From Caldilineaceae bacterium (GTDB lineage Bacteria > Chloroflexota > Anaerolineae > Caldilineales > Caldilineaceae), in the NCBI GenBank assembly GCA_026645575.1, contig JAPKMW010000014.1, positions 62,001 to 126,000 on the forward strand: DNA of 64,000 nt. Reading direction: 5' to 3'. Every line of letters begins with the position of its first letter. Within the stretch, counting starts at the first letter, position 1. This document shows, in pieces, positions 1 to 64,000 of the stretch. Position numbers and translations under genes: made by a program. The notes under the pieces were generated by a model that worked only from the letters and a program-made list of their open reading frames with translations, had not been told where the DNA came from and did no database searches.

Positions 1-12
1 CAGCTCGGCCAC

Positions 13-54
13 GATGCGGTGTTGTAGATGCGGTGTTGTAGATGCGGTGTTGTA
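13..54. repeat. 14-bp tandem repeat, three copies
   Basis: The unit GATGCGGTGTTGTA is repeated three times without a gap at 13-26, 27-40 and 41-54, followed by a degenerate GGTGCAGTGTTTGG stretch. It lies in the spacer upstream of ftsH and does not look coding. No function is evident. Confidence 0.85.
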
Positions 55-128
55 TAGGTGCAGTGTTTGGTACGGTGTATTGATAGTGAATCGATCAAAG
101 CAAAGTGTAATTTGATTTTCAAAGGTTG

Positions 129-157
129 TTGACGTGACCGCCACCCTATGATAAACT
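129..157 (+). promoter_or_regulatory. Candidate sigma-70 promoter of ftsH
   Basis: TTGACG (129-134) is followed after 17 bases by TAAACT (152-157). The -35 box matches consensus at 5 of 6 bases and the -10 at 4 of 6. The predicted start is about 100 bases before the ftsH ATG. The rest of 1-265 holds only the tandem repeat. Confidence 0.35.
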
Positions 158-265
158 GAATGATAAACTAGTTGTACATCACCTGTATGGTTACTGTGCA
201 GTAACAGACCTTGTCCCTGTTACTCTATACAGCGATGGGCGATCAGAGAATAAACAGGAATCCAC

Positions 266-2224
<1,959 letters not shown>

Positions 2225-2236
2225 ACAAGCCTGACC

Positions 2237-2297
2237 AGGTGACAAGGTGAAGGGGTGACAGGGAAATCAACCTTGTCATCCCTTCACCTTGTCACCT
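2237..2297 (+). terminator. Long inverted repeat after ftsH
   Basis: Arms of 27 bases at 2237-2263 and 2271-2297 pair with two mismatches around a 7-base loop. The arms contain the word GGTGACAAGGTGA. No clear T-tract follows, so it may be a Rho-independent-like hairpin or a REP-like element. The same word recurs near 46740. Confidence 0.6.
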
Positions 2298-2354
2298 AGT
2301 CACCCTTTCAAAATCAGGTATAACAAGTATCTACACTTAACCAGAGGCCGTGCG

Positions 2355-3158
2355 GTGAAATTTATCCAAACGCCCCCTTCACTTAATGGGAAATACGAGG
2401 CCCCGCCCCAAAAAAGTGGGGCCTCTACTATTCCCGCCCAAAACACAACCTTTCCCGAAGATCCGCCGCAACCATCCCTGCGTACGTTTCTCTACAATGC
2501 AGGCCGCTATCACTGGGGAAGCGCCTCGTTACTGCGCTGGCTCTGCTTTTTGCTGGTTGGCGCTGCCGTAGTTTGGCTTGTGGGCTGGTTGCCGGGCCGG
2601 TGGGTGGTTGCCGGCGGCGCTTTGGCAATGATCGTGGCGCTGTTAGCGCTCTTCCGTTACTGGCGGCAACGCGATTTTGTCTACTTTGTGCCAGGCGTCC
2701 CTCCCGTGATTGCCGGTGAACCCCTCGCGCCCGCCCAAAAAGCGCCGGTGATGGTGACTGGTTTTTTGGGTGTTGAGCAGAAACAGCAACGCTTTACCTG
2801 GCTTCCCGGCTTCTACCGCACCTTCGCCACCCGTGAACATGCCCTGCTCTGCCAGGTGGCGCAACGACGCTGGGGAGTGCTTGGCCAATGGCCGGAAGAG
2901 GAAGTCGGCCTCTGGTATATCTTCTTTACGCCAGCCAACATTATCCAGGTTGAGTGGGGTGAACTCTATTTTGGCGCTGGCGCACGTTCGGCTATTGCCG
3001 TCACCCATCGGCTTACTATCCCCAAGCAACGTCGCTGGCGCAGGGAAGAGGTGCGTTCGGAGACGGTTTATATTGCCTTTACCACGCTCGCTGTCGGCGA
3101 GAGCATTTGGGCTGATCTTCATCACGATTTTCCCCAAAATATCCCCACCCCCTCTTAA
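2355..3158 (+). CDS. Hypothetical two-helix membrane protein
   Basis: Not recognised. The proposed start is GTG at 2355, with AGAGG seven bases upstream; the frame is also open back to an ATG at 2289, but that start lies inside the ftsH hairpin. The 267-residue product has a hydrophilic N-terminus, two closely spaced membrane helices (about residues 60-105, joined by a short WLPGRW turn), then a soluble domain of about 160 residues rich in aromatic residues. A GAGGCCCC/GGGGCCTC hairpin (2397-2425) lies in the 5-prime coding part and might act on translation or mean that the true start is later. The stop is 6 bases before the prenyltransferase gene, suggesting co-transcription. Confidence 0.6.
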   Translation: MKFIQTPPSLNGKYEAPPQKSGASTIPAQNTTFPEDPPQPSLRTFLYNAGRYHWGSASLLRWLCFLLVGAAVVWLVGWLPGRWVVAGGALAMIVALLALFRYWRQRDFVYFVPGVPPVIAGEPLAPAQKAPVMVTGFLGVEQKQQRFTWLPGFYRTFATREHALLCQVAQRRWGVLGQWPEEEVGLWYIFFTPANIIQVEWGELYFGAGARSAIAVTHRLTIPKQRRWRREEVRSETVYIAFTTLAVGESIWADLHHDFPQNIPTPS

Positions 3159-3164
3159 CACCTT

Positions 3165-4004
3165 ATGCTTGTTGGCCTTCTACGCCTGCTGCGGTTGAGC
3201 AATTCATTACCGGCCAGTCTACTCGTTTTGATTGGCGCTCGGTTGGCGGATGCGTCTCTTCTCAACCCGCGGCTTTGGCTGGCTGTCGGCGCCATGTGGG
3301 CCATTACAGCATTTGGCTATGTCAGTAATGATTTGAGCGACCAGTTGGAGGACAGGATCAATAAGCCGGATCGTCCCCTCCCGACTGGTGTGATTACGAG
3401 TCGACAGGCGCGCATCGTTGCTGTCGTGCTATTTACCTTGGCCCTGTTCTTTAGCAGCCAATTAGGTTTTGCGCCCTTCCTGGTCGCGTTGCTTGTGCTT
3501 GGGTTGTTAGCGCTCTATAACCAACACCTCAAAGGTGCAGCCGGTGTGGGCAATCTGCTGATTGCCGGACTGGCCGCTAGTGCGCTCTTACCGGGGGTGA
3601 TTGCTGTCTATGGTTGGCATTGGCTGCGTCTACTAAACTTACTGCCGGCGGTGCTGGGGTTATTCTTCTTCATCCTGGCGCGCGAAGCGCTGAAAACGTT
3701 AGAGGATATAGCCGGTGATCTGGCTGTCGGCAAGCGCACCTTTGCCTTGACTTGGGGGAGCCAAGAGACGCTTTACAGTATCGGCGGCTTGACGATTCTG
3801 CTCTTTGGGACGGTAATCGTACTTTTTCCCTGGTGGCGCTACTCATGGCTCACCACAACACTGATGCTCTTCGGCGTTGTGTTGCCGCTGGCGTGGAGTG
3901 TCTACACGCTTGTACCATCTCTCTCTCTGCGGCAAATACGCCAACGTCTGGCGCTACTCAAAGGCGCCTACTTTGTAGGGTTGGTTGCTCTCTGGCTGGC
4001 TTAA
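3165..4004 (+). CDS. UbiA-family prenyltransferase
   Basis: Integral membrane enzyme of the UbiA superfamily, which transfers a polyprenyl group from a polyprenyl diphosphate to an aromatic or glycerol-phosphate acceptor. The 279-residue product has about eight hydrophobic helices. The first Asp-rich motif is NDLSDQLEDRINKPDRPLP (from N55), and the second is seen as EDIAGDLAVGKRT. Both are the magnesium-diphosphate binding sites of the family. NKPDRPLP is typical of the branch that includes geranylgeranylglycerol-phosphate synthases and chlorophyll/homogentisate prenyltransferases, so the acceptor cannot be fixed from sequence. It probably shares a transcript with the preceding membrane protein. 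Confidence 0.88.
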   Translation: MLVGLLRLLRLSNSLPASLLVLIGARLADASLLNPRLWLAVGAMWAITAFGYVSNDLSDQLEDRINKPDRPLPTGVITSRQARIVAVVLFTLALFFSSQLGFAPFLVALLVLGLLALYNQHLKGAAGVGNLLIAGLAASALLPGVIAVYGWHWLRLLNLLPAVLGLFFFILAREALKTLEDIAGDLAVGKRTFALTWGSQETLYSIGGLTILLFGTVIVLFPWWRYSWLTTTLMLFGVVLPLAWSVYTLVPSLSLRQIRQRLALLKGAYFVGLVALWLA

Positions 4005-4547
4005 GGGCATTCGTGACAAATTAAGGATTTTCCAAGCTTGTCAACTGTGGGGAACGCAAAGTAGAGGGTTTGTCTGAGTGAATCGCTTTAACGCGGTTGA
4101 GGCGTTTGACATTGCGCGATAAGGGAGAGAGCGGGTGTGTCACCTCACCCACAGTTACACCTTGCGCGTCTGTGAATGGTGCACTGGCTACGTACCAATC
4201 GTTTGCGACAAGTCCCATTACTGACGCGCCTTAAAGTAGTACCAATAATCGATTAAAGGCCGTACCAGCCATTGAAGGCGCGCTGTCCAACAACGGGTTG
4301 CCGCGGACGCCGCTTCGCGTCGATCGAGATCGGGGCAATTTTGAAAGCGAGCATTGGCTCGACTGCCTTCCCGATCTAGTGGTGCGGCGCCGCTGAACCC
4401 TAGCCGTTTGGGCGGTGCCGCCATGTCACGGGGTAAACAAACAATGGTGCAGCAATTGAGGGGTTGTTCGCTACACTCTGGTTGCTGAAATCCTCAAAAG
4501 TCGTTATACTTCGGTAAGTGAAACGGTATGAAAAAGGCGTTAAGCTA
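4005..4547. other. Gene-poor, probably decayed region
   Basis: No recognisable gene. On the minus strand two short open frames (4218-4424 and 4021-4218) overlap stop-to-start as TAATG, the arrangement used by real coupled genes in this window. Their products (68 and 65 residues) match nothing I know, and the upstream frame has an odd Arg/Ala-rich start. They may be remnants of a deleted operon or chance frames. No tRNA or clear repeat seen. Confidence 0.4.
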
Positions 4548-4745
4548 ATGTCACTGACCGAGTTATATCCGAATGTCAAAGATCTGACGCGTGCAGACAA
4601 ACTGCGGCTGATCCAGTTTCTCGTCTTTGCGTTAGCACAATGAGGAAGTAATTTCTCTACTCACTGCAGGTGAAGAGTATCCCGTTTGGACACCGCTCTA
4701 TGCTTTTGGTGTGGCGGACACCTTTTTGGGGGCTTTCTTCCTCTA
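4548..4745 (+). pseudogene. Frameshifted small gene (RADKLRLIQF-type, about 70 residues)
   Basis: The frame starting at ATG 4548 reads MSLTELYPNVKDLTRADKLR, LIQFLVFALAQ and then stops at 4641. The next frame, entered at 4642, reads EEVISLLTAGEEYPVWTPLY and AFGVADTFLGAF. Joined, they resemble a common small bacterial protein of about 70 residues with the layout LTELxPxxxxLxRADKLRLIQFLA, then EYPIWSPYDAxEAA. The break needs a single-base shift at the internal stop, so the gene is a pseudogene. The C-terminal part is also diverged. The intact family is often seen next to a second small gene and is suspected to be antitoxin-like, but no partner is present here. Confidence 0.6.
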
Positions 4746-4821
4746 CATAGACGCCAGAGCAGTGGCGCGCAAAGGCGATGCGTTTTGCGATTTGATTCCG
4801 ACTCTGTTCATTCCGTTTCAT
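4657..4821 (-). CDS. Possible 54-residue ORF with good expression signals
   Basis: The product starts MKRNEQSRNQIAKRIAFARH and matches nothing I recognise. It is listed because the ATG (4821) has a GGAGG ribosome site at an 8-base spacing and a TTGACA-17-TGTTAT promoter upstream. It runs antisense to the frameshifted gene at 4548-4745, so it may be the surviving 5-prime end of a gene whose body was lost in a rearrangement. Its C-terminal half has no clear character. Confidence 0.25.
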   Translation of the reverse strand: MKRNEQSRNQIAKRIAFARHCSGVYVEEESPQKGVRHTKSIERCPNGILFTCSE

Positions 4822-4847
4822 ATTGTTATCCTCCACAGATAACAATA
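4821..4847. promoter_or_regulatory. Perfect 10-bp inverted repeat, operator-like
   Basis: TATTGTTATC (4821-4830) and GATAACAATA (4838-4847) are perfect complements around a 7-base centre that contains the ribosome site of the minus-strand ORF. It sits 50 bases before the 2-hydroxyacid dehydrogenase. The size and AT content suit a repressor operator, though a hairpin is also possible. Confidence 0.45.
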
Positions 4848-4867
4848 CTCAACTTGTCAAATGTCAA
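4839..4867 (-). promoter_or_regulatory. Candidate promoter, minus strand
   Basis: Read on the minus strand, TTGACA (4862-4867) is followed after 17 bases by TGTTAT (4839-4844). A second TTGACA is seen at 4855-4860. The -10 box overlaps one arm of the inverted repeat at 4821-4847. Confidence 0.35.
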
Positions 4868-4898
4868 CAGAACCTAGAAAAGGAAGATTGACGCGCTT

Positions 4899-5963
4899 AT
4901 GACTCAGTCACGCCCGCAATTGCTGATTGCCTGTAATGAACAGGTTCGGAATCGTTACCTTCCGCCGGCAGCGCTCCAACGATTGGAGACTTTTGCTGAT
5001 TGGCAGTGGTTTCCCTGTGAAGGCGGCGGCATTTATGACACCAACGCCAACCCGGAAGCAGCCGCACAACTGGCGGCCCGGCTCCATGATATTGACGGCC
5101 TCGTCGTCTGTCACGGTGCGCCGACGATTACTGCCGAGGTATTAGCCGATGCGCCGAAGCTGCGCATCATCGGTGAATTGGAAGGCGACCGCTTTGCCAG
5201 CCGGCTGGATCTCGATGCCATCTGGGCGCGGGGGATTCGCACGGTGGACACCACCAACGGTTCTTCTTACCCCGTAGCCGAGTGGGCGCTGGGGTTGATT
5301 CTAGTGGCGACGCGTAACGCCGGCGCCCAATTCCGCCGCCTGATCGCCGGTGAAGATGGCTGGCACCGAGGCGATCTGGAAATTGCGCCGGGGCTGTTAA
5401 CCGGCAAACGGGTCGGCTTGATCGGCGGCGGCCACATGGGGCGACGCCTTATCAAGTTTCTACGCCCCTTCGAGGTGGAGATCTGGGTGCATGACCCCTA
5501 TCTGCCGCGCGAACTGGCCGAAGCCGTCGGCTTTGTGCAGACCTCGCTCGACAATGTCATGAGTCAGTGCGATGTGATTGTCTGCCTGGCCCCCCTCACG
5601 CCACGTACACGTGGCATGATCGGCGCCCGTGAATTGGGCATGATTCGGCCCCGATCCGTGTTGGTGAGCGTTTCACGCGGCCCAATTATCGATTCCGCTG
5701 CGTTGGTGGCGCGCGCCAAACAGGGGGACATCTTTGTCGGGTTGGATGTCTTTGACCCCGAACCAATCCCCGCCGGCCATGAAATCACCCAATTACCCAA
5801 TGTCTTTCTCAGCCCGCACATCGGCTGGTACTCGGGTGATCCATACCCCCATTTCTTTGCGTTAATGGTAGATGAGCTTGATCGCTTCTTTCATGGTCAC
5901 GAAACCTGGTTTGACCTGACGCCCCGCTCGGCCGCCAATCGACTCGGCAGCACCCCAGCATAA
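4899..5963 (+). CDS. D-isomer-specific 2-hydroxyacid dehydrogenase
   Basis: NAD(P)-dependent oxidoreductase of the D-2-hydroxyacid dehydrogenase family, interconverting a 2-keto acid and a D-2-hydroxy acid in the cytoplasm. The 354-residue product shows the dinucleotide motif GGGHMG from G176, the catalytic Arg in SVSRG (R260), the Glu in VFDPEP (E288) and the His in SPHIGW (H307), all correctly spaced. The N-terminal 100 residues form the divergent substrate-binding flavodoxin-like part. It stands alone, 112 bases ahead of a histidine kinase gene. The substrate is unknown; given the sugar-acid genes around it, a glyoxylate/hydroxypyruvate or sugar-acid role is plausible. Confidence 0.9.
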   Translation: MTQSRPQLLIACNEQVRNRYLPPAALQRLETFADWQWFPCEGGGIYDTNANPEAAAQLAARLHDIDGLVVCHGAPTITAEVLADAPKLRIIGELEGDRFASRLDLDAIWARGIRTVDTTNGSSYPVAEWALGLILVATRNAGAQFRRLIAGEDGWHRGDLEIAPGLLTGKRVGLIGGGHMGRRLIKFLRPFEVEIWVHDPYLPRELAEAVGFVQTSLDNVMSQCDVIVCLAPLTPRTRGMIGARELGMIRPRSVLVSVSRGPIIDSAALVARAKQGDIFVGLDVFDPEPIPAGHEITQLPNVFLSPHIGWYSGDPYPHFFALMVDELDRFFHGHETWFDLTPRSAANRLGSTPA

Positions 5964-6029
5964 GGGTCAAGCACGGTAAAACTACAAGGCGCAGGACTCC
6001 CCTAGGCAGATTTTGGACTACGCTACCAC

Positions 6030-6058
6030 TTGACTGTGGACAACTAATTTTCTAACCT
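6030..6058 (+). promoter_or_regulatory. Weak candidate promoter of the hybrid kinase
   Basis: TTGACT (6030-6035), 17 bases, TAACCT (6053-6058). The -35 box is good and the -10 is poor. The position just ahead of the ATG at 6077 is suitable. Confidence 0.25.
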
Positions 6059-6076
6059 TTCAGCACAGGTTGTTGG

Positions 6077-8386
6077 ATGACACCGCAGATTGAAGCATTA
6101 GAAAGCACATTACAAAGCGCGACGATGCCGGCGCAGCGGATCGCCATTATGCATGAATTGATCTGGGCGCTTGGATATGTGAACTTGCCGCGCGCCACCC
6201 TGCTCTTTGACCAGGTCGAGCAATTACTGGCCAAGGCCGGCGATATTCACGAGCGACTGCTGTGGGCGGATCATCAGATGACCCAAGCATTTTTACACTA
6301 TCATCAGGGGCGTTATGAGGATGCGTTGCAACTTGCGCAAACTGTGATGCGACTGGATGGGGTGGGAAAGGAGAGTCTGCTTCGTTGTAAAGCATTAGAA
6401 GTAGCGTCGATCTGTTTGGTGCGCCTGGGCAATCCGTCGCAAGCACTGGCGCACCTGGTAGAAGCTCTTCCGATTGCGAAACAGATCGGTGATATAGCGC
6501 ATGAATCAACCCTCTATAACCTCTTTGCCATCCTCTATGTAAATCTGGGCGACCATGCCAAAGGGGCGCATTATTTTGAGAAAAGTTTAGCGCTCGCACG
6601 CAAAACCGGGGACGTGTACAGCGAAACCAGGGCATTAAGTAATCTATGTATGAGCTATAAAGATTTGGGCCGCTACGCCGAATCGTTGACTGTGGGCTGC
6701 ACCAGCGTGGCGCTTGCCCGTCAGTATGGTCTACGCACCGCAGAGATGTGGGGACTGAATAATTTAGCGAATACCTATACCGCGCTTGGCGATCTAGAAC
6801 ATGCCTTTGACTACTTTAAACAAGCGGCGCAACTGGCAACCGCGATTGGCAACAACTTTGATCAAGCATCAACGTTGCTGAGTATGGCGCGTGCGTTCTA
6901 TCAGGAGCAAAAACAGGATCTGGCTCAATCATATGCGCAGTTGGTCTTAGAGATTGCCCAAAGCAGCAAACAGCAAGGCTTTCAATTTGAAGCGCATGAA
7001 CTGTTGGCCGCCAGTTACAAAGCCGAGGGCAACTACAAGCAAGCGCTGACCCACTATGAAGAATTTCACCGTCTGAAAGAGGCGATCTTCAACAAAGAGG
7101 CCGAGGAGATGCGCAACCAACTGGAAGTGGCTTATCAGACGGAAGCCGCTCAACGGGAGGTGGAGATCTATCAACTGCGTTATGTCGAATTGCAACATGA
7201 GATTGCCGAACGGGAACACACGCAAAAAGCGCTCGTACAGGCGCAAAAGCTGGAAAGTCTGGGGATTCTGGCTGGTGGCGTGGCGCATGACTTTAACAAC
7301 CTGTTGGTGGCAATATTAGGACAGACCGAATTAGCGCTACGTAAACTCCCCCTAGACCATCCGTCGCGCAAAAACCTGATCAAAGTGAATGAGGCGGCAG
7401 AACGCGCCGCCACGCTTTCTTTGAAAATGTTGGCTTACTCCGGCAGGGGGCGCTTTGAGCTTGTCCGTTGCCGCCTGAGTGAGCTATTAACCGCCAACTA
7501 TCAACTTTGGGTCAGCGCCATTGGCAGCCACTGTCACCTCTGCTTTGATGTGGCGTCTGGTGATCCGTTGATCGAAATTGACAAAGGGCAGATCGAGCAA
7601 CTCCTCACCAATCTCATCATGAATGCCGCGGAAGCCGAAGCGCAATCGATTAGCATACACACCGCTTGTTATGTCATCGCTGATACCCCCGATGCTGCCA
7701 ATGTCCAATTCTGGCAATATACCGCCCAACCGCTGTCCCCTGGTCCTTATCTGCTCATCACCATCACCGATGATGGTAGCGGTATTGCGCCGGAGGCGCT
7801 GGAACGGATCTTTGATCCCTTTTTTACTACCAAATTTACGGGACGCGGTCTCGGTCTGGCGGCCAGTTTGGGCATTGTGCGTGGTCATCAAGGGGGTATT
7901 CGTGTGCAAAGCATGGTGGGGGTCGGCACGACCTTTCAGGTGCTGTTACCACGCCTGACCGAACAAATTGCACTATCCCCATCGCTGCTTGATGACGCTC
8001 CAATCGGGGAGACAATCACTTTGGACAAACCCCGCATCGTCTTAGTGATCGATGATCAGCCGGAGATTCGCGAAACTGTGGCCGAAACCCTAGCTGCGCA
8101 TGAAATTAAGGTTATTCCCTTTGCTGATGGGCTGGCTGGTGTCAATTATTATGCGGATCATGCCGATGACATCGATCTGATCTTGCTTGATCTGACCATG
8201 CCGGGCATGAATGGTCTCCAAACGTGGCAACAACTGCGCGCCATCAACCCCAATGTCAAAGTCGTACTCTCATCCGGTTTCAACACCACCGATGTATTAG
8301 AGCGGGTGGCGGAACCGATTTCTGTTCTACAAAAACCCTACTCCCCTGAGGTGTTACTCAAAATACTCCGGCAACAACTCAACTAG
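6077..8386 (+). CDS. TPR-containing hybrid sensor histidine kinase
   Basis: Cytoplasmic two-component protein. Residues about 20-345 form tetratricopeptide repeats (motifs such as LFAILYVNLGDHAKGAHYFE and LNNLANTYTALGDLEHAFDY), followed by a coiled coil (about 350-390). The dimerisation helix carries the phospho-accepting His in GGVAHDFNNLL (H404). The ATP-binding domain shows the N box LTNLIMNAAEA, G1 box DDGSGI and F/G2 boxes FDPFFTTKFTGRGLGL. A C-terminal receiver domain has acidic DDQ at its start and the phospho-acceptor in LLDLTMPGMNG (D705). There is no membrane segment, so the TPR part probably senses a protein partner. No output domain is fused and no separate regulator lies next to it. 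Confidence 0.93.
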   Translation: MTPQIEALESTLQSATMPAQRIAIMHELIWALGYVNLPRATLLFDQVEQLLAKAGDIHERLLWADHQMTQAFLHYHQGRYEDALQLAQTVMRLDGVGKESLLRCKALEVASICLVRLGNPSQALAHLVEALPIAKQIGDIAHESTLYNLFAILYVNLGDHAKGAHYFEKSLALARKTGDVYSETRALSNLCMSYKDLGRYAESLTVGCTSVALARQYGLRTAEMWGLNNLANTYTALGDLEHAFDYFKQAAQLATAIGNNFDQASTLLSMARAFYQEQKQDLAQSYAQLVLEIAQSSKQQGFQFEAHELLAASYKAEGNYKQALTHYEEFHRLKEAIFNKEAEEMRNQLEVAYQTEAAQREVEIYQLRYVELQHEIAEREHTQKALVQAQKLESLGILAGGVAHDFNNLLVAILGQTELALRKLPLDHPSRKNLIKVNEAAERAATLSLKMLAYSGRGRFELVRCRLSELLTANYQLWVSAIGSHCHLCFDVASGDPLIEIDKGQIEQLLTNLIMNAAEAEAQSISIHTACYVIADTPDAANVQFWQYTAQPLSPGPYLLITITDDGSGIAPEALERIFDPFFTTKFTGRGLGLAASLGIVRGHQGGIRVQSMVGVGTTFQVLLPRLTEQIALSPSLLDDAPIGETITLDKPRIVLVIDDQPEIRETVAETLAAHEIKVIPFADGLAGVNYYADHADDIDLILLDLTMPGMNGLQTWQQLRAINPNVKVVLSSGFNTTDVLERVAEPISVLQKPYSPEVLLKILRQQLN

Positions 8387-8408
8387 AAGTGAGACGAGGA
8401 TAGAACCC

Positions 8409-9626
8409 ATGACCAAAATTACTGCAATTGAAACCATTCGCACGCGCGTCAACGGCACCTGGCTCTTTGTCAAAGTGCTGACCGACCAGCCCGGCCTCTA
8501 TGGCATCGGCTCGGCCAGCGACCACTATCGCGCCAAGACCGTGCAGACCGCCATTGAAACCATCGCCCCCATGCTCATTGGGCGCGACGCCAGCCAAATC
8601 GAAGACATCTGGCAATCGATCTATACCAGCGGTTACTGGCGCAATGACTCGATCATCAACACCGTGCAAGCGGGCATTGACATGGCGCTTTGGGACATCA
8701 AAGGCAAAGAGGCCAAGATGCCGGTCTATCAACTGCTGGGCGGCGCCACGCGCAGCGCCGTCATGTGCTATGCCCACGCCGCCGGTGATACCTTGCCGGA
8801 GCTGGTTGATGATGTGCGCCGCTATGTTGAAGAGGGTTACCAGGTGATCCGTTGCCAGATGGGGCCGTATGGCGGCGGCGGCTTTCTGGATGGGCAAAAT
8901 GCCCGTCTTGCCAAGAACAATCTCTGGGGCCAAACTCGCGCCTTTGACGACGAATCCTATCTGGAAAATATTCCCAAGATGTTCGAGCATCTGCGTAACG
9001 AACTGGGCTTTGGTCCCAAGCTGACCCACGATGTGCATGAACACCTCCACCCGACCAACGCCGTCATCCTGGCGAAATTGCTCGAACCCTATCGCCTCTT
9101 CTTCCTGGAAGATCTGCTCTCGCCCGAACAGGTGCATTGGTATCGCCTGGTGCGTCAGCAATGCACAACGCCCCAGGCCATGGGTGAACTCTTTATCAAT
9201 CCCCATGAATGGGTGCCGCTGATCACCGAGCGGTTGATCGACTATGTGCGTGTGCGCGTCTCCAAAGGCGGCGGCATCACCAACTGTCGCAAGATCGCCC
9301 ATCTTTGTGAATGGTTCGGCGTGCGCACCGCCTGGCAGGAAGGCGGCGACAACGACCCGGTCAACCAGATGGCGGCGGTGCATGTCGATCTCAGCATCTC
9401 CAGCTTTGGCGTGCAAGAAGAAAATCACTTCCGCCCCGAAGAGTATGATCTCTTCCCCGGTCACGCCCTGTTGGAAGGCGGTTATCTCTATGCCAACGAC
9501 ACCCCTGGCTTGGGCCTGGACATTGATGAAGCCAAAGCCAAAGCGCTGCTCGATCCGGCACGCGCCGCCAAATCCTTCTACATGGCCGAAGATCGCCGCA
9601 CTGATGGCTCTATCGTAAGACCATAA
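8409..9626 (+). CDS. Enolase-superfamily sugar-acid dehydratase, ManD/RspA family
   Basis: The 405-residue protein matches the mannonate dehydratase (ManD/RspA) family in length and layout. Metal ligands are seen as D208 in HDVHEHL, E234 in FLEDLL and E260 in MGELF, and the His of HDVH is H210; the spacing is the same as in known ManD enzymes. The family removes water from D-mannonate or D-gluconate to give 2-keto-3-deoxygluconate. Oddly, the barrel-end motif usually read HGPxD is here QEGGDNDP, so the family His is replaced by Glu; this fits the low-activity or RspA-like branch and makes the substrate uncertain. It follows the kinase gene by 22 bases and ends in a hairpin. Confidence 0.85.
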   Translation: MTKITAIETIRTRVNGTWLFVKVLTDQPGLYGIGSASDHYRAKTVQTAIETIAPMLIGRDASQIEDIWQSIYTSGYWRNDSIINTVQAGIDMALWDIKGKEAKMPVYQLLGGATRSAVMCYAHAAGDTLPELVDDVRRYVEEGYQVIRCQMGPYGGGGFLDGQNARLAKNNLWGQTRAFDDESYLENIPKMFEHLRNELGFGPKLTHDVHEHLHPTNAVILAKLLEPYRLFFLEDLLSPEQVHWYRLVRQQCTTPQAMGELFINPHEWVPLITERLIDYVRVRVSKGGGITNCRKIAHLCEWFGVRTAWQEGGDNDPVNQMAAVHVDLSISSFGVQEENHFRPEEYDLFPGHALLEGGYLYANDTPGLGLDIDEAKAKALLDPARAAKSFYMAEDRRTDGSIVRP

Positions 9627-9638
9627 GCGCTTTTCTTG

Positions 9639-9679
9639 CGTGATGCGTGACCTGAGCCTGTCGAAGGTCACGCATCACG
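9639..9679 (+). terminator. Hairpin after the ManD-family gene
   Basis: CGTGATGCGTGACCT (9639-9653) pairs perfectly with AGGTCACGCATCACG (9665-9679), followed by TTTGG. This is a stable 15-bp stem between two genes on the same strand. Confidence 0.65.
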
Positions 9680-9692
9680 TTTGGAGAAATCC

Positions 9693-10782
9693 ATGCAAAC
9701 CGATCAGCTTTTTCAAGAGTATTTCCAAGTCGCTCCGGGTGCGTTCTTTGACTTGTTGCAAATCGACCCACCCTGCGCCTACCGTTTTACCAGCCCGGTC
9801 TTCAAGACCAGTGAACGGCGCATGGATGGTTTTTTCGCACCCGTGGAAGCCGGCCAGCCCTACTAACCTGAGTTCGGGGTTAGCCAAAGACCTCCGCGCC
9901 CGATGGGCACCCGTGGGCAGAGAATACGCGTTAGCTGTAGCTTCGTGTGCCCACCTCCCGGAGGTCTTTGGCGGGTATACCCACGAAACGTCGAATTCAC
10001 GTTACTACTTTGTCGAGTTTCAGGGTTATCGTGACAGGTATATCTACTGGCGGGCGCTCTACCCGGTTGTTCGTCATCATGAAACTGCCGCCGATTTAAA
10101 ACAGCAGCAGTGGAAGTGCGTTATACTTTTTCTCGATGACTCCCCTGCTCCTGGCCTAGAGACACTGGGGCCACTGGCGCATGATGCCAAACGATGGCTG
10201 ATTACCGGCGTCATCCCCAAATTGTTGGCCGATGTGCCGAATGCCTCACCGCTGTTGACGGTGCTGCGCCCGTTGATTGCCACTGACATCGAAGAAGTCG
10301 AACGCGAAGGGCCGCAGTGGGTGGCGTCGATTCAGCAAATGCCACAACTTGACTCTGGTCAACATGGCGTTTTGGTCAATTTGTTGGTAAAATTTATTAT
10401 GCAGAAGTTTGTCGAGCTTCTGTATAAGGAGTTAGAACGTATGTTAAAACTCACACCGCTAGAGCAGACGCGTGCTGGTCGAGAATTGATGGAATTGGGC
10501 AAAGTGGAAGGGCGCGCTGAAGGGCGCAAAGAAGGCTTGTACAATGCGATCCGTATAGTTCTTCTGACACGTTTCCCTTATGCATCCCAAGAAGCAATCA
10601 CGCGCCTGGTCGCGATTCTGGGTTACGTACAGGATGTTGAAACGCTTGAATTGTTGTTGCAATTGGCGACACAAACAGATTCATTTGAGGATTTTGAACA
10701 AAAGGTACTGACGACAGCCGTCAAGTCTGCTGTGCATCATCCGGTCAATGGCACGTCGTCAGCAAAAGAAGAAACACCATGA
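9693..10782 (+). pseudogene. Rpn/DUF2887-type nuclease gene broken by a MITE
   Basis: ATG 9693, after a GGAGAA ribosome site, opens MQTDQLFQEYFQVAPGAFFD, the usual start of DUF2887/Rpn-family PD-(D/E)XK proteins (putative recombination-promoting nuclease/transposase). The frame is cut at the TACTA site 9861-9865 by a 137-bp element that brings a TAA stop and, with its target duplication, a +1 frameshift. After the element the coding sequence resumes with YYFVEFQGYRDRYIYWRALY and runs to a charged tail with the typical EGRAEGRKEGL segment. Precise removal of the element and one TACTA restores GQPYYFVEFQ in frame. The 3-prime stop overlaps the htpX start as ATGA. An apparent frame from 9640 only reads through the element by chance. 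Confidence 0.88.
9866..10002. mobile_element. 137-bp MITE-like element, copy 1
   Basis: The element begins ACCTGAGTTCGG and ends CGAATTCACGT, giving imperfect terminal inverted repeats (ACsTGArTTCGr). It is flanked by a 5-bp target duplication TACTA (9861-9865 and 10003-10007). Inside is a second inverted repeat, GCCAAAGACCTCC with GGAGGTCTTTGGC, plus GTGGGCA/TGCCCAC, so most of the element can fold back on itself. It encodes no protein. It differs from copy 2 at 6 of 137 positions and interrupts the Rpn/DUF2887 gene. A mobilising transposase is not present in the window. Confidence 0.9.
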
Positions 10783-11735
10783 AGCAAGAGGTTGTCGTCA
10801 ATCACGACTTTCGCAATTGGTTACATACTGTGCTGCTCTTGGGCAGCATGTTGGCGCTATTGGCGCTGCTGGGCTGGCTGGTGGCCGACCGGATGGGGAT
10901 CATCTGGGCGGTGATCCTGGGCGGGATTTTGGTTCTCTTTGGGCAACAGGTGTCGCCACAACTGGTGCTGCGCATGTATCGCGCCCGGCCCTTAACCGCC
11001 GCCGAGGCGCCACAACTGTATCAGATCATGGGAGAGTTGGCGCGCCGAGCGCAACTGCCTTTTGTGCCGACCCTTTACTATGTGCCAAGCCGGATGTTGA
11101 ACGCCTTTGCTGTCGGCAACCGACGCAATGCGGCTATTGGGCTGACTGACGGCATTCTGCGTGGGCTGAACCTGCGCGAGTTGACAGGCGTCCTGGCCCA
11201 TGAAATGAGCCACATTCGCAACAATGACATGCGCTCTATGAATGTGGCCGATGTGATCAGCCGCATTACGAGCCTTTTCTCCACCTTTGGCAAGTTCCTG
11301 CTGCTCTTCAACTTGCCGCTCATCTTTATGGGCAGCGCGCCAATCTCCTGGTGGGCGATTTTGCTGCTGATTGTCGCGCCCTTTATCAGTGGCCTGCTGC
11401 AACTGGCGCTCTCGCGCACCCGCGAATTTGACGCCGACCTGGACGCCATCCAGTTGACTCGCGACCCCGTCGGCTTGATGAATGCCCTGCAAAAACTAGA
11501 ATATTACTCGACTAATATCTGGCAACAGGTTCTCTTTCCAGGGCGCGGCGTTCCCGATCCATCGATCTTCCGCACCCATCCGCATACGAAAGATCGCATT
11601 GCTCGTTTGCAAGAGTTGAACCCGCAACAGTATCAACCCATTGCTATGCCGGCCCAAGCGCCCTTTGCCCTACCAAGCAACTACAGCCAAATCACTCGCC
11701 GGCCTGGTTGGCGTATGATGAACTTGTGGTATTAA
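10779..11735 (+). CDS. htpX: M48-family membrane metalloprotease HtpX
   Basis: Membrane zinc protease of the M48B family, involved in quality control of membrane proteins together with FtsH. The 318-residue product has two N-terminal membrane helices (about 15-55), the zinc motif HEMSH at 141-145, two further hydrophobic segments (about 165-215), and the third zinc ligand E216 in the EFDAD motif. The ATG overlaps the stop of the broken Rpn gene (ATGA), so its expression may depend on that transcript. The stop codon TAA is built from the target duplication and the first base of MITE copy 2; before insertion the frame would have ended at TAG in the same place, so the protein is unchanged. Confidence 0.95.
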   Translation: MKQEVVVNHDFRNWLHTVLLLGSMLALLALLGWLVADRMGIIWAVILGGILVLFGQQVSPQLVLRMYRARPLTAAEAPQLYQIMGELARRAQLPFVPTLYYVPSRMLNAFAVGNRRNAAIGLTDGILRGLNLRELTGVLAHEMSHIRNNDMRSMNVADVISRITSLFSTFGKFLLLFNLPLIFMGSAPISWWAILLLIVAPFISGLLQLALSRTREFDADLDAIQLTRDPVGLMNALQKLEYYSTNIWQQVLFPGRGVPDPSIFRTHPHTKDRIARLQELNPQQYQPIAMPAQAPFALPSNYSQITRRPGWRMMNLWY

Positions 11736-11871
11736 CCTGAGTTCGGCGTTAGCCAAAGACCTCCGCGCCCGATGGGCACCCGTGGGCAGAGAATACGCGT
11801 TAGCCGTAGCTTCGTGTGCCCACCCCCCAGAGGTCTTTGGCTGGTATACCCACGAAACGTCGAATTCACGG
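11735..11871. mobile_element. 137-bp MITE-like element, copy 2
   Basis: Same length as copy 1 and about 96 percent identical (6 differences). It is flanked by the 5-bp duplication TATTA (11730-11734 and 11872-11876), matching the TAYTA pattern of copy 1. Both copies are in the same orientation and bracket htpX, so recombination between them could delete that gene. Confidence 0.9.
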
Positions 11872-11908
11872 TATTAGGCTAAGGTTTTTTAGGGAACGCC
11901 AGCGGATT

Positions 11909-11971
11909 GTCAGTCATTCTGAAAGAAGCTCTAGTGTATTGTAGCCTAGAGCTTCTTTCAGAATGACTGAC
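11909..11971. terminator. Bidirectional 26-bp hairpin between htpX and a sulfatase
   Basis: Arms 11909-11934 and 11946-11971 (GTCAGTCATTCTGAAAGAAG...) are perfect 26-base complements around an 11-base loop. It lies between two converging genes and could end transcription from both sides. Confidence 0.7.
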
Positions 11972-12006
11972 GACTTCTCCAGTTTACCAGGGACCCCTAG
12001 CCTTTG

Positions 12007-13464
12007 CTACGCTTCGCGCACCATTCGTTGAAAAACGGGCGCTTCGCCGGGGATGGCCGAGTTGCTCAAGCCCCGTTGCAATACCGCTTCTTCACCACCA
12101 AATTCGTCTAATTTTGCTTGTTGATCCGCCTTCGCCTGCGCATCAATCACTACCGGATCGACAATGGTGCGCAAACGACTCTCGTAGTCGGCAAGCGTGG
12201 CTTGATACGCCGGATTGCCGGCTAGATTTTGCTCTTCCGCTGGATCGTTGAGCAGGTCAAACAATTGCGCTGGTTCATGCAAATAGTGAATGTATTTATA
12301 ACGCCCATCGCACACCATGTAGATGCCATTGCGCGTCCCAGCAGCGTGATATTCGCTGAAGATGGTGCGTTCCCGATCAGGCGCCTGGGCAATCGCCCAC
12401 AGCGATTCGCCGGGTAATGCGCCATCTGCCGCCGATGGTCGCGCGCCGACCGCCTCCAGAATCGTGGGGAAGCAATCGACCAGCGAAATCGGTGTCTTGA
12501 CCACCTTGCCCTGTGGTACATCCGGCCCTGCCATCAGGAAAGGAATGGCAGCGGCTTCCTCATACATGGTAAATTTGCCCCATAGCCCCTTGGCCCCCAT
12601 CATTGCGCCGTGATCACTGGTGTAGATGATGCGGGTGCGCTCGGTTAAACCCTGTTCTTCCAGCGCGGTCAACACTTGCCCAATCTTCTGATCGACATAG
12701 GTACACATGGCATAGTAGGTGGCAATGGCGTTACGGATTTCCTCAGCAGAAAAGCCACCCTCCCAGCCAAAGTAGCGTCGTAGAAAGTCGAGCGCCGGTT
12801 GGTTGGGCCACTCGTCTTGCCGCCACTGTGATGGCAACGGCATTTCGTTAACCGGATAAAGATCGTAGAGTTCTGACGGCGCAACAAATGGCGGGTGGGG
12901 GGTGACAAAGGAGGTGAAGAGCGCCCACGGCTTTTCATCTTGCGCATGATCGGCCAGCCAGTCACACGCCTGGTTGGCAATACGGGCATCATAGCGCAGG
13001 TAGGAGGATTCACCCGGACCGGCGTTGAGAATGCCGCCGCGCCCTCTGCGCAAGGGTGGGTTCTCCCGAATGCAACTGATCAACTCGCCAATACCCTCGG
13101 CCACATACATGGTGTCATGTTTTTGGGTGAAGCCGTCATCATCTTCGGCACGACGGTAGTGCAGTTTGCCAATCGAATCGGCGCGCAGCCCCTGTTCTTG
13201 CAGCCGATGACCCCACGCCGGTACAGCGCCAACGTAGGGAAAGGCGTTGTCCCAGTGGCCGATCTGGTGGACGTAGCGGCCAGTCGCCAGCGAGGCGCGG
13301 CAAGGAACACAGATTGGGCAGTTCGTATAAGCATGAGTCAAGCGCGTCCCTCGCGCCGCCAACCGATCCAGGTTCGGCGTTTGCACAATGGGGTGGCCGT
13401 AACAGCCGGTGACATTGCGCTGATGCTCGTCGGACATGATAAAGAGCAGGTTCATGGGTTGCAT
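12007..13464 (-). CDS. Type I (Cys) sulfatase, cytoplasmic
   Basis: Alkaline-phosphatase-superfamily sulfatase that hydrolyses a sulfate ester. The formylglycine motif CVPCR is seen at residues 52-56 within CPICVPCRASLATGR, so C52 must be oxidised by a separate maturase. Metal-binding residues are visible at the N-terminus (FIMSDEHQ) and in YTSDHGAMMG. The 485-residue length is normal. No signal peptide is present, so it should act inside the cell on imported substrate. The start at 13464 has AAGGATC six bases upstream. A consensus promoter is seen at 13509-13537. A choline-sulfatase-like or glycan-sulfate substrate is possible; sequence alone does not decide. Confidence 0.92.
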   Translation of the reverse strand: MQPMNLLFIMSDEHQRNVTGCYGHPIVQTPNLDRLAARGTRLTHAYTNCPICVPCRASLATGRYVHQIGHWDNAFPYVGAVPAWGHRLQEQGLRADSIGKLHYRRAEDDDGFTQKHDTMYVAEGIGELISCIRENPPLRRGRGGILNAGPGESSYLRYDARIANQACDWLADHAQDEKPWALFTSFVTPHPPFVAPSELYDLYPVNEMPLPSQWRQDEWPNQPALDFLRRYFGWEGGFSAEEIRNAIATYYAMCTYVDQKIGQVLTALEEQGLTERTRIIYTSDHGAMMGAKGLWGKFTMYEEAAAIPFLMAGPDVPQGKVVKTPISLVDCFPTILEAVGARPSAADGALPGESLWAIAQAPDRERTIFSEYHAAGTRNGIYMVCDGRYKYIHYLHEPAQLFDLLNDPAEEQNLAGNPAYQATLADYESRLRTIVDPVVIDAQAKADQQAKLDEFGGEEAVLQRGLSNSAIPGEAPVFQRMVREA

Positions 13465-13508
13465 GAGCGATCCTTTGAGTGGTTGAGAGAATGAAAGGTG
13501 ATTGTTCT

Positions 13509-13537
13509 ATTATCGATTGGGTACTCGTCTGTGTCAA
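13509..13537 (-). promoter_or_regulatory. Sigma-70 promoter of the sulfatase gene
   Basis: On the minus strand, TTGACA (13532-13537), exactly 17 bases, then GATAAT (13509-13514). It overlaps the forward promoter of the 13616 gene, so the two divergent units may compete. Confidence 0.65.
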
Positions 13538-13558
13538 CGTGGAAAATTGTGGTATAAT
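13531..13558 (+). promoter_or_regulatory. Promoter of the nucleotidyltransferase pair
   Basis: A perfect TATAAT (13553-13558) is preceded after 16 bases by GTGTCA (13531-13536, 4 of 6). It lies about 58 bases upstream of the ATG at 13616. Confidence 0.55.
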
Positions 13559-13615
13559 CAGCCCATCGTTATGTAGACGGCGGGCTAGGCTCACTACGCT
13601 TTATGAGGTTTTCCT

Positions 13616-13930
13616 ATGTCAACATCAACCCCACCAACCGATCCCATGCGTCTGGCACAACCGCTGGTGATCGACGACCGAACGAAGCGAATGATTGCCG
13701 GCGCCGTTGCTGAAATTGATCTTGCCCAGAGTGCGCTTTCGCGCACAATGACACCAGCGCAACGCGTTTGGCAAGCTTTATCGATGATGCGAACAGCGGA
13801 ACGGGTTAGCGCCGCTCGTTTACGCCAAAAGCAGCCGGAGTTGAGCGAAGGCGAGGCTTTATTGGCTGTGCGCGAACGTGGGCTGGCCTTTCGCGCCAAA
13901 GTGGAGGAACGATGGCGCACCAACAAATAG
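13616..13930 (+). CDS. Small partner of a nucleotidyltransferase (putative TA component)
   Basis: A 104-residue basic, helical protein with no named domain that I can assign. Its central part, MTPAQRVWQALSMMRTAERV, followed by LRQKQPELSEGEA, has the pattern (TPxxR...L...xxxxxR...HPxLSxxE) of small proteins often encoded just before a solitary nucleotidyltransferase. The stop overlaps the next start by 19 bases, indicating translational coupling. The arrangement suggests a toxin-antitoxin-like module in which this is the regulatory partner, but that is inference. Confidence 0.65.
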   Translation: MSTSTPPTDPMRLAQPLVIDDRTKRMIAGAVAEIDLAQSALSRTMTPAQRVWQALSMMRTAERVSAARLRQKQPELSEGEALLAVRERGLAFRAKVEERWRTNK

Positions 13931-14523
13931 AATTTGATGAATTTGCCCGCCTTGTCTTAGATGCGTTGGAAGCAGCCCAGATCGACTACCTGATTGGCGG
14001 CGCGGTTGCCGTGTGGGCTTGGGGTGAAGCGCGCACGACCCAGGATTTCGATGTAGTGGTGGACTTGCCGATTAGCCACATTACACGGTTGTCTGAGGAG
14101 CTTGCCAAACGGGGGATGTTGGTGCCGCCGGAGATTCTACTTGACTTGCTGCTCGAAACGCGGGGGGATCTACCTGTAAACGCACTTCATCTGCATAGCA
14201 AATTTAAGGCTGAACTATTTCTGTTGCGCCCTTGGGATGAGTACCGACGGGCCTCTTTTACAAGACGGCGCCTTGTCAACTTGGAGTTAGCCTTTGGTGA
14301 AGTCTATGTCCATTCGCCAGAGGATCTCATTCTTAACAAAGTTCACTACTTCGGTCTGAGCCGGCAGACCAAGCACATTCGCGATATTGCCAGCATTATT
14401 ACGCACATGGCCGATGAACTTGACTGGGCCTACATCGAAGAATGGGCGCAAAAACTCAACCTGACCGCCGCCTGGTACGAATTGCTCGGCGAGGTGGATA
14501 AACTGCTGGGAACCGACCAATAA
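13912..14523 (+). CDS. Nucleotidyltransferase-fold protein (DUF6036/AbiEii-like)
   Basis: The 203-residue protein has the minimal nucleotidyltransferase signature: GGAVAVWAWGEARTTQDFDV, followed by VVD, where GG starts the motif and DFD supplies the metal-binding acidic pair. Later LILNKVHY matches the conserved Lys-containing strand seen in AbiEii and DUF6036 proteins. Such enzymes usually sit in toxin-antitoxin or abortive-infection pairs and may nucleotidylate tRNA or proteins. It is coupled to the 104-residue gene upstream and closed by a strong terminator, so the two form a complete two-gene unit flanked by sugar catabolism genes on the other strand. Confidence 0.78.
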   Translation: MAHQQIEFDEFARLVLDALEAAQIDYLIGGAVAVWAWGEARTTQDFDVVVDLPISHITRLSEELAKRGMLVPPEILLDLLLETRGDLPVNALHLHSKFKAELFLLRPWDEYRRASFTRRRLVNLELAFGEVYVHSPEDLILNKVHYFGLSRQTKHIRDIASIITHMADELDWAYIEEWAQKLNLTAAWYELLGEVDKLLGTDQ

Positions 14524-14556
14524 AAATACGGACACGCAACCGTGTCCGTATTTTTA
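14522..14556 (+). terminator. Intrinsic terminator after the nucleotidyltransferase pair
   Basis: AAAAATACGGACACG and CGTGTCCGTATTTTT are perfect 15-base complements around CAAC, ending in a T-run. The A-run makes it work in both directions, so it may also serve the converging binding-protein gene. Confidence 0.85.
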
Positions 14557-14584
14557 TGTAATACAGCTAATCAACCAGCGCTAG

Positions 14585-15916
14585 TTAGGCCGGATCGCGG
14601 TCTAACACTTCTTGGCAAAGGGCCAAGGTCGTCTCAACGCCTTCGTCAAAGCCAACCTGATCCGTCCAGATCGCTTGCAGGTTGTTGAGCAGCACATCAT
14701 GGAATTCCGCCGTGCGCGCATTGGCCGGGAAGCGCCAGACCTGTGGCCCTTCAGGGAAGGCTTTGCGCAGAGTGCCGTAGATGTGGTTAAAGCCATTGAG
14801 CTTCTCATCATCCCACACATCATCGCGGGTGCCAGGGCTGCCGGCGCCGCCAAAGACATGCTCGACGCCATCTTCCTTGGTCGAGAAGAAGTCCAATACC
14901 TTGAAGGCTTCCGTCGCGTGTTTTTCCGCAGCCGGCGGCGTCATGCAGAAGCCGGCGCCGGAGACTTGCGAACCACGCACGCCGGTTGGACCAATGGGCG
15001 CAGCCGTCACATCCCACGTAAAGGGCCAATCGGTGACTTTGCTAAATTCGGCCACTAGACCAGGCGTGGTATTGAAGGAGCCAACCTTGCCGGCCACAAA
15101 GTTTTCGCGGATTTGATCACCACAGATGCAGGGATCAACTTGGTGAGTGGCCTTAAGATCATAGAGCCAGCGTAGCGCTGCAATCGATTCTTCCGAACCG
15201 AGCATACATTGCTTGCCATCTTCACTCAACAACTCACCGCCAAACATACGCAGATAGGAAGGGGTATGTTCCGAACCTTGTACGGCGCGGAAGCCCCAGG
15301 TTTCCGGTGCCGCCGTGGTCTTCATCGCACCAGCGGTCAGATCATCACTGGTCCAATCGACATTGGGTAAATCAGCGCCGGCGGCTTCGTAGAGATCCTT
15401 GTTGAAGTAGTAGACGACGGTGCCAAAGTGCCCATGATTGGGAATGCCGTAGATTTTGCCATCGACGCTTAAGGCTTGCATAATCGCCGGCCAGAAGACC
15501 GACGTGTCAAAGCCAGTGGCCGCAATCACATCATCATGAGGAGCAACTACTCCCTTTTGCAAGTGTTCGGTCACCGTGTTCAGGTAAGTCCAAACAATGT
15601 CGCCCAGGTTGCCGCCGGCGGCCATGGCGTAGATTTTCGGATACATTTCCGCCCCATCCAGTTCATCGATCTGGAGCTTGAGGCCGGGATTTTGCTCCTC
15701 AAAGAGGGCAACGCGCGACTTGTGCCAATCGGCATGGGAGCCTAAGCGTGAATGAAAGACAAGGGTGGTGCCTTCTGTGCTCGGCGCCGCTTCGCCACCG
15801 GACGTTTGCGCACCGGGCTGGGCAGCCGGCACAGCACAGGCTGCCAACAGCGCCCCCGTTGCGGCCGCTGATGAGCCAATCAAAAAGCGACGGCGACTTA
15901 ACGTTTGGTTCAACAT
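14585..15916 (-). CDS. Sugar ABC transporter substrate-binding lipoprotein
   Basis: Extracellular binding protein of the carbohydrate-uptake type 1 family (443 residues). The N-terminus has a twin-arginine-like SRRRFLIGSSAAATG segment and a lipobox LLAAC, so it is probably exported folded and anchored by lipid. The mature part shows the SBP family 1 layout: EEQNPGLKLQIDELDG, later VYYFNKDLYEAAGADLP and NFVAGKVGSFNTTPGLV. It is the last gene of a unit with two permeases (17899 to 16047) and lies 130 bases beyond them, the usual gap before a highly expressed binding protein. No ATPase is encoded nearby; a shared MsmK-type ATPase elsewhere is likely. Confidence 0.92.
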   Translation of the reverse strand: MLNQTLSRRRFLIGSSAAATGALLAACAVPAAQPGAQTSGGEAAPSTEGTTLVFHSRLGSHADWHKSRVALFEEQNPGLKLQIDELDGAEMYPKIYAMAAGGNLGDIVWTYLNTVTEHLQKGVVAPHDDVIAATGFDTSVFWPAIMQALSVDGKIYGIPNHGHFGTVVYYFNKDLYEAAGADLPNVDWTSDDLTAGAMKTTAAPETWGFRAVQGSEHTPSYLRMFGGELLSEDGKQCMLGSEESIAALRWLYDLKATHQVDPCICGDQIRENFVAGKVGSFNTTPGLVAEFSKVTDWPFTWDVTAAPIGPTGVRGSQVSGAGFCMTPPAAEKHATEAFKVLDFFSTKEDGVEHVFGGAGSPGTRDDVWDDEKLNGFNHIYGTLRKAFPEGPQVWRFPANARTAEFHDVLLNNLQAIWTDQVGFDEGVETTLALCQEVLDRDPA

Positions 15917-15960
15917 GAATTGATTCCTCCTTAGGTAAAACTAGAAATAGAGATGGGCTG

Positions 15961-15995
15961 ATTCGTAATTCGTAATTCGTAATTCGTGATTCGTA
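15961..15995. repeat. 7-bp tandem repeat ATTCGTA, five copies
   Basis: ATTCGTA is repeated five times (fourth copy ATTCGTG) in the gap between the permease and binding-protein genes. It is followed by GTTCACGCAACAC repeated about twice (16018-16044). No function evident; it may mark slippage in a non-coding spacer. Confidence 0.85.
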
Positions 15996-16046
15996 ACACC
16001 CTTAGCGTCGGTCACGGTTCACGCAACACAGTTCACGCAACACGCA

Positions 16047-16964
16047 TCACCCCTTAATTCCCGACATCACAATGCCCCGCACAAAATAGCGTTGGGCCGT
16101 GAAGAACAACACAATGATCGGCGCTGTCATCATCAGGCTGGCGGCCATGAGTAGATTCTCGCGCGGTTCCATCGAGTCGATGTTACTGGCGATGGTCTGG
16201 AAATACTTGATACCAATGCCGATAGTGAATTTCGCCTTGTCATTTAGAATGATATACGGAAAGAGAAAGGCGTTCCAATCGGCAATAAAGGTGATAACCG
16301 CCGCCGTTGCCAAAACAGGGCCGGAGAGCGGTAGCAAAATCTGCCAGAAGATGCGGAGATAGCCGGCGCCGTCAATGCGCGCCGCTTCATCTAGATCCAT
16401 GGGTATCGTCATAAAGAATTGGCGCATCATAAAGATCAAGAACGCGCCGCCGCCAAAAAAGGAGGGAACAATCAGCGGCAGGTAAGTGTCCAACCACCTA
16501 ATTTTGTTAAACAACAAGTAGAGTGGGATGAGCGTCACTTCGGACGGCAGCATCAGCGTACTCAAGGTCAACATAAAAATCAAGTCGCGCCCTGGATAGC
16601 GGAAACGGGCAAAGGAATAACCGGTTAGCGCTGCTGAAAAAACCGCACCAAAGGTTGCCAGCACAGCAACCACCACCGTATTCCACAGCCAGCGTCCAAA
16701 GGGGGCAACTGCAAAGACTTCCGGGTAATTTTCAAAACGGGGCGTCGCCGGCAGCCAACGCGGTGGGAACAAGTAGAGTTCACTGGGCGACTTGAGCGAT
16801 GAAAAGACCGTCCAGGCAAAGGGCAACATAAAGAGCAGCGACGCGCCAATCGCCACGGCATATAAGACCACACGTCCGGCTACCTGTTGCCGTTTCACGG
16901 CGCGGGCGGTGGTCAGCGCTCCTAAGGTCGGGGTCGTTGAGCGGGTTAGTGCTTCCTGTGCCAT
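16047..16964 (-). CDS. Sugar ABC transporter permease, MalG type
   Basis: Inner-membrane permease (305 residues) of the binding-protein-dependent sugar importer family. Six hydrophobic helices are visible, starting with VLYAVAIGASLLFMLPFAW. The cytoplasmic EAA loop that docks the ATPase reads DEAARIDGAGYLRIFWQILL. The C-terminus VRGIVMSGIKG is characteristic of MalG-type subunits. The ATG overlaps the stop of the MalF-type gene by one base (TAATG), showing coupling. Together they form the channel for the binding protein at 14585. Confidence 0.93.
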   Translation of the reverse strand: MAQEALTRSTTPTLGALTTARAVKRQQVAGRVVLYAVAIGASLLFMLPFAWTVFSSLKSPSELYLFPPRWLPATPRFENYPEVFAVAPFGRWLWNTVVVAVLATFGAVFSAALTGYSFARFRYPGRDLIFMLTLSTLMLPSEVTLIPLYLLFNKIRWLDTYLPLIVPSFFGGGAFLIFMMRQFFMTIPMDLDEAARIDGAGYLRIFWQILLPLSGPVLATAAVITFIADWNAFLFPYIILNDKAKFTIGIGIKYFQTIASNIDSMEPRENLLMAASLMMTAPIIVLFFTAQRYFVRGIVMSGIKG

Positions 16965-17899
16965 TAGTCATTCGCCTCCCCAGCATAGTAGACCCAGCGG
17001 CGCGAGGCGCGGAACTGGATAAAGGTAAAGACAAACATAATAAAGAAGAAGATCCAGGCCAACGCCGAGGCATAGCCCATCTCAAAATATTTAAAGGCTC
17101 GTGTGTAGATATGCAAGGCATAGAACCAGGTGGCGTAGGCCGGTCCGCCGGCAGTGGCGACAAAGGCGGCGGTAAAGACACGTAGGGCACCGATGATCCC
17201 TAAAACCATGTTGAAGAAAATCGTCGGTGTGAGTAGGGGGATGGTCACATTGCGAAACTTCGCCCAGGAGCCGGCGCCATCAATGGCGGCGGCTTCGTAC
17301 AACTCCTGCGGAATCCCTTGGAGGCCGGCAAGGAAGATCAACATGGTGTTGCCGCCAATCGCGCCCCACAACGCCATAATGATCAAACCGCTCATGGCCC
17401 ACTGCGGGTCGCGAAACCAACCAGGGGCATTTTCGATGCCTAGGTTGTTGCGCAGAAAGTAATTGATTGGCCCCACGTCCGGGTTAAAAAGCCAGGCCCA
17501 CAACACCGCCGACGCGGCAATTGGTGTGAGATGGGGCATAAAAAAGAGGGTGCGAAAGATGGCTGTCCCCTTCAGTGCCTGGTTCAATAACATGGCGGCC
17601 AAGAGCGAACCAACCAAGGCCAACGGCACCACGATGATCGCATAGCGGAAGGTCAACATCATCGAAGGCCAGAAGAGGCGGTCTTTGGTAAAGATCTCCT
17701 GGAAATTTTTTAGCCCAATAAACTCCGGGCTGTTGACCACATCATACTTGGTGAAACTAAAGTAGGCCGAAGCAATCATCGGCCCGGCAACAAAACAGAT
17801 CAGACCAATCAGCCAGGGGATCAGGAACAAATACCCTGCGATCGCCTCACGCATCCGTAGATTCATACCGGGTCTAGCCGTGATTGTTCTGGCGGTCAT
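16964..17899 (-). CDS. Sugar ABC transporter permease, MalF type
   Basis: First permease of the sugar importer (311 residues), with about six membrane helices. The N-terminal part GYLFLIPWLIGLICFVAGPM and the EAA loop ELYEAAAIDGAGSWAKFRNV are typical of MalF/UgpA-type subunits. It is the promoter-proximal gene of the three-gene unit, preceded by a 280-base leader that carries a consensus promoter and an inverted repeat. The substrate cannot be read from sequence; the neighbouring sulfatases and Gfo/Idh gene suggest a modified sugar. Confidence 0.93.
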   Translation of the reverse strand: MTARTITARPGMNLRMREAIAGYLFLIPWLIGLICFVAGPMIASAYFSFTKYDVVNSPEFIGLKNFQEIFTKDRLFWPSMMLTFRYAIIVVPLALVGSLLAAMLLNQALKGTAIFRTLFFMPHLTPIAASAVLWAWLFNPDVGPINYFLRNNLGIENAPGWFRDPQWAMSGLIIMALWGAIGGNTMLIFLAGLQGIPQELYEAAAIDGAGSWAKFRNVTIPLLTPTIFFNMVLGIIGALRVFTAAFVATAGGPAYATWFYALHIYTRAFKYFEMGYASALAWIFFFIMFVFTFIQFRASRRWVYYAGEAND

Positions 17900-17917
17900 T
17901 GGCGTACACCTTTCTTT

Positions 17918-17975
17918 GTAGTAAAGGCTTCAGTCCTTCTCCAGGATGCCTAAAGACTAAAGTCTTTACTACCGT
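17918..17975. repeat. Dispersed inverted repeat, copy 1
   Basis: Arms 17918-17938 and 17952-17972 pair with three mismatches of 21. The right arm plus CCG (AAAGACTAAAGTCTTTACTA, then CCG) is identical to the right arm of the element at 33531-33589, so this is a repeat family present at least twice. Here it lies in the 5-prime leader of the sugar transporter unit. Confidence 0.75.
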
Positions 17976-18126
17976 CAAATGATAGTATCGTAACCGGCGC
18001 TATCCCATCATCAGGGGCAGTGGTTGTGATAGATTGCGAAACTGGAACGCTTTTTTTGCTGCTTATCGATGGACAACGATGATTTTTATTTGAACACAGG
18101 GAGAGGTCAATCCTATCGTTGTCTAC

Positions 18127-18155
18127 AGTATACCATCATTAAAAAAGACCGTCAA
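18127..18155 (-). promoter_or_regulatory. Promoter of the sugar ABC transporter unit
   Basis: On the minus strand TTGACG (18150-18155), 17 bases, TATACT (18127-18132), each 5 of 6 to consensus. Just downstream, GACAACGAT (18072-18080) and ATCGTTGTC (18114-18122) form a 9-bp inverted repeat in the leader that could bind a repressor. The leader of about 220 bases is long. Confidence 0.6.
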
Positions 18156-18180
18156 CTTGCTTTTGCAATGAAGATAACCC

Positions 18181-19233
18181 TTACGCAAGTTCAGCAAGCG
18201 TAACGGCGTCTCCATTCCGTTGGGCCGAACGGTAGGCGGCATCGAGCAACTCGACCACCCGCCCGCCGACTCTGCCTGGTGATTCGTTGCTCGCCTGTCC
18301 TAAGACAATGCCGATTAAGTTATGTGCCGGTGCATAATGACGGTAATCCCGCTCGCCCACCACCGGCTCAATTGGTTCTGGCGCCTGATCCCTGCGGTAG
18401 ATCGTGGCTGCGCCGCTGACAATGTCAATGTCAATGGAACCATGTTCGCAGTAGATTTGCACCGTCTGCTTGCGGCCATTGCCGCCACCCAGGTTACCGG
18501 TGCCACCAATGGTGCCTAGCGCGCCCCCTTCAAATTCCGCCGTGATGGCTCCCACCAGATCGACGGCTAGACCGTGGTGGTGCATCAACGCATGAACGCG
18601 TTTGACGCGCAAATCGGTGATAAAAAAGAGAACACCCAGCGGATGGGTCAACTGGAGATGGCCGAGTCCGCCGCCGGAGAGCGCCGGGTCGCTGTACACT
18701 TTGCCGGGGCCATGCACCACGCCGGTGACATTATGCTCACCACGCAGGAGATCAAAGATATGGGTAGCAAAAACACAGTTGACATACTGCACCTTGCCCA
18801 ACGCCCCCGACTGAATCACTTCACGACTGCGAATGGCATATGGCGTGTAATTGTACGGATAACCCACCAGCAACTCTCGCCCTTGCGCCTGCGCCAGCTC
18901 AACCAGCGCCTTTGCTTCCCACGCGTAAAGGGTCATCGGCTTGTCGATCACCACATGCAACCCCGCTTCCAGACAGCGTCGGGCAACAGCATAATGGCTG
19001 GCATGATTGGTGACCACAATCGCGCCATCTAGTGGCTCCTGGGCGAGCATCTGGTCAAGGTCAGTATAGCTTTGGGGAATCGAATAAGCTGTGGCGGCGG
19101 CTTGTAACTTCTGGGCGTCACGGTCGCAGAGCGCAACCAACTCGGCTTGCGGATGATTAATCACGGCGGGAATATGGGCTGTCGTTGCCCACCAGCCGGC
19201 GCCAATAATGGCAATCTGGGCTTTCTCAGGCAT
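18181..19233 (-). CDS. Gfo/Idh/MocA-family oxidoreductase
   Basis: NAD(P)-dependent dehydrogenase (350 residues) of the family that oxidises or isomerises sugars, inositols and their derivatives. The Rossmann motif is seen at the N-terminus as IAIIGAGWWATTAHIP, and the family catalytic-lysine motif as VVIDKPMTL (DKP in place of the common EKP). The C-terminal half has the expected beta-sheet domain with GGGLGHLQLTHPLG. It is upstream of the sugar importer on the same strand but has its own spacer and promoter-like leader. It probably processes the imported sugar. Confidence 0.9.
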   Translation of the reverse strand: MPEKAQIAIIGAGWWATTAHIPAVINHPQAELVALCDRDAQKLQAAATAYSIPQSYTDLDQMLAQEPLDGAIVVTNHASHYAVARRCLEAGLHVVIDKPMTLYAWEAKALVELAQAQGRELLVGYPYNYTPYAIRSREVIQSGALGKVQYVNCVFATHIFDLLRGEHNVTGVVHGPGKVYSDPALSGGGLGHLQLTHPLGVLFFITDLRVKRVHALMHHHGLAVDLVGAITAEFEGGALGTIGGTGNLGGGNGRKQTVQIYCEHGSIDIDIVSGAATIYRRDQAPEPIEPVVGERDYRHYAPAHNLIGIVLGQASNESPGRVGGRVVELLDAAYRSAQRNGDAVTLAELA

Positions 19234-19295
19234 AGCGGTTCTTTCTTAGGAACTCTGGAGCGTTGGATCGTTACATCATAAAAGTGTCTTGCTTA

Positions 19296-19321
19296 TGCAG
19301 AAAAAAGCTTCTTTTTCTGCA
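19296..19321. promoter_or_regulatory. Inverted repeat upstream of the Gfo/Idh gene
   Basis: TGCAGAAAAA (19296-19305) and TTTTTCTGCA (19312-19321) are perfect 10-base arms around AGCTTC. The position, about 60 bases ahead of the start at 19233, suits an operator, but a hairpin cannot be excluded. Confidence 0.4.
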
Positions 19322-19487
19322 ATCATTGCGTGACCTGTTTAGTATAATGAAAGACAATGGCAATAGCAAACAGGCAGAAAACATGACTTTAGTAGATAAA
19401 ACCCATAGAAGTCGCACAAATACTCGGTTTTTCTCCACTGTACGAATGGGCGACTTTTATATGGTTTGTCCATAAGGAGCTTTTCTC

Positions 19488-19559
19488 CTTCACCCTTCAC
19501 AATACTTTCACCCTTCACAATACTTTCACCCTTCACAATACTTTCACCCTTCACAATAG
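19488..19559. repeat. 18-bp tandem repeat, four copies
   Basis: The unit TTTCACCCTTCACAATAC is repeated four times (first base C in the first copy, last bases changed in the fourth). There are no spacers, so it is not a CRISPR array. It may be a slippage product or a binding-site cluster. Confidence 0.9.
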
Positions 19560-19740
19560 AGGTAAGTTTTCTTCATAACCTCTTCATGTTTGGCTGATAC
19601 GCTAAGTCCAGAAGTGAATAATTACCGCTTGTGCTCGTCAGATGAAATGGTCCTAACATAAGGGGTTGCCGCTGGTGGTAACACGAGCATGCCCGATTTC
19701 CTTTGATGAGCCACCATTTTTCTAGCAGATGAAGGGGAAG

Positions 19741-20616
19741 ATGATGAAACACGATGCGCCCATTTTCATACGGTTTGGCATTTTGATCAACATCCTGATG
19801 ATCGTTGCGTTGTTCGTTCTGGTCATTCGCGCATTTCAACCGGCCTTTGCCGGTGTGATGAACCCAGATCCGCTTGGGATGCAAGGGAATAGAGCCACAG
19901 GCAGGGGGATGGGAAGAGGTATAGGTATGGGCATGGGGGGGAACAGCACACTGATGACCTTCCACCGGGCTGAAATTCCGGCAGAATATGCCAGCTTGAC
20001 TAATCCCATCGCAGCCGACGAAGCCTCGCTGGCCCGTGGTGAGGCAACCTATACCCTCTACTGCACCAGTTGTCACGGAGAAAGCGGCATGGGCGATGGG
20101 ATCGCCGCGCCGGCCCTAGCACCAGCGCCGGCGCCGATTGCCCAGACAAGCCGGATGCTGAGTGACGGCTATCTCTTCTGGCGCATTAGTGAAGGCGGCG
20201 CGCACTTTGCCACGGCCATGCCAGCTTGGGAGGTGGCCCTGGATGAGCCGACGCGCTGGGACCTGATCAACTACATACGTGACCTTGGCTCCGATCTGAC
20301 TGCCGGTGGCTTGGGGCAGCGGAATGGCCGGGCGGTTGACCCGGCTGCCGAAGCCGCGCTGCATGAAGAAATGGTGGGGACTGGGATTGAACAGGGGTTG
20401 ATTACCCAAGCCGAGGGCGACACCTTCCTAAGCGTCCACAGCGCACTGGATGCCTACATGGCAACGAACAGTACCCCCACCGGTTCCGGCCCTATGATGA
20501 ATCAACAAGAAGCAATGCTGACAGCGCTCGTGGAGGCGGAGACAATCACCCAAGCCGCGGCAGATACTTTCCTCTATGTGCGGGATCAATTGTTGGCCGC
20601 CGGTCTTATGCCGTGA
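19741..20616 (+). CDS. Membrane-anchored class I cytochrome c with duplicated C-terminal helices
   Basis: Electron-transfer protein on the outer face of the membrane. After the N-terminal helix (FGILINILMIVALFVLVI) and a Gly/Met-rich stretch, the cytochrome c domain shows the haem motif CTSCH (C108, C111, H112) and the distal ligand in ATAMPAW (M160). The C-terminal 90 residues contain two similar helices, GLITQAEGDTFLSVHSALDA and ETITQAAADTFLYVRDQLLA, like the ITQxxAD repeats of DUF2680. The start is one of two adjacent ATGs (19741, 19744) after AAGGGGAAG; an ATG at 19729 is in frame but lacks a ribosome site. No other respiratory gene is adjacent. Confidence 0.88.
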   Translation: MMKHDAPIFIRFGILINILMIVALFVLVIRAFQPAFAGVMNPDPLGMQGNRATGRGMGRGIGMGMGGNSTLMTFHRAEIPAEYASLTNPIAADEASLARGEATYTLYCTSCHGESGMGDGIAAPALAPAPAPIAQTSRMLSDGYLFWRISEGGAHFATAMPAWEVALDEPTRWDLINYIRDLGSDLTAGGLGQRNGRAVDPAAEAALHEEMVGTGIEQGLITQAEGDTFLSVHSALDAYMATNSTPTGSGPMMNQQEAMLTALVEAETITQAAADTFLYVRDQLLAAGLMP

Positions 20617-20637
20617 AATAGATACCTCTTCCACAAT

Positions 20638-20670
20638 ACGTGACCGGCATCTGGGAGATGCCGGTCACGT
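20638..20670 (+). terminator. Hairpin after the cytochrome c gene
   Basis: ACGTGACCGGCATCT and AGATGCCGGTCACGT are perfect 15-base arms with a GGG loop, 22 bases after the stop. Confidence 0.7.
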
Positions 20671-20693
20671 TGCCGACAGAATCTCATCCCTGC

Positions 20694-20728
20694 TTCGCGA
20701 AAAAAAATCGCGCGGCGCCTTCGGCGCC
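20694..20728 (-). terminator. Intrinsic terminator of the FGE-fold gene
   Basis: Read on the minus strand, GGCGCC-GAA-GGCGCC is followed by GCGCGA and a run of eight T, giving a GC hairpin with a T-tract about 80 bases after the stop at 20809. Confidence 0.55.
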
Positions 20729-20808
20729 ATTCCTGTTGGGGGTTCCCCCCAAGCCCCCAGAGAGAACAGAGCAAAAACCAGAGATCAGAGAGCCAGAGTT
20801 TTCAGAGG

Positions 20809-22218
20809 TCAAAAGCCGGGGGACGACTCAACCACCCGAAACCCAAGCGTATCGAGGCCGTTTGGGTTGTAGAAGTTGCGAGCCGCGCAGCGCACATCGA
20901 GCTCGAGGTTGAGCCACGAACCGCCACGCAACGTGCGGGCGCCATCGCCCACTCTATCTTCACGCCCATCATTCCCTTCGTACGGATAGGCTCGATATTT
21001 GCTGCTTGTCCACTCCCACACGTTGCCCGCCATGTCATAGAGTCCATTCGCCCCTGGTGGATAGCTGCCTACCATTGTTGTGCCGTTTTCATTTCCCCTA
21101 AAATTGCAACGTTCTCTGTTCGGCGGTTCATTGCCCCACGGATAGATGCGACCGTCGGCGCCACGCGCAGCTTTTTCCCATTCTGCTTCCGTGGGCAAAC
21201 GCACACCAGCCCATTGACAAAATGCCATCGCATCGCGCCAAGTGACATGGACCACAGGGTGGTTTTCCTTGCCGTTGGGAATTCGACCATCCGCCCAGTA
21301 GGACGGTGCCCTGTGATTGGTTGCATCAACAAACCGTTTATATTGAGCATTCGTCACCGGAACACGTGCGATGTGATACTCCAACAAGTATAGGGTGTGT
21401 TGTGGCAACTCGTCGTCGCGGGCCATGTTATCTCTGATCTTGTCACTACCCATCAGAATGGCGCCCGCTGGAATACGAACCCATTCAAATTCTACCATAG
21501 ATCCGCTCATTCTACTGAGTGACCCGCGCGGGGCTTCAGGCGTTGCCGTTTTCTTTGGCGCTGCGATTTCCTCGGCAGGGGTGGGTACAGGCTCAGGAGA
21601 TGGCTGCGCAAGGGCAGTATCTGGAGCAGCAGGCATAGCTTTTGTTAGGACTAGATAGAGCCAGGGCAGAGTGGCATAAATGGCGGATGAAAGTATGTTT
21701 AGCCCTATTGATTCAACCCTGTCGCTTAATTTTCTCTGTTGCGCCTGGCATTCCACTTGCAGCGCTTTTATCTGCTGTTCCAGTGTTTCTGCCTGGTGAC
21801 GAAGGCTGCTGACAACGTTGTACTCAACTGACACTAAACGCCACACGTTCTCTGCTTGCAGCCGCTGTTGTCGTCGTTGCAAGTCAGCCGATAGTTTGGT
21901 GACCTGCCGCGCGTGATTGGCTAGTTCTGCTTCCCGTTCTGCCATCCTGGCTCCCAGCCTATCAACTTGAGTCAGACTATCACGAAGAACTTCATCATCA
22001 GGTGGTGGGTCTTTGCGCCATCTCTTCAATTGTTGGTCAAGCATCTCCAACTCGGCCGCATCATCCTTGTTAGCCCCTTCGAGAACTTCAACCTGTTCTC
22101 TGATATTCACCAACTCTTGATACCCGGCGGTCTCAGATGCGATGATCCGCACAACTTGACCGGCTAGCCGTGGAAGCTGCTGCCATAAATTTCGTCTGCC
22201 TGAATCACTGGGTCCCAT
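20809..22218 (-). CDS. Coiled-coil membrane protein with FGE-sulfatase fold, catalytic Cys absent
   Basis: 469 residues. About 30-185 form a long coiled coil, 185-205 is a hydrophobic segment (IGLNILSSAIYATLPWLYLV), 210-245 a Pro/Ala linker, and 246-469 a formylglycine-generating-enzyme (SUMF1/EgtB/PvdO) fold with VRIPAGAILMGSD, PVTNAQYKRFV, WAGVRLPTEAEWEKAARG, GLYDMAGNVWEW and RTLRGGSW. True FGE needs two cysteines in the segment after RGGS; here it reads RGGSWLNLELDVRCAARNF, with Asn at the first site and no second Cys in register. It is therefore unlikely to activate the sulfatases nearby and more likely a binding or scaffold module. A CHAT-type N-terminal fragment lies just upstream. Confidence 0.85.
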   Translation of the reverse strand: MGPSDSGRRNLWQQLPRLAGQVVRIIASETAGYQELVNIREQVEVLEGANKDDAAELEMLDQQLKRWRKDPPPDDEVLRDSLTQVDRLGARMAEREAELANHARQVTKLSADLQRRQQRLQAENVWRLVSVEYNVVSSLRHQAETLEQQIKALQVECQAQQRKLSDRVESIGLNILSSAIYATLPWLYLVLTKAMPAAPDTALAQPSPEPVPTPAEEIAAPKKTATPEAPRGSLSRMSGSMVEFEWVRIPAGAILMGSDKIRDNMARDDELPQHTLYLLEYHIARVPVTNAQYKRFVDATNHRAPSYWADGRIPNGKENHPVVHVTWRDAMAFCQWAGVRLPTEAEWEKAARGADGRIYPWGNEPPNRERCNFRGNENGTTMVGSYPPGANGLYDMAGNVWEWTSSKYRAYPYEGNDGREDRVGDGARTLRGGSWLNLELDVRCAARNFYNPNGLDTLGFRVVESSPGF

Positions 22219-22304
22219 ATCGTTGCTTCCCGATCAAAAACACTCTTATCTTTAGCTGCTAAGGATGCAGTATTGCAGTGTGTTGTGGGTGGCGTTTCAC
22301 AACT

Positions 22305-22607
22305 TCACTGCTGGCGCGCCCGTTCCTGGCTGACATCGTAGCGGTTGCGCACCTCGCCGGTAATGAGCAGATCGAAGAGGTCGCGGCCAAAGGTCTGGAC
22401 AGTCTCTTCTTCGGGCAGCAACCCCCGGCGCGCCCCGCCCGAACTCAGGAGGGCAATCTGTAAATCTTTCAGCCGATTTTCCAGCGCCAAGGCATCCAAG
22501 GGGAAGCGTATGGTGACCTGGGCTTCCCCGGCGGGTGAGCGCACCGTTACCGGATAGACGCGACCTTGGCCCGGTCCAATGGCTAGATTGAAGTCGAGAT
22601 ACTCCAT
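22305..22607 (-). CDS. Stand-alone N-terminal domain of CHAT-type proteins (truncated)
   Basis: The 100-residue product starts MEYLDFNLAIGPGQGRVYPV and contains VRSPAGEAQVTIRFPLDALA and TFGRDLFDLLITGEVRNRY, which match the domain that normally precedes the CHAT caspase-like peptidase domain in bacterial proteins. It stops at the point where the CHAT domain would begin, and nothing downstream continues it. It may be a 5-prime remnant or a true stand-alone domain that signals to the FGE-fold protein encoded 87 bases downstream on the same strand. The frame is open further upstream but only antisense to the next gene. The ATG at 22607 is preceded by GGATCACCACC. Confidence 0.6.
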   Translation of the reverse strand: MEYLDFNLAIGPGQGRVYPVTVRSPAGEAQVTIRFPLDALALENRLKDLQIALLSSGGARRGLLPEEETVQTFGRDLFDLLITGEVRNRYDVSQERARQQ

Positions 22608-22807
22608 GGTGGTGATCCTGGCGGCTCTTGCTCTCGCGGGTTTGTCACGCGACAAGCGTGACCTACGGTTTGCCCGCCACTTTGTCCGGCGTACGTTGTT
22701 ATGCGGCCATTGCAATGAATAAGCTGTCAGGCTATTGTAGCGCAGCAGAGAGCTTTGGGCAATTGTGGCGCTAGAAAGTGAGATGCTTGAGGAGGATGCA
22801 GTGTCAC

Positions 22808-23977
22808 TCAGCCATACCCAAACGGCCCAATCCAGTCCGCCCGAATCTCCAGCCCAAACCCTGGCGCGTCCGACGGGGTGATGTACCCATCCTCGGGCAT
22901 GGCCATGCCGGGAATGGGGCAGACTTCTGCCAGCGGAACACCGGGATCGGTGCCCAGCCAGAACTCGGCCATTGGTGATTCGGGGAAGGTGAGGGCGAAG
23001 TGTTGACCAAAGGGGTTGTTGGCGCCGCCGTGGGGAATGGTGGGCAGACCGGCGGCTTCGCCCAGGGTGTAAATTTTGACCGCCTCCGACAAGCCGCCGC
23101 ACCAGTTGATGTCGGGCTGAAGCACATCAACACAGCGCTGCTCCACCAGTTGACGGAAGGCATGGCGCCCGTGGTGATCCTCACCGGTGGCAATCGGCAG
23201 CCAGGGGACGGCTTTTTTCAGCGCGATATGGCCCTCCAAATCGGGCGGGATGAGCGGTTCTTCCAGCCAGTGCAGGCGGTAGGGGCGCAAGCGTTCGGCC
23301 ACCTGGACGGCATAGGTCAGGTTGTAGGACATGACGGCGTTGAGCATCAGTTCAGCGTTGGGACCGACGGTCTCCCGTGCCTTGGCAATCTTCTCTTCCA
23401 GCAGATTCAACCCCGCTTCGCCCAGGGCATAGTGGGCCGGGTTGGTCACCTTGAAGGCGGTAAAGCCCAACTCCTGCGCCCAATCGAGATCATCACCAGT
23501 GGCATAGAGCTTGATTTTGTCGCGACAGGGGCCGCCCAAGAGCCGGTAGACTGGTTGGCCCAACAGCTTGCCCTTGAGGTCCCAAAGCGCCAGATCGATG
23601 CCACTCTGCGCCACCGCCGCATGGCCGGCCGACCCCAACCGTTGCATGGCGCGCCACATGAGGTCATTGAGGAATTCGGTGGCAAAACAGTCGCGCCCTT
23701 CCAGCAATGGCGCAAAAAGATCATCCACCACCGCGGCCACAGGGCGACCAAAGCTGCACTGGCCCAAGCCCCACGTGCCATCTTCGGCAATCACCTGCAC
23801 CCAGACCGGTCCGCCGCCCAAGCCGGGAAGCGCACCCGGCAGGCGCGAAAACTCAGGGTACTTGTTCAGCGGTAGGGCGCGCTGCGCACTTTGGTTCCAA
23901 CTGGGGCGACGGGGTGGCGTTTGGGGCTGGGGACGAGGCAGGTTGAGTTGGACGGCGCGAATGGTTTTAATTTTCAT
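22808..23977 (-). CDS. Enolase-superfamily protein, L-rhamnonate-dehydratase-like
   Basis: Probable sugar-acid dehydratase (389 residues). The start MKIKTIRAVQLNLPRP overlaps the sulfatase stop by four bases (ATGA), so the two are translated together. The capping-domain, WLEEPL (second metal Glu), ATGEDHHGRH (third metal Glu), VDVLQPDINWCGGLSEA and IPHGGANNPFGQH motifs resemble L-rhamnonate dehydratases. Odd points: the first metal ligand, Asp in that family, is Asn here (N213 in LMLNAVMSYN), and the His of GEHH is shifted to GEDHH. It may have lost or changed activity. The coupling with a sulfatase suggests a sulfated or desulfated sugar acid as substrate. Confidence 0.85.
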   Translation of the reverse strand: MKIKTIRAVQLNLPRPQPQTPPRRPSWNQSAQRALPLNKYPEFSRLPGALPGLGGGPVWVQVIAEDGTWGLGQCSFGRPVAAVVDDLFAPLLEGRDCFATEFLNDLMWRAMQRLGSAGHAAVAQSGIDLALWDLKGKLLGQPVYRLLGGPCRDKIKLYATGDDLDWAQELGFTAFKVTNPAHYALGEAGLNLLEEKIAKARETVGPNAELMLNAVMSYNLTYAVQVAERLRPYRLHWLEEPLIPPDLEGHIALKKAVPWLPIATGEDHHGRHAFRQLVEQRCVDVLQPDINWCGGLSEAVKIYTLGEAAGLPTIPHGGANNPFGQHFALTFPESPMAEFWLGTDPGVPLAEVCPIPGMAMPEDGYITPSDAPGFGLEIRADWIGPFGYG

Positions 23978-25410
23978 GATGAAGAGTCCCTTGCGATTGT
24001 GCGTCGTTCCGTCTCCACTTCCTCGAACCAACTTTCTAGTGCTGTCATCATCCGGGCCACGCGCGCCGGCTCTTGCGCGGCCAGATTCTCCTGCTCCAGC
24101 GCATCGGTGGCGATGTTATACAATTCTGGCGGGGGTGGATCGGGGATGATCTGTTGGGGAATCAAATTGGTGACAATGGCCGGCACCTGTTCAGGATGAT
24201 ACTTATAGGCAATGTCGAGTTCGGTGTAGCGCGCCGCCATCTGTTCATCTTGTGGGGTAGCAAAGCGGATGCCCTGGATCTGGGGGCGCACCAGCTTCCA
24301 CGGGCCGTCGCGCATGGCGGCGTTGGTTGTGCCGATGGGATAGTAGCCGTTGAACTGCCAGAAGCGACGCGGCTCCACGGCGGGCGCCTCGCCCCGCAAC
24401 AGGGGCAGGATGTTGCCGCCATCGAGTGGTCGCCCCTGAGGCAGCAGGTCAACCCCGGCCATGGCCGTCAACGTTGGCAGCCAATCGGTAAAGTGGATGA
24501 GGTGGTCAATGGTTTGACCACCAGCCAATCCCGCTGGCCAACGGATGAGCATAGGGACGCGAATGCCCCCTTCATAGACCGAGCCTTTGGCGCCATTAAA
24601 GCCGCAGTTGTAGCGGTGGGTGTCACGGCTCATGCCCGGCGGCACCTGATCGGCGCGCAGCATAAAAGCCGGCCCGTTGTCACTGGAGAACAGGACAATG
24701 GTGTTCTCGGTCAATCCCTGTCGCTCCACCTCTTCCAAGATCAGGCGGATGCCCCGGTCCATCACCTCGATCATGGCATAGGTCGTGGCGACGCCGGGGC
24801 TGAGGCCCATATCGAGATAAGGTTGCACGACTGCATCGGGCGCTTGCAAGGGGGAGTGGGGTGCATTGTACATGACACAGAGCAGGAACGGCTCGTCTCG
24901 GTGGCGGCGCACAAAACTTACCGCTTCGTCGGAGAGGACATCCGTCAGGTAGCGGCCATCGGTGGGGCGAAAGGAACCATTGACATCGAGCCGCCACTGG
25001 TAGTAGTCGGCCCACCCGCCACGAAACCCGACAAATTCGGCAAAGCCGCGGGCGTTGGGATGATAGCGCGGGTCGAGCGCACCATTGTGCCACTTGCCGA
25101 TGAGACCGGTGGCATAGCCCGCTGCTTGGAAGGTATCGCCCAGAGTGACTTCGTGTAGCGCAAGGCGATCCAGCCCCAGCGTCTCCTGTGGCGTAATCGC
25201 ACCGGTGCGGATGGGGTAGCGTCCGGTCAACAACGCCGCCCGCGCCGGTGAACAGACCGGTGAGCCGGCATAGTGCTGCGTCAGGCAGAGGCTTTCGCGC
25301 ACCAACTGGTCAAGTGTCGGTGTCCGCACGTAGCCGTTGTTAAAGACGCCAAAATCGCCATAGCCCATATCGTCGGCCAGGATGAGGATGATGTTGGGTT
25401 TGGTGCGCAT
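23974..25410 (-). CDS. Type I (Cys) sulfatase, arylsulfatase-like
   Basis: 478-residue sulfatase with the N-terminal metal site NIILILADDMGYGD, the formylglycine motif CSPAR at 53-57 in SPVCSPARAALLTGRYP, the conserved GKWHNG and the C-terminal metal site FSSDNGP. It belongs with arylsulfatase A / heparan-type enzymes and differs clearly from the shorter-motif sulfatase at 12007. No signal peptide is visible, so it should be cytoplasmic. It is the first gene of an operon with the RhmD-like protein. The promoter (25451-25479) is near consensus and contains a palindromic operator. The required maturase is not in the window. Confidence 0.94.
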   Translation of the reverse strand: MRTKPNIILILADDMGYGDFGVFNNGYVRTPTLDQLVRESLCLTQHYAGSPVCSPARAALLTGRYPIRTGAITPQETLGLDRLALHEVTLGDTFQAAGYATGLIGKWHNGALDPRYHPNARGFAEFVGFRGGWADYYQWRLDVNGSFRPTDGRYLTDVLSDEAVSFVRRHRDEPFLLCVMYNAPHSPLQAPDAVVQPYLDMGLSPGVATTYAMIEVMDRGIRLILEEVERQGLTENTIVLFSSDNGPAFMLRADQVPPGMSRDTHRYNCGFNGAKGSVYEGGIRVPMLIRWPAGLAGGQTIDHLIHFTDWLPTLTAMAGVDLLPQGRPLDGGNILPLLRGEAPAVEPRRFWQFNGYYPIGTTNAAMRDGPWKLVRPQIQGIRFATPQDEQMAARYTELDIAYKYHPEQVPAIVTNLIPQQIIPDPPPPELYNIATDALEQENLAAQEPARVARMMTALESWFEEVETERRTIARDSSS

Positions 25411-25426
25411 AGGGCCTTCCCTCCAG

Positions 25427-25455
25427 TTGACAAGCTTTTGCTTCCTGTTTATTAT
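25427..25455 (+). promoter_or_regulatory. Promoter of the RraA-family gene
   Basis: TTGACA (25427-25432), exactly 17 bases, TATTAT (25450-25455). The -10 overlaps that of the divergent sulfatase promoter. The perfect palindrome at 25457-25470 would lie at the transcription start. Confidence 0.65.
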
Positions 25456-25479
25456 CTCTGTCTAGACAGACGCTGTCAA
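25451..25479 (-). promoter_or_regulatory. Promoter of the sulfatase-dehydratase operon
   Basis: On the minus strand TTGACA (25474-25479), exactly 17 bases, GATAAT (25451-25456). The spacer contains the 14-bp palindrome at 25457-25470. Confidence 0.7.
25457..25470. promoter_or_regulatory. Palindromic operator in a divergent promoter
   Basis: TCTGTCTAGACAGA is a perfect 14-bp palindrome. It fills the spacer of the leftward promoter and sits at the start point of the rightward one, so one bound regulator could block both. GntR-type regulators often use sites of this size, but no regulator gene is adjacent. Confidence 0.6.
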
Positions 25480-25523
25480 ACTTCCCGCGTCTACCAACTG
25501 ATACTACCATCAAAGGAGAAACG

Positions 25524-26267
25524 ATGTCCACGCGCTCTTATGCTCCCGTTCATGTCTCGCAGGCGATCCTGGATCGCTTTAAGAAACTCCCCGTCGCTAC
25601 CATCTGGAATCATGTAATGAAGGATGCCGGCGTGCCATTGCCCTTTATGGAAGGGGTGCGCTGCTATACGCCCGGCAAGCGCTTGGCCGCCCGTGCCCGC
25701 ACGCTACGTTTTCTGCCGCCGCGCCCTGATCTGATGGCCGAGGTGCGTCAGGGCGAAAATTCCCCTGAATATCGCGCTATGGCCCGTTGCGGCCCTGGCG
25801 ATGTACTGGTCGCCGACATTATGGGCCATCCGCGCGCCTGTATTTTTGGCGATGTCAAGGCGGTGCAATTGGTCATGAATAAGGCCGACGGCATTGTCAC
25901 CGACGGCGCCATTCGCGACCTGGAGGTGATGGAAGCCGAAAATTATGGGCTGATCATCTATGCCAAGGACCGTACCCCCTACGGCTCTTCGCCCTGGGCG
26001 GAGCCGGCGGAAGAGAATGGCGATATTCAATGTGGCGGCGCCCTGGTCCGCCCTGGTGACGTGCTGGTCGGCGATGGCGACGGCGTGGTGGTGGTGCCGT
26101 CCTGGTTTGCCGAGGAGTGCGTCGCCATTGTCGAAGAGCATGAAGCGGTGGAAGCCTATATCAAACAAAAAATTCGCGACGAAGGGGTGCGACCCGGCAA
26201 ATATTATCCGCCCACCCCGGAGATGTACGCCGAGTTACGCGCCAAACATCAACAAAGCCAGCGATGA
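25524..26267 (+). CDS. RraA-family protein (HMG/CHA aldolase-like)
   Basis: 247-residue protein of the RraA-like fold, which includes RNase E regulators and divalent-metal-dependent 4-hydroxy-4-methyl-2-oxoglutarate or related aldolases. Family motifs are seen: [14 protein letters not shown] near the N-terminus, [21 protein letters not shown] with the conserved catalytic Arg-Asp, and [13 protein letters not shown]. The long C-terminal tail with EKYYPP-like sequence is common in versions found in sugar-acid clusters. An aldolase role in cleaving a keto-acid made by the divergently encoded dehydratase is plausible; an RNase-regulating role is not, because the length and context differ. The ATG follows AAAGGAGAAACG. 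Confidence 0.87.
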
Positions 26268-26668
26268 GCGGGCCGGTTGTCATTGATGGCTGGCGAGCAT
26301 GGGCGCGCCGGATCAAGCGGGATCTGTTTGCGCTCTATCTCGCCTATCGCGACCCACGCACGCCCTGGTATGCTCGCTTTGTCGCCGCTTGTGTGGTGGC
26401 GTATGCTTTTAGCCCCATCGATCTGATTCCTGACCCGATTCCCATCCTCGGCTACCTGGATGATCTGCTGCTGGTGCCATTAGGCATTCTTCTGGCGATC
26501 CGACTGATTCCACCGGCGGTGATGGCGGCGTGCCGCGCTGAAGCACAAGTGCGTATGGAAGATGGTAAGCCAGTCAATTGGATCGCCGCCGGGGTGATTG
26601 TAGTCATTTGGTTGCTGCTGGCGGTGTGGGCATGGTTGCTCCTGGTGCGTTGGTTCGGTTGGTCATAG
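26264..26668 (+). CDS. YkvA/DUF1232-family membrane protein
   Basis: 134 residues. The DUF1232 signature is seen as [20 protein letters not shown] followed by [13 protein letters not shown]-terminal membrane helix ([18 protein letters not shown] region) follows. The family has no firmly known function. The start overlaps the RraA stop (ATGA), so it is co-translated, and a hairpin closes the unit 12 bases after the stop. Confidence 0.88.
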
Positions 26669-26680
26669 CATTGCAAAGAG

Positions 26681-26706
26681 GAGTGCGCACGCCCTCGTGC
26701 GCACTC
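26681..26706 (+). terminator. Hairpin after the RraA-YkvA unit
   Basis: GAGTGCGCACG and CGTGCGCACTC are perfect 11-base arms with a CCCT loop, followed by TTC. Confidence 0.7.
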
Positions 26707-26859
26707 TTCAATATTCATTTCACAAAACAGCCCTTGACCGACAAGATTGCCAGCACACAGAGGCTGCGTCCCATGCAAAATGCACGGTAGCGCGATTGGT
26801 GCTTTACCGTTATAATTCTATTTTGTTCGTACAATAACCCAAGCTACCATCGCTAGGAA

Positions 26860-28263
26860 ATGAACTTGTTTATGTCCACTGCTTTGCTTGCTCACAAAGA
26901 AGTCGCTGCGAACCTGGAACTCTTCTGCGCCTGGGTGGAGGCCCAACTGGCGCAGCGCGAACAGCCGGGCATCGCCGTCGGCTTGATCTATGACCAGACG
27001 TTGATCTGGAGCCGCGGCTTTGGCTATGCCAACGTGGCGAAGCGTATCCCGATGACGGCGCAGACCATTTTCCGCATTGCCTCGATCACCAAACTTTTTA
27101 CCAGCACCGCCATCATGCAACTGCGCGACGAAGGGCGGTTGCAACTTGACGACCCGGTGAAAAAACATCTCCCCTGGTTTCAATTGCGCAATCCCCACCC
27201 CGACACCCCCGTGATTACCATTCGCCATCTGTTGGCCCATGCCGGCGGCTTGCCACGTGAGGCGGCTTTTCCCTACTGGAGTACCAATGAGTTTCCCAGT
27301 GTAGAAGAGGTGCAAGCCGCCTTACCCGATCAGGAATTTGCCATTCCTACCGGCTCTGATTGGAAATATTCAAACTTGGGCTTGATGCTGGCCGGTGAAA
27401 TTGTGGCGACAGTTGCTAACATGCCCTACACCACTTATGTCACGGAACATATCTTACAACCGCTGGGCATGACCAACACCTTTGTCGATGCCATTCCGCC
27501 CGATCATCCCTTGTTAGCCACGGGCTATGGCCGCCGGTTGCCCAATGCCGGGCGGACGTCTGGCCTCCACACCGACTGTCGCGGGATCGGGCCGGCGGCG
27601 AATATGGCGTCCAACATCGAAGACCTGGCAAAATTTGCCATGCTACAATTCCGTAGCGGCCCACGGCAGGGGCAACAGGTGCTGGCCGGCCCCTCCTTGC
27701 GCGAAATGCACCGGGTGCAGTGGCTCAACGATGACTGGTCAGCGGGGCGGGGGATTGGCTTTTATGTCTGGCGGCTTCATGGCCGCACCTTGGTAGGGCA
27801 TGGCGGTTCGTTACCCGGCTATCGCACCGATCTCCAGTGCGCGCCGGCGGACAAAGTGGGCGTGGTTGTGTTGACCAACGCCGATGATGGGATGCCTTTG
27901 ATCTACATGGATAAAGCCTTTCAGTGGCTGGTGCCAGCGCTGCTCAAAGCGGCTGCGCCCAAAGCCGCTGTTAGCCCGGTGACTGAAGCGTGGCAACCCT
28001 ATCTCGGTCGTTATCGCAACCCGTGGAATGATGCACAAGTGTTGATCTACCAAGATGAACTGGTGATGATTTTCCCTACCGAGCCAGACCCGTTGGCCGG
28101 TATGATCAAATTAAAACCGATCAGCCCCCAAGTTTTTCGCATAGAAACCAAAGAGCACTTTGGCTCTAACGGCGAATTGGCGACCTTTGAACTGGACGAC
28201 GCCGGCAAGGTGATGCGTCTGAAACTCGGCAACATTTATACCTACCCGGTTGCCGCTTGGTAA
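26860..28263 (+). CDS. Serine hydrolase of the class C beta-lactamase / PBP fold
   Basis: 467 residues. The nucleophile motif SITK is at S75-K78 in FRIASITKLFTS, the second motif YSN at 170-172 in WKYSNLGLM, and the third motif appears as HGGSLPGY. The C-terminal 100 residues form a separate beta-rich domain, usual in esterases and D-amino-acid peptidases of this family (family S12). No signal peptide is seen, which argues against a secreted beta-lactamase and for a cytoplasmic esterase or peptidase. A TATAAT lies at 26811-26816, 44 bases upstream. The next gene, 60 bases on, is a peptide-importer binding protein, so a role on imported peptides is possible. Confidence 0.9.
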   Translation: MNLFMSTALLAHKEVAANLELFCAWVEAQLAQREQPGIAVGLIYDQTLIWSRGFGYANVAKRIPMTAQTIFRIASITKLFTSTAIMQLRDEGRLQLDDPVKKHLPWFQLRNPHPDTPVITIRHLLAHAGGLPREAAFPYWSTNEFPSVEEVQAALPDQEFAIPTGSDWKYSNLGLMLAGEIVATVANMPYTTYVTEHILQPLGMTNTFVDAIPPDHPLLATGYGRRLPNAGRTSGLHTDCRGIGPAANMASNIEDLAKFAMLQFRSGPRQGQQVLAGPSLREMHRVQWLNDDWSAGRGIGFYVWRLHGRTLVGHGGSLPGYRTDLQCAPADKVGVVVLTNADDGMPLIYMDKAFQWLVPALLKAAAPKAAVSPVTEAWQPYLGRYRNPWNDAQVLIYQDELVMIFPTEPDPLAGMIKLKPISPQVFRIETKEHFGSNGELATFELDDAGKVMRLKLGNIYTYPVAAW

Positions 28264-28326
28264 GTATTGAATGACATGCCCTCCCCCCGCTTGTTTCTTT
28301 GTTCTTCTCAAAAAGGAAGGCATCTC

Positions 28327-29964
28327 ATGAAAAGACAACATCTGGTTTTCGCATTGGTTTTATTGTTGCTGCTGGCGGCCTGTGTACCGGCTGCACCTGG
28401 CGGCTTGGCACCGGCGGGGGACGCCGCGCCGGTCGCCGCTGGTGAGCCAACCCCCGGCGGCTATATTATGAGCGCCACGATTGAAGACCCCGATTCGCTC
28501 GATCCCCACAAGACCATTATGGCGACGGCGTCGAGCATTCAGGCGTGGCTCTACGATGAACTCTTTTATATCGGCCCTGATGGTCTGCCCAAAGGTTTAC
28601 TGGCCGAATCGTGGACCGTCAGCGAGGATAGCAAGATCCTCACGATCACCCTCCGTGAAGGGCGCAAGTTCCATGACGGCACGCCAGTGGACGCCAAAGC
28701 GGTCGAATTTACCTTTAACCGGATGCTCGACCCGGCCACCGCCGCCCCCGCCAAAGACCAGGCCGGCCCGTTGACCAAGGTGACAGCCGTCGATGATAAG
28801 ACGGTCACCTTTGAATTTTCCGAGCCGTATGCCCCCTTCTACTTTGCCGCCAGCACCTCCTATTTTGGCATTATCTCGCCAACCGCCGTCGAAACGTTGG
28901 GTGATGATTTTGGGCGCCAGCCGGTGGGTAGCGGCCCCTTTATGTTCAAGGAGTGGAAGGCCGGCCAGGAGATCACCCTGGTGCGCAACCCCGATTATGT
29001 GAATGTGCGCGAAGATCGCACCAACAAGGGCGCGCCCTATGTCGAGGGCATCATCTTTAAGAACGTGCCCGAAGAAGGCACTCGCATTGCGGCCATGGAG
29101 ACCGGCGAACTAAACATATTGGGCCTGTCGCGCGAATCAGTCTCCCGCTTTCAAGATGACCCGGAATTTAAGGTAATCTCGGCGGAGCAGACGGCCAGCA
29201 TCAACTTTGTCGAGTTCAACTACAAACGCGCCCCCTTTGATAATCCACAATTCCGCCGCGCCTTTGGGATTGCCATTGACAAAGAGGCGATTCTGGCAGG
29301 CGCCTATGGCGGCTTTGGCACGCTCAACTATAACCCCTATCCCAATGGCAACCCTGGCTACGATCCGGCCATCGGCGAAGAATTTGGCATGAAGTATGAC
29401 CCGGAAGCGGCCAAAACGCTCTTTGACGAACTGGGCTGGCGCGATGAAGATGGCGACGGCACCCGTGAAGCGCATGGCGTGGCTGGCGTCGAAGATGGCG
29501 CCCCGGCGGCCTGGACTTGCTGGACCTACCCCTTTGAGATCAAGCAGCGCGAGTGCGAGATCATCCAGGCCAATATGAAGGACATCGGCATTCAGATCGA
29601 GGTCAAGCTGACCGACTTTGGCACCATGTCCGCCGAAATGCCCAAAGCCGAATTTGACTTTGATGTGATGCGCTGGACTTGGAATGAGCCGGTGATCCTC
29701 TCCTTGCTGCTCAAATGCCCCGGCTGGAAAGAACTCTTCTGCGACGAGACCTTAGACGAAATGCTCATCGCCGCCGAAACTGATATGGACCCCGCTTCCC
29801 GTGTGGAAAAGGTCAAAGCGATCCAGCAATACATCCTGGAACAAGCGATCATCATCCCCTTTGTCAGCGACTGGTACATCACCGCCTCCGCCGCCAGCGT
29901 CAACGACCTCCGCTATGACGCCACCTTCGGGCTGAATTATGAGGATGTGTGGATCAGTCAGTAG
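28327..29964 (+). CDS. Peptide/nickel-type ABC transporter substrate-binding lipoprotein
   Basis: SBP family 5 protein (545 residues). The start at 28327 follows AAGGAAGG; an upstream ATG at 28267 is open in frame but would bury the signal peptide. Signal sequence MKRQHLVFALVLLLLLAAC ends in a lipobox with the lipidated Cys. The mature part has the family features: YIMSATIEDPDSLDPHKTIM, WTVSEDSKILTITLREGRKF and RAFGIAIDKEAIL. It binds di- or oligopeptides or other ligands outside the cell. It is followed by the two cognate permease genes; no ATPase genes follow. Confidence 0.93.
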   Translation: MKRQHLVFALVLLLLLAACVPAAPGGLAPAGDAAPVAAGEPTPGGYIMSATIEDPDSLDPHKTIMATASSIQAWLYDELFYIGPDGLPKGLLAESWTVSEDSKILTITLREGRKFHDGTPVDAKAVEFTFNRMLDPATAAPAKDQAGPLTKVTAVDDKTVTFEFSEPYAPFYFAASTSYFGIISPTAVETLGDDFGRQPVGSGPFMFKEWKAGQEITLVRNPDYVNVREDRTNKGAPYVEGIIFKNVPEEGTRIAAMETGELNILGLSRESVSRFQDDPEFKVISAEQTASINFVEFNYKRAPFDNPQFRRAFGIAIDKEAILAGAYGGFGTLNYNPYPNGNPGYDPAIGEEFGMKYDPEAAKTLFDELGWRDEDGDGTREAHGVAGVEDGAPAAWTCWTYPFEIKQRECEIIQANMKDIGIQIEVKLTDFGTMSAEMPKAEFDFDVMRWTWNEPVILSLLLKCPGWKELFCDETLDEMLIAAETDMDPASRVEKVKAIQQYILEQAIIIPFVSDWYITASAASVNDLRYDATFGLNYEDVWISQ

Positions 29965-29984
29965 TTTGATAGAAGACAGAGGAC

Positions 29985-30040
29985 AGAAGACAGAAGTCAG
30001 CGGATAGACGAGACCTTCTGACTTCCGACTTCTGTCTTCT
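29985..30040. repeat. Inverted repeat between binding protein and permease
   Basis: AGAAGACAGAAGTC (29985-29998) pairs perfectly with GACTTCTGTCTTCT (30027-30040), inside a purine/pyrimidine-biased stretch with repeated AGAAGACAGA words. The hairpin may lower expression of the permeases relative to the binding protein. Confidence 0.6.
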
Positions 30041-30059
30041 GCTCTCATGGAGTCACAAC

Positions 30060-30986
30060 GTGCTACTCTACTTCATCCGTCGTCTCCTCTTCGTTATCCC
30101 GGTGGTGATCGGGGTGTTGACGCTGGTCTTTTTTATGCGGGCGTTGGTGCCAGGGGACCCGATTGAGATTATGTTTTTGGGCCAGCCGCCACCTGACCCC
30201 GATACGGTGGCGGCGATTCGGCGCGAATTGGGGCTGGACAAGCCGCTGCCCATACAATATCTTCAGTATATCGTAGGTGTTACCCAGGGTGATTTGGGCA
30301 CTTCTGTGCGGACCCGCCGTGCCGTGCTGGATGAAATCTGGGACCGCTACCCCAATACCTTGATCCTGACCTTTGCCAGCCTCTTGGTGGCGTTGGTCGT
30401 AGGCTTGACAACCGGGGTGTTGGCCGCGGTTTATAAAGATAGCTGGATTGATACCATCACCATGTTCCTGGCGCTCTTTGGTCTCTCTATGCCGGCCTTC
30501 TGGTTTGGCTTGATGATGATCCAATATTTTGGCGTCTACCTGCGGTGGTTCCCGGTGATGGGGTCGGGGTCCTTTCGTCATTTGGTGCTGCCGGCCTTGA
30601 CGCTGGGGTTAATCGCCTCGACCGTGCAGGCGCGTGTGGCGCGGTCCAGTATGCTGGAAGTGTTGACTTCCGACTATGTCCGCACGGCGCACGCGAAAGG
30701 GTTGAACAGAGCAACAGTCATCCTACGGCATGGCCTGAAAAACGCCTTGATCCCGACTATGACCATTTTGGGTTTGCAGGTGGGCGGCTTATTGGGCGGC
30801 GCCTTTATCATTGAAGCTGTCTTTGCCTGGCATGGTGTTGGTGAGCTGGCCGTGAAGGCGATTTCGCAACGGGACTTTCCGCTGATTCAGGGTATTATCG
30901 TCGTCGTCGCCACCACCTATGTGCTGGTCAATGTGATGATCGACATGAGCTACCGGCTCTTAGATCCGAGAATCGACTATGAGTAA
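30060..30986 (+). CDS. Dipeptide-type ABC transporter permease, DppB family
   Basis: 308-residue permease starting at GTG 30060 after a GGAGT site. It begins LLYFIRRLLFVIPVVIGVLT, the typical DppB N-terminus, and shows PGDPIEIMFLG, the ATPase-docking loop DYVRTAHAKGLNRATVILRH and the C-terminal YRLLDPRIDYE. It has six membrane helices. It overlaps the next permease by eight bases and pairs with it to make the channel for the binding protein at 28327. Confidence 0.95.
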   Translation: MLLYFIRRLLFVIPVVIGVLTLVFFMRALVPGDPIEIMFLGQPPPDPDTVAAIRRELGLDKPLPIQYLQYIVGVTQGDLGTSVRTRRAVLDEIWDRYPNTLILTFASLLVALVVGLTTGVLAAVYKDSWIDTITMFLALFGLSMPAFWFGLMMIQYFGVYLRWFPVMGSGSFRHLVLPALTLGLIASTVQARVARSSMLEVLTSDYVRTAHAKGLNRATVILRHGLKNALIPTMTILGLQVGGLLGGAFIIEAVFAWHGVGELAVKAISQRDFPLIQGIIVVVATTYVLVNVMIDMSYRLLDPRIDYE

Positions 30987-31902
30987 AGTATCGACAAGCC
31001 GCACCATGCCTATGCCGCTCGCCACTGCCATTCGTGGTGAAGCGCTGCCCATCGCCGACCGCACCGGTCTCTGGTGGACGCTATGTGACCTCTTTCGACG
31101 CCGTTCGGCGCAACTTGGCGGGTTGATTGTGCTGCTGTTGATATTGCTGGCAATCTTTGCTCCACTGATCGCCCCCTATGATCCCTATGCCATCAATGTC
31201 AAAGATCGCCTGCAGCCGCCCAGCCTGACCTATCCCTTTGGCACCGACGACTTGGGGCGTGATCTCTTTAGTCGCATTGTCTATGGCGCCCGCACGACGA
31301 TCCAGACTGGCGTGGTGGTTGTCTTCATTGCCGCTTCGCTGGGGTCACTGATTGGGCTAATCTCCGGCTATTACGGCGGCGCGGTCGATCTGGTGATCAT
31401 GCGGGTGATCGACATCATGTTGGCTTTTCCCTACATCCTGCTGGCGTTGGCGATTGTCGCCACCCTGGGGCCAAGTTTGCAAAATGCGCTGATTGCCATT
31501 GGGTTGGCCTATGTGCCCGGCTGGGCGCGCTTTGTGCGCGGCAATGTCTTGACCGTCGGCAAACAGGAATATGTCACCGCTGCGCTGGCAACCGGCACCC
31601 GCCCTCGCCGCATTATCCGCCGGCATGTGTTGCCCAATGTGCTCTCCTCGATTATCGTCCTCGCCAGCCTCGATTTTCCGGCGGCAGTGCTTTCGACGGC
31701 GGCGCTCAGTTATGTCGGTCTTGGCGCACAACCACCCACCGCCGAATGGGGCGCCTTGCTCACCGGCGCCCGCAGCTATATGCGCACCGCGCCCTGGCTG
31801 GTCAACTTTCCCGGCCTGGCGATCTTTATCACCATGTTGGGCTTTAATCTCCTCGGCAATGCCCTGCGCGACACCCTCGACCCCAAACTACGCAATCGAT
31901 AG
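30979..31902 (+). CDS. Dipeptide-type ABC transporter permease, DppC family
   Basis: 307-residue permease with the DppC layout: a cytoplasmic N-terminus, first helix QLGGLIVLLLILLAIFAPLI, the conserved PYDPYAINVKDRLQPPSLTY and FGTDDLGRDLFSRIVYGAR, the docking loop EYVTAALATGTRPRRIIRRH, and the C-terminal LGNALRDTLDPKLRNR. The ATPases (DppD and DppF types) are missing here, which is unusual for this family because they normally follow directly; the next feature is a long inverted repeat. Confidence 0.95.
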   Translation: MSKVSTSRTMPMPLATAIRGEALPIADRTGLWWTLCDLFRRRSAQLGGLIVLLLILLAIFAPLIAPYDPYAINVKDRLQPPSLTYPFGTDDLGRDLFSRIVYGARTTIQTGVVVVFIAASLGSLIGLISGYYGGAVDLVIMRVIDIMLAFPYILLALAIVATLGPSLQNALIAIGLAYVPGWARFVRGNVLTVGKQEYVTAALATGTRPRRIIRRHVLPNVLSSIIVLASLDFPAAVLSTAALSYVGLGAQPPTAEWGALLTGARSYMRTAPWLVNFPGLAIFITMLGFNLLGNALRDTLDPKLRNR

Positions 31903-31909
31903 CACAGAC

Positions 31910-32015
31910 TTGAACTAAAGTTCAGGCTGAAAACATAAGTCCACTCAAGTGGACTGGTTCGTAATAAGCAGTCGGCTTGAGCCGACTTAAGCTTTTAGCC
32001 TGAACTTTAGTTCAA
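31910..32015 (+). terminator. Compound inverted repeat after the permeases
   Basis: Outer arms 31910-31928 and 31997-32015 (TTGAACTAAAGTTCAGGCT) are perfect 19-base complements. Inside are two smaller hairpins, AGTCCACTCAAGTGGACT and AAGTCGGCT-type arms, so the whole 106 bp can form a cloverleaf-like structure. It is not a tRNA. It may be a terminator or a REP/BIME-like element. Confidence 0.65.
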
Positions 32016-32122
32016 GGCGTTTCCCAAAAATAAGTCAAATGATGGATTGTTATGCACCCCTTCCTACTCTACACTGAATACAGCATTTAATGGTATACAG
32101 CAGTCGTAGAAGGAGCAACAAC

Positions 32123-33511
32123 ATGATATTCCCCAGACTCTATTTTTTACAGGAAGATGAACAACTCTTTGTGCGTGCCTTTACCCGCCGCTGGGTGGTC
32201 AATGGGCCGCGGCGTTATGTGACCCAGCCGCTATGGCGCGTAGTGCGCCGCAAAGCGCTGACCCTAGGCCCAACCCAGTATTTGGTGGTGCGCAACACAT
32301 TGACCGGCGAACTGCGCAACGAAGTTGGCCCCAAGCTCTTTTTTCTTGGCGCTGAGGATGAAGTTGTCCAGCAACAGGAGGCGTTGGCGCTCAAACATAA
32401 CCAGTATGCCCGTCTCTTTGATCAAAACAGCGGCAAGATCCGGGTTGAGCGGGGCGAAAAGACGGTTTATCTAGCACCCACCGAAAAGCTCGTAGGCGAT
32501 GTGCAGAACGGCATCAACTTGGATGAGCAGACTGCCGTGCTCGTGCGCGACACCAGCACTGGTCAATTAGCGCTGGTTCGCGACCAACAGGTCTTTGTCC
32601 CCACCGCCCATCAGGAGATTGTCGAGGTGCGCAAGCGCATTCGTCTGGAAGACAATGAGGCGCTGATCATCAAAGACATCAACGGTAAGTATCTCATCCG
32701 GCGCGGCGCCGATGCCGAACGTGCCTTCTTCCTCGGGCCGTATGATGAACTGCTGGAACTGCGTTGGTCCACCGGCATCCACAAAGATCGCATGGATCTG
32801 CGGATCAGCAAGTTTGATCTGCGCCCCAAGTTTATGTGGTACGAGTTCGAGGCGCGCACCCAGGACAATGTCGAGCTGGTGATCGGCATCACCTTCTTTT
32901 GGGAAATTGTTGACCTGGAGCGGATGATCAACACCACCAATGACACCCCCGGCGACCTCTGTTCCCACGCCCGCAGCGCCATTCTGCAAGCGATCTCCAA
33001 AGTGTCGCTGGAACAGTTCCTGGCCGGCTTCAACCAGATCATTCACGGCGCCATCTTTGGCGATGCCACTAACTTTTACAGTGAACGGGGGGTCAAACTC
33101 CATGCCGTTGAAGTGCGCTCGGTCGCCAGCAAAGATGTGCGCACCCAGCAGGTCTTGCAGGAGATCATCAACGAGACGACCAACCGCATTAACCGCCTGC
33201 AAAAACAGGAGAGCGAGAACGAAGTCAAGCTGAAACAACTGCACGGCGAGATCGAAACCGAACAACGGCGCGGCCAGTTGCTCGAACTGCGCCGGCAACA
33301 TGCCCAGACCGAAGGCACCATTGCCGGTGAGGCGGAAGCGCTACGGATCAATGCCTTTCTTGGTGGTCTGGGTGATGGCCTCGCCAACGAGCAGAAGCTG
33401 GCAATTTTCAACACCTTGCGCAAACAAGACGCCCTTACTGCGCTGAGCCACGGCAAGGCGCAACTCTACTTTACCCCTGCCGATGTTGATCTGACGATCC
33501 GCTCCGGTTAA
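32123..33511 (+). CDS. Major-vault-protein-like protein (compact, bacterial)
   Basis: 462 residues from ATG 32123, which follows AAGGAG; an in-frame ATG at 32090 lacks a ribosome site. Residues 1-218 form five repeats of about 43 residues, for example YLVVRNTLTGELRNEVGPKL/FFLGAEDEV (53-81), ARLFDQNSGKIRVERGEKTV (96-115) and AVLVRDTSTGQLAL (138-151). Residues 225-350 match the vault shoulder (band-7/SPFH-like) domain: FEARTQDNVELVIGITFFWE, then GVKLHAVEVRSVASKDVRTQ. A long charged helix follows (about 350-420), like the vault cap helix. Eukaryotic MVP has about nine repeats and 850-900 residues; this is roughly half. There is no signal peptide or membrane helix, so it is likely a cytoplasmic self-assembling protein. 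No other vault component is nearby. Confidence 0.8.
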   Translation: MIFPRLYFLQEDEQLFVRAFTRRWVVNGPRRYVTQPLWRVVRRKALTLGPTQYLVVRNTLTGELRNEVGPKLFFLGAEDEVVQQQEALALKHNQYARLFDQNSGKIRVERGEKTVYLAPTEKLVGDVQNGINLDEQTAVLVRDTSTGQLALVRDQQVFVPTAHQEIVEVRKRIRLEDNEALIIKDINGKYLIRRGADAERAFFLGPYDELLELRWSTGIHKDRMDLRISKFDLRPKFMWYEFEARTQDNVELVIGITFFWEIVDLERMINTTNDTPGDLCSHARSAILQAISKVSLEQFLAGFNQIIHGAIFGDATNFYSERGVKLHAVEVRSVASKDVRTQQVLQEIINETTNRINRLQKQESENEVKLKQLHGEIETEQRRGQLLELRRQHAQTEGTIAGEAEALRINAFLGGLGDGLANEQKLAIFNTLRKQDALTALSHGKAQLYFTPADVDLTIRSG

Positions 33512-33530
33512 TCAGTAGTCTTTCAATGAT

Positions 33531-33589
33531 CGGTAGTAAAGACTTTAGTCTTTGTACAGGCTGGGGAAAGACTAAAGTCTTTACTACCG
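33531..33589. repeat. Dispersed inverted repeat, copy 2
   Basis: Perfect 23-base arms at 33531-33553 and 33567-33589 (CGGTAGTAAAGACTTTAGTC... and its complement) around a 13-base loop. Each arm is itself nearly palindromic (AAAGACTTTAGTCTTT). It is related to the element at 17918-17975. Here it follows the vault-like gene and may end its transcript. Confidence 0.8.
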
Positions 33590-33692
33590 CTTGCAACGGC
33601 TAAACAGCAGATTGCTCTTTCCGCTAAAAGCCAGTATGATCACGCGACTTTTGTGTCTCTATCAACCGATGCAACCCGAAGGAGCAATCTCA

Positions 33693-34610
33693 ATGAACAT
33701 TCAAGCCATGATCGACGCCCTCTGCACGGTCGTCGCCATTCCCGTCACACCCTTTGTGCGTCGCGGTTCCACTATTACCGCCGATTTCCAAGCCTATGCC
33801 TACCTGCTCGACAAAATGGTCAGCGCCGGCATCACGGTTGTCACACCCAACGGCAACACCGGCGAATTTTATTCATTAACCCAAGCGGAAATGCGCCTTT
33901 CATTGGAAGCCACCGTCGCTGGCGCCCGTGGGCGCGCCTTGATTCTGGCCGGCGTCGGCTTTGACACGGCCACCGCCATCGACATGGCCCAATTCGCCGC
34001 CAGCCAAGGCGCACAGGCGGTTATGGTGCATCAACCCGTCCACCCTTACCGCTCTGATGAAGGCTGGGTGGCCTATCACAAAGCAATTGCCGACGCCGTT
34101 CCGGGTTTGGGCATTGTCCCCTATGTGCGCGACGCCTCGATTGGGGCCAGTGCATTGCGGCGGCTGGCCGAAGAATGCCCTAGCCTGGTGGGTGTCAAGT
34201 ATGCCGTAGGCAACCCACCCCTCTTTGCCGAAATTGTGCAGGCTGTGGGGCCGGATCGCCTGGCCTGGATCTGCGGCATTGCCGAATCGTGGGCGCCCTT
34301 CTTCCGCGTCGGCGGCGCCAGGGGCTTTACTTCCGGCCTGGTCAATGTGGCGCCGGCCATCTCGCTGGCAATGCAACACGCTCTCGAACAAGACGATTAC
34401 GGCACGGCTATGCAACTGTGGCATCAGATCAAGCCCTTTGAAGACCTCCGCGCCCGGCGCAACAATGCCAATAATGTCTCTGCTGTGAAAGAAGCGATGG
34501 CCCAACTGGGCCTCTGTGAAGCAGCCGTGCGTCCGCCCATCTCTGAATTGGCAGACAATGAACGCGCCGAAGTGCGTCAAATTTTGGCGCGACTTGGCAT
34601 TGCTGCATAA
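33693..34610 (+). CDS. Dihydrodipicolinate-synthase-family aldolase/dehydratase
   Basis: 305-residue class I aldolase fold. The start at 33693 follows GAAGGAG; upstream in-frame starts lack a ribosome site. The substrate motif NGNTGEFYSLTQAE, the catalytic Tyr in GIVPYVRDA and the Schiff-base Lys K169 in LVGVKYAVGN are present. The family covers DapA, N-acetylneuraminate lyase, 2-keto-3-deoxygluconate aldolase and 5-keto-4-deoxyglucarate dehydratase. The terminal GEFYSL and context with sugar-acid dehydratases favour a keto-deoxy sugar-acid enzyme over lysine synthesis. It stands alone, with a repeat upstream. Confidence 0.88.
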   Translation: MNIQAMIDALCTVVAIPVTPFVRRGSTITADFQAYAYLLDKMVSAGITVVTPNGNTGEFYSLTQAEMRLSLEATVAGARGRALILAGVGFDTATAIDMAQFAASQGAQAVMVHQPVHPYRSDEGWVAYHKAIADAVPGLGIVPYVRDASIGASALRRLAEECPSLVGVKYAVGNPPLFAEIVQAVGPDRLAWICGIAESWAPFFRVGGARGFTSGLVNVAPAISLAMQHALEQDDYGTAMQLWHQIKPFEDLRARRNNANNVSAVKEAMAQLGLCEAAVRPPISELADNERAEVRQILARLGIAA

Positions 34611-34972
34611 CAAAGTTCCTATAGTCACTACTGCTTTGGCCTGTAGGGATACCTGCGTTTCGGGATGGGTTGGTCTTTTCCGCGCCTAACCTCAGGTGCC
34701 CCTATGGGACAGGTTGAGCTATCCTCCTCTTTTGGCAAAATTCTCCTATCATTTTGCCCTTATACCTCATCTATATCTGCTTTGTATAACTGCCTCTATC
34801 GAGATTGATTGCACCAGCAACTATTCTTTTGTGGCGATAATTGTGTGTACATGATGACTAGTCATGTATCAAACCTGTCGTTGTCTCGGTGAATAGTTGC
34901 GGTGAATAGTTGCGGTGAACGGCATGTCCATCCAACAACGGCAGCAAGAGCTTTAGATCAAAGGAGATAACC
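34611..34972. other. 362-bp intergenic region
   Basis: No gene seen. It contains a 12-bp palindrome ATGACTAGTCAT (34854-34865) and a 13-bp tandem repeat CGGTGAATAGTTG (34887-34899, 34900-34912, partial third copy), both upstream of the Asp/Gln-rich protein gene and possibly regulatory. Confidence 0.5.
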
Positions 34973-36637
34973 ATGATCAAACATTGGTTGAAAGGGTTGA
35001 TTGCTGTGGCGCTGTTGAGCTTGCTCTTCGCCACCATTCCACCTGTGCCACTGGCAGCGGCGACTGGGTATGGCGTCGGCGTTGAACAGGACGACGGTCA
35101 AGGTGATGATGGCCAGGGTGACGACGAGCAGGGTGATGACGAGCAGGGTGATGACGAGCAGGGTGATGACGAGCAGGATGACGGTAGTCAAGATGACAAC
35201 GGTCAAGACGGCAACACCCAAAATCAGGGTCAGCAAGGGCAACAAGGACAGCAGGGGCAGACCGGCCAGCAGGGTCAACAGCAAGGCGCCGGGCAGGATG
35301 CCTGTGCCAACCTAGTGGTTTTCAATAGCCAGAGCATGGGCCAGCAAAGCCAAGGCCAACAAGGTCAGGGCCAGCAGGGTCAATTGACTCAGCAAGGCCA
35401 GGGTCAACAGCAAAGTGACATGTTGATGGTCGGTGCCAGTCGTCGTACCGCCGGTTTCCCCACCAATTGTTGGGTGTCGCTGGGGCCGGATGAAACACAC
35501 TGGTATCAGTTCCGCTACCAGGGGCTTGTTGATGAAGATGACGGTATCAGTACGGCGGAAGAAGGTGATGATGAAGAGAGTACGCCCCAGACTTCCCAGT
35601 CGCCGACCGTCAATGCGCGCTTGCGTATGGACACGGCGGGCTGTGTTGATTTCATTGTGACAACGCCCCGCCGCCTACAAAATCCTGACCCTGATGATGA
35701 TGGCATTAACGAACCGGTGGGCGCCGGCACACCGGCCTTTATCATCGAAGAAGACGGGGATAATCGCGACGAGAGTGTGCTGAATTGGCAAGGTCGCGCC
35801 GAAGCGAATGTCAATTTCTACATCATTGTGTCGAATAACCGCGACTTCAACTGCGCTTACAACCTTTCCTTGACCGGTTCCGCCGTTCCGGTGCAAGGCC
35901 AACAACAAGGGCTGCAAGGACAAGGCCAGCAGGTCCAACAGAGCCAGCCACAAAATCAGCAACAAGGCCAGCAACAGAATCAGCAACAGAATCAGCAACA
36001 GCAGCAGAATCAACAGAATCAGTTGTCAGCCTGTGGCATTGGGAGCGATACCAGCACGGCAGGTTTCCCCACCGGTTGTTGGGTCGCCTTGAATCCAAAT
36101 GAAACCCACTGGTATCAATTCCGCTACCAGGGCCTGAATATCGGCGCGAATGCTGATGACGATGAAGACGATGACAGTACAACCACGGATACCCAACCCG
36201 ATACGGTGACGGCGCGCTTGCAAATGGATACCGCCGGCTGTGTCGCCTTTCAGGTGATGACGCCCCGTCTCTTACAGAACCCTGACCCCGACGATGACGA
36301 TATTAACGAACCGGTCGGCGTCGGTTCACCGGTCGTGATCCAGAATGATGATGACGATAGCGATAACCGCGACCGAACTGAACTCGTCTGGCAAGGTAGC
36401 GGTGATACCAATACGTCCTTCTACATCATCGTCAGAAACACGCGCGACTTCAGTTGTACCTATAGTCTTTCTCTTGAAGGCGCCGGCGTGCCGGCGCCCG
36501 GCCAGCAGGGGCAGCAGAGTCAACAGGATCAACTGAACCAGCAAAATCAAGGTCAGCAAAATCAAGGTCAGCAAAATCAGCAAGATGATCAACCCGTTGA
36601 TGACCAAAATGATGATCAAGATGGGGAAGATGGTTAA
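34973..36637 (+). CDS. Secreted Asp/Gln-rich protein with two duplicated domains
   Basis: Not a named family. 554 residues: signal peptide (about 1-30, GLIAVALLSLLFATIPPVPLAA), an acidic repeat region with GDDEQ repeated four times, a Gln/Gly-rich region of QQGQ units, then two copies of a domain of about 145 residues (about 158-303 and 361-505) joined by a second Gln-rich linker, and an Asp/Gln tail. Each domain has CWVxLxPxETHWYQFRYQG, ARLxMDTAGCVxF, QNPDPDDD.INEPVG and FYIIVxNxRDFxCxYxLSL, with paired cysteines; the layout resembles bacterial pre-peptidase C-terminal (PPC) beta-sandwiches. Acidic loops suggest calcium binding. A matrix or cell-surface role is likely. A strong terminator follows. 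Confidence 0.7.
   Translation: MIKHWLKGLIAVALLSLLFATIPPVPLAAATGYGVGVEQDDGQGDDGQGDDEQGDDEQGDDEQGDDEQDDGSQDDNGQDGNTQNQGQQGQQGQQGQTGQQGQQQGAGQDACANLVVFNSQSMGQQSQGQQGQGQQGQLTQQGQGQQQSDMLMVGASRRTAGFPTNCWVSLGPDETHWYQFRYQGLVDEDDGISTAEEGDDEESTPQTSQSPTVNARLRMDTAGCVDFIVTTPRRLQNPDPDDDGINEPVGAGTPAFIIEEDGDNRDESVLNWQGRAEANVNFYIIVSNNRDFNCAYNLSLTGSAVPVQGQQQGLQGQGQQVQQSQPQNQQQGQQQNQQQNQQQQQNQQNQLSACGIGSDTSTAGFPTGCWVALNPNETHWYQFRYQGLNIGANADDDEDDDSTTTDTQPDTVTARLQMDTAGCVAFQVMTPRLLQNPDPDDDDINEPVGVGSPVVIQNDDDDSDNRDRTELVWQGSGDTNTSFYIIVRNTRDFSCTYSLSLEGAGVPAPGQQGQQSQQDQLNQQNQGQQNQGQQNQQDDQPVDDQNDDQDGEDG
35117..35176 (+). repeat. 15-bp coding tandem repeat (GDDEQ x4)
   Basis: GGTGATGACGAGCAG occurs four times (first copy GGTGACGACGAGCAG), encoding GDDEQ repeats in the acidic part of the secreted protein. 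The near-identity of the DNA copies points to recent slippage. Confidence 0.9.
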
Positions 36638-36721
36638 GAGGAGCAAGGATAAGGTACGCGCTTAACGCTTCCTTTGGTAGGAGTGTAACGTCCGTGGCGG
36701 TCTGTTGATAACCTTCGCGAT

Positions 36722-36769
36722 AACCTAGCCGGCGTATGTAGACTACACATACGCCGGCTAGGTTTTTTT
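36722..36769 (+). terminator. Intrinsic terminator
   Basis: AACCTAGCCGGCGTATGT (36722-36739) and ACATACGCCGGCTAGGTT (36747-36764) are perfect 18-base arms followed by a run of T to 36769. It is about 85 bases after the Asp/Gln-rich gene. Confidence 0.9.
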
Positions 36770-36906
36770 GTGGAGTATATACCCTTGTTGGGCGCTTCTG
36801 CTTGTTGAAACGCATGAGGGTGTGCTACACTATGAGCGCCCTACCTGATGGCATACTAACCGCTTGGAGCAACGATTGCCTCCATTCACTAGAAGCGAGA
36901 CCAGGC

Positions 36907-37905
36907 GTGGACTACAGAACTCTAGGCCGCACCGGTGTGAAAGTCGCACCAATCGCGCTGGGTACAGATAACTTTGCCAATCCTGTGCCGGAAGCCGACG
37001 CAATCAAAATTCTCACCCGCGCCTTGGATGCGGGCATCAACCTGATCGATACCAGTAATAACTATGCCGGCGGCGAAAGTGAACGAATCCTTGGGCGCGC
37101 CTTGGCGCAGACCGGCCGCCGCCATGCGATGATCCTGGCCACCAAAGCCCACTACCCCACCGGCCCCGGCCCCAATGATCGGGGCAACACCCGGTTGCAT
37201 CTGATGCGCGCTTGTGAAGAATCGTTGCGCCGCTTGCAAACCGACTGTATCGACCTCTACCAACTGCACCGTCCTGTCTTTGATATGCCGATTGACGAAA
37301 CGCTGGGCGCCCTCACCGATTTGGTGCGCCAAGGCAAAGTGCGCTACATCGGCAGTTCCACGGCGCCCGCTTGGAAGGTGCTGGAAGGGGTGCTGATCAG
37401 TGAACTCAAGGGCTATGCCCGCTTTGTCAGCGAACAGCCGCCCTATAATCTGCTTGATCGCCGCATTGAAAACGAACTTGTTCCCATGTGTCAGCAATAC
37501 GGTTTAGGGGTGCTCACCTGGGCGCCGCTGGCGATGGGCATGTTGGCCGGCCGTTACACGGATGCGGCCCACTATCCGACTGATTCGCGCGCCCAATTGC
37601 GCGGCGGCATCTATGCCGAACGGGTGACCGCCAGCGCCATCACTGCCGGCCAGCGTTTCGTCCAGTTGGCGCACGACCACGGTCGCGACCCGGCGCAACT
37701 CGCCCTCCTCTGGACCAAAGATCAACCCGGCATCACCGCCCCGTTGATTGGCGTACGGTCGCTGGCGCAACTCGAACATCTGCTCCCCGTGCTGGAGATG
37801 AAGCTACCCGACGATCTGCGCACCGCCTGTGATGCCATTGTGCCGCCCGGCAGCGCCGTCGCCAATTTCCACAACACATCTGGATGGATGAAAATGAAAG
37901 TCTAA
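36907..37905 (+). CDS. Aldo/keto reductase
   Basis: NADPH-dependent oxidoreductase with a TIM-barrel fold (333 residues from GTG 36907, which gives the usual family start [15 protein letters not shown]; the frame is open back to 36802). The catalytic tetrad is complete: D48 and Y53 in [15 protein letters not shown]80 in ILATKAHY and H121 in LYQLHRP. C-terminal cofactor-loop sequence [15 protein letters not shown] is typical. It reduces an aldehyde or ketone, perhaps of a sugar (L-glyceraldehyde-3-phosphate reductase or related branch). It is 118 bases upstream of an enolase-superfamily gene on the same strand. Confidence 0.9.
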
Positions 37906-38023
37906 AAACGGTTCACAGAGAACACAGAGGTTACACAGGGATCCGCAGAGGGTTCGACACGTTTCCTCGGATAGATCTCTGTGAATCTCTGTGTTACCGC
38001 ATTAATGATCAAAGAAATCGAGA

Positions 38024-39211
38024 ATGGTTATGAAAATCCAACGTGTCCAACTCTTCCCTATCGCTACGCCCCGGCAGACCGGCATCGCTAATCAACATGT
38101 GATCGTCAAAGTCGAGGCGGGTGATAGCGCCGTCGGCTGGGGCGAGATGAGCGATCTCTCCCATGTGCCTATGTACCAGTTTGACATGGGGGAGCTAGAG
38201 CGAATGCTGAATCAATTGCTGCAAGGCAAAGATGCGCGCAATGTGGTGAAAATTGAAGATGATCTGATTCGCTTCTTCCCGGACGAAGGGCACATGTACA
38301 GCCGGTCGGGGCTGGTGCGCCAGGGCATCGACCTGGCCCTGCACGACCTGATCGCGCGCTATGAAGGCGTCCCGGTTTACGACCTGCTTGGTGGCAAGCT
38401 GCGCGATCGCATGCGTGTTTGTTATCCTATTTTCCGTATGCGTTCGGTCGAAGAGGTGGAGCCGAACCTGGAACGGGTGGCCGAGAAGTTGACGCAAGGC
38501 TTTGACCTGATTCGGGTCTACGTTGGCTCAAACCTGGAAGCGGATCTGCTCTTCCTGGGTAAATTTGCCGATCGCTTTGGCAACAAGGTGGAGATCAAGT
38601 CGCTCGACTTTTCCAACTTGCTCGACTGGCGGCGGGCAATCATGGCGCTTGAACGCTACCAAGAGGTGGTCGATTTCATGCTGGTGGAAAGCCCCGCCCC
38701 ACGCAATGACATTGACGGTCTGGCCGAATTCCGCCGCCGCTGCCGCCGTCCGGTGTCAGAACATGTGCTGCATATCCATCACGGCTGGCAACTCCTGAGC
38801 AACGGTTGCGTCGATATTCTTAATGTCTCGCCCTATCTGCTGGGTGGCTTGCAGGCCAGTCTACGGCTCGTCGCTCTGGCCGAGGCGGCGCGCGCCAGTG
38901 TTCTCATCGGCACAACGCAGGAATTGAACCTGGGTACTGCCGCCGTCGCCCATCTCGCCGCTGCCGCCCGCGTTCTCGACTACCCCGGTGACAGCACCGG
39001 CCCCCATCTCTATACGGATGATGCGGTGAAGGAACCCGTGCGCTATGAAAAGAGCCATCTGCTTGTTCCCGAAACCTCTGGCATGGGCGTTGAAATTGAC
39101 GAAGCCAAACTGCAACAGATGACCGCCAACGCCGAGTGGACCTTTGGCGTTGATCTGGCCGGTGTGCTGGATCGCACGGCGGCAAATCGGCCTTCAGCGA
39201 AGAGTGGATGA
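38024..39211 (+). CDS. Enolase-superfamily protein (mandelate racemase-like) without KxK lysines
   Basis: 395 residues; the start may be ATG 38024 or 38030. Capping domain, then a barrel. Metal ligands are visible as Asp in KSLDFSNLLDW, Glu in FMLVESPAP and Glu in RPVSEHVLHI. The strand that carries the KxK acid/base lysines in mandelate-racemase-like enzymes reads DLIRVYVGSN, so both lysines are absent, and the opposite side reads IGTTQELN in place of the usual His/Asp or Lys. It therefore belongs to an uncharacterised branch, and its reaction cannot be predicted. It lies after the aldo/keto reductase on the same strand. Confidence 0.82.
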   Translation: MVMKIQRVQLFPIATPRQTGIANQHVIVKVEAGDSAVGWGEMSDLSHVPMYQFDMGELERMLNQLLQGKDARNVVKIEDDLIRFFPDEGHMYSRSGLVRQGIDLALHDLIARYEGVPVYDLLGGKLRDRMRVCYPIFRMRSVEEVEPNLERVAEKLTQGFDLIRVYVGSNLEADLLFLGKFADRFGNKVEIKSLDFSNLLDWRRAIMALERYQEVVDFMLVESPAPRNDIDGLAEFRRRCRRPVSEHVLHIHHGWQLLSNGCVDILNVSPYLLGGLQASLRLVALAEAARASVLIGTTQELNLGTAAVAHLAAAARVLDYPGDSTGPHLYTDDAVKEPVRYEKSHLLVPETSGMGVEIDEAKLQQMTANAEWTFGVDLAGVLDRTAANRPSAKSG

Positions 39212-39285
39212 GAGACGCGGATTTTCTTTGAGAGAATCAAAAACCCGCACCACCCTAATCCGCGTCTTTAAACCTGCGCCCTCAT

Positions 39286-42200
39286 TTACCGCTTAACTAC
39301 CGGCAGGAAAAGCTGCTGTTTTACCTCGCCACTCTGACTATCGAGATAATCTGGAATGCCATCCTGGTCGCTATCGACTGGTTGCACCGGATTATTCCCC
39401 ACTTCATCTTTATCCAGTTTCCCATCCCCATCGGCATCGGCATCAAGGAAATTGGGAATGTTGTCGCCATCAATATCACCAGCTTTCTCCTGATTATCGG
39501 GAATGGTGTCGCCGTCGCTGTCATCGGTGGGGCCGGCAATGCGGACGGTGGCGGCAGTACGGGCAACATTGGTGGTCGGCGCTGCCAATGTCTGTGCAGC
39601 GCTGCTTGCGACTGTCCAGGTGGCGATGTTGGTGGTGCTAATCGTTAGCGTTTGGGTAAAGGTAACGGAGAAGGCTGTTCCCGGCGCCACTGGATGGACA
39701 TGGTTGGTGAGCAACTGCCCCAGGTGACTATCGACCAATGAATGGCTCGTCAACGGCGTGTCGCCGATGTTGCGTAGCGTATAACAGTAAACAATTGTCG
39801 TGCCGACCGGCGCATGGATTTCACCCACTGGCGTACAGAGCGGCTTGATCCCCGCCATGCCGACCGTCTTGTGAAAGGTGAACGGATTGACGGCAACCGT
39901 CACCGTGGCGACGGCGGAAGCACCCAGATTGTCGGTGACCTGATAGGTGAAGCTGTCACTTGTTGCAGCGTCGCCACCGTGGGTGTAGGTGAAGGCGCCA
40001 TTGGCGTTAATGGTCACGCTGCCGTGAACCGGCCCGGTTTTGAGCGTGGCTGTCAGCACGCTGCTGTCCGGATCGCTGTCGTTGGCGAGTAGACTCTTTG
40101 CCCCCGAATCTAACATGGTCACACTTTGTCCACGGCTAACGGTTGCGCTATCGTTAGCGGCAACCGGCGGATCATTGACCGGTTGAATGGTGATCATTAC
40201 TCTGCCAATGTTCGATTGTTGGCTCCCATCACTCACTCTATAAGTGAAAAAGTCATTGGTGGCTTCGTCACCGTTATGTGTGTAGCTGAAAGTTCCGTCT
40301 GAGTTCAAGTTCAAGAGACCATGATTAGGCATTGCCACGACCGTAGCCTGTAAGGGGCCGGCTTCCGAGCGATCATTATCGAGTACCCGATTAAAGCCGG
40401 AGGCAAGAAGATTGGCGGTTGCTCCTTCTTCGACAACAATCTCGTCATCCTGGGCAAAAGGCGGCCAGAGCAAGGGATTCGCTGGTAATTGCATGTTGAT
40501 CTCTGTCACCGTTATCTCAGGCGTCACGCTGATGGTGGCGGCATTTTCAAGGTAACCGACTTGAGAATAATACCCTGCATGATAGGTGTTGCTATAGTCT
40601 TGGAAGCCAACTCGGTATAAACCTGATCCTAAGCCTGGGCTGCTATAGACGCCGTTGAAGTCAGTCTGCGCTGAGCCAGCAGGGTACCACTGTGCGTTGT
40701 TGGAATCGTTTGGAAGATAGAGGTAAAAGCTAACGGCAATATTAGTAAGTGGCTCCCCATTTGCATTTGTAACGCGTCCACTCAGTCGGCCAGGGCGACC
40801 CAATTCTGCATCAATGTGTAAAGTGGCCTCACCTTCACGAACAACAATATCAGTTGCGTCGTCAATCATTGCTGCATTATCATAGAACTCTCCGGCAAAT
40901 GCCTCTGGCGGATGCATAACAGCAAAACCAACGCGATAGGTCTCTGGTGTGAGCCCGCTGAGGCTATAATCCCCACGCTGATCGGTACGGGTGTTAGCAA
41001 TTTGTTGCCATGAAGATTGTTGCTGCGAAGGGAATAGCCGCCAAGCACTGACCATAATATTGGGAATTGCAGCGCCATTGCGATCGGTCACGCGACCATC
41101 AATGCGCGCTTTATCAGCCAGCACGGCGGTGACAGTAACGGTCGCCTCTTCGGTAACGGTAATATTTGTAGCTGTAGTAAGGTCAGGGGCATTGTCGTAA
41201 AATTCACCAACATAGCGGTCTGGGTCGCGCCCGTCCTCAAATTGAATTCGATAACGACCGGGTCTTACACCCATGACATAGGCGTCTTGAATTCTGTCGG
41301 GATAGATGTAGGTGTTATACCACGCGCCGTTACCCACCGGGGAATAGCGGTAGAGGGTTACGCTAAGGTCAGCAATGGGCTGATTCTGCTGGTTCGTTAC
41401 GCGACTAATCAACGTACTGGGGCGGCTAAGTTGTGCATCAATCCCGGTCGTGGTTAGCTCGGCTGTGACTGTCACCAGAGTAACGTCATCAAGGGATGAT
41501 TTGTAATCATAGTAAATATTGTTGTAATACTCACCCAGATACCGATTTTGCGTATCATTGAAACGCAAACGATAACTATCCGCGTCTAAACAACAGAGCG
41601 TATATTCACCGTTGACGTTAGAGCGGGTAAAACGCACCACCTCCCAGCGATTGACGGGCAGGCTGATGTCACGCATCTCGGCCGTGACTTCAACCTGATT
41701 GAGCGGTTCACCCTGGCGGTTGGTGATCCTGCCCGCAATCCCGCCCCGTAAAGCAAGTTGTGCATTGATGTTGGTCGTGGTTGTGTTGAGGGTAACGGTG
41801 AGGAGGGTAGCAGCCTTCGGGTCAAACGTATTGTTGTAATATTCTCTGCTGTATTTCCGTTCTTGTGTATCACTGAAGCGAACGCGATAGGTTCCTTCCA
41901 TTAAACCACCTAAAATGTAATTCCCCGCAATGTCTGTCACGGCGAAAGCGCGATCATGCCACACCTCGCCGATTTCCTCAATGCTGCTTTGTTGCGCAGT
42001 CAACTGAATACTGGCAAGTGGGTGATTCTGAGCATCAGTGACTTTGCCTGTGATAAAACCTAGGTGATTCAACTGCATGTTGATGTTATTAATAATCTGA
42101 TCAGTTGCAACCATAATCAAGGTCGCATTTTCCCGTTCGAGGGCGTTGTTGAAGTATCCTGTACGATAGATGGGTGGTTGACGTGTATCTTCAAAGGCAA

Positions 42201-42768
42201 TCCGGTAGTTACCCGCCATTAAGTTGCGGATCTCATAATTGCCACTGGCATCCGTTTCAAAGGTAGTTTGAAAACTATTGTTGTTATCGAACGCAAAGAC
42301 CCTAATATTGGACAGTGCTTTCCCTTGCAAATCCGTCACTTTCCCCTGAATATGGGCGCCGGAAGAAAGTCTGGCATTAATATTGCTGATGGTTGCGCCT
42401 GCTGCTAAAGGAATATCGGTTGCGCTGAATTGGTCGGCGGCGTTGTTATAGAATTCAGCAAAATAGCCTGGTACAGGGAAAACTTCGTTAAAACTAATGT
42501 GGTAGGTGCCAGCATTGAGGTTGGGGATTGTGTAGTTCCCTGTGTCATCGGTTGTTGCCTGTCCGGCATAGGTCCACACGATGATACCGGTAATATCTTC
42601 TTTGTAATAGGCGCGTACTGTCACATTTGCCAGCGCCGTATTGCCGTCGCCAGTGACTTTGCCGAGGATAATGCCGGTGCTTTGGGCCGTGGCAACCCAG
42701 CCATAGCCAAACAGAATGGCGAAAATGACAACAGTGCTGATACTGCACCAAACCAATACCCGTCGCAT
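39286..42768 (-). CDS. Large secreted surface protein with seven CarboxypepD_reg-like repeats
   Basis: 1160 residues from ATG 42768, which follows GGAGG. A signal peptide (LVWCSISTVVIFAILFGYGW, to about 30) is followed by seven Ig-like repeats of 95-100 residues, each opening like GKVTDLQGKALSNIRVFAFD and closing like EFYNNAxD...ATxIxVTxxTxxxINAQL. Next come two cadherin-like/Big_9 repeats (GTFSYTHNGDEATNDFFTYR, GAFTYTHGGDAATSDSFTYQ), a DUF11-like adhesion domain, thrombospondin type 3-like calcium loops (DSDGDTIPDNQEK, DADADGDGKLDKDE, DSDQDGIPDYLD) and the terminal sequence QLFLPVVKR. No enzyme domain is present. It probably forms a fibre or adhesin on the cell surface. A consensus promoter lies at 42970-42998. 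Confidence 0.85.
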   Translation of the reverse strand: MRRVLVWCSISTVVIFAILFGYGWVATAQSTGIILGKVTGDGNTALANVTVRAYYKEDITGIIVWTYAGQATTDDTGNYTIPNLNAGTYHISFNEVFPVPGYFAEFYNNAADQFSATDIPLAAGATISNINARLSSGAHIQGKVTDLQGKALSNIRVFAFDNNNSFQTTFETDASGNYEIRNLMAGNYRIAFEDTRQPPIYRTGYFNNALERENATLIMVATDQIINNINMQLNHLGFITGKVTDAQNHPLASIQLTAQQSSIEEIGEVWHDRAFAVTDIAGNYILGGLMEGTYRVRFSDTQERKYSREYYNNTFDPKAATLLTVTLNTTTTNINAQLALRGGIAGRITNRQGEPLNQVEVTAEMRDISLPVNRWEVVRFTRSNVNGEYTLCCLDADSYRLRFNDTQNRYLGEYYNNIYYDYKSSLDDVTLVTVTAELTTTGIDAQLSRPSTLISRVTNQQNQPIADLSVTLYRYSPVGNGAWYNTYIYPDRIQDAYVMGVRPGRYRIQFEDGRDPDRYVGEFYDNAPDLTTATNITVTEEATVTVTAVLADKARIDGRVTDRNGAAIPNIMVSAWRLFPSQQQSSWQQIANTRTDQRGDYSLSGLTPETYRVGFAVMHPPEAFAGEFYDNAAMIDDATDIVVREGEATLHIDAELGRPGRLSGRVTNANGEPLTNIAVSFYLYLPNDSNNAQWYPAGSAQTDFNGVYSSPGLGSGLYRVGFQDYSNTYHAGYYSQVGYLENAATISVTPEITVTEINMQLPANPLLWPPFAQDDEIVVEEGATANLLASGFNRVLDNDRSEAGPLQATVVAMPNHGLLNLNSDGTFSYTHNGDEATNDFFTYRVSDGSQQSNIGRVMITIQPVNDPPVAANDSATVSRGQSVTMLDSGAKSLLANDSDPDSSVLTATLKTGPVHGSVTINANGAFTYTHGGDAATSDSFTYQVTDNLGASAVATVTVAVNPFTFHKTVGMAGIKPLCTPVGEIHAPVGTTIVYCYTLRNIGDTPLTSHSLVDSHLGQLLTNHVHPVAPGTAFSVTFTQTLTISTTNIATWTVASSAAQTLAAPTTNVARTAATVRIAGPTDDSDGDTIPDNQEKAGDIDGDNIPNFLDADADGDGKLDKDEVGNNPVQPVDSDQDGIPDYLDSQSGEVKQQLFLPVVKR

Positions 42769-43166
42769 GGGCAATCCCTCCGTTGCATAGAATGTAAAAG
42801 TAGAAGAAACGCATTGAGTGAAGTGGGTCAACAACGTCGCAAGGAAAACAGGCCTGACGGTCGCAGGCCCTATGGTGCTTCCCTTGATTGAGCAACTGCA
42901 AACCACAGTGGCTAGATAGCGATGAAGGTTGATGTGACCGGTGGATGTGAACAGTTAACAACTTTATCTATGATAACGAGCTTGTAAGCTTTTGTCAAAT
43001 AGGACAAGGTAATTGTAATTGAAATTACCAATTTCGGCGTAGTATATACTGGACGCGGTTGGCTCTTGTCCGTTCTTTACCTCCCTGACTCCACAGTTGG
43101 GCGAAATCTGTCCCTTCCTAGTATAATAAATTGTAGACAACTGCAATTCTTGTAAGCCCAGCCGAC
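42769..43166. other. 398-bp divergent intergenic region
   Basis: Holds the minus-strand promoter at 42970-42998, a small inverted repeat GGTAATT...AATTACC near 43009-43030, and a forward TATAAT at 43122-43127 with a weak TTGGGC 19 bases before it, which may serve the TPR-AAA gene. No RNA gene seen. Confidence 0.5.
42970..42998 (-). promoter_or_regulatory. Promoter of the large surface protein gene
   Basis: On the minus strand TTGACA (42993-42998), exactly 17 bases, TATCAT (42970-42975). The leader before the ATG at 42768 is about 195 bases. Confidence 0.65.
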
Positions 43167-44699
43167 ATGGCAAGTGAGGATCGACCCGTGAGTGGAAACC
43201 AAGCGATTTTGCAAACCCTGCGCGATGCCGTTGCTGTCTCGCCGGAGAATATACCCCTGCGCCAGCATCTGGCCGACATGTTGTTGCAGGCCGACCAATA
43301 TACGGAGGCCGAAAGCGAGTATCGCGCTGCCCTTGATCTCATGGCGCGCCAGGGGGATAGACGCAATGTGAACAAGTTGCGCGCCGGCTTGGTCGAAGCA
43401 CTCACCGGGCAGGGCAAAAGCCGGGAGGCAATGACGCTGCTCACCGCCTTGTTCCACAGCATCACCCCGATTCCTGGGGATCTCTACCTGTTACATGCAC
43501 GGTTGCTGCTGCAAATCGGCGAGAAGGCGCGCGCCATCGGCGAGTATCTGCGGGCGCTAGATAGTGATCCCGGCCTGACTGATGGCGAACTAGCGGCGCA
43601 ACTGGGCTTGCAACCGGACAGCGCCGACCCGGACTTTGTTCCCCCGCCGGCGCCACCGGCAGTGCCGACCCAACCTGACTCTGTGCCGGTCGTACCCCCG
43701 CCGCCCCCGACCGAAACTCCCAAAACGCCCGCTGGCAGCATTGTCGATGATGTTGAATCGTGGATGAAGATGACTGCCGACGGTGATGTGGTTGGTCCCC
43801 AAGCTGATAGCGACGAAGCGTTGCCTGTCAATATGGAGCGACCCCAGATCAACTTCACGCATGTGGGTGGCATGGAAGGGGTCAAAGAGGAGATCGACAT
43901 CAAGATCATCCAACCGCTGCTTCACCCCGATTTATACAAAGCCTATGGCAAGAGCGCCGGCGGCGGCATCCTCATGTATGGTCCGCCGGGGTGCGGCAAA
44001 ACCCACCTGGCGCGGGCAACCGCCGGGCAGGTGCGCGCCAAGTTCCTTTCCGTAGGCATCCATGATATTTTGGATATGTACTTTGGCAATAGTGAACAAA
44101 AGCTCCACCAACTCTTTGAAATGGCGCGGCGCAACCGCCCCTGCGTCCTCTTTTTTGACGAAGTCGATGCCCTGGGCGCCAGCCGCCGCGATATGCGCAC
44201 CAGCACCGGTCGTCACCTGATCAACCAATTCCTGGCCGAACTGGACGGCGCCAATACCTCCAATGACGGCATCCTGATCCTGGCTGCCACCAACGCCCCC
44301 TGGCATCTTGACGCCGCCTTCCGCCGCCCTGGCCGCTTTGACCGCATTGTCTTTGTGCCGCCGCCCGACGCCCCCGCCCGCGCCGAGATTTTGCGCATCC
44401 TTCTGAGCGACAAACCAACGCAGAGCATCGACTATGGCAAAATCGGCGAGAAGCTCCCGGAAATGTCCGGCGCTGACATCAAAGCAGTGATTGACGCTGC
44501 CGTCGAAAGCAAACTCCGCGAAGCGATGAAGAGTGGGCGCCCTAGCCCAATCACGGCGCAAGATTTACAGCAGGCCGCCAAAACGATCAAGCCGACGACC
44601 AAAGAGTGGTTTCTCACCGCGCGCAACTACGCCCTCTACGCCAACGAAGGCGGTCTCTATGATGACATCCTCACCTATTTGGGAATCAAAAAACCATGA
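43167..44699 (+). CDS. TPR-AAA ATPase (CDC48/FtsH-like single AAA domain)
   Basis: 510 residues. An N-terminal TPR-like part (about 10-130) is followed by a Pro-rich linker (about 145-180, PPPAPPAVPTQPDSVPVVPP) and one AAA domain (220-430) of the classic type: GPPGCGKT at 272-279, Walker B VLFFDEVDALG (D331, E332), sensor-1 ILILAATNAPW and arginine finger in FRRPGRFDR. A small helical C-terminal domain follows. There is no protease or nuclease domain, so it acts as an unfoldase or remodelling ATPase on a partner. The next gene overlaps by four bases and encodes a TPR membrane protein, the likely partner. GTG 43188 is an alternative start. Confidence 0.9.
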   Translation: MASEDRPVSGNQAILQTLRDAVAVSPENIPLRQHLADMLLQADQYTEAESEYRAALDLMARQGDRRNVNKLRAGLVEALTGQGKSREAMTLLTALFHSITPIPGDLYLLHARLLLQIGEKARAIGEYLRALDSDPGLTDGELAAQLGLQPDSADPDFVPPPAPPAVPTQPDSVPVVPPPPPTETPKTPAGSIVDDVESWMKMTADGDVVGPQADSDEALPVNMERPQINFTHVGGMEGVKEEIDIKIIQPLLHPDLYKAYGKSAGGGILMYGPPGCGKTHLARATAGQVRAKFLSVGIHDILDMYFGNSEQKLHQLFEMARRNRPCVLFFDEVDALGASRRDMRTSTGRHLINQFLAELDGANTSNDGILILAATNAPWHLDAAFRRPGRFDRIVFVPPPDAPARAEILRILLSDKPTQSIDYGKIGEKLPEMSGADIKAVIDAAVESKLREAMKSGRPSPITAQDLQQAAKTIKPTTKEWFLTARNYALYANEGGLYDDILTYLGIKKP

Positions 44700-45949
44700 C
44701 CGAACGACCCTTTGGCGGCGGGATGGAGCGGGCGCTCCTCCTCTTGCAACAACGCCGTTTTGACCTAGCCGAGAAGGAACTGCGCCAGGTGCTGGCAACG
44801 GCGCCCGATCATTTTCCTGCTCATGCCTGGCTCAGTCTCACCTTGATGGAGATGGGACGCTATGCCGAGGCGGAAAGCGAAGCCGGACAGGCCATTCATC
44901 TGGCGCCCGACCATCCCTACGGCTACTTTGTCTTGAGCCGAGTTTTTCATCAGCAGGACAAATTGAGTCAGGCGGAAAAGGCCATTGGCGAAGCGATTCG
45001 GCTGAATCCGCAGGAGGCCGATTACTATGCCGTGCTGGCCGGTATCTTTGCCAGTCAACAGCAGTGGGCCAAAGTGTTACAGGCTGCCGAACAGGGGCTG
45101 GCACTGGATGCCGAACATGTGGGCGTCGGCAACCTACGGGCGATGGCGCTCAACAAGTTGGGACGTCGCCAGGAGTCGGTCGGTGCGCTCGATGCAGCCT
45201 TGGTGCGCGATCCGGAGAACGCGCTCACCCACGCCAACCAGGGCTGGATCGCCCTGGAACAGCGCGACCACCAAAAAGCCATGACGCACTTCCGCGAAGC
45301 GTTGCGGCTCAACCCGGAGTTGAACTGGGCGCGTTCCGGTATTCTTGAAGCGTTGAAAGCACGCAACCCCATCTACCGCTGGCTGCTCCAATACTTTTTC
45401 TGGATGTCGCGCATGGGGCCGCGGCTGCAGTGGGTGGTTATTTTGGGCGCCTATTTTGGCTATCAGGTTGTCCGCGGCGTTGCCAACAACAATCCGCAAC
45501 TCTCTCCATTTTTGACGCCACTGCTGATGCTCTATGCGCTCTTTGTCTACCTGACCTGGACGGGCAAAACGCTCTTTAACCTGTTGTTGCGGCTTGACCC
45601 CTTTGGCCGGCTGGTCTTGTCTCCCCAACAGATGCGTGTCTCGAACATCGTTGGCGTCATGTTGCTGGTGGCGCTGCTTTGCGTCGCCTATGGCTGGACA
45701 ACACCGTTCTTCCCCGCTTCTGCCGCCGGTTATGTGTTGGCGCTCATGGTTATCCCTGTGGCGCATACACTGGAACGGGAAGCGGGGCGCAATCGCACCA
45801 TTTTGTTCGCCTATACCGCCGGATTGGCTGTAGTGGCCATCCTTGGTCTGGGCGCGTTGCTGGTCAATGCGCCGGTGGTTGTCACGTTGGCGCAACTTTT
45901 TTTCTTTGGCATCTTTGCCTTCGGCTGGATCGGCAACATTTTACGGTGA
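44696..45949 (+). CDS. TPR membrane protein, partner of the AAA ATPase
   Basis: 417 residues. Residues 1-215 form about six tetratricopeptide repeats (for example ALLLLQQRRFDLAEKELRQV and THANQGWIALEQRDHQKAMT), and 230-417 contain about six membrane helices (LQWVVILGAYFGYQVV, SNIVGVMLLVALLCVAYGW, TIFA-type segments). The ATG overlaps the ATPase stop (ATGA). The TPR half faces the cytoplasm by inference and may present substrates to the ATPase. No known family name. Confidence 0.85.
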   Translation: MTERPFGGGMERALLLLQQRRFDLAEKELRQVLATAPDHFPAHAWLSLTLMEMGRYAEAESEAGQAIHLAPDHPYGYFVLSRVFHQQDKLSQAEKAIGEAIRLNPQEADYYAVLAGIFASQQQWAKVLQAAEQGLALDAEHVGVGNLRAMALNKLGRRQESVGALDAALVRDPENALTHANQGWIALEQRDHQKAMTHFREALRLNPELNWARSGILEALKARNPIYRWLLQYFFWMSRMGPRLQWVVILGAYFGYQVVRGVANNNPQLSPFLTPLLMLYALFVYLTWTGKTLFNLLLRLDPFGRLVLSPQQMRVSNIVGVMLLVALLCVAYGWTTPFFPASAAGYVLALMVIPVAHTLEREAGRNRTILFAYTAGLAVVAILGLGALLVNAPVVVTLAQLFFFGIFAFGWIGNILR

Positions 45950-45954
45950 CAACG

Positions 45955-46734
45955 ATGACGATGGTTCGCATAGACAATCAATCTATCTATTATACCTACC
46001 ACCAAGCCCGTAGCGGCCAAAGCCAACGACCACCGCTGCTGCTGGTGCATGGCGCCGGCGGCCACCACCTCCATTGGCCGCCCCGCTTGCGTCGTCTACC
46101 GACAACCGATCTCTATGCCCTGGACTTGCCGGGACATGGGCAATCGCCGGGGCCGGGGCGCACGACCATTGCCGGTTACGCCAAGGTGATCGGCGCCTTT
46201 GCCGACGCTCTCGCACTGCCCTCGTTTATTCTAGCCGGCCATTCGATGGGTGGCGCTATTGCCCTGGAATTTGCCCTTACTGCCGGCGAACATTTAGCAG
46301 GGTTGATTCTGGTTGGCGCTGGGGCGCGCTTACGCGTCAATGCGGCGATTCTCACGGGGCTACAGAACGCCTTTGACGCCACCACGGCTCAGTTGATCGA
46401 GTGGATGTACACGCCAGGGTTCCCGACCAAGCAACGGGAACAAGCGCTGGCCCAATTGCGCACCAATGATCCGCAAACGCTCCATGATGACTTTGCCGCT
46501 TGCGACGCCTTTGACGTGCGCAGCGCCCTGGCTTCCCTCACGCTGCCGGCCTTGATCATCTGTGGTACGGCGGATATAATGACCCCCGTCAGGTTGAGCG
46601 AATCGCTCCAGCAGGCGATTGCCGGCAGCCAGTTACATCTGATCGAAGGGGCCGGTCATATGGCTATGATCGAGCAGCCAGCGGTGGTGACGGGGGTGAT
46701 TGGTGAGTTTGTGACGCAACTTGTGACAAGATGA
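45955..46734 (+). CDS. Alpha/beta hydrolase
   Basis: 259-residue hydrolase with the complete triad: oxyanion motif LLVHGAGGHHLHW, nucleophile S97 in GHSMGG, acid D207 in CGTADIMTP and H235 in GAGHMAMIE. The cap region is short. Small esterases, lactonases and C-C hydrolases share this layout, so the substrate is open. The start at 45955 (MTMVRIDNQ) lies five bases after the TPR membrane protein gene, so it belongs to the same unit; an in-frame start further upstream would overlap that gene by more than 270 bases and is rejected. Confidence 0.9.
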   Translation: MTMVRIDNQSIYYTYHQARSGQSQRPPLLLVHGAGGHHLHWPPRLRRLPTTDLYALDLPGHGQSPGPGRTTIAGYAKVIGAFADALALPSFILAGHSMGGAIALEFALTAGEHLAGLILVGAGARLRVNAAILTGLQNAFDATTAQLIEWMYTPGFPTKQREQALAQLRTNDPQTLHDDFAACDAFDVRSALASLTLPALIICGTADIMTPVRLSESLQQAIAGSQLHLIEGAGHMAMIEQPAVVTGVIGEFVTQLVTR

Positions 46735-46802
46735 CAAGGTGACAAGATCACAAGGTGAAGACGTAACGGTGATGACTGTGTCATCCTGTCATCCTGTCAT
46801 CT
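46726..46802 (+). repeat. Degenerate inverted repeat with GATGACAAGGTGACA words
   Basis: A purine-rich left side (GACAAGATGACAAGGTGACA) faces a right side with GTCATCCTGTCATCCTGTCATC, giving an imperfect hairpin of about 16 bp. It shares the words GACAAGGTGA with the repeat after ftsH. Likely terminator of the AAA unit. Confidence 0.45.
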
Positions 46803-46835
46803 TACATTTAATGAAAATACCAATTTAACACAACT

Positions 46836-47417
46836 ATGGCAGAAACATTACGACTATTTGTCAGTGCAACAAAAGATTTAGAGGCGGAACGCGCCATTAT
46901 TGGGCGGGCGGTGGCCGAGTTGCCGGTGAAGATCGGCATTGAGATTCGGCGCACACCGGTGGATGGCGCCACCTATGAAAGCATGTATGAGTTGATCGGC
47001 AACTGTGATCGGCTCTATTTTTTAATGGGGCGCGACATCACTGCGCCCGCCGGCGCCGAATGGTTGATCGCCTGGAAGTTGGAGCGCTCCGTTATGCCGC
47101 TCCGGTTGGCCGGCCTGCCGACCCCGGCGGGGCAGGATTTTATGCGTCTACTGCCCGCCTCCGGTTGGCAACGCTTTGCCAACGGCGCCGAACTGGCGCG
47201 CCTGGTGACGCTCGATCTGGTTGATCTGCTCAAGCATCCCAAGAATCGCTACGGTCTGAGCGTCACCGAATTGGAATTGCTCAACCTGCATGGCCGGCGC
47301 ATCAAACAGGCGCGCATCAAAACATACGGCGAGCCGGGCGGCGCCGAGGGGGGCGGCGTCCTGCTGGATGAAGGCCACCGTGAGCCGATCATGGGCGTCG
47401 CCCTTGATGAAAGATAG
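46836..47417 (+). CDS. DUF4062-like protein
   Basis: 193 residues. The N-terminus LRLFVSATKDLEAERAIIGR matches the DUF4062 pattern (xxVFVSSTxxDLxxERxxxxxAI), and later GRDITAPAGAEWLIAWKLER suits the same Rossmann-like fold, which is distantly related to TIR/SIR2-associated domains used in signalling and conflict systems. The C-terminal 60 residues are unassigned. No nuclease or ATPase is fused here. It forms its own unit between two hairpins. Confidence 0.7.
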   Translation: MAETLRLFVSATKDLEAERAIIGRAVAELPVKIGIEIRRTPVDGATYESMYELIGNCDRLYFLMGRDITAPAGAEWLIAWKLERSVMPLRLAGLPTPAGQDFMRLLPASGWQRFANGAELARLVTLDLVDLLKHPKNRYGLSVTELELLNLHGRRIKQARIKTYGEPGGAEGGGVLLDEGHREPIMGVALDER

Positions 47418-47423
47418 CTTCTT

Positions 47424-47456
47424 CGCTCCGCGCCAGTCACGAACCGGCGCGGAGCG
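47424..47456 (+). terminator. Hairpin after the DUF4062-like gene
   Basis: CGCTCCGCGCC and GGCGCGGAGCG are perfect 11-base arms around an 11-base loop, followed by ATTATTATG. Confidence 0.65.
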
Positions 47457-47492
47457 ATTATTATGTAGGTACAAGGAAAGGATTCAGAACCA

Positions 47493-47954
47493 ATGGCAAT
47501 TGCTGATTTGTTGATGAAGCCCATTGTGAATTTGATGGTAGAGCGGCCTGGACGGAAATTGCCGCTAGCCGCCTGGTCGCAAAAACTGGCCGAAAGTGGG
47601 GAGGCGATCAACCGACGTGTTGCTGATAAAGAGACGCCGCAGGCCGCTGCCACCCTGCGCCACATCACCGGCATTGAACGTTGGGGGCAACGGCGCTTAC
47701 AGGTGGCGCTGGGCGAACCCTTTGTCCAAGATGAATATGACAACTATCAACCCCCTGCTGCTGATCCGGCGACCCTGCGCGAGGAATTTCGCACCACCCG
47801 GCAGGCGACGGTGGCCTTGGCGCAAAAACTCGCCGCCGCCGGGATCAGTGATCAGGTGACAATTCGTCATAATCAATTCGGCCCTGTCACTGTGCGCGGC
47901 TGGCTCAGTTATCTGCATACCCACGCCGATTGGGAAAGTAAACGGATTCGGTAG
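47493..47954 (+). CDS. DinB-like four-helix protein
   Basis: 153 residues, mostly helical. The layout (N-terminal helix, TLRHITGIERWGQRRLQVAL and a C-terminal HTHADWESKRI) resembles the DinB/YfiT-like four-helix bundle, with His residues in the positions used for metal in that family (H in RHITGIE, H in LHTHAD). Members are thiol transferases or of unknown function. The ribosome site is AAGGAAAGG. Confidence 0.65.
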   Translation: MAIADLLMKPIVNLMVERPGRKLPLAAWSQKLAESGEAINRRVADKETPQAAATLRHITGIERWGQRRLQVALGEPFVQDEYDNYQPPAADPATLREEFRTTRQATVALAQKLAAAGISDQVTIRHNQFGPVTVRGWLSYLHTHADWESKRIR

Positions 47955-47992
47955 GGTAAATGTCTAATAACTGTTATCACCCCCTTGCTTAT

Positions 47993-48023
47993 TTGCAAAG
48001 TGGGTTGTACCCCATGCTATAAT
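47993..48023 (+). promoter_or_regulatory. Promoter giving a leaderless transcript
   Basis: A perfect TATAAT (48018-48023) ends seven bases before the ATG at 48030, the distance at which transcription normally starts. TTGCAA (47993-47998) lies 19 bases upstream. No ribosome site is present, so the mRNA would begin at the start codon. Confidence 0.45.
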
Positions 48024-48029
48024 TTTGGA

Positions 48030-49593
48030 ATGAAGCTTCCACAGCATTCGTCGTTTTCGCAGGTGTCGTCGCGCATGGGGTTTTGGGTTCTGTTATTGCT
48101 CAGTGTTTTTGCCTGGGCGCCCGCAACCTACCCTGGGTATTGGGAGGCATTGGAAGGGTTTGCGCCGGCCTTTAATGTCGATCAACCCGGCAGCCTGGCG
48201 AGTGTGGCGATGGCCCCGGATCTCTGGCGGGGCAGTGGACGGGCGACCTTTCTATTAACTCGTCCTTTGTTGTTGCTTGGCCTGGATGCTGTTACGGCGG
48301 TGCGTAGCACCTTTATCCTCGCCTTTCTCCTGGGTGGGTTGGGCATCTATGCCTGGTTGCGCACCCATTTTGGTGATCGTGCTGCTGGTTTCGCCGGCTT
48401 GCTCTACCTGTTGGCTCCCCCATCGCTGGCGACGGTCTATGTCCGGGGAAGTTTGAGCGATGCCTTGATCATCGGCTTGTTGCCGATTGCGCTGGCCGGT
48501 CTGACCATTTACAGTGAAACCAGAGTGATTAGCGCTGCCGGCATTACCTTGGTGGCAATTGGATGGATGTGGCAGACACAGGCCGGATTGGCGCTCTGTT
48601 GTTCATTACTCTTGCTACTCTACGCGCTAGTGGTGGAACGCAACTGGATGGCGGCTTTGGTAGTGCTGGTGAGTAGCAGCGCTGCGCTGGCAACTTTATT
48701 CCCCCTGCTTAACATGACCGTGCCAACCTCCGTGAACTTTAGCGAGCATTTTGTCGCCTTCTTTCAGTTCTTTCGTCCTGGTTGGCAGGTGGCGCCTAGT
48801 ATCCCCGGCTGGCAAGATAGCTATCCCTTTCAGTTGGGCCTGGCGCTTGTCCTGTGTAGTCTGGCTACGCTGTGGCTTTGGTGGGTGCAACGACCAACCC
48901 AGCTTTCCCCGTTGGTTACCCGTCTCTTCGGTTTGGGCTGGCTTGTTACCCTGGGTTCTATTTTCTTGGCGACGGCAGGTAGTGCGCTCTTTTGGCAAGT
49001 GACTCAGGCTGATCGCTTGTTGACCTATCCGTGGCAGATCTTGTTACCGGCGCTCCCTTTTTTGACGATGATCGCAGCCCTACTGCCGGTCATTCAGCCA
49101 CAATTGCAACAGCCACCGTATTGGCCGGTTTTGCTCCTGCTGGCGGTGTTGAGCAGTTATCCGTATTTGACAACAACTTATACGCGCTATCAACCGCCGG
49201 CCGCGCCGCAGGCCGTCTTGGGTAAGTACGAGATTGTGGTGCTTTCGGCAAAGGTGACAGAAGATCGTCAGCAAAAAACGGCGACCCTTGCGGTAGCATG
49301 GCAACCAATCGCTGTGTTGCCGACCGATTACAATCTCTTTTTTCAGGCATTAGCCGGTGACGAACAGGCGTTGACGGTGGCGGCCCAACTCGATACCCAA
49401 CCCCTTGGCAATGAGCGACCGGCCACTACCTGGCGCCCCGGTGAGATTTTGACCAATACCTATCAACTGGATCTCGCAGCCGTCGTCCCGCAGGTACAAT
49501 CGGGGCGATTGCAGTACCACTTTGGCTATTATGATTGGCGTACAGGTACGCGCCTCCTGGTTGATGGGGGGATCGACGATAAATTGGTATTTT

Positions 49594-49604
<11 letters not shown>
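48030..49604 (+). CDS. Polytopic membrane protein (GT-C-like, PTPS-related)
   Basis: 524 residues with about 10-11 hydrophobic helices and a C-terminal soluble part of about 130 residues. It starts at ATG 48030; an upstream frame opening at 47985 would include the promoter. It shares sequence with the next protein, for example FFQFFRPGWQV and PFQLGLALVL against YFYQLFRPYWGF and SFQLGIAPLT, so the two are paralogs. The general layout suits membrane glycosyltransferases of the GT-C type that use lipid-linked sugars, but no catalytic motif is clear. Its stop lies 11 bases inside the next gene. Confidence 0.75.
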
Positions 49605-51543
<1,939 letters not shown>

Positions 51544-51742
51544 ACAGTTACTGTAATGGTATAGCTATGCCCCAAAGGGGAAACGTTTTTCGTAAACAGG
51601 ATAGTCTCATTTTACATGTTTGCTATCCTACTATTGTATTATCCGGCTAATTTATTGTATACATGTTGTATTATCATCCGTGCCTTTGCCGCCCTCATCC
51701 AACCATACCTTAATCCTGTACAGCTAGTTAGGAGTCGTGCTT

Positions 51743-52396
51743 ATGTCTGGTTCGTTCTCTCCAACGGTTCTTACCCCTCACCGGCCCATGATTTGTGAGG
51801 AAGAGGTCAGCGATCTGATGCAACGCTACGGTCGACCGGTGCGACGAACTTTTCATATTCAGGCGGATGAGTACATTCGCGCCTACCGTTGGCGACGCGA
51901 TAGTGATCGCCGTGCCGAGGTGGTCTTTGCAATTCAGACGCCTGACGGTAAAATATGGATGCACAACAAAGCCCATTACCCAGCCCATTTGTGTCGTCTG
52001 CCGTCAGGCGGGGTTGGCTGGGAGGAAAGTATCCACCAGGCCCTCTTGCGAGAGGTGATGGAAGAGACGGGGCTGACTGTGCGCATCTGCTCATTTGTTG
52101 GGTTACTGGACTATCGTTTTCATCATGATGGCTCGACCGTTGCCTTTGCCAGCTATCTCTTTCATCTCTATGGCGGCAACCAACGACCAACGCCCTCGGA
52201 AAACGAAGGCATTTATGCGTTTCGCACTATCCTACCGGCGCAACTCTCGCAGTTGACCGTGGATATGCGCAACATGATTGGTGAGCGCCGCGGCTGGGGG
52301 ACCTGGCGCGCCCTTGCCCACGATGTCATGCATGAATATTTTTGCCCACAGCCGAACAAGATTGAGCAGCGAACATTAATTGGTGCAAATGATTAA
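51743..52396 (+). CDS. NUDIX hydrolase
   Basis: 217 residues from ATG 51743 after TTAGGAG. The Nudix box is complete: GGVGWEESIHQALLREVMEE followed by TGL, matching Gx5Ex7REUxEExGU. The family hydrolyses nucleoside diphosphates linked to another group. The N-terminal 60 residues are specific to this protein. The 199-base region upstream is AT-rich and may hold the promoter. Substrate unknown. Confidence 0.92.
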   Translation: MSGSFSPTVLTPHRPMICEEEVSDLMQRYGRPVRRTFHIQADEYIRAYRWRRDSDRRAEVVFAIQTPDGKIWMHNKAHYPAHLCRLPSGGVGWEESIHQALLREVMEETGLTVRICSFVGLLDYRFHHDGSTVAFASYLFHLYGGNQRPTPSENEGIYAFRTILPAQLSQLTVDMRNMIGERRGWGTWRALAHDVMHEYFCPQPNKIEQRTLIGAND

Positions 52397-52575
52397 GTCT
52401 GTAGTTCAGAGTCAGTTAGTCCGCAGTCTAGAGTCCAGAGCCGTAAGGACTGACTGTTAAAATTTTGCAATGCACTAAATAAAGTAAAAGTGTTCGGCTA
52501 GCGTCCAAACGACAACAGACTTCGGACTTTGGACTAAACGACTACGCGACCATCAAAGACCATTGGAGACCTTGC

Positions 52576-55158
52576 ATGCTTGTTCCGATTTCGTGGCTGA
52601 AAGACTATGTTGACTTGACTGTATCGACGGCGGAGTTAGTGCAACGGCTAACGCTGGCCGGTTTGGAAATTGCCACTGTCCACCAGGTGGGCGATTGGTG
52701 GGACCCGGCCACCTTGACCGTGGGGCAGGTGTGCGCTGTGTTGCCTCACCCCGATGCCGACCGGCTGGTATTGGTCGATGTCGATTATGGCGGCGCTGAA
52801 CCACAACGAGTAGTGACGGGCGCCCCCAATCTCTATGCCTATCGGGAGGCGGCTAGCCTGCCGATCCTCAAGGTGGCCTTTGCCCGTGAGGGTGCAGTGC
52901 TGCTGGATGCCTACAGCGACCAACGCCCGCGCCCCAAAAAGCAGTTGAAAGCCAGCAAAATCCGCGGCGTCCGCTCGGCCGGTATGGTCTGCTCGGAACG
53001 GGAGTTGGGCCTGAGCGAAGAGCATGAGGGCATTATCATCCTGCCGGAAGACGCGCCGGTGGGGACGCCGCTGCGTGACTACCTGGGCGACGAGGTGTTG
53101 GAGGTCGAGTTGACGCCTGACATGGCGCGCTGTCTCAGCGTGATCGGCATTGCGCGTGAGGTGGCGGCGTTGACCGATGCGCCGCTCCATCTGCCGGCGG
53201 ATCCCCCTGCCGTCGCGGCCACGGGCGAACAGGCGGGCGACTACGCCAAGGTCGAAATTGCCGACCCCGATCTCTGTAACCGCTACACGGCCCTGATCAT
53301 CAAGGATGTGCAAGTTGGCCCCTCGCCCCGCTGGTTGCAGGAACGGCTGACCAAGGCCGGGATGCGCCCCATCAATAACATTGTCGATATTACCAACTAT
53401 GTCATGTTGGCATGGGGCCAGCCGCTCCACGCCTTTGACTATGACATTCTCCTCCAGCGGGCGCAACGGGTGGGCGATGCTATTCCCACCATCATCGTCA
53501 AACGGGCGCAGGCCGGGGAAAAGTTTACTACCCTGGACGATGTGCAACGCACCCTGGATGACTCGATGCTTATGATCACCGACACCGCCGGTTCGATTGC
53601 CATTGCCGGCGTCATGGGTGGACAGGAGAGCGAAGTCAGTGACAACACGCGCAATATTTTGCTGGAATCAGCCACCTTTGAAGGCATCAACAACCGGCGT
53701 ACTGCCAGTCAGCTACGTCTGCCCAGCGAGGCCAGCTATCGCTTTGCCCGTGGCGTGCCGGCGACGCTCAACCCCATTGCCGCCCGTCATGCTGCTGCGT
53801 TGATGCGTCAATATGCCGGGGGGCAAATCGTGACGGGCATGGTCGATGCCTATCCGGTTCCCCAGCCGGTGCGTACAGTCTACACCACAGTGAGCGACAT
53901 GCGTCGGTTACTTGGCATGGCGGTGAGCCAGGAGGCGATTCTCAATGCCCTGCACCGGCTCGATTTCCAGGCCAACGTCGTTCATGCGGTTGCGGCAAAC
54001 GCGGCGGCAGAGGCAACCTTTGCCCTTCATCGCCTGCCCGACGAAGCCTTGATCGAAGCTGTCGCCCCCTGGCATCGCCTCGACATTGCCATTCCCGCCG
54101 ACCTGACCGAAGAAGTGGCGCGCATTATCGGCTATGAACATGTGGGCGCCACCTTGATCAATGATGTGTTGCCGACCCAACAGCGCAATGACCTTTTCCT
54201 GACTGAAGAGTTGGTGCGCAGTGTTCTCTCCGGCATCGGCTTGCAGGAGATCATCAACCACCCGCTGACCAACCCGGAGAATCATGAGAAGCTCCAAGCG
54301 CCGACGATCACCAAAACCGGCAACGGTGAAGCGGCGCCTTATGTTACGCTGCTCAACCCAATCATGCCCGAACGCCGCGCCATGCGTCGGTCACTGATTG
54401 TCAGCACGCTAGAGAACTTGGCGCGTAACCTGCGTCACACGGCCCGGCTGACCACCTTTGAGGTAGGCCGCGTCTACCTGCCCGAAAAGGGGGAGGGCGT
54501 CCTGCCGCTGGAAGATCGCCGCATCGCTATCGCCCTGACCGGCCCCCGCCGGCTGACCAACTTCCACCCCGATCCGGGCGCCAACGAAGAAATGGATTTC
54601 TTCGACCTCAAAGGGGTGGTGGAACTGCTCTTGCACCGGCTGGGCTACAACGCCAACCGCACCGAATATCGGGCGCAACCAGACACAGGAGTCTTTGGCC
54701 CGCGCTGCGCCGAGATCTTTGTTGACGGACGCAGCATCGGTCAATTAGGCGAGATCCACCCACAGGTGCGCGCCGCCTTTGATCTGGGGGACGGTCGGAT
54801 CAACGTGGCCGAATTGCGCTTGCAACCTTTGCTGAAACCGCACTGGGAGCTGCAACCGATGCAACCGATCAGCGCCTACCCGCCGGTGGTGGAAGACCTG
54901 GCCTTTGAGGTGGCCGAAGAGGTGACGGCGCACCAGGTGCAACAAGCCATCCGCCAGGGGGGGGATGAACGGCTGGCCGTTGTCGAACTCTTTGACATCT
55001 ACCGCGGCGACCCACTGCCCGCCGGTCATAAGTCAATGGCCTACCGCCTGACCTATCAAAGCCTGCAACGGGGGCTTAACGAGAAAGAAGTGAGCCATCT
55101 GCGCCAACGCATTATCAAGACCGTAGAGGGCGCCACCGGCGCCAAATTGCGTGGGTAA
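52576..55158 (+). CDS. pheT: Phenylalanyl-tRNA synthetase beta subunit
   Basis: Beta chain of the alpha2-beta2 enzyme that charges tRNA-Phe; it supplies editing and tRNA binding. The 860-residue product has the N-terminal [14 protein letters not shown], an EMAP-type tRNA-binding domain (about 42-155), the B3/B4 editing domain (about 210-400, [20 protein letters not shown]), the B5 domain, a catalytic-like core and the C-terminal anticodon-binding FDX-ACB domain ([13 protein letters not shown], then [11 protein letters not shown]). The alpha-subunit gene pheS usually precedes pheT, but here the neighbour is a NUDIX gene, so pheS must lie elsewhere. Ribosome site GGAG. Confidence 0.97.
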
Positions 55159-55173
55159 GGTCCGTAGCAATAT

Positions 55174-55246
55174 AACCACCGCTTAACGCGAGTCTGTGAC
55201 TCGCAACTCGCTGGGGCGAGTCACGGACTCGCGTTAAGCGGTGGTT
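55174..55246 (+). terminator. 31-bp inverted repeat after pheT
   Basis: Arms 55174-55204 and 55216-55246 (AACCACCGCTTAACGCGAGT...) pair with one mismatch in 31. Inner words GCGAGTC/GACTCGC recur, so several foldings are possible. It closes the pheT transcript. Confidence 0.7.
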
Positions 55247-55305
55247 CAAGTTAGATTTTCCCATACCCTTAGTCGTCACCATGTGACTGTTTTCTTGTTA
55301 TACCT

Positions 55306-57852
55306 GTGACCTATCGACTACTTCTGCCCATTACGCTCCTTGGGGCGCTCATTGCCTTTGCGGTCTATCTGTTCATTCCCCAACCTACTGCTTTGGCGCA
55401 TCCGCCGGACGGGTTGGCCCAACCGGCGCCGGTTACACCCGCTGCAACCTCGACAACAATTCCGGTAACCGTTACGACGCCAACCACACCGGTCGCGACG
55501 CCGACCACCATTCGCTGGCTTATGCGTTGGGATGAAACGCGGGTAACACAGATCGCCCAACCGTTGATCGCCGCCTTTGAAGCGCAACACCCGAACATTC
55601 GGGTGGAGCTGCAAAACATCCCCAAGAGCAGCGACTATTACCGCACCCTTGACCTCGCCTTTACCCAAGGCGACCCGCCGGATCTCTTTTACCCTTCCAC
55701 GGCAGTGGCCTATGCGTCGGCATTGCAAGGGATGCTCCTGCCGCTGGATGATTTGGTAGCAGCGGATCAACTCCATCTGGCGGCCTATGACCCTGATACC
55801 CTGGCCCTCTACCGCACCGCGGCGCAAGGCTACCATTGCCTACCGTTGGATCGGGCGACGCTGGCGATTGTCTATAACAAAGCGCTCTTTGACGCCGCCG
55901 GGGTGGCCTATCCGCAGGCGCCGTGGACGTGGGACGATCTATTGATCACGGCTCAACAACTCACCCGCGCTGCGGATGGCGATGGTCAGCCGCAGCAGTA
56001 TGGCATCGACCGCTTTGACGCCTACTGGCCGTTGTCGGTTTGGACAGCGACGGGGCAAAATGTTTTTGATGACCCCTTTGCCCCCACAACCTTTTTGCTG
56101 GAAGAAAAAGCGGCAATGGCCGCTCTGCAATGGCAGGCCGATCTGAGTCTGGTGCAGGGCGTGATGCCGCCGGTGGCTGACGAGGAAAGCCGCGGCGAGA
56201 CGGTGGATCGCTTTCTTATCGGCCAGGTCGCCATGCAGATCATCGGTCACTGGCGCGTTCCGGCCCTGTTGGCCCAGCCTGATCTATCTTTTGACTTTGT
56301 TGCCTTGCCCAGTGGGAAATTTAGCGCCAATCGCAGCGACGGCAGTTGTGTTGCCATTGCCCGCAATACGGCGCACCCAGAGGCGGCTTGGGCCTTTGCC
56401 AAATTCTTGGCCGGGCCGGAAGGCGCCGGCGCCGCGCTGTTGACCGAAAGGCAGCAGATGACGCCGGCCTTGCTTGCCTTGCAACAAGCCCCCGCTTTTC
56501 TGCATCCCACGGCGTTGCCGCCTTACAATCTCGCCGCCTTTCTCCCGCCGACTGACGTGCGTTTCTCGCTCTATGACCCGCTGCATCCGATCTATAGCCG
56601 TTGGGAAGCGGTGGCTGATCAAGCATTGGATGAGCTTTGGCGCGGGGAGCGCAACGCCCAAAAAGTGGTGGCGACCATGGCCGACGAAGCCGAAGAGATG
56701 TTGAATAACTTACAACCAGCGGCAGAGACCGCGGCGATAGAAGCCGCAACAGCCGTGAGTGCGACACTTTTGGTCGCTCCAACGCTGACGCCAACGATTG
56801 TTATCACGACGGCGCCGTCAGTGGCTCTCCGGTTGACCCCGCTGCGTCAGTATTATGTTGCCCCGAATGGTGATGATGATGCAACCGGCGCCACCCCCTT
56901 GACCGCCTTTGCCACCCTGCAACATGCGCTCGGCCAGGTACAGCCGGGGGACACCATTCATCTCCTCCCCGGCGACTATCGCGAAAATGTGATTTCGATG
57001 GTGGATGGGCGCGCAGAGGCGCCGATCACCATCATGGGGCCGGCGGATGCTATTGTGCGCGGGGCCGGCGCGGCTAGCGCGGCCTTTTATCTGACCCATA
57101 ACCATTACACCCTGGTTGGTTTTACCATCGACGGCCTCTATGGCGACCCGGCGCAGAAAGAGGGCTATACCCAGAAGTTGCTCTATGTGCAAGGAACGCA
57201 GCCCAAGACCGGCGTGACCGGGTTGCGTGTCCTCAACATGACCTTCCGCAATGCCGGTGGCGAATGTCTACGGCTGCGCTACTTTGCCCAGCAAAACGAG
57301 ATTGCCTACTCTACCTTTACCACTTGTGGTCTGCTCGATTTTGCCTTTGGGGAGGGGGGCAAAAATGGCGAAGCGATCTACATCGGCACCTCCAGCACCC
57401 AGTGGGCCGATGGCAAAAATCCGACCCCCGATCCCGATGAGAGCCGCGATAACTGGATTCATCATAATGTGATGAACACCCAGGGCAATGAGTGTGTTGA
57501 GATGAAAGAGGGCGCCACGGCCAATCTGGTGGAGCAGAATAGCTGCACTGGTCAGCTTGACCCGGATTCAGGCGGCATTGGGGTGCGCGGCAACGGGAAC
57601 ATTATTCGCTACAATGTGGTCTATGGCAATGTCGGCGCTGGTGTACGATTGGGCGGTCACGAAGTTGATGGCATTCAATATGGCGTGGCGAATGAGATCT
57701 ATGGCAACCAGCTTTTCAATAATGTCGCCGGGGGCGTAAATGTGGCGATTGGGCCGCAAACCAAAATCTGTGGCAATCAACTGGCTCACAATCTCGGCAA
57801 AGCAATTTTTGGTGATGCCGGCAAAGCCTATGATGCTGATGCGGCGTGCTAA
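55306..57852 (+). CDS. Solute-binding protein fused to a parallel beta-helix domain
   Basis: 848 residues from GTG 55306. A signal-anchor helix (LLLPITLLGALIAFAVYLFI) and a Thr/Pro linker are followed by an SBP family 1 domain (about 62-460; MRWDETRVTQIAQPLIAAFE, QGDPPDLFYPS, DRATLAIVYNKALFDAAGVA, VAMQIIGHWRVPAL), a Thr-rich linker (about 470-510), and a right-handed beta-helix (515-848) opening YYVAPNGDDDATGATPLTAF with PGDTIHLLPGDYRENV, the DUF1565/NosD-type start. No lipobox Cys is present. The helix part resembles pectate-lyase-like binding or lyase domains, so the protein may grip a polysaccharide while the SBP part binds released oligomers. No permease is adjacent. The stop overlaps a converging gene by four bases. 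Confidence 0.85.
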   Translation: MTYRLLLPITLLGALIAFAVYLFIPQPTALAHPPDGLAQPAPVTPAATSTTIPVTVTTPTTPVATPTTIRWLMRWDETRVTQIAQPLIAAFEAQHPNIRVELQNIPKSSDYYRTLDLAFTQGDPPDLFYPSTAVAYASALQGMLLPLDDLVAADQLHLAAYDPDTLALYRTAAQGYHCLPLDRATLAIVYNKALFDAAGVAYPQAPWTWDDLLITAQQLTRAADGDGQPQQYGIDRFDAYWPLSVWTATGQNVFDDPFAPTTFLLEEKAAMAALQWQADLSLVQGVMPPVADEESRGETVDRFLIGQVAMQIIGHWRVPALLAQPDLSFDFVALPSGKFSANRSDGSCVAIARNTAHPEAAWAFAKFLAGPEGAGAALLTERQQMTPALLALQQAPAFLHPTALPPYNLAAFLPPTDVRFSLYDPLHPIYSRWEAVADQALDELWRGERNAQKVVATMADEAEEMLNNLQPAAETAAIEAATAVSATLLVAPTLTPTIVITTAPSVALRLTPLRQYYVAPNGDDDATGATPLTAFATLQHALGQVQPGDTIHLLPGDYRENVISMVDGRAEAPITIMGPADAIVRGAGAASAAFYLTHNHYTLVGFTIDGLYGDPAQKEGYTQKLLYVQGTQPKTGVTGLRVLNMTFRNAGGECLRLRYFAQQNEIAYSTFTTCGLLDFAFGEGGKNGEAIYIGTSSTQWADGKNPTPDPDESRDNWIHHNVMNTQGNECVEMKEGATANLVEQNSCTGQLDPDSGGIGVRGNGNIIRYNVVYGNVGAGVRLGGHEVDGIQYGVANEIYGNQLFNNVAGGVNVAIGPQTKICGNQLAHNLGKAIFGDAGKAYDADAAC

Positions 57853-58073
57853 AGTAAACAGGCGGATGTCACTAATAGGCCGATTGCCGGCTGGGGTGCA
57901 GCGCCTTCATCAAGGTGAGCGCTTGAGGCGCTGTCACGTAATGGGTTTGTTTGACGTAGGATGGCCACTTCCGCCAGAATGGTATGAGTCAATCGTTCAG
58001 CAAATGCCGGCGGTAAATCAGCAATTGGCAGGCGGGAACGAAACAGGTGATGTAACTCTTGATCTTTCCACAT
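57849..58073 (-). CDS. Small protein encoded after the ECF sigma factor
   Basis: 74 residues from ATG 58073 (TTG 58121 is an alternative). The sequence MWKDQELHHLFRSRLPIADL and PPAFAERLTHTILAEVAILR looks helical and soluble, without the HxxxCxxC zinc motif of common anti-sigma factors. It is co-directional with the sigma gene, 87 bases downstream, so an anti-sigma or accessory role is possible. No clear ribosome site. It overlaps the end of the beta-helix fusion gene by four bases on the opposite strand. Confidence 0.5.
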   Translation of the reverse strand: MWKDQELHHLFRSRLPIADLPPAFAERLTHTILAEVAILRQTNPLRDSASSAHLDEGAAPQPAIGLLVTSACLL

Positions 58074-58160
58074 AAGATAGACTCTGGTCGGCGAATCGTC
58101 GGACCAATTCCTTCTTCCCAATAATTGATCGTGGTTATTGATTGAGCTGACTGAGCGCGA

Positions 58161-58685
58161 TTATTGATCGAGCGTCATCGCCAACTTTAACTCGGCCCGC
58201 GCTCGGCTTAACAGCGACTCTGCCCCACGATAGGTCTTTCCCAACACGCTGGCGATCTCATCGACGCCCAGGCCGATATGATAGCGCATGAGCAAGACTT
58301 GTCGGTGTTCTTCTTTCAAACGCTGCAATACTTCAATAAACTCGATACTTTCCTGGTTCACCCCAGGGGCGATCATCGTATCGGAAAGTTCAGCCGTATC
58401 TGGGCGTCGCCGCCAGAAATCTGCTAGTTTGTGTTGCGCCAAAGAGAATAGAAAGGTTGACAATTTAACTCTTCCATCAAAATTTGGAATCGCCCGCACG
58501 ACCGCCGAAAATGTGTCATGGACAACATCTTCCACATCTTGCGGCGTTGGCAACTTATGGCGTAAATAATTATAAAGCCGAGTACTAAGTTCACCCGTCA
58601 CTAATTCAACCCAAGCTTCTTCATCACCTTTTTGTAGACGAAGGAGAAACTCTTCCTCGGAGAAACTACCTTTTGGTGTGACCAC
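58161..58685 (-). CDS. ECF-type RNA polymerase sigma factor
   Basis: 174 residues, starting at GTG 58685 after GGAGAC. Region 2 is seen as LYNYLRHKLPTPQDVEDVVH followed by DTFSAVVRAIPNFDGRVKLS and TFLFSLAQHKLADFWRRR (promoter -10 recognition). Region 4 shows EEHRQVLLMRYHIGLGVDEI and ASVLGKTYRGAESLLSRAR, the -35-binding helix-turn-helix. Regions 1.1 and 3 are absent, which defines the ECF group. The ADFWRRR motif suits group IV sigma factors of Chloroflexota. It directs RNA polymerase to an unknown regulon, perhaps surface functions. Confidence 0.92.
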   Translation of the reverse strand: MVTPKGSFSEEEFLLRLQKGDEEAWVELVTGELSTRLYNYLRHKLPTPQDVEDVVHDTFSAVVRAIPNFDGRVKLSTFLFSLAQHKLADFWRRRPDTAELSDTMIAPGVNQESIEFIEVLQRLKEEHRQVLLMRYHIGLGVDEIASVLGKTYRGAESLLSRARAELKLAMTLDQ

Positions 58686-59056
58686 TGTTCTGATAGTCTC
58701 CTATACTATTAATCGTCAAATGGGGATAAATCCTTCGCGTCATTTCTGTCATTACCATTATAAAAGACCATTTCTCAGCAAAAGGTAAGTGATTCGTAAG
58801 TTTTGCTGAGAATACCTATTGCGATTCTTGCTTCGACGCGGTAGTTGAACCAAATTACGCCCAAGAGCTATTGATATGAAAGTTTGATGATTACACAATC
58901 AGTAAGAATATTGTAATAGACTTCGTTTCCCCGTACAATCTGAATGCTGTTTTGTTGAAAGAATTAGTCGTTTGCAGTCATGAAGTCGCATAGTCCACCG
59001 TCTTCTGGTGAAATTTCGACTAGGTTGCGCTTTACCGAGAACAGATGGTTTGCCTG
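58686..59056. other. 371-bp region between sigma factor and phosphoesterase genes
   Basis: AT-rich, no gene that I can support. A minus-strand frame at 58899-59252 runs into the next gene and has unusual composition, so it is not called. No clear promoter; a TTGACG-like box sits near 58720 on the minus strand without a good -10 partner. Confidence 0.45.
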
Positions 59057-60223
59057 TTACCGCTGTATTTGCCAGGCCAACACGGCGCGCAACGGCAGAT
59101 GATCGGATTTGCCGTAGGTTGAACCAACGGCGCTTTGTAGGGCAACAAAGGCTGGACTGTAGAGGATTAGATCGATGCGCACCAAGCGGGGTAGAACCGG
59201 CGGCTTGCGGAAGAGCGCTGTGCCGGCGGGAAAGGTATGCCCAAAGCCCCAACCAGCCGTGCGATGAGCATCGCTGAGGACGGTTGTCAAATGATGATAG
59301 GCATCACTTTGGTCGGTCGTATTAAAATCACCCAACACAATGGTCGCTTCGCGGTGACGCTGAATCTCGGCAGCCAGCCGCTGACCGAGGAGGGCGCGCA
59401 GCCGAAAACTCTCTTCAACTTGATGGGCCAACGCTGCCCAACCGCCGGTAGGGTAGTCAACATGAGTGCTGTAGGGGTGACAGTTGTAGAGCCGAAATTG
59501 ATGGGTTGGATCGACCGTCACCCGGTATTGACTGCAAAATAGATCAATGAGTAGGTCAGAGGAGAGCCGTTGCAACGGATAACGGCTCAACACCGCCAGC
59601 CCGCCGCGGCCACTGTAATCAAAATCTCGATAGGGGAAATAATTGCCGACGCCCCTTTCCAGTGTGCGTTGCATCCGATAACTAACTTCTTGCAGCGCGA
59701 CAAGGTCGGGCAACCCCTTGTCGACGATGATGCGGGCTGTGTTTGTCCCGTGCGAACCTGTCCACATATTGAAGGTCATCAGTCGTAGCGGACGCGGTTC
59801 CGTTTGATGGGCCGGGGGAAAATTAGGTAGAAAGAAAGCGCCGTAGAGATAAAAAAAGAGGAGGGTGGGGACAGCTAAGAACAGCCGTTCGCGCTGGCGC
59901 CCTGACCAGAGGGCAAACGGCCAGAGCAGAAGGAGGGGCCAAAAGAAGTGTGGCGTAAACGAACTGAGCAAGGCCAGCCACCAAAGCTGATCGCCTGTCC
60001 ATTGGCGCCATAACCAAAGCGCAGGGGCCAGGCCACAGTAGAGCCAGAGACAACCGCTCATCCCGACCTGAAATCGGCTGCTCACCATCAGGCCAAACTG
60101 CCGCAATTGTTGCCTTACTGACCGCGCCGCCGGCACGCTTGCTACCGTAGCCTGGGACATGTGATCCCCTAGCGGCTGTGGGTGGGGTTGACCGTTCTGT
60201 AAAAATTTTTCCATAATCAGCAA
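59057..60223 (-). CDS. Membrane-anchored endonuclease/exonuclease/phosphatase-family protein
   Basis: 388 residues. Three hydrophobic helices occupy about 50-125 (SGCLWLYCGLAPALWLW, LLSSFTPHFFWPLLLLW, LFLAVPTLLFFYLYGAFF), followed by an EEP-fold catalytic domain with LMTFNMWTG, ALQEVSYRM, VLGDFNTTDQSDAY and SDHLPLRAVLAW, which provide the metal-binding Asn, Glu, Asp and His residues. Such YafD-like proteins act on nucleic acids, phospholipids or phosphoesters outside the membrane. Orientation is divergent to endonuclease III, sharing a 14-base gap. Confidence 0.88.
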   Translation of the reverse strand: MLIMEKFLQNGQPHPQPLGDHMSQATVASVPAARSVRQQLRQFGLMVSSRFQVGMSGCLWLYCGLAPALWLWRQWTGDQLWWLALLSSFTPHFFWPLLLLWPFALWSGRQRERLFLAVPTLLFFYLYGAFFLPNFPPAHQTEPRPLRLMTFNMWTGSHGTNTARIIVDKGLPDLVALQEVSYRMQRTLERGVGNYFPYRDFDYSGRGGLAVLSRYPLQRLSSDLLIDLFCSQYRVTVDPTHQFRLYNCHPYSTHVDYPTGGWAALAHQVEESFRLRALLGQRLAAEIQRHREATIVLGDFNTTDQSDAYHHLTTVLSDAHRTAGWGFGHTFPAGTALFRKPPVLPRLVRIDLILYSPAFVALQSAVGSTYGKSDHLPLRAVLAWQIQR

Positions 60224-60237
60224 GAGGAGTCATTGTC

Positions 60238-60915
60238 TTGGAGAAACAAGCCAAAGCGCAAGAAAGCTACCAGCGCTTAAACCGCTTCTTTGGTGAGCCA
60301 ATCTGGGCGCCCTGCCCGGATGCCGTGGATGAGTTGATCGCAACCATTTTAAGCGCAAATACCAATGATATCAACAGTGGGCGAGCCTTTGCGCAACTCA
60401 AAGCCCGCTTCGGCGATGATTGGGACGCTGTCCGGTTAGCCCCCTTAGATGACATTAAGGCGGCGATTCGTCCGGCCGGTATGTATCATCAAAAGGCGGC
60501 CCATCTGGTCGCCACCCTGGAACAGATCAAACGCGAGCAGGGCGACTATACGCTCACCCACCTGGCGACCTTGCCGGTGCAGGAGGCGTTGACCTACTTA
60601 ACCCGTCTTCCTGGCGTCGGTCACAAAACCGCCAGTATTGTTCTGCTCTTCTGTTTTAACTTGGGTGCGTTTCCGGTGGATACCCACATTCAACGCATTA
60701 GCCAACGCCTGGGGTTGGCTAGCCGCCGCGCCAGCCCGGAAAAGATCAAAGCCACTTGGGAAGCGCTCCTGCCCCCAAGTCGCTTCTATGCCCTCCATCT
60801 CAACTTGATCCGTCATGGCCGGCAAATCTGCCTGGCCCGCCTCCCTAAATGCGCCCTCTGTCCGCTCCAAAGTGTTTGTGATTATTACAACAATACGGGA
60901 GAGTGGCAGGGGTGA
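60238..60915 (+). CDS. Endonuclease III-family DNA glycosylase
   Basis: 225-residue base-excision repair enzyme that removes oxidised pyrimidines and nicks the strand. The TTG start (60238) has AGAGGAG upstream. The helix-hairpin-helix motif LPGVGHKTASIVLLF contains the catalytic K130, and the catalytic Asp is D148 in VDTHIQR. The C-terminal iron-sulfur motif CLARLPKCALCPLQSVC gives the Cx6Cx2Cx5C pattern of a [4Fe-4S] cluster. Length is typical (nth-like). The divergent gene is the EEP-family phosphoesterase. Confidence 0.93.
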   Translation: MEKQAKAQESYQRLNRFFGEPIWAPCPDAVDELIATILSANTNDINSGRAFAQLKARFGDDWDAVRLAPLDDIKAAIRPAGMYHQKAAHLVATLEQIKREQGDYTLTHLATLPVQEALTYLTRLPGVGHKTASIVLLFCFNLGAFPVDTHIQRISQRLGLASRRASPEKIKATWEALLPPSRFYALHLNLIRHGRQICLARLPKCALCPLQSVCDYYNNTGEWQG

Positions 60916-60953
60916 CGAAGTTGGTTGTTTCGTTGATTTCGCACCCGCAACGA

Positions 60954-61024
60954 CTAACCCGCTCACAGCCGGTCCGTGACCGGCGTCCCTAACGCCGGTC
61001 ACGGACCGGCTGTGAGCGGGTTAG
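60954..61024. terminator. Perfect 32-bp inverted repeat between converging genes
   Basis: Arms 60954-60985 and 60993-61024 (CTAACCCGCTCACAGCCGGT...) are perfect 32-base complements with a 7-base loop TCCCTAA, one of the longest in the window. GGTCCGTGACCGGCG and its complement repeat inside. It probably ends transcription from both sides. Confidence 0.75.
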
Positions 61025-61040
61025 CAACTTGGTGACTACC

Positions 61041-62927
61041 TCACCGTTTCACCAACGGCAAATAGGCATTGAACGCTGGGTTGGAGACAGCACGACTGAC
61101 GACGGCGGCGCTGCCACCGCCACTATTCCAGGTGATGCGCGCCCCATCGTTGACGATGACAACGCCATCGCCATAGAGCGGCGGTAAGCCATCGACTAGG
61201 GTGACGGCGGTAGTGCGACCGCGCGCGGTTGGCCCTTCCTGGCTTGTCACCCGGTAGTCATAGTTGACCAGGCTTTGGCCGGCGCGGACCACCAACTCCA
61301 CCGTGGTCTTACTATCAGCCGTCAGGGTTGGGATTGACCAGCGGGCAATATTGTTAACCGGCGCACTGTCGCTGCCACTCACATAAATTGCTCCATAGGG
61401 AAGGGTGTTGGTGACGACAAGGTTGGAGAGCGTGGTGGGTGCATTGTTGGTAATGGTAAAGCGATAGGTCGCCTGGCTGCCCTTGCTGACCGCCGCCGGC
61501 GCTTCAATGTCAATGGTCAAGGCGGGGGGGACGGCGGGCGTCGGCGGCAAGGGCCGACGGGCGCGGTAGGCAACTTCGCCGCTGGCCCCAGCGCCTACTG
61601 CACCCACTTGCCAGGAGATGAGATCGCCGGCTTTGTTGCCGGTGGTGCTAAAGCTACCCTGGCTGGTGCGTACACTGCCTTCCACCAATTCAACGAAGTT
61701 GGGGATGCGGTTTGTGATGATCACATTGGCAAGCTGGGTGGGCGCTTGATTTTGATAAGTAATGGTATAAGCAACTTCGCCGTCCGGTGCAACCCAGTGC
61801 TGCGGCAGATTTTGGATGGCAATGACCAACCCTGGCGTTGGTGTGGGCGTCGGCGTGACCGTCGGGGTGGGGGTTGGCGTCGGCGGTGGGGGGGCGGCCG
61901 AATGGTAGACGGCGCTCTCATACTCGTTTTCACTACGTAGCCCCGCGGCGACAAAGATATACTCTGCATCAAAGCGATTGACCGTGACTGCGGTCATGCG
62001 GTAGATCGACGCCGGCAGCGCCGGCCCCGGTTGCCACTGGCCCAGCGCGCCATTGGCGTCAAGCGCTGCGGTGTAGACTTGATTGAAGACCTGATCATTG
62101 TTGCGACCACCTAGGATGACCAACTGCTGATCATGGATCAACGCTGCGTGATAGAAGAGCGGCGTCGGCAAGGTATAGCTTTGCCAAGCCGTCAAAGTGC
62201 CGTCACCATTGGCGCCGGCCACATAGACCACACCGGAGGTAGTCTCATTGCCGCTGAAGCCGCCGGTGACATAGAGTCGCTGGCCGTCGGTGGTGATGGC
62301 TAACCGGTAAAGGGCCTGGGGTAGATCGCCTACCCGTTGCCAGGGGCCGAGGCCACTGCCCTGCAACGACGCTGCGTAGACCGCCTGCTGCGCCTGTGTA
62401 CCATTCCAGCCGCCGGCCACATAGATCCGCCCATTGAAGACGACGGCATCATGCAGGTCGAGCGTTGTTGGGTAAGGGGGCATTGCTGCCCAGCCGCCGA
62501 TGCGGCCATCGCTCAAAATCGGCGCACGCCAGACTTCGGCGCGTGTACCCTGGCCATCCCAGCCGCCGATGACAAAGAGCGCATCCCCAGCGACCACGGT
62601 GGCATGGAGGTAGAGCGGCAGGGGCAATTGGCCGACAACTGTCCAATTTTCCAGCCCGCCGTCTGTTTTGAGACGCGCCCCGTAAATCGCGGCAATGCCG
62701 GCTTCGCTGTTATTCTTGCCGCCGACGGCATAGATAAAGTCGCCATAGGTCACAGCGTCGGTGCTCGCCAGCCCTTCCGGCAGGGCTGTGGTGCTGTTCC
62801 ATTGCGTAATCGGCACGGCGCGCGAAGGAAACCAGTCCCATTGGGTTGCCAGCAGCGCCAGCGTTAGGCTGGTCAGCGCCAGCCAAAAGGGTAAGCGTTG
62901 GGAGAGAGATGATGGTTGCTTGCTCAT
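61041..62927 (-). CDS. Secreted kelch beta-propeller protein with C-terminal LPLVKR tail
   Basis: 628 residues. An N-terminal hydrophobic signal (LPFWLALTSLTLALLATQW) is followed by six kelch blades (about 45-345; each with a motif like IYVAGGWNGTQAQQAVYAA), a Pro/Thr linker (TPTPTPTVTPTPTPTPG), and two DUF11-like adhesive repeats (about 365-580), ending NAYLPLVKR. The propeller suggests binding to a glycan or protein at the cell surface. The start overlaps the stop of the upstream Thr/Pro-rich protein gene (TAATG). Galactose-oxidase catalytic Cys-Tyr is not evident, so an enzyme role is unlikely. Confidence 0.85.
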   Translation of the reverse strand: MSKQPSSLSQRLPFWLALTSLTLALLATQWDWFPSRAVPITQWNSTTALPEGLASTDAVTYGDFIYAVGGKNNSEAGIAAIYGARLKTDGGLENWTVVGQLPLPLYLHATVVAGDALFVIGGWDGQGTRAEVWRAPILSDGRIGGWAAMPPYPTTLDLHDAVVFNGRIYVAGGWNGTQAQQAVYAASLQGSGLGPWQRVGDLPQALYRLAITTDGQRLYVTGGFSGNETTSGVVYVAGANGDGTLTAWQSYTLPTPLFYHAALIHDQQLVILGGRNNDQVFNQVYTAALDANGALGQWQPGPALPASIYRMTAVTVNRFDAEYIFVAAGLRSENEYESAVYHSAAPPPPTPTPTPTVTPTPTPTPGLVIAIQNLPQHWVAPDGEVAYTITYQNQAPTQLANVIITNRIPNFVELVEGSVRTSQGSFSTTGNKAGDLISWQVGAVGAGASGEVAYRARRPLPPTPAVPPALTIDIEAPAAVSKGSQATYRFTITNNAPTTLSNLVVTNTLPYGAIYVSGSDSAPVNNIARWSIPTLTADSKTTVELVVRAGQSLVNYDYRVTSQEGPTARGRTTAVTLVDGLPPLYGDGVVIVNDGARITWNSGGGSAAVVSRAVSNPAFNAYLPLVKR

Positions 62928-64000
62928 TATTCACCTGATGATTGTCCACCCGAACCGGAATCACCGCCGCCGCGATAGTAGGTAAAGCGATAGCCGCCCC
63001 CCAAATATTGCATGCGTTCGTAGCTTGGCGTGGTTCGGACAAGTAAAACGCCCCAAAGGTATTCCCCGGTGTCAAATGTTCCGCCCAATTGCTCATCTAG
63101 CCGTGGCAGATCGAGAGTGACATTGAGGTTCGTCGTTGGCGCCGCCAGGCCAAAGCTTTGGCGGAGCGGATCCTGACCAGCTTTCCAGAAGACAAGCTCA
63201 AAGGCATAGCCCTCGCTGGGGGTAAAGTTGGCCGTCCAGCTAAAGGTCTGTTGCCTTTCCCCGCTGTTACCGTCACCAGGCGCAACCGGTTCAATCGAGC
63301 CGGTGACGGCGGTTGGGGTCGGCACAGGCGTATCGGTGACCGTGGGGAGCGGGGTGTTGGTGGGCCGCGGCGTGTTTGTCGGCGGCACGGGCGTATTGGT
63401 GGCCGTGGGGAGCGGAGTATCGGTCGCCGTCGGCGGCACGGGCGTATTGGTGGGCCGTGGCGTATTCGTCGGCGGCACCGGTGTGTTGGTGGCGGTTGGC
63501 CGCGGCGTATTGGTGGCAGTTGGTCGTCGTGTACTCGTCGCTGTAGGTCGCCGTGTGTTGGTGGCTGTTGCGGTAGGCGGCACAGTATTCGTGGGCGTCG
63601 CCGTTGGTTGCACTGTATCGGTCGCCGTTGGACGCAATGTCGCCGTTTTCGTTGCCGTTGGCACAGCCGTATTGGTGTTGGTGGGCCGCGGCGTATTCGT
63701 CGGCGGCACAGGTGTATTGGTCGCCGTGGGTATGGGCGTCAGCGTATTGGTTGCGGTCGGCGCCGGCGTCGCGGTATTGGTGGCTGTTGGCGGCTGTGTA
63801 TTGGTAGCCGTCGGCGCTACCGTGGCCGTGGCTGTTGGTAAAGCCGTATCGGTCGCTGTTGCCGTTGGTTGCGGCGTATTCGTTGCCGTCACTTCTGGTG
63901 TGGGGGTATCGGTTGGCTGCAAGATCGGCGTTGCCGTCGGCTGCACCGTATTCGTGTTGGTGGCCGTAGCCGGCGGTTGGGGCGTGTTCGTTGCCGTTGC
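62927..64000 (-). CDS. Thr/Pro-rich secreted protein with beta-sandwich C-terminus (partial)
   Basis: The frame is open to the end of the window, so the 5-prime end is missing; an apparent GTG start at 63946 is internal, since NTNTV continues upstream in frame. About 230 residues are TxTNTPxPTATNTP-type repeats, a flexible, probably O-glycosylated stalk. The C-terminal 120 residues, from [20 protein letters not shown] to the GGG-rich end, resemble an Ig/fibronectin-like beta-sandwich ([20 protein letters not shown]). It is co-transcribed with the kelch protein. Confidence 0.8.

What the first reader, a model, noticed from the sequence alone, without database searches (positions are those of the whole stretch)
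32123..33511. Compact bacterial major-vault-protein-like protein
Five repeats of about 43 residues, a band-7-like shoulder domain and a cap-type helix occur in the same order as in eukaryotic major vault protein, but with about half the length and repeats. Shoulder and helix are the most vault-like parts (GVKLHAVEVRSVASKDVRTQ). Vault homologues in bacteria are rare and poorly studied; a short form that might build a small cage would be a new system. Repeats and domain order are seen in sequence; cage formation is inference.
Basis: partly seen in the sequence, partly recalled or inferred. Interest (0 to 1): 0.92.

Follow-up and report, generated by a model that had tools for sequence, protein, structure and literature searches.

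The report
Short bacterial vault-like cage protein
This gene encodes a half-size bacterial relative of the protein that builds vaults, the giant hollow particles of animal cells, and it belongs to a scattered bacterial and protist family that probably forms small open domes, perhaps standing on membranes.

Summary

It is no isolated oddity: 414 database proteins passed E 1e-3 (120 listed), and 30 loci were found in Chloroflexota, Cyanobacteria, Riflebacteria, Cloacimonadota and others, patchily (10 of 301 Chloroflexota genomes). Repeat number varies from 5 to 11. Two Oscillatoria genomes carry both this form and a separate 888-residue full-length MVP. Protist-branch relatives, one from Symbiodinium, have a transmembrane-like helix just before the first repeat.

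Best reading: a ~24-subunit open dome whose wall height follows repeat number and whose hydrophobic N-terminal rim faces a membrane. Homology is shown; assembly, membrane contact and function are inferred. No partner gene is conserved beside it. Bacterial MVP homologues are already mentioned in print, so this is a new variant of a known kind.

The parts
32110..32115 (+). Shine-Dalgarno-like AAGGAG, 7 nt before ATG 32123
   Evidence: sequence
32123..33511 (+). compact MVP-like gene, 462 aa plus stop
32123..32149 (+). conserved hydrophobic N-terminal nonapeptide (MIFPRLYFL; family M[LI][IF]P[WR]xYFL), the best conserved of the 11 segments compared (3.55 bits per column)
32123..32236 (+). repeat R1 (residues 1-38), most divergent repeat; not counted by the repeat HMM
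32237..32362 (+). repeat R2 (39-80)
32363..32488 (+). repeat R3 (81-122), matches Pfam Vault_3 (90-123, below cutoff)
32489..32617 (+). repeat R4 (123-165)
32618..32752 (+). repeat R5 (166-210)
32753..33133 (+). shoulder / SPFH domain (211-337)
33137..33367 (+). long cap-type helix H339-415 (77 residues)
33386..33451 (+). second helix H422-443
33452..33508 (+). conserved C-terminal tail (..LYFTPADVDL..), pLDDT below 50 at 445-462 in the monomer model, yet 3.15 bits per column at 444-459
31909..32016 (.). intergenic inverted repeat upstream, 51-nt arms 84% complementary
33531..33589 (.). intergenic inverted repeat downstream, 23-nt arms 100% complementary

Best explanation
A compact relative of major vault protein. 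Shown: five MVP-type repeats, an SPFH shoulder and a long helix in MVP order, in a family set apart from full-length MVP. Inferred: about 24 copies pack side by side through the conserved start of the helix and the shoulder into one open dome. The repeats stack as staves of a cylindrical wall whose height is set by repeat number. The conserved hydrophobic N-terminal rim seats the open end on the cytoplasmic membrane, where protist-branch relatives carry a transmembrane-like helix, and the conserved C-terminal strand lines the apex. Likely role: a protein bell-jar that fences off a membrane patch or cargo, as SPFH domes do, with extra headroom from the repeats.
Confidence: 0.48

Rival explanations
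1. Closed mini-vault: two half-cages join at their N-terminal rims, as eukaryotic half-vaults join at R1, giving a small free cytoplasmic cage.
For: In MVP order by structure and profile; no transmembrane-like segment in the first 70 residues of 121 proteins; the N-terminal rim is the best conserved segment. Full-length MVP halves meet at R1 through Asn22, Gln38, Asp39, Asn40 and Arg42 (PMC13347060 passages); placed without gaps on the shared GP, compact R1 (GPRRYVTQPLWRV) keeps Gln38 and Arg42 of canonical R1 (GPKTYIRQDNERV) (letters, placed by eye).
Against: The same placement replaces Asp39 and Asn40 by Pro and Leu and Asn22 by Ala, so the Asp39-Arg42 bridge cannot form; the Pro (P36) is near-invariant in the family. 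The best structural alignment starts at MVP 214, well past R1, although the repeats also align to the R1-R7 fragments at lower Z (12.2-12.8). Protist-branch relatives carry a transmembrane-like helix at this end.
Confidence: 0.27
2. An ordinary SPFH scaffold with an elaborated beta-rich N-terminus; the resemblance of its repeats to MVP repeats says nothing about cage building.
For: Shoulder region is as close to stomatins as to MVP, also by plain HMM score (28.9 bits for P0185, 30-32 for three stomatins); Band_7 matches 35 of 48 family members; branches to both canonical MVP and stomatin are very long. The compact-repeat HMM recovers only 2 stretches in each of the two canonical MVPs shown.
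Against: Repeats alone match MVP (prob 97) and not stomatin (prob 0.4), reversed controls 2.5 or less; one of the two HMM hits in cyanobacterial MVP L039 scores 57 bits, as high as the family's own repeats; MVP_shoulder matches 48 of 48 members at E 1e-3.
Confidence: 0.17
3. A decayed or truncated copy of full-length MVP acquired from eukaryotes.
For: Half length; aligns best with the second half of MVP; full-length MVP genes occur in some cyanobacteria.
Against: Canonical rows form their own clade on long branches, and without the two longest rows the compact plus protist rows are one side of a branch at SH-aLRT 93, not starred. Both ends are strongly conserved, repeat number varies from 5 to 11, and both genes coexist in two Oscillatoria genomes.
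Confidence: 0.03

Closest known systems
Major vault protein (MVP), canonical, about 850-890 aa, vertebrate and also cyanobacterial (L039, L040, L043)
   Same: MVP-type repeats, shoulder and long cap helix in the same order, by sequence profile and structure
   Different: 5 repeats (family 5-11) against the nine described for MVP; helix 77 residues against about 160 that the published regression implies for a 39-mer (my arithmetic); different ends; separate clade
SPFH domes (stomatin, prohibitin, HflK/C, QmcA, flotillin, erlin)
   Different: Five MVP repeats in front of the SPFH domain; no transmembrane-like segment near the N-terminus of the bacterial proteins
Borg element proteins with Vault_3 + MVP_shoulder (subfam0795, PMC9879509, one table row seen)
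   Same: same two Pfam domains in a prokaryotic setting
   Different: sequence not compared here

Membership tests
MVP (major vault protein) superfamily | tandem MVP repeats | tested here: met
   repeats-only profile vs canonical MVP prob 97, E 4.2e-11; reversed control prob 1.5. Vault_3 in 31 of 48 members at E 1e-3; the window protein itself is below the Vault_3 cutoff
MVP (major vault protein) superfamily | shoulder domain above Pfam cutoff | tested here: met
   29 bits against cutoff 25; 48 of 48 members at E 1e-3. Not discriminating against stomatins
MVP (major vault protein) superfamily | repeats, shoulder and cap helix in the same order | tested here: met
Canonical MVP (orthologue) | nine repeats including Vault and Vault_2 types, about 850 aa | tested here: not met
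   five repeats, 462 aa; no PF01505 or PF17794 match up to E 10 in the window protein, both strong in L039
Canonical MVP (orthologue) | groups with canonical MVP in a tree | tested here: not met
   ten canonical rows, three cyanobacterial, form their own clade 100/98 (shoulder-helix region only)
Vault particle | assembly into 39-fold halves joined at the waist | not testable with these tools
   no multimer modelling available
Vault particle | TEP1/TROVE, PARP4 and vault RNA as partners | tested here: inconclusive
   TROVE in 9 of 30 carrier genomes (4 of the 9 are Herpetosiphon) vs 2 of 20 hand-picked non-carriers, Fisher p 0.16; PARP4 and RNA not tested
SPFH / band 7 superfamily | SPFH domain fold | tested here: met
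SPFH / band 7 superfamily | membrane anchor before the SPFH domain | tested here: inconclusive
   no transmembrane-like segment in the first 70 residues of P0001-P0121, a conserved hydrophobic nonapeptide instead; such a segment in 12 of 180 proteins, those placed all in the protist branch

The most novel reading that the evidence does not exclude
Compact MVP proteins are membrane-standing half-vaults: SPFH domes raised on a wall of MVP repeats whose height evolves by repeat duplication. They would be the missing kind between membrane SPFH domes and the free, closed eukaryotic vault, and would mean that vault walls were first built on membranes, with the joined double cage a later invention.
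Probability: 0.32. Interest if true: 0.88.

Novelty: new variant of a known kind. Interest (0 to 1): 0.66.

Why it matters
Vault function is unknown. Recent papers call the MVP domains unique to the vault (PMC13100048 passage) and vaults absent from prokaryotic cells (PMC9778704 passage). A small bacterial family with the same wall modules, variable in length and present in named Herpetosiphon and Oscillatoria strains, gives a simple system for asking how repeat walls assemble, whether vault-type cages belong on membranes, and how the vault arose. It could also serve as a size-tunable protein cage.

Tried and rejected

Tree limits: it uses the shoulder-helix region only; canonical and stomatin rows sit on branches of about 5-6 changes per site, canonical rows hang from an unresolved fork among compact rows, and the bootstrap had not settled. 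So which is the nearer relative is not resolved. L044 and L045 were left out of the second tree for their very long branches. The label 'protist' is mine: 7 of the 18 rows so named bear a eukaryotic source (eukprot or mmetsp); the rest are unlabelled metagenome proteins.

Full report
What is there. The ORF at window 32123-33511 (+) encodes 462 residues. Pfam finds MVP_shoulder above its cutoff (29 bits against 25) and Vault_3 below its own (24.2 against 28.8). phmmer against PDB chains returns MVP entries at 8e-10 and no other molecule better than 0.24. A family profile gives MVP 2.9e-22 and the best other chain 0.088.

Which part is vault-specific. HHalign of the family against ten canonical MVPs: whole protein prob 99, E 9.5e-18; repeats alone prob 97, E 4.2e-11; shoulder-helix alone E 1.8e-10. 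Against three stomatin-like proteins: repeats prob 0.4, shoulder-helix E 1.3e-9. Reversed controls reach prob 2.5 at most. Plain HMM scores of the shoulder-helix model say the same: 24-38 bits for the ten canonical MVPs, 30-32 for the three stomatins. So the shoulder does not tell MVP from stomatins; the repeats do. Against too strong a reading: the compact-repeat HMM recovers only two stretches in each canonical MVP shown (P0185 6.1 and 22.9 bits; L039 29.8 and 57.4).

Distribution. 414 proteins passed E 1e-3 in the first database search (7996 candidates scored; 120 listed). A scan of named genomes gave 30 loci, titled Chloroflexota (Herpetosiphon, Oscillochloris, Anaerolineae and others), Cyanobacteria, Riflebacteria and Ozemobacter, Cloacimonadota, Muiribacteriota, a Sericytochromatia bin and one bin titled Erysipelotrichia. 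Compact full-length matches occur in 10 of 301 Chloroflexota genomes (16 match in all; six only by an SPFH region), in 2 of 292 genomes of the phylum of Oscillatoria PCC 10802 (15 match in all) and in 1 of 36 genomes of the order of G022 (5 match in all; one is a 138-residue piece).

Repeat number. With a repeat HMM, 121 proteins (the 120 listed plus the window) show 4 matches in 91, 5 in 7, 6 in 18, 7 in 1, 8 in 3 and 10 in 1. Adding R1, which the HMM does not count, gives 5 to 11 repeats. P0006 has two more than its near twin P0011, and 75 of 85 of its residues (161-245) are identical at an offset of 85, as after a two-repeat duplication. Wall length thus changes while shoulder and helix stay.

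Ends. By weighted information content in 48 sequences, the N-terminal nine residues are the best conserved of 11 segments (3.55 bits per column); shoulder 3.20, C-terminal tail 3.15, first half of the helix 3.11, repeats 2.5-2.8, second half of the helix 2.30. The nonapeptide is M[LI][IF]P[WR]xYFL, 8.5 of 9 hydrophobic in 78 sequences, i.e. those with exactly nine residues before the motif out of 91 that matched it among 121. The tail ..LYFTPADVDL.. recalls by eye the end of the stomatins (..KVVFMDP..) and the LITDG..PINLF of MVP.

Relation to canonical MVP. Oscillatoria sp. PCC 10802 and O. princeps carry the compact gene and, elsewhere, an 888-residue canonical MVP (L039:3181-5847, L040:3307-5973); a third genome has an 880-residue one (L043). 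L039 matches the five MVP Pfam models, PF01505, PF11978, PF17794, PF17795 and PF17796 (only L039 was scanned). In the shoulder-helix tree these group with vertebrate MVP (100/98), while compact bacterial and protist rows lie apart, though the fork between them is unresolved; without the two longest rows they separate at SH-aLRT 93, not starred. Bacteria thus seem to hold two MVP lineages.

How it may work. With a 77-residue helix the published regression (PMC12624060, section 12) gives 23.9 subunits. I infer a ring of about 24 with a helix dome, an SPFH ring and a short cylinder of repeats, N-termini at the rim. In other SPFH domes the parts before the SPFH domain bind the membrane (PMC13100048 passages), and in protist-branch relatives a transmembrane-like helix sits there. 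Hence an open dome on the membrane is my first choice (0.48), ahead of a closed mini-vault (0.27). On re-checking the waist residues I moved two points to the latter: of the five canonical waist residues, placed by eye, compact R1 keeps Gln38 and Arg42 and loses Asn22, Asp39 and Asn40. Cargo and purpose are unknown: no gene is conserved next to it. In the window it stands between oligopeptide-type transport genes and a dihydrodipicolinate-synthase family gene, bracketed by inverted repeats.

Literature seen. PMC13174449 (outline with abstract, passages, section 13); PMC12624060 (passages, section 12); passages only of PMC13100048, PMC13347060, PMC7618893, PMC12547018, PMC7916137, PMC3581485, PMC9605863, PMC9879509 and PMC9778704. 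PMC7916137 says a number of putative homologues were found in bacteria, citing its reference 19, which I take to be the 2013 paper on MVP ancestry; that paper is not held here. PMC9879509 lists a Borg protein family with Vault_3 and MVP_shoulder. The listings of my searches of the held library showed no study of a compact bacterial MVP family; they show only the top rows, and most subscription papers are not held.

Noticed in passing
L039:3181-5847 (Oscillatoria sp. PCC 10802), L040:3307-5973, L043: Full-length canonical MVP genes (880-888 aa; L039 matches the five MVP Pfam models) in cyanobacteria; the first two genomes also carry the compact form.
   Followed up: partly
L022:7090-8676 (-): Ro60-like gene (TROVE + vWA_Ro60) two genes upstream of the compact MVP gene in a cyanobacterial bin; TROVE is a domain of vault TEP1. 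Not found beside any other held copy.
   Followed up: partly
window 31909-32016 and 33531-33589: Long intergenic inverted repeats with ACTAAAGT cores bracket the gene; ACTAAAGT occurs 7 times in the window against 0.56 expected.
   Followed up: partly
P0153, P0162, P0176: Protist-branch relatives without a transmembrane-like helix begin MGC, MGNMCC or MSCLYC, possible lipid-anchor signals (recalled motif).
   Followed up: no
L044 (401 aa), L045 (815 aa): Two other proteins from the cyanobacterial phylum with SPFH and MVP-like stretches (HHalign prob 97 and 98 to the family) that fit neither the compact nor the canonical group well.
   Followed up: partly
window 34973-36637 (+): 554-aa ORF with no Pfam match at E 1e-5.
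   Followed up: no
window 39286-42906 (-): 1206-aa protein with carboxypeptidase-regulatory and cadherin-like domains.
   Followed up: no
G638:C3:114077-114460: 138-residue open frame matching only the helix and tail of the family, a possible gene remnant.
   Followed up: no
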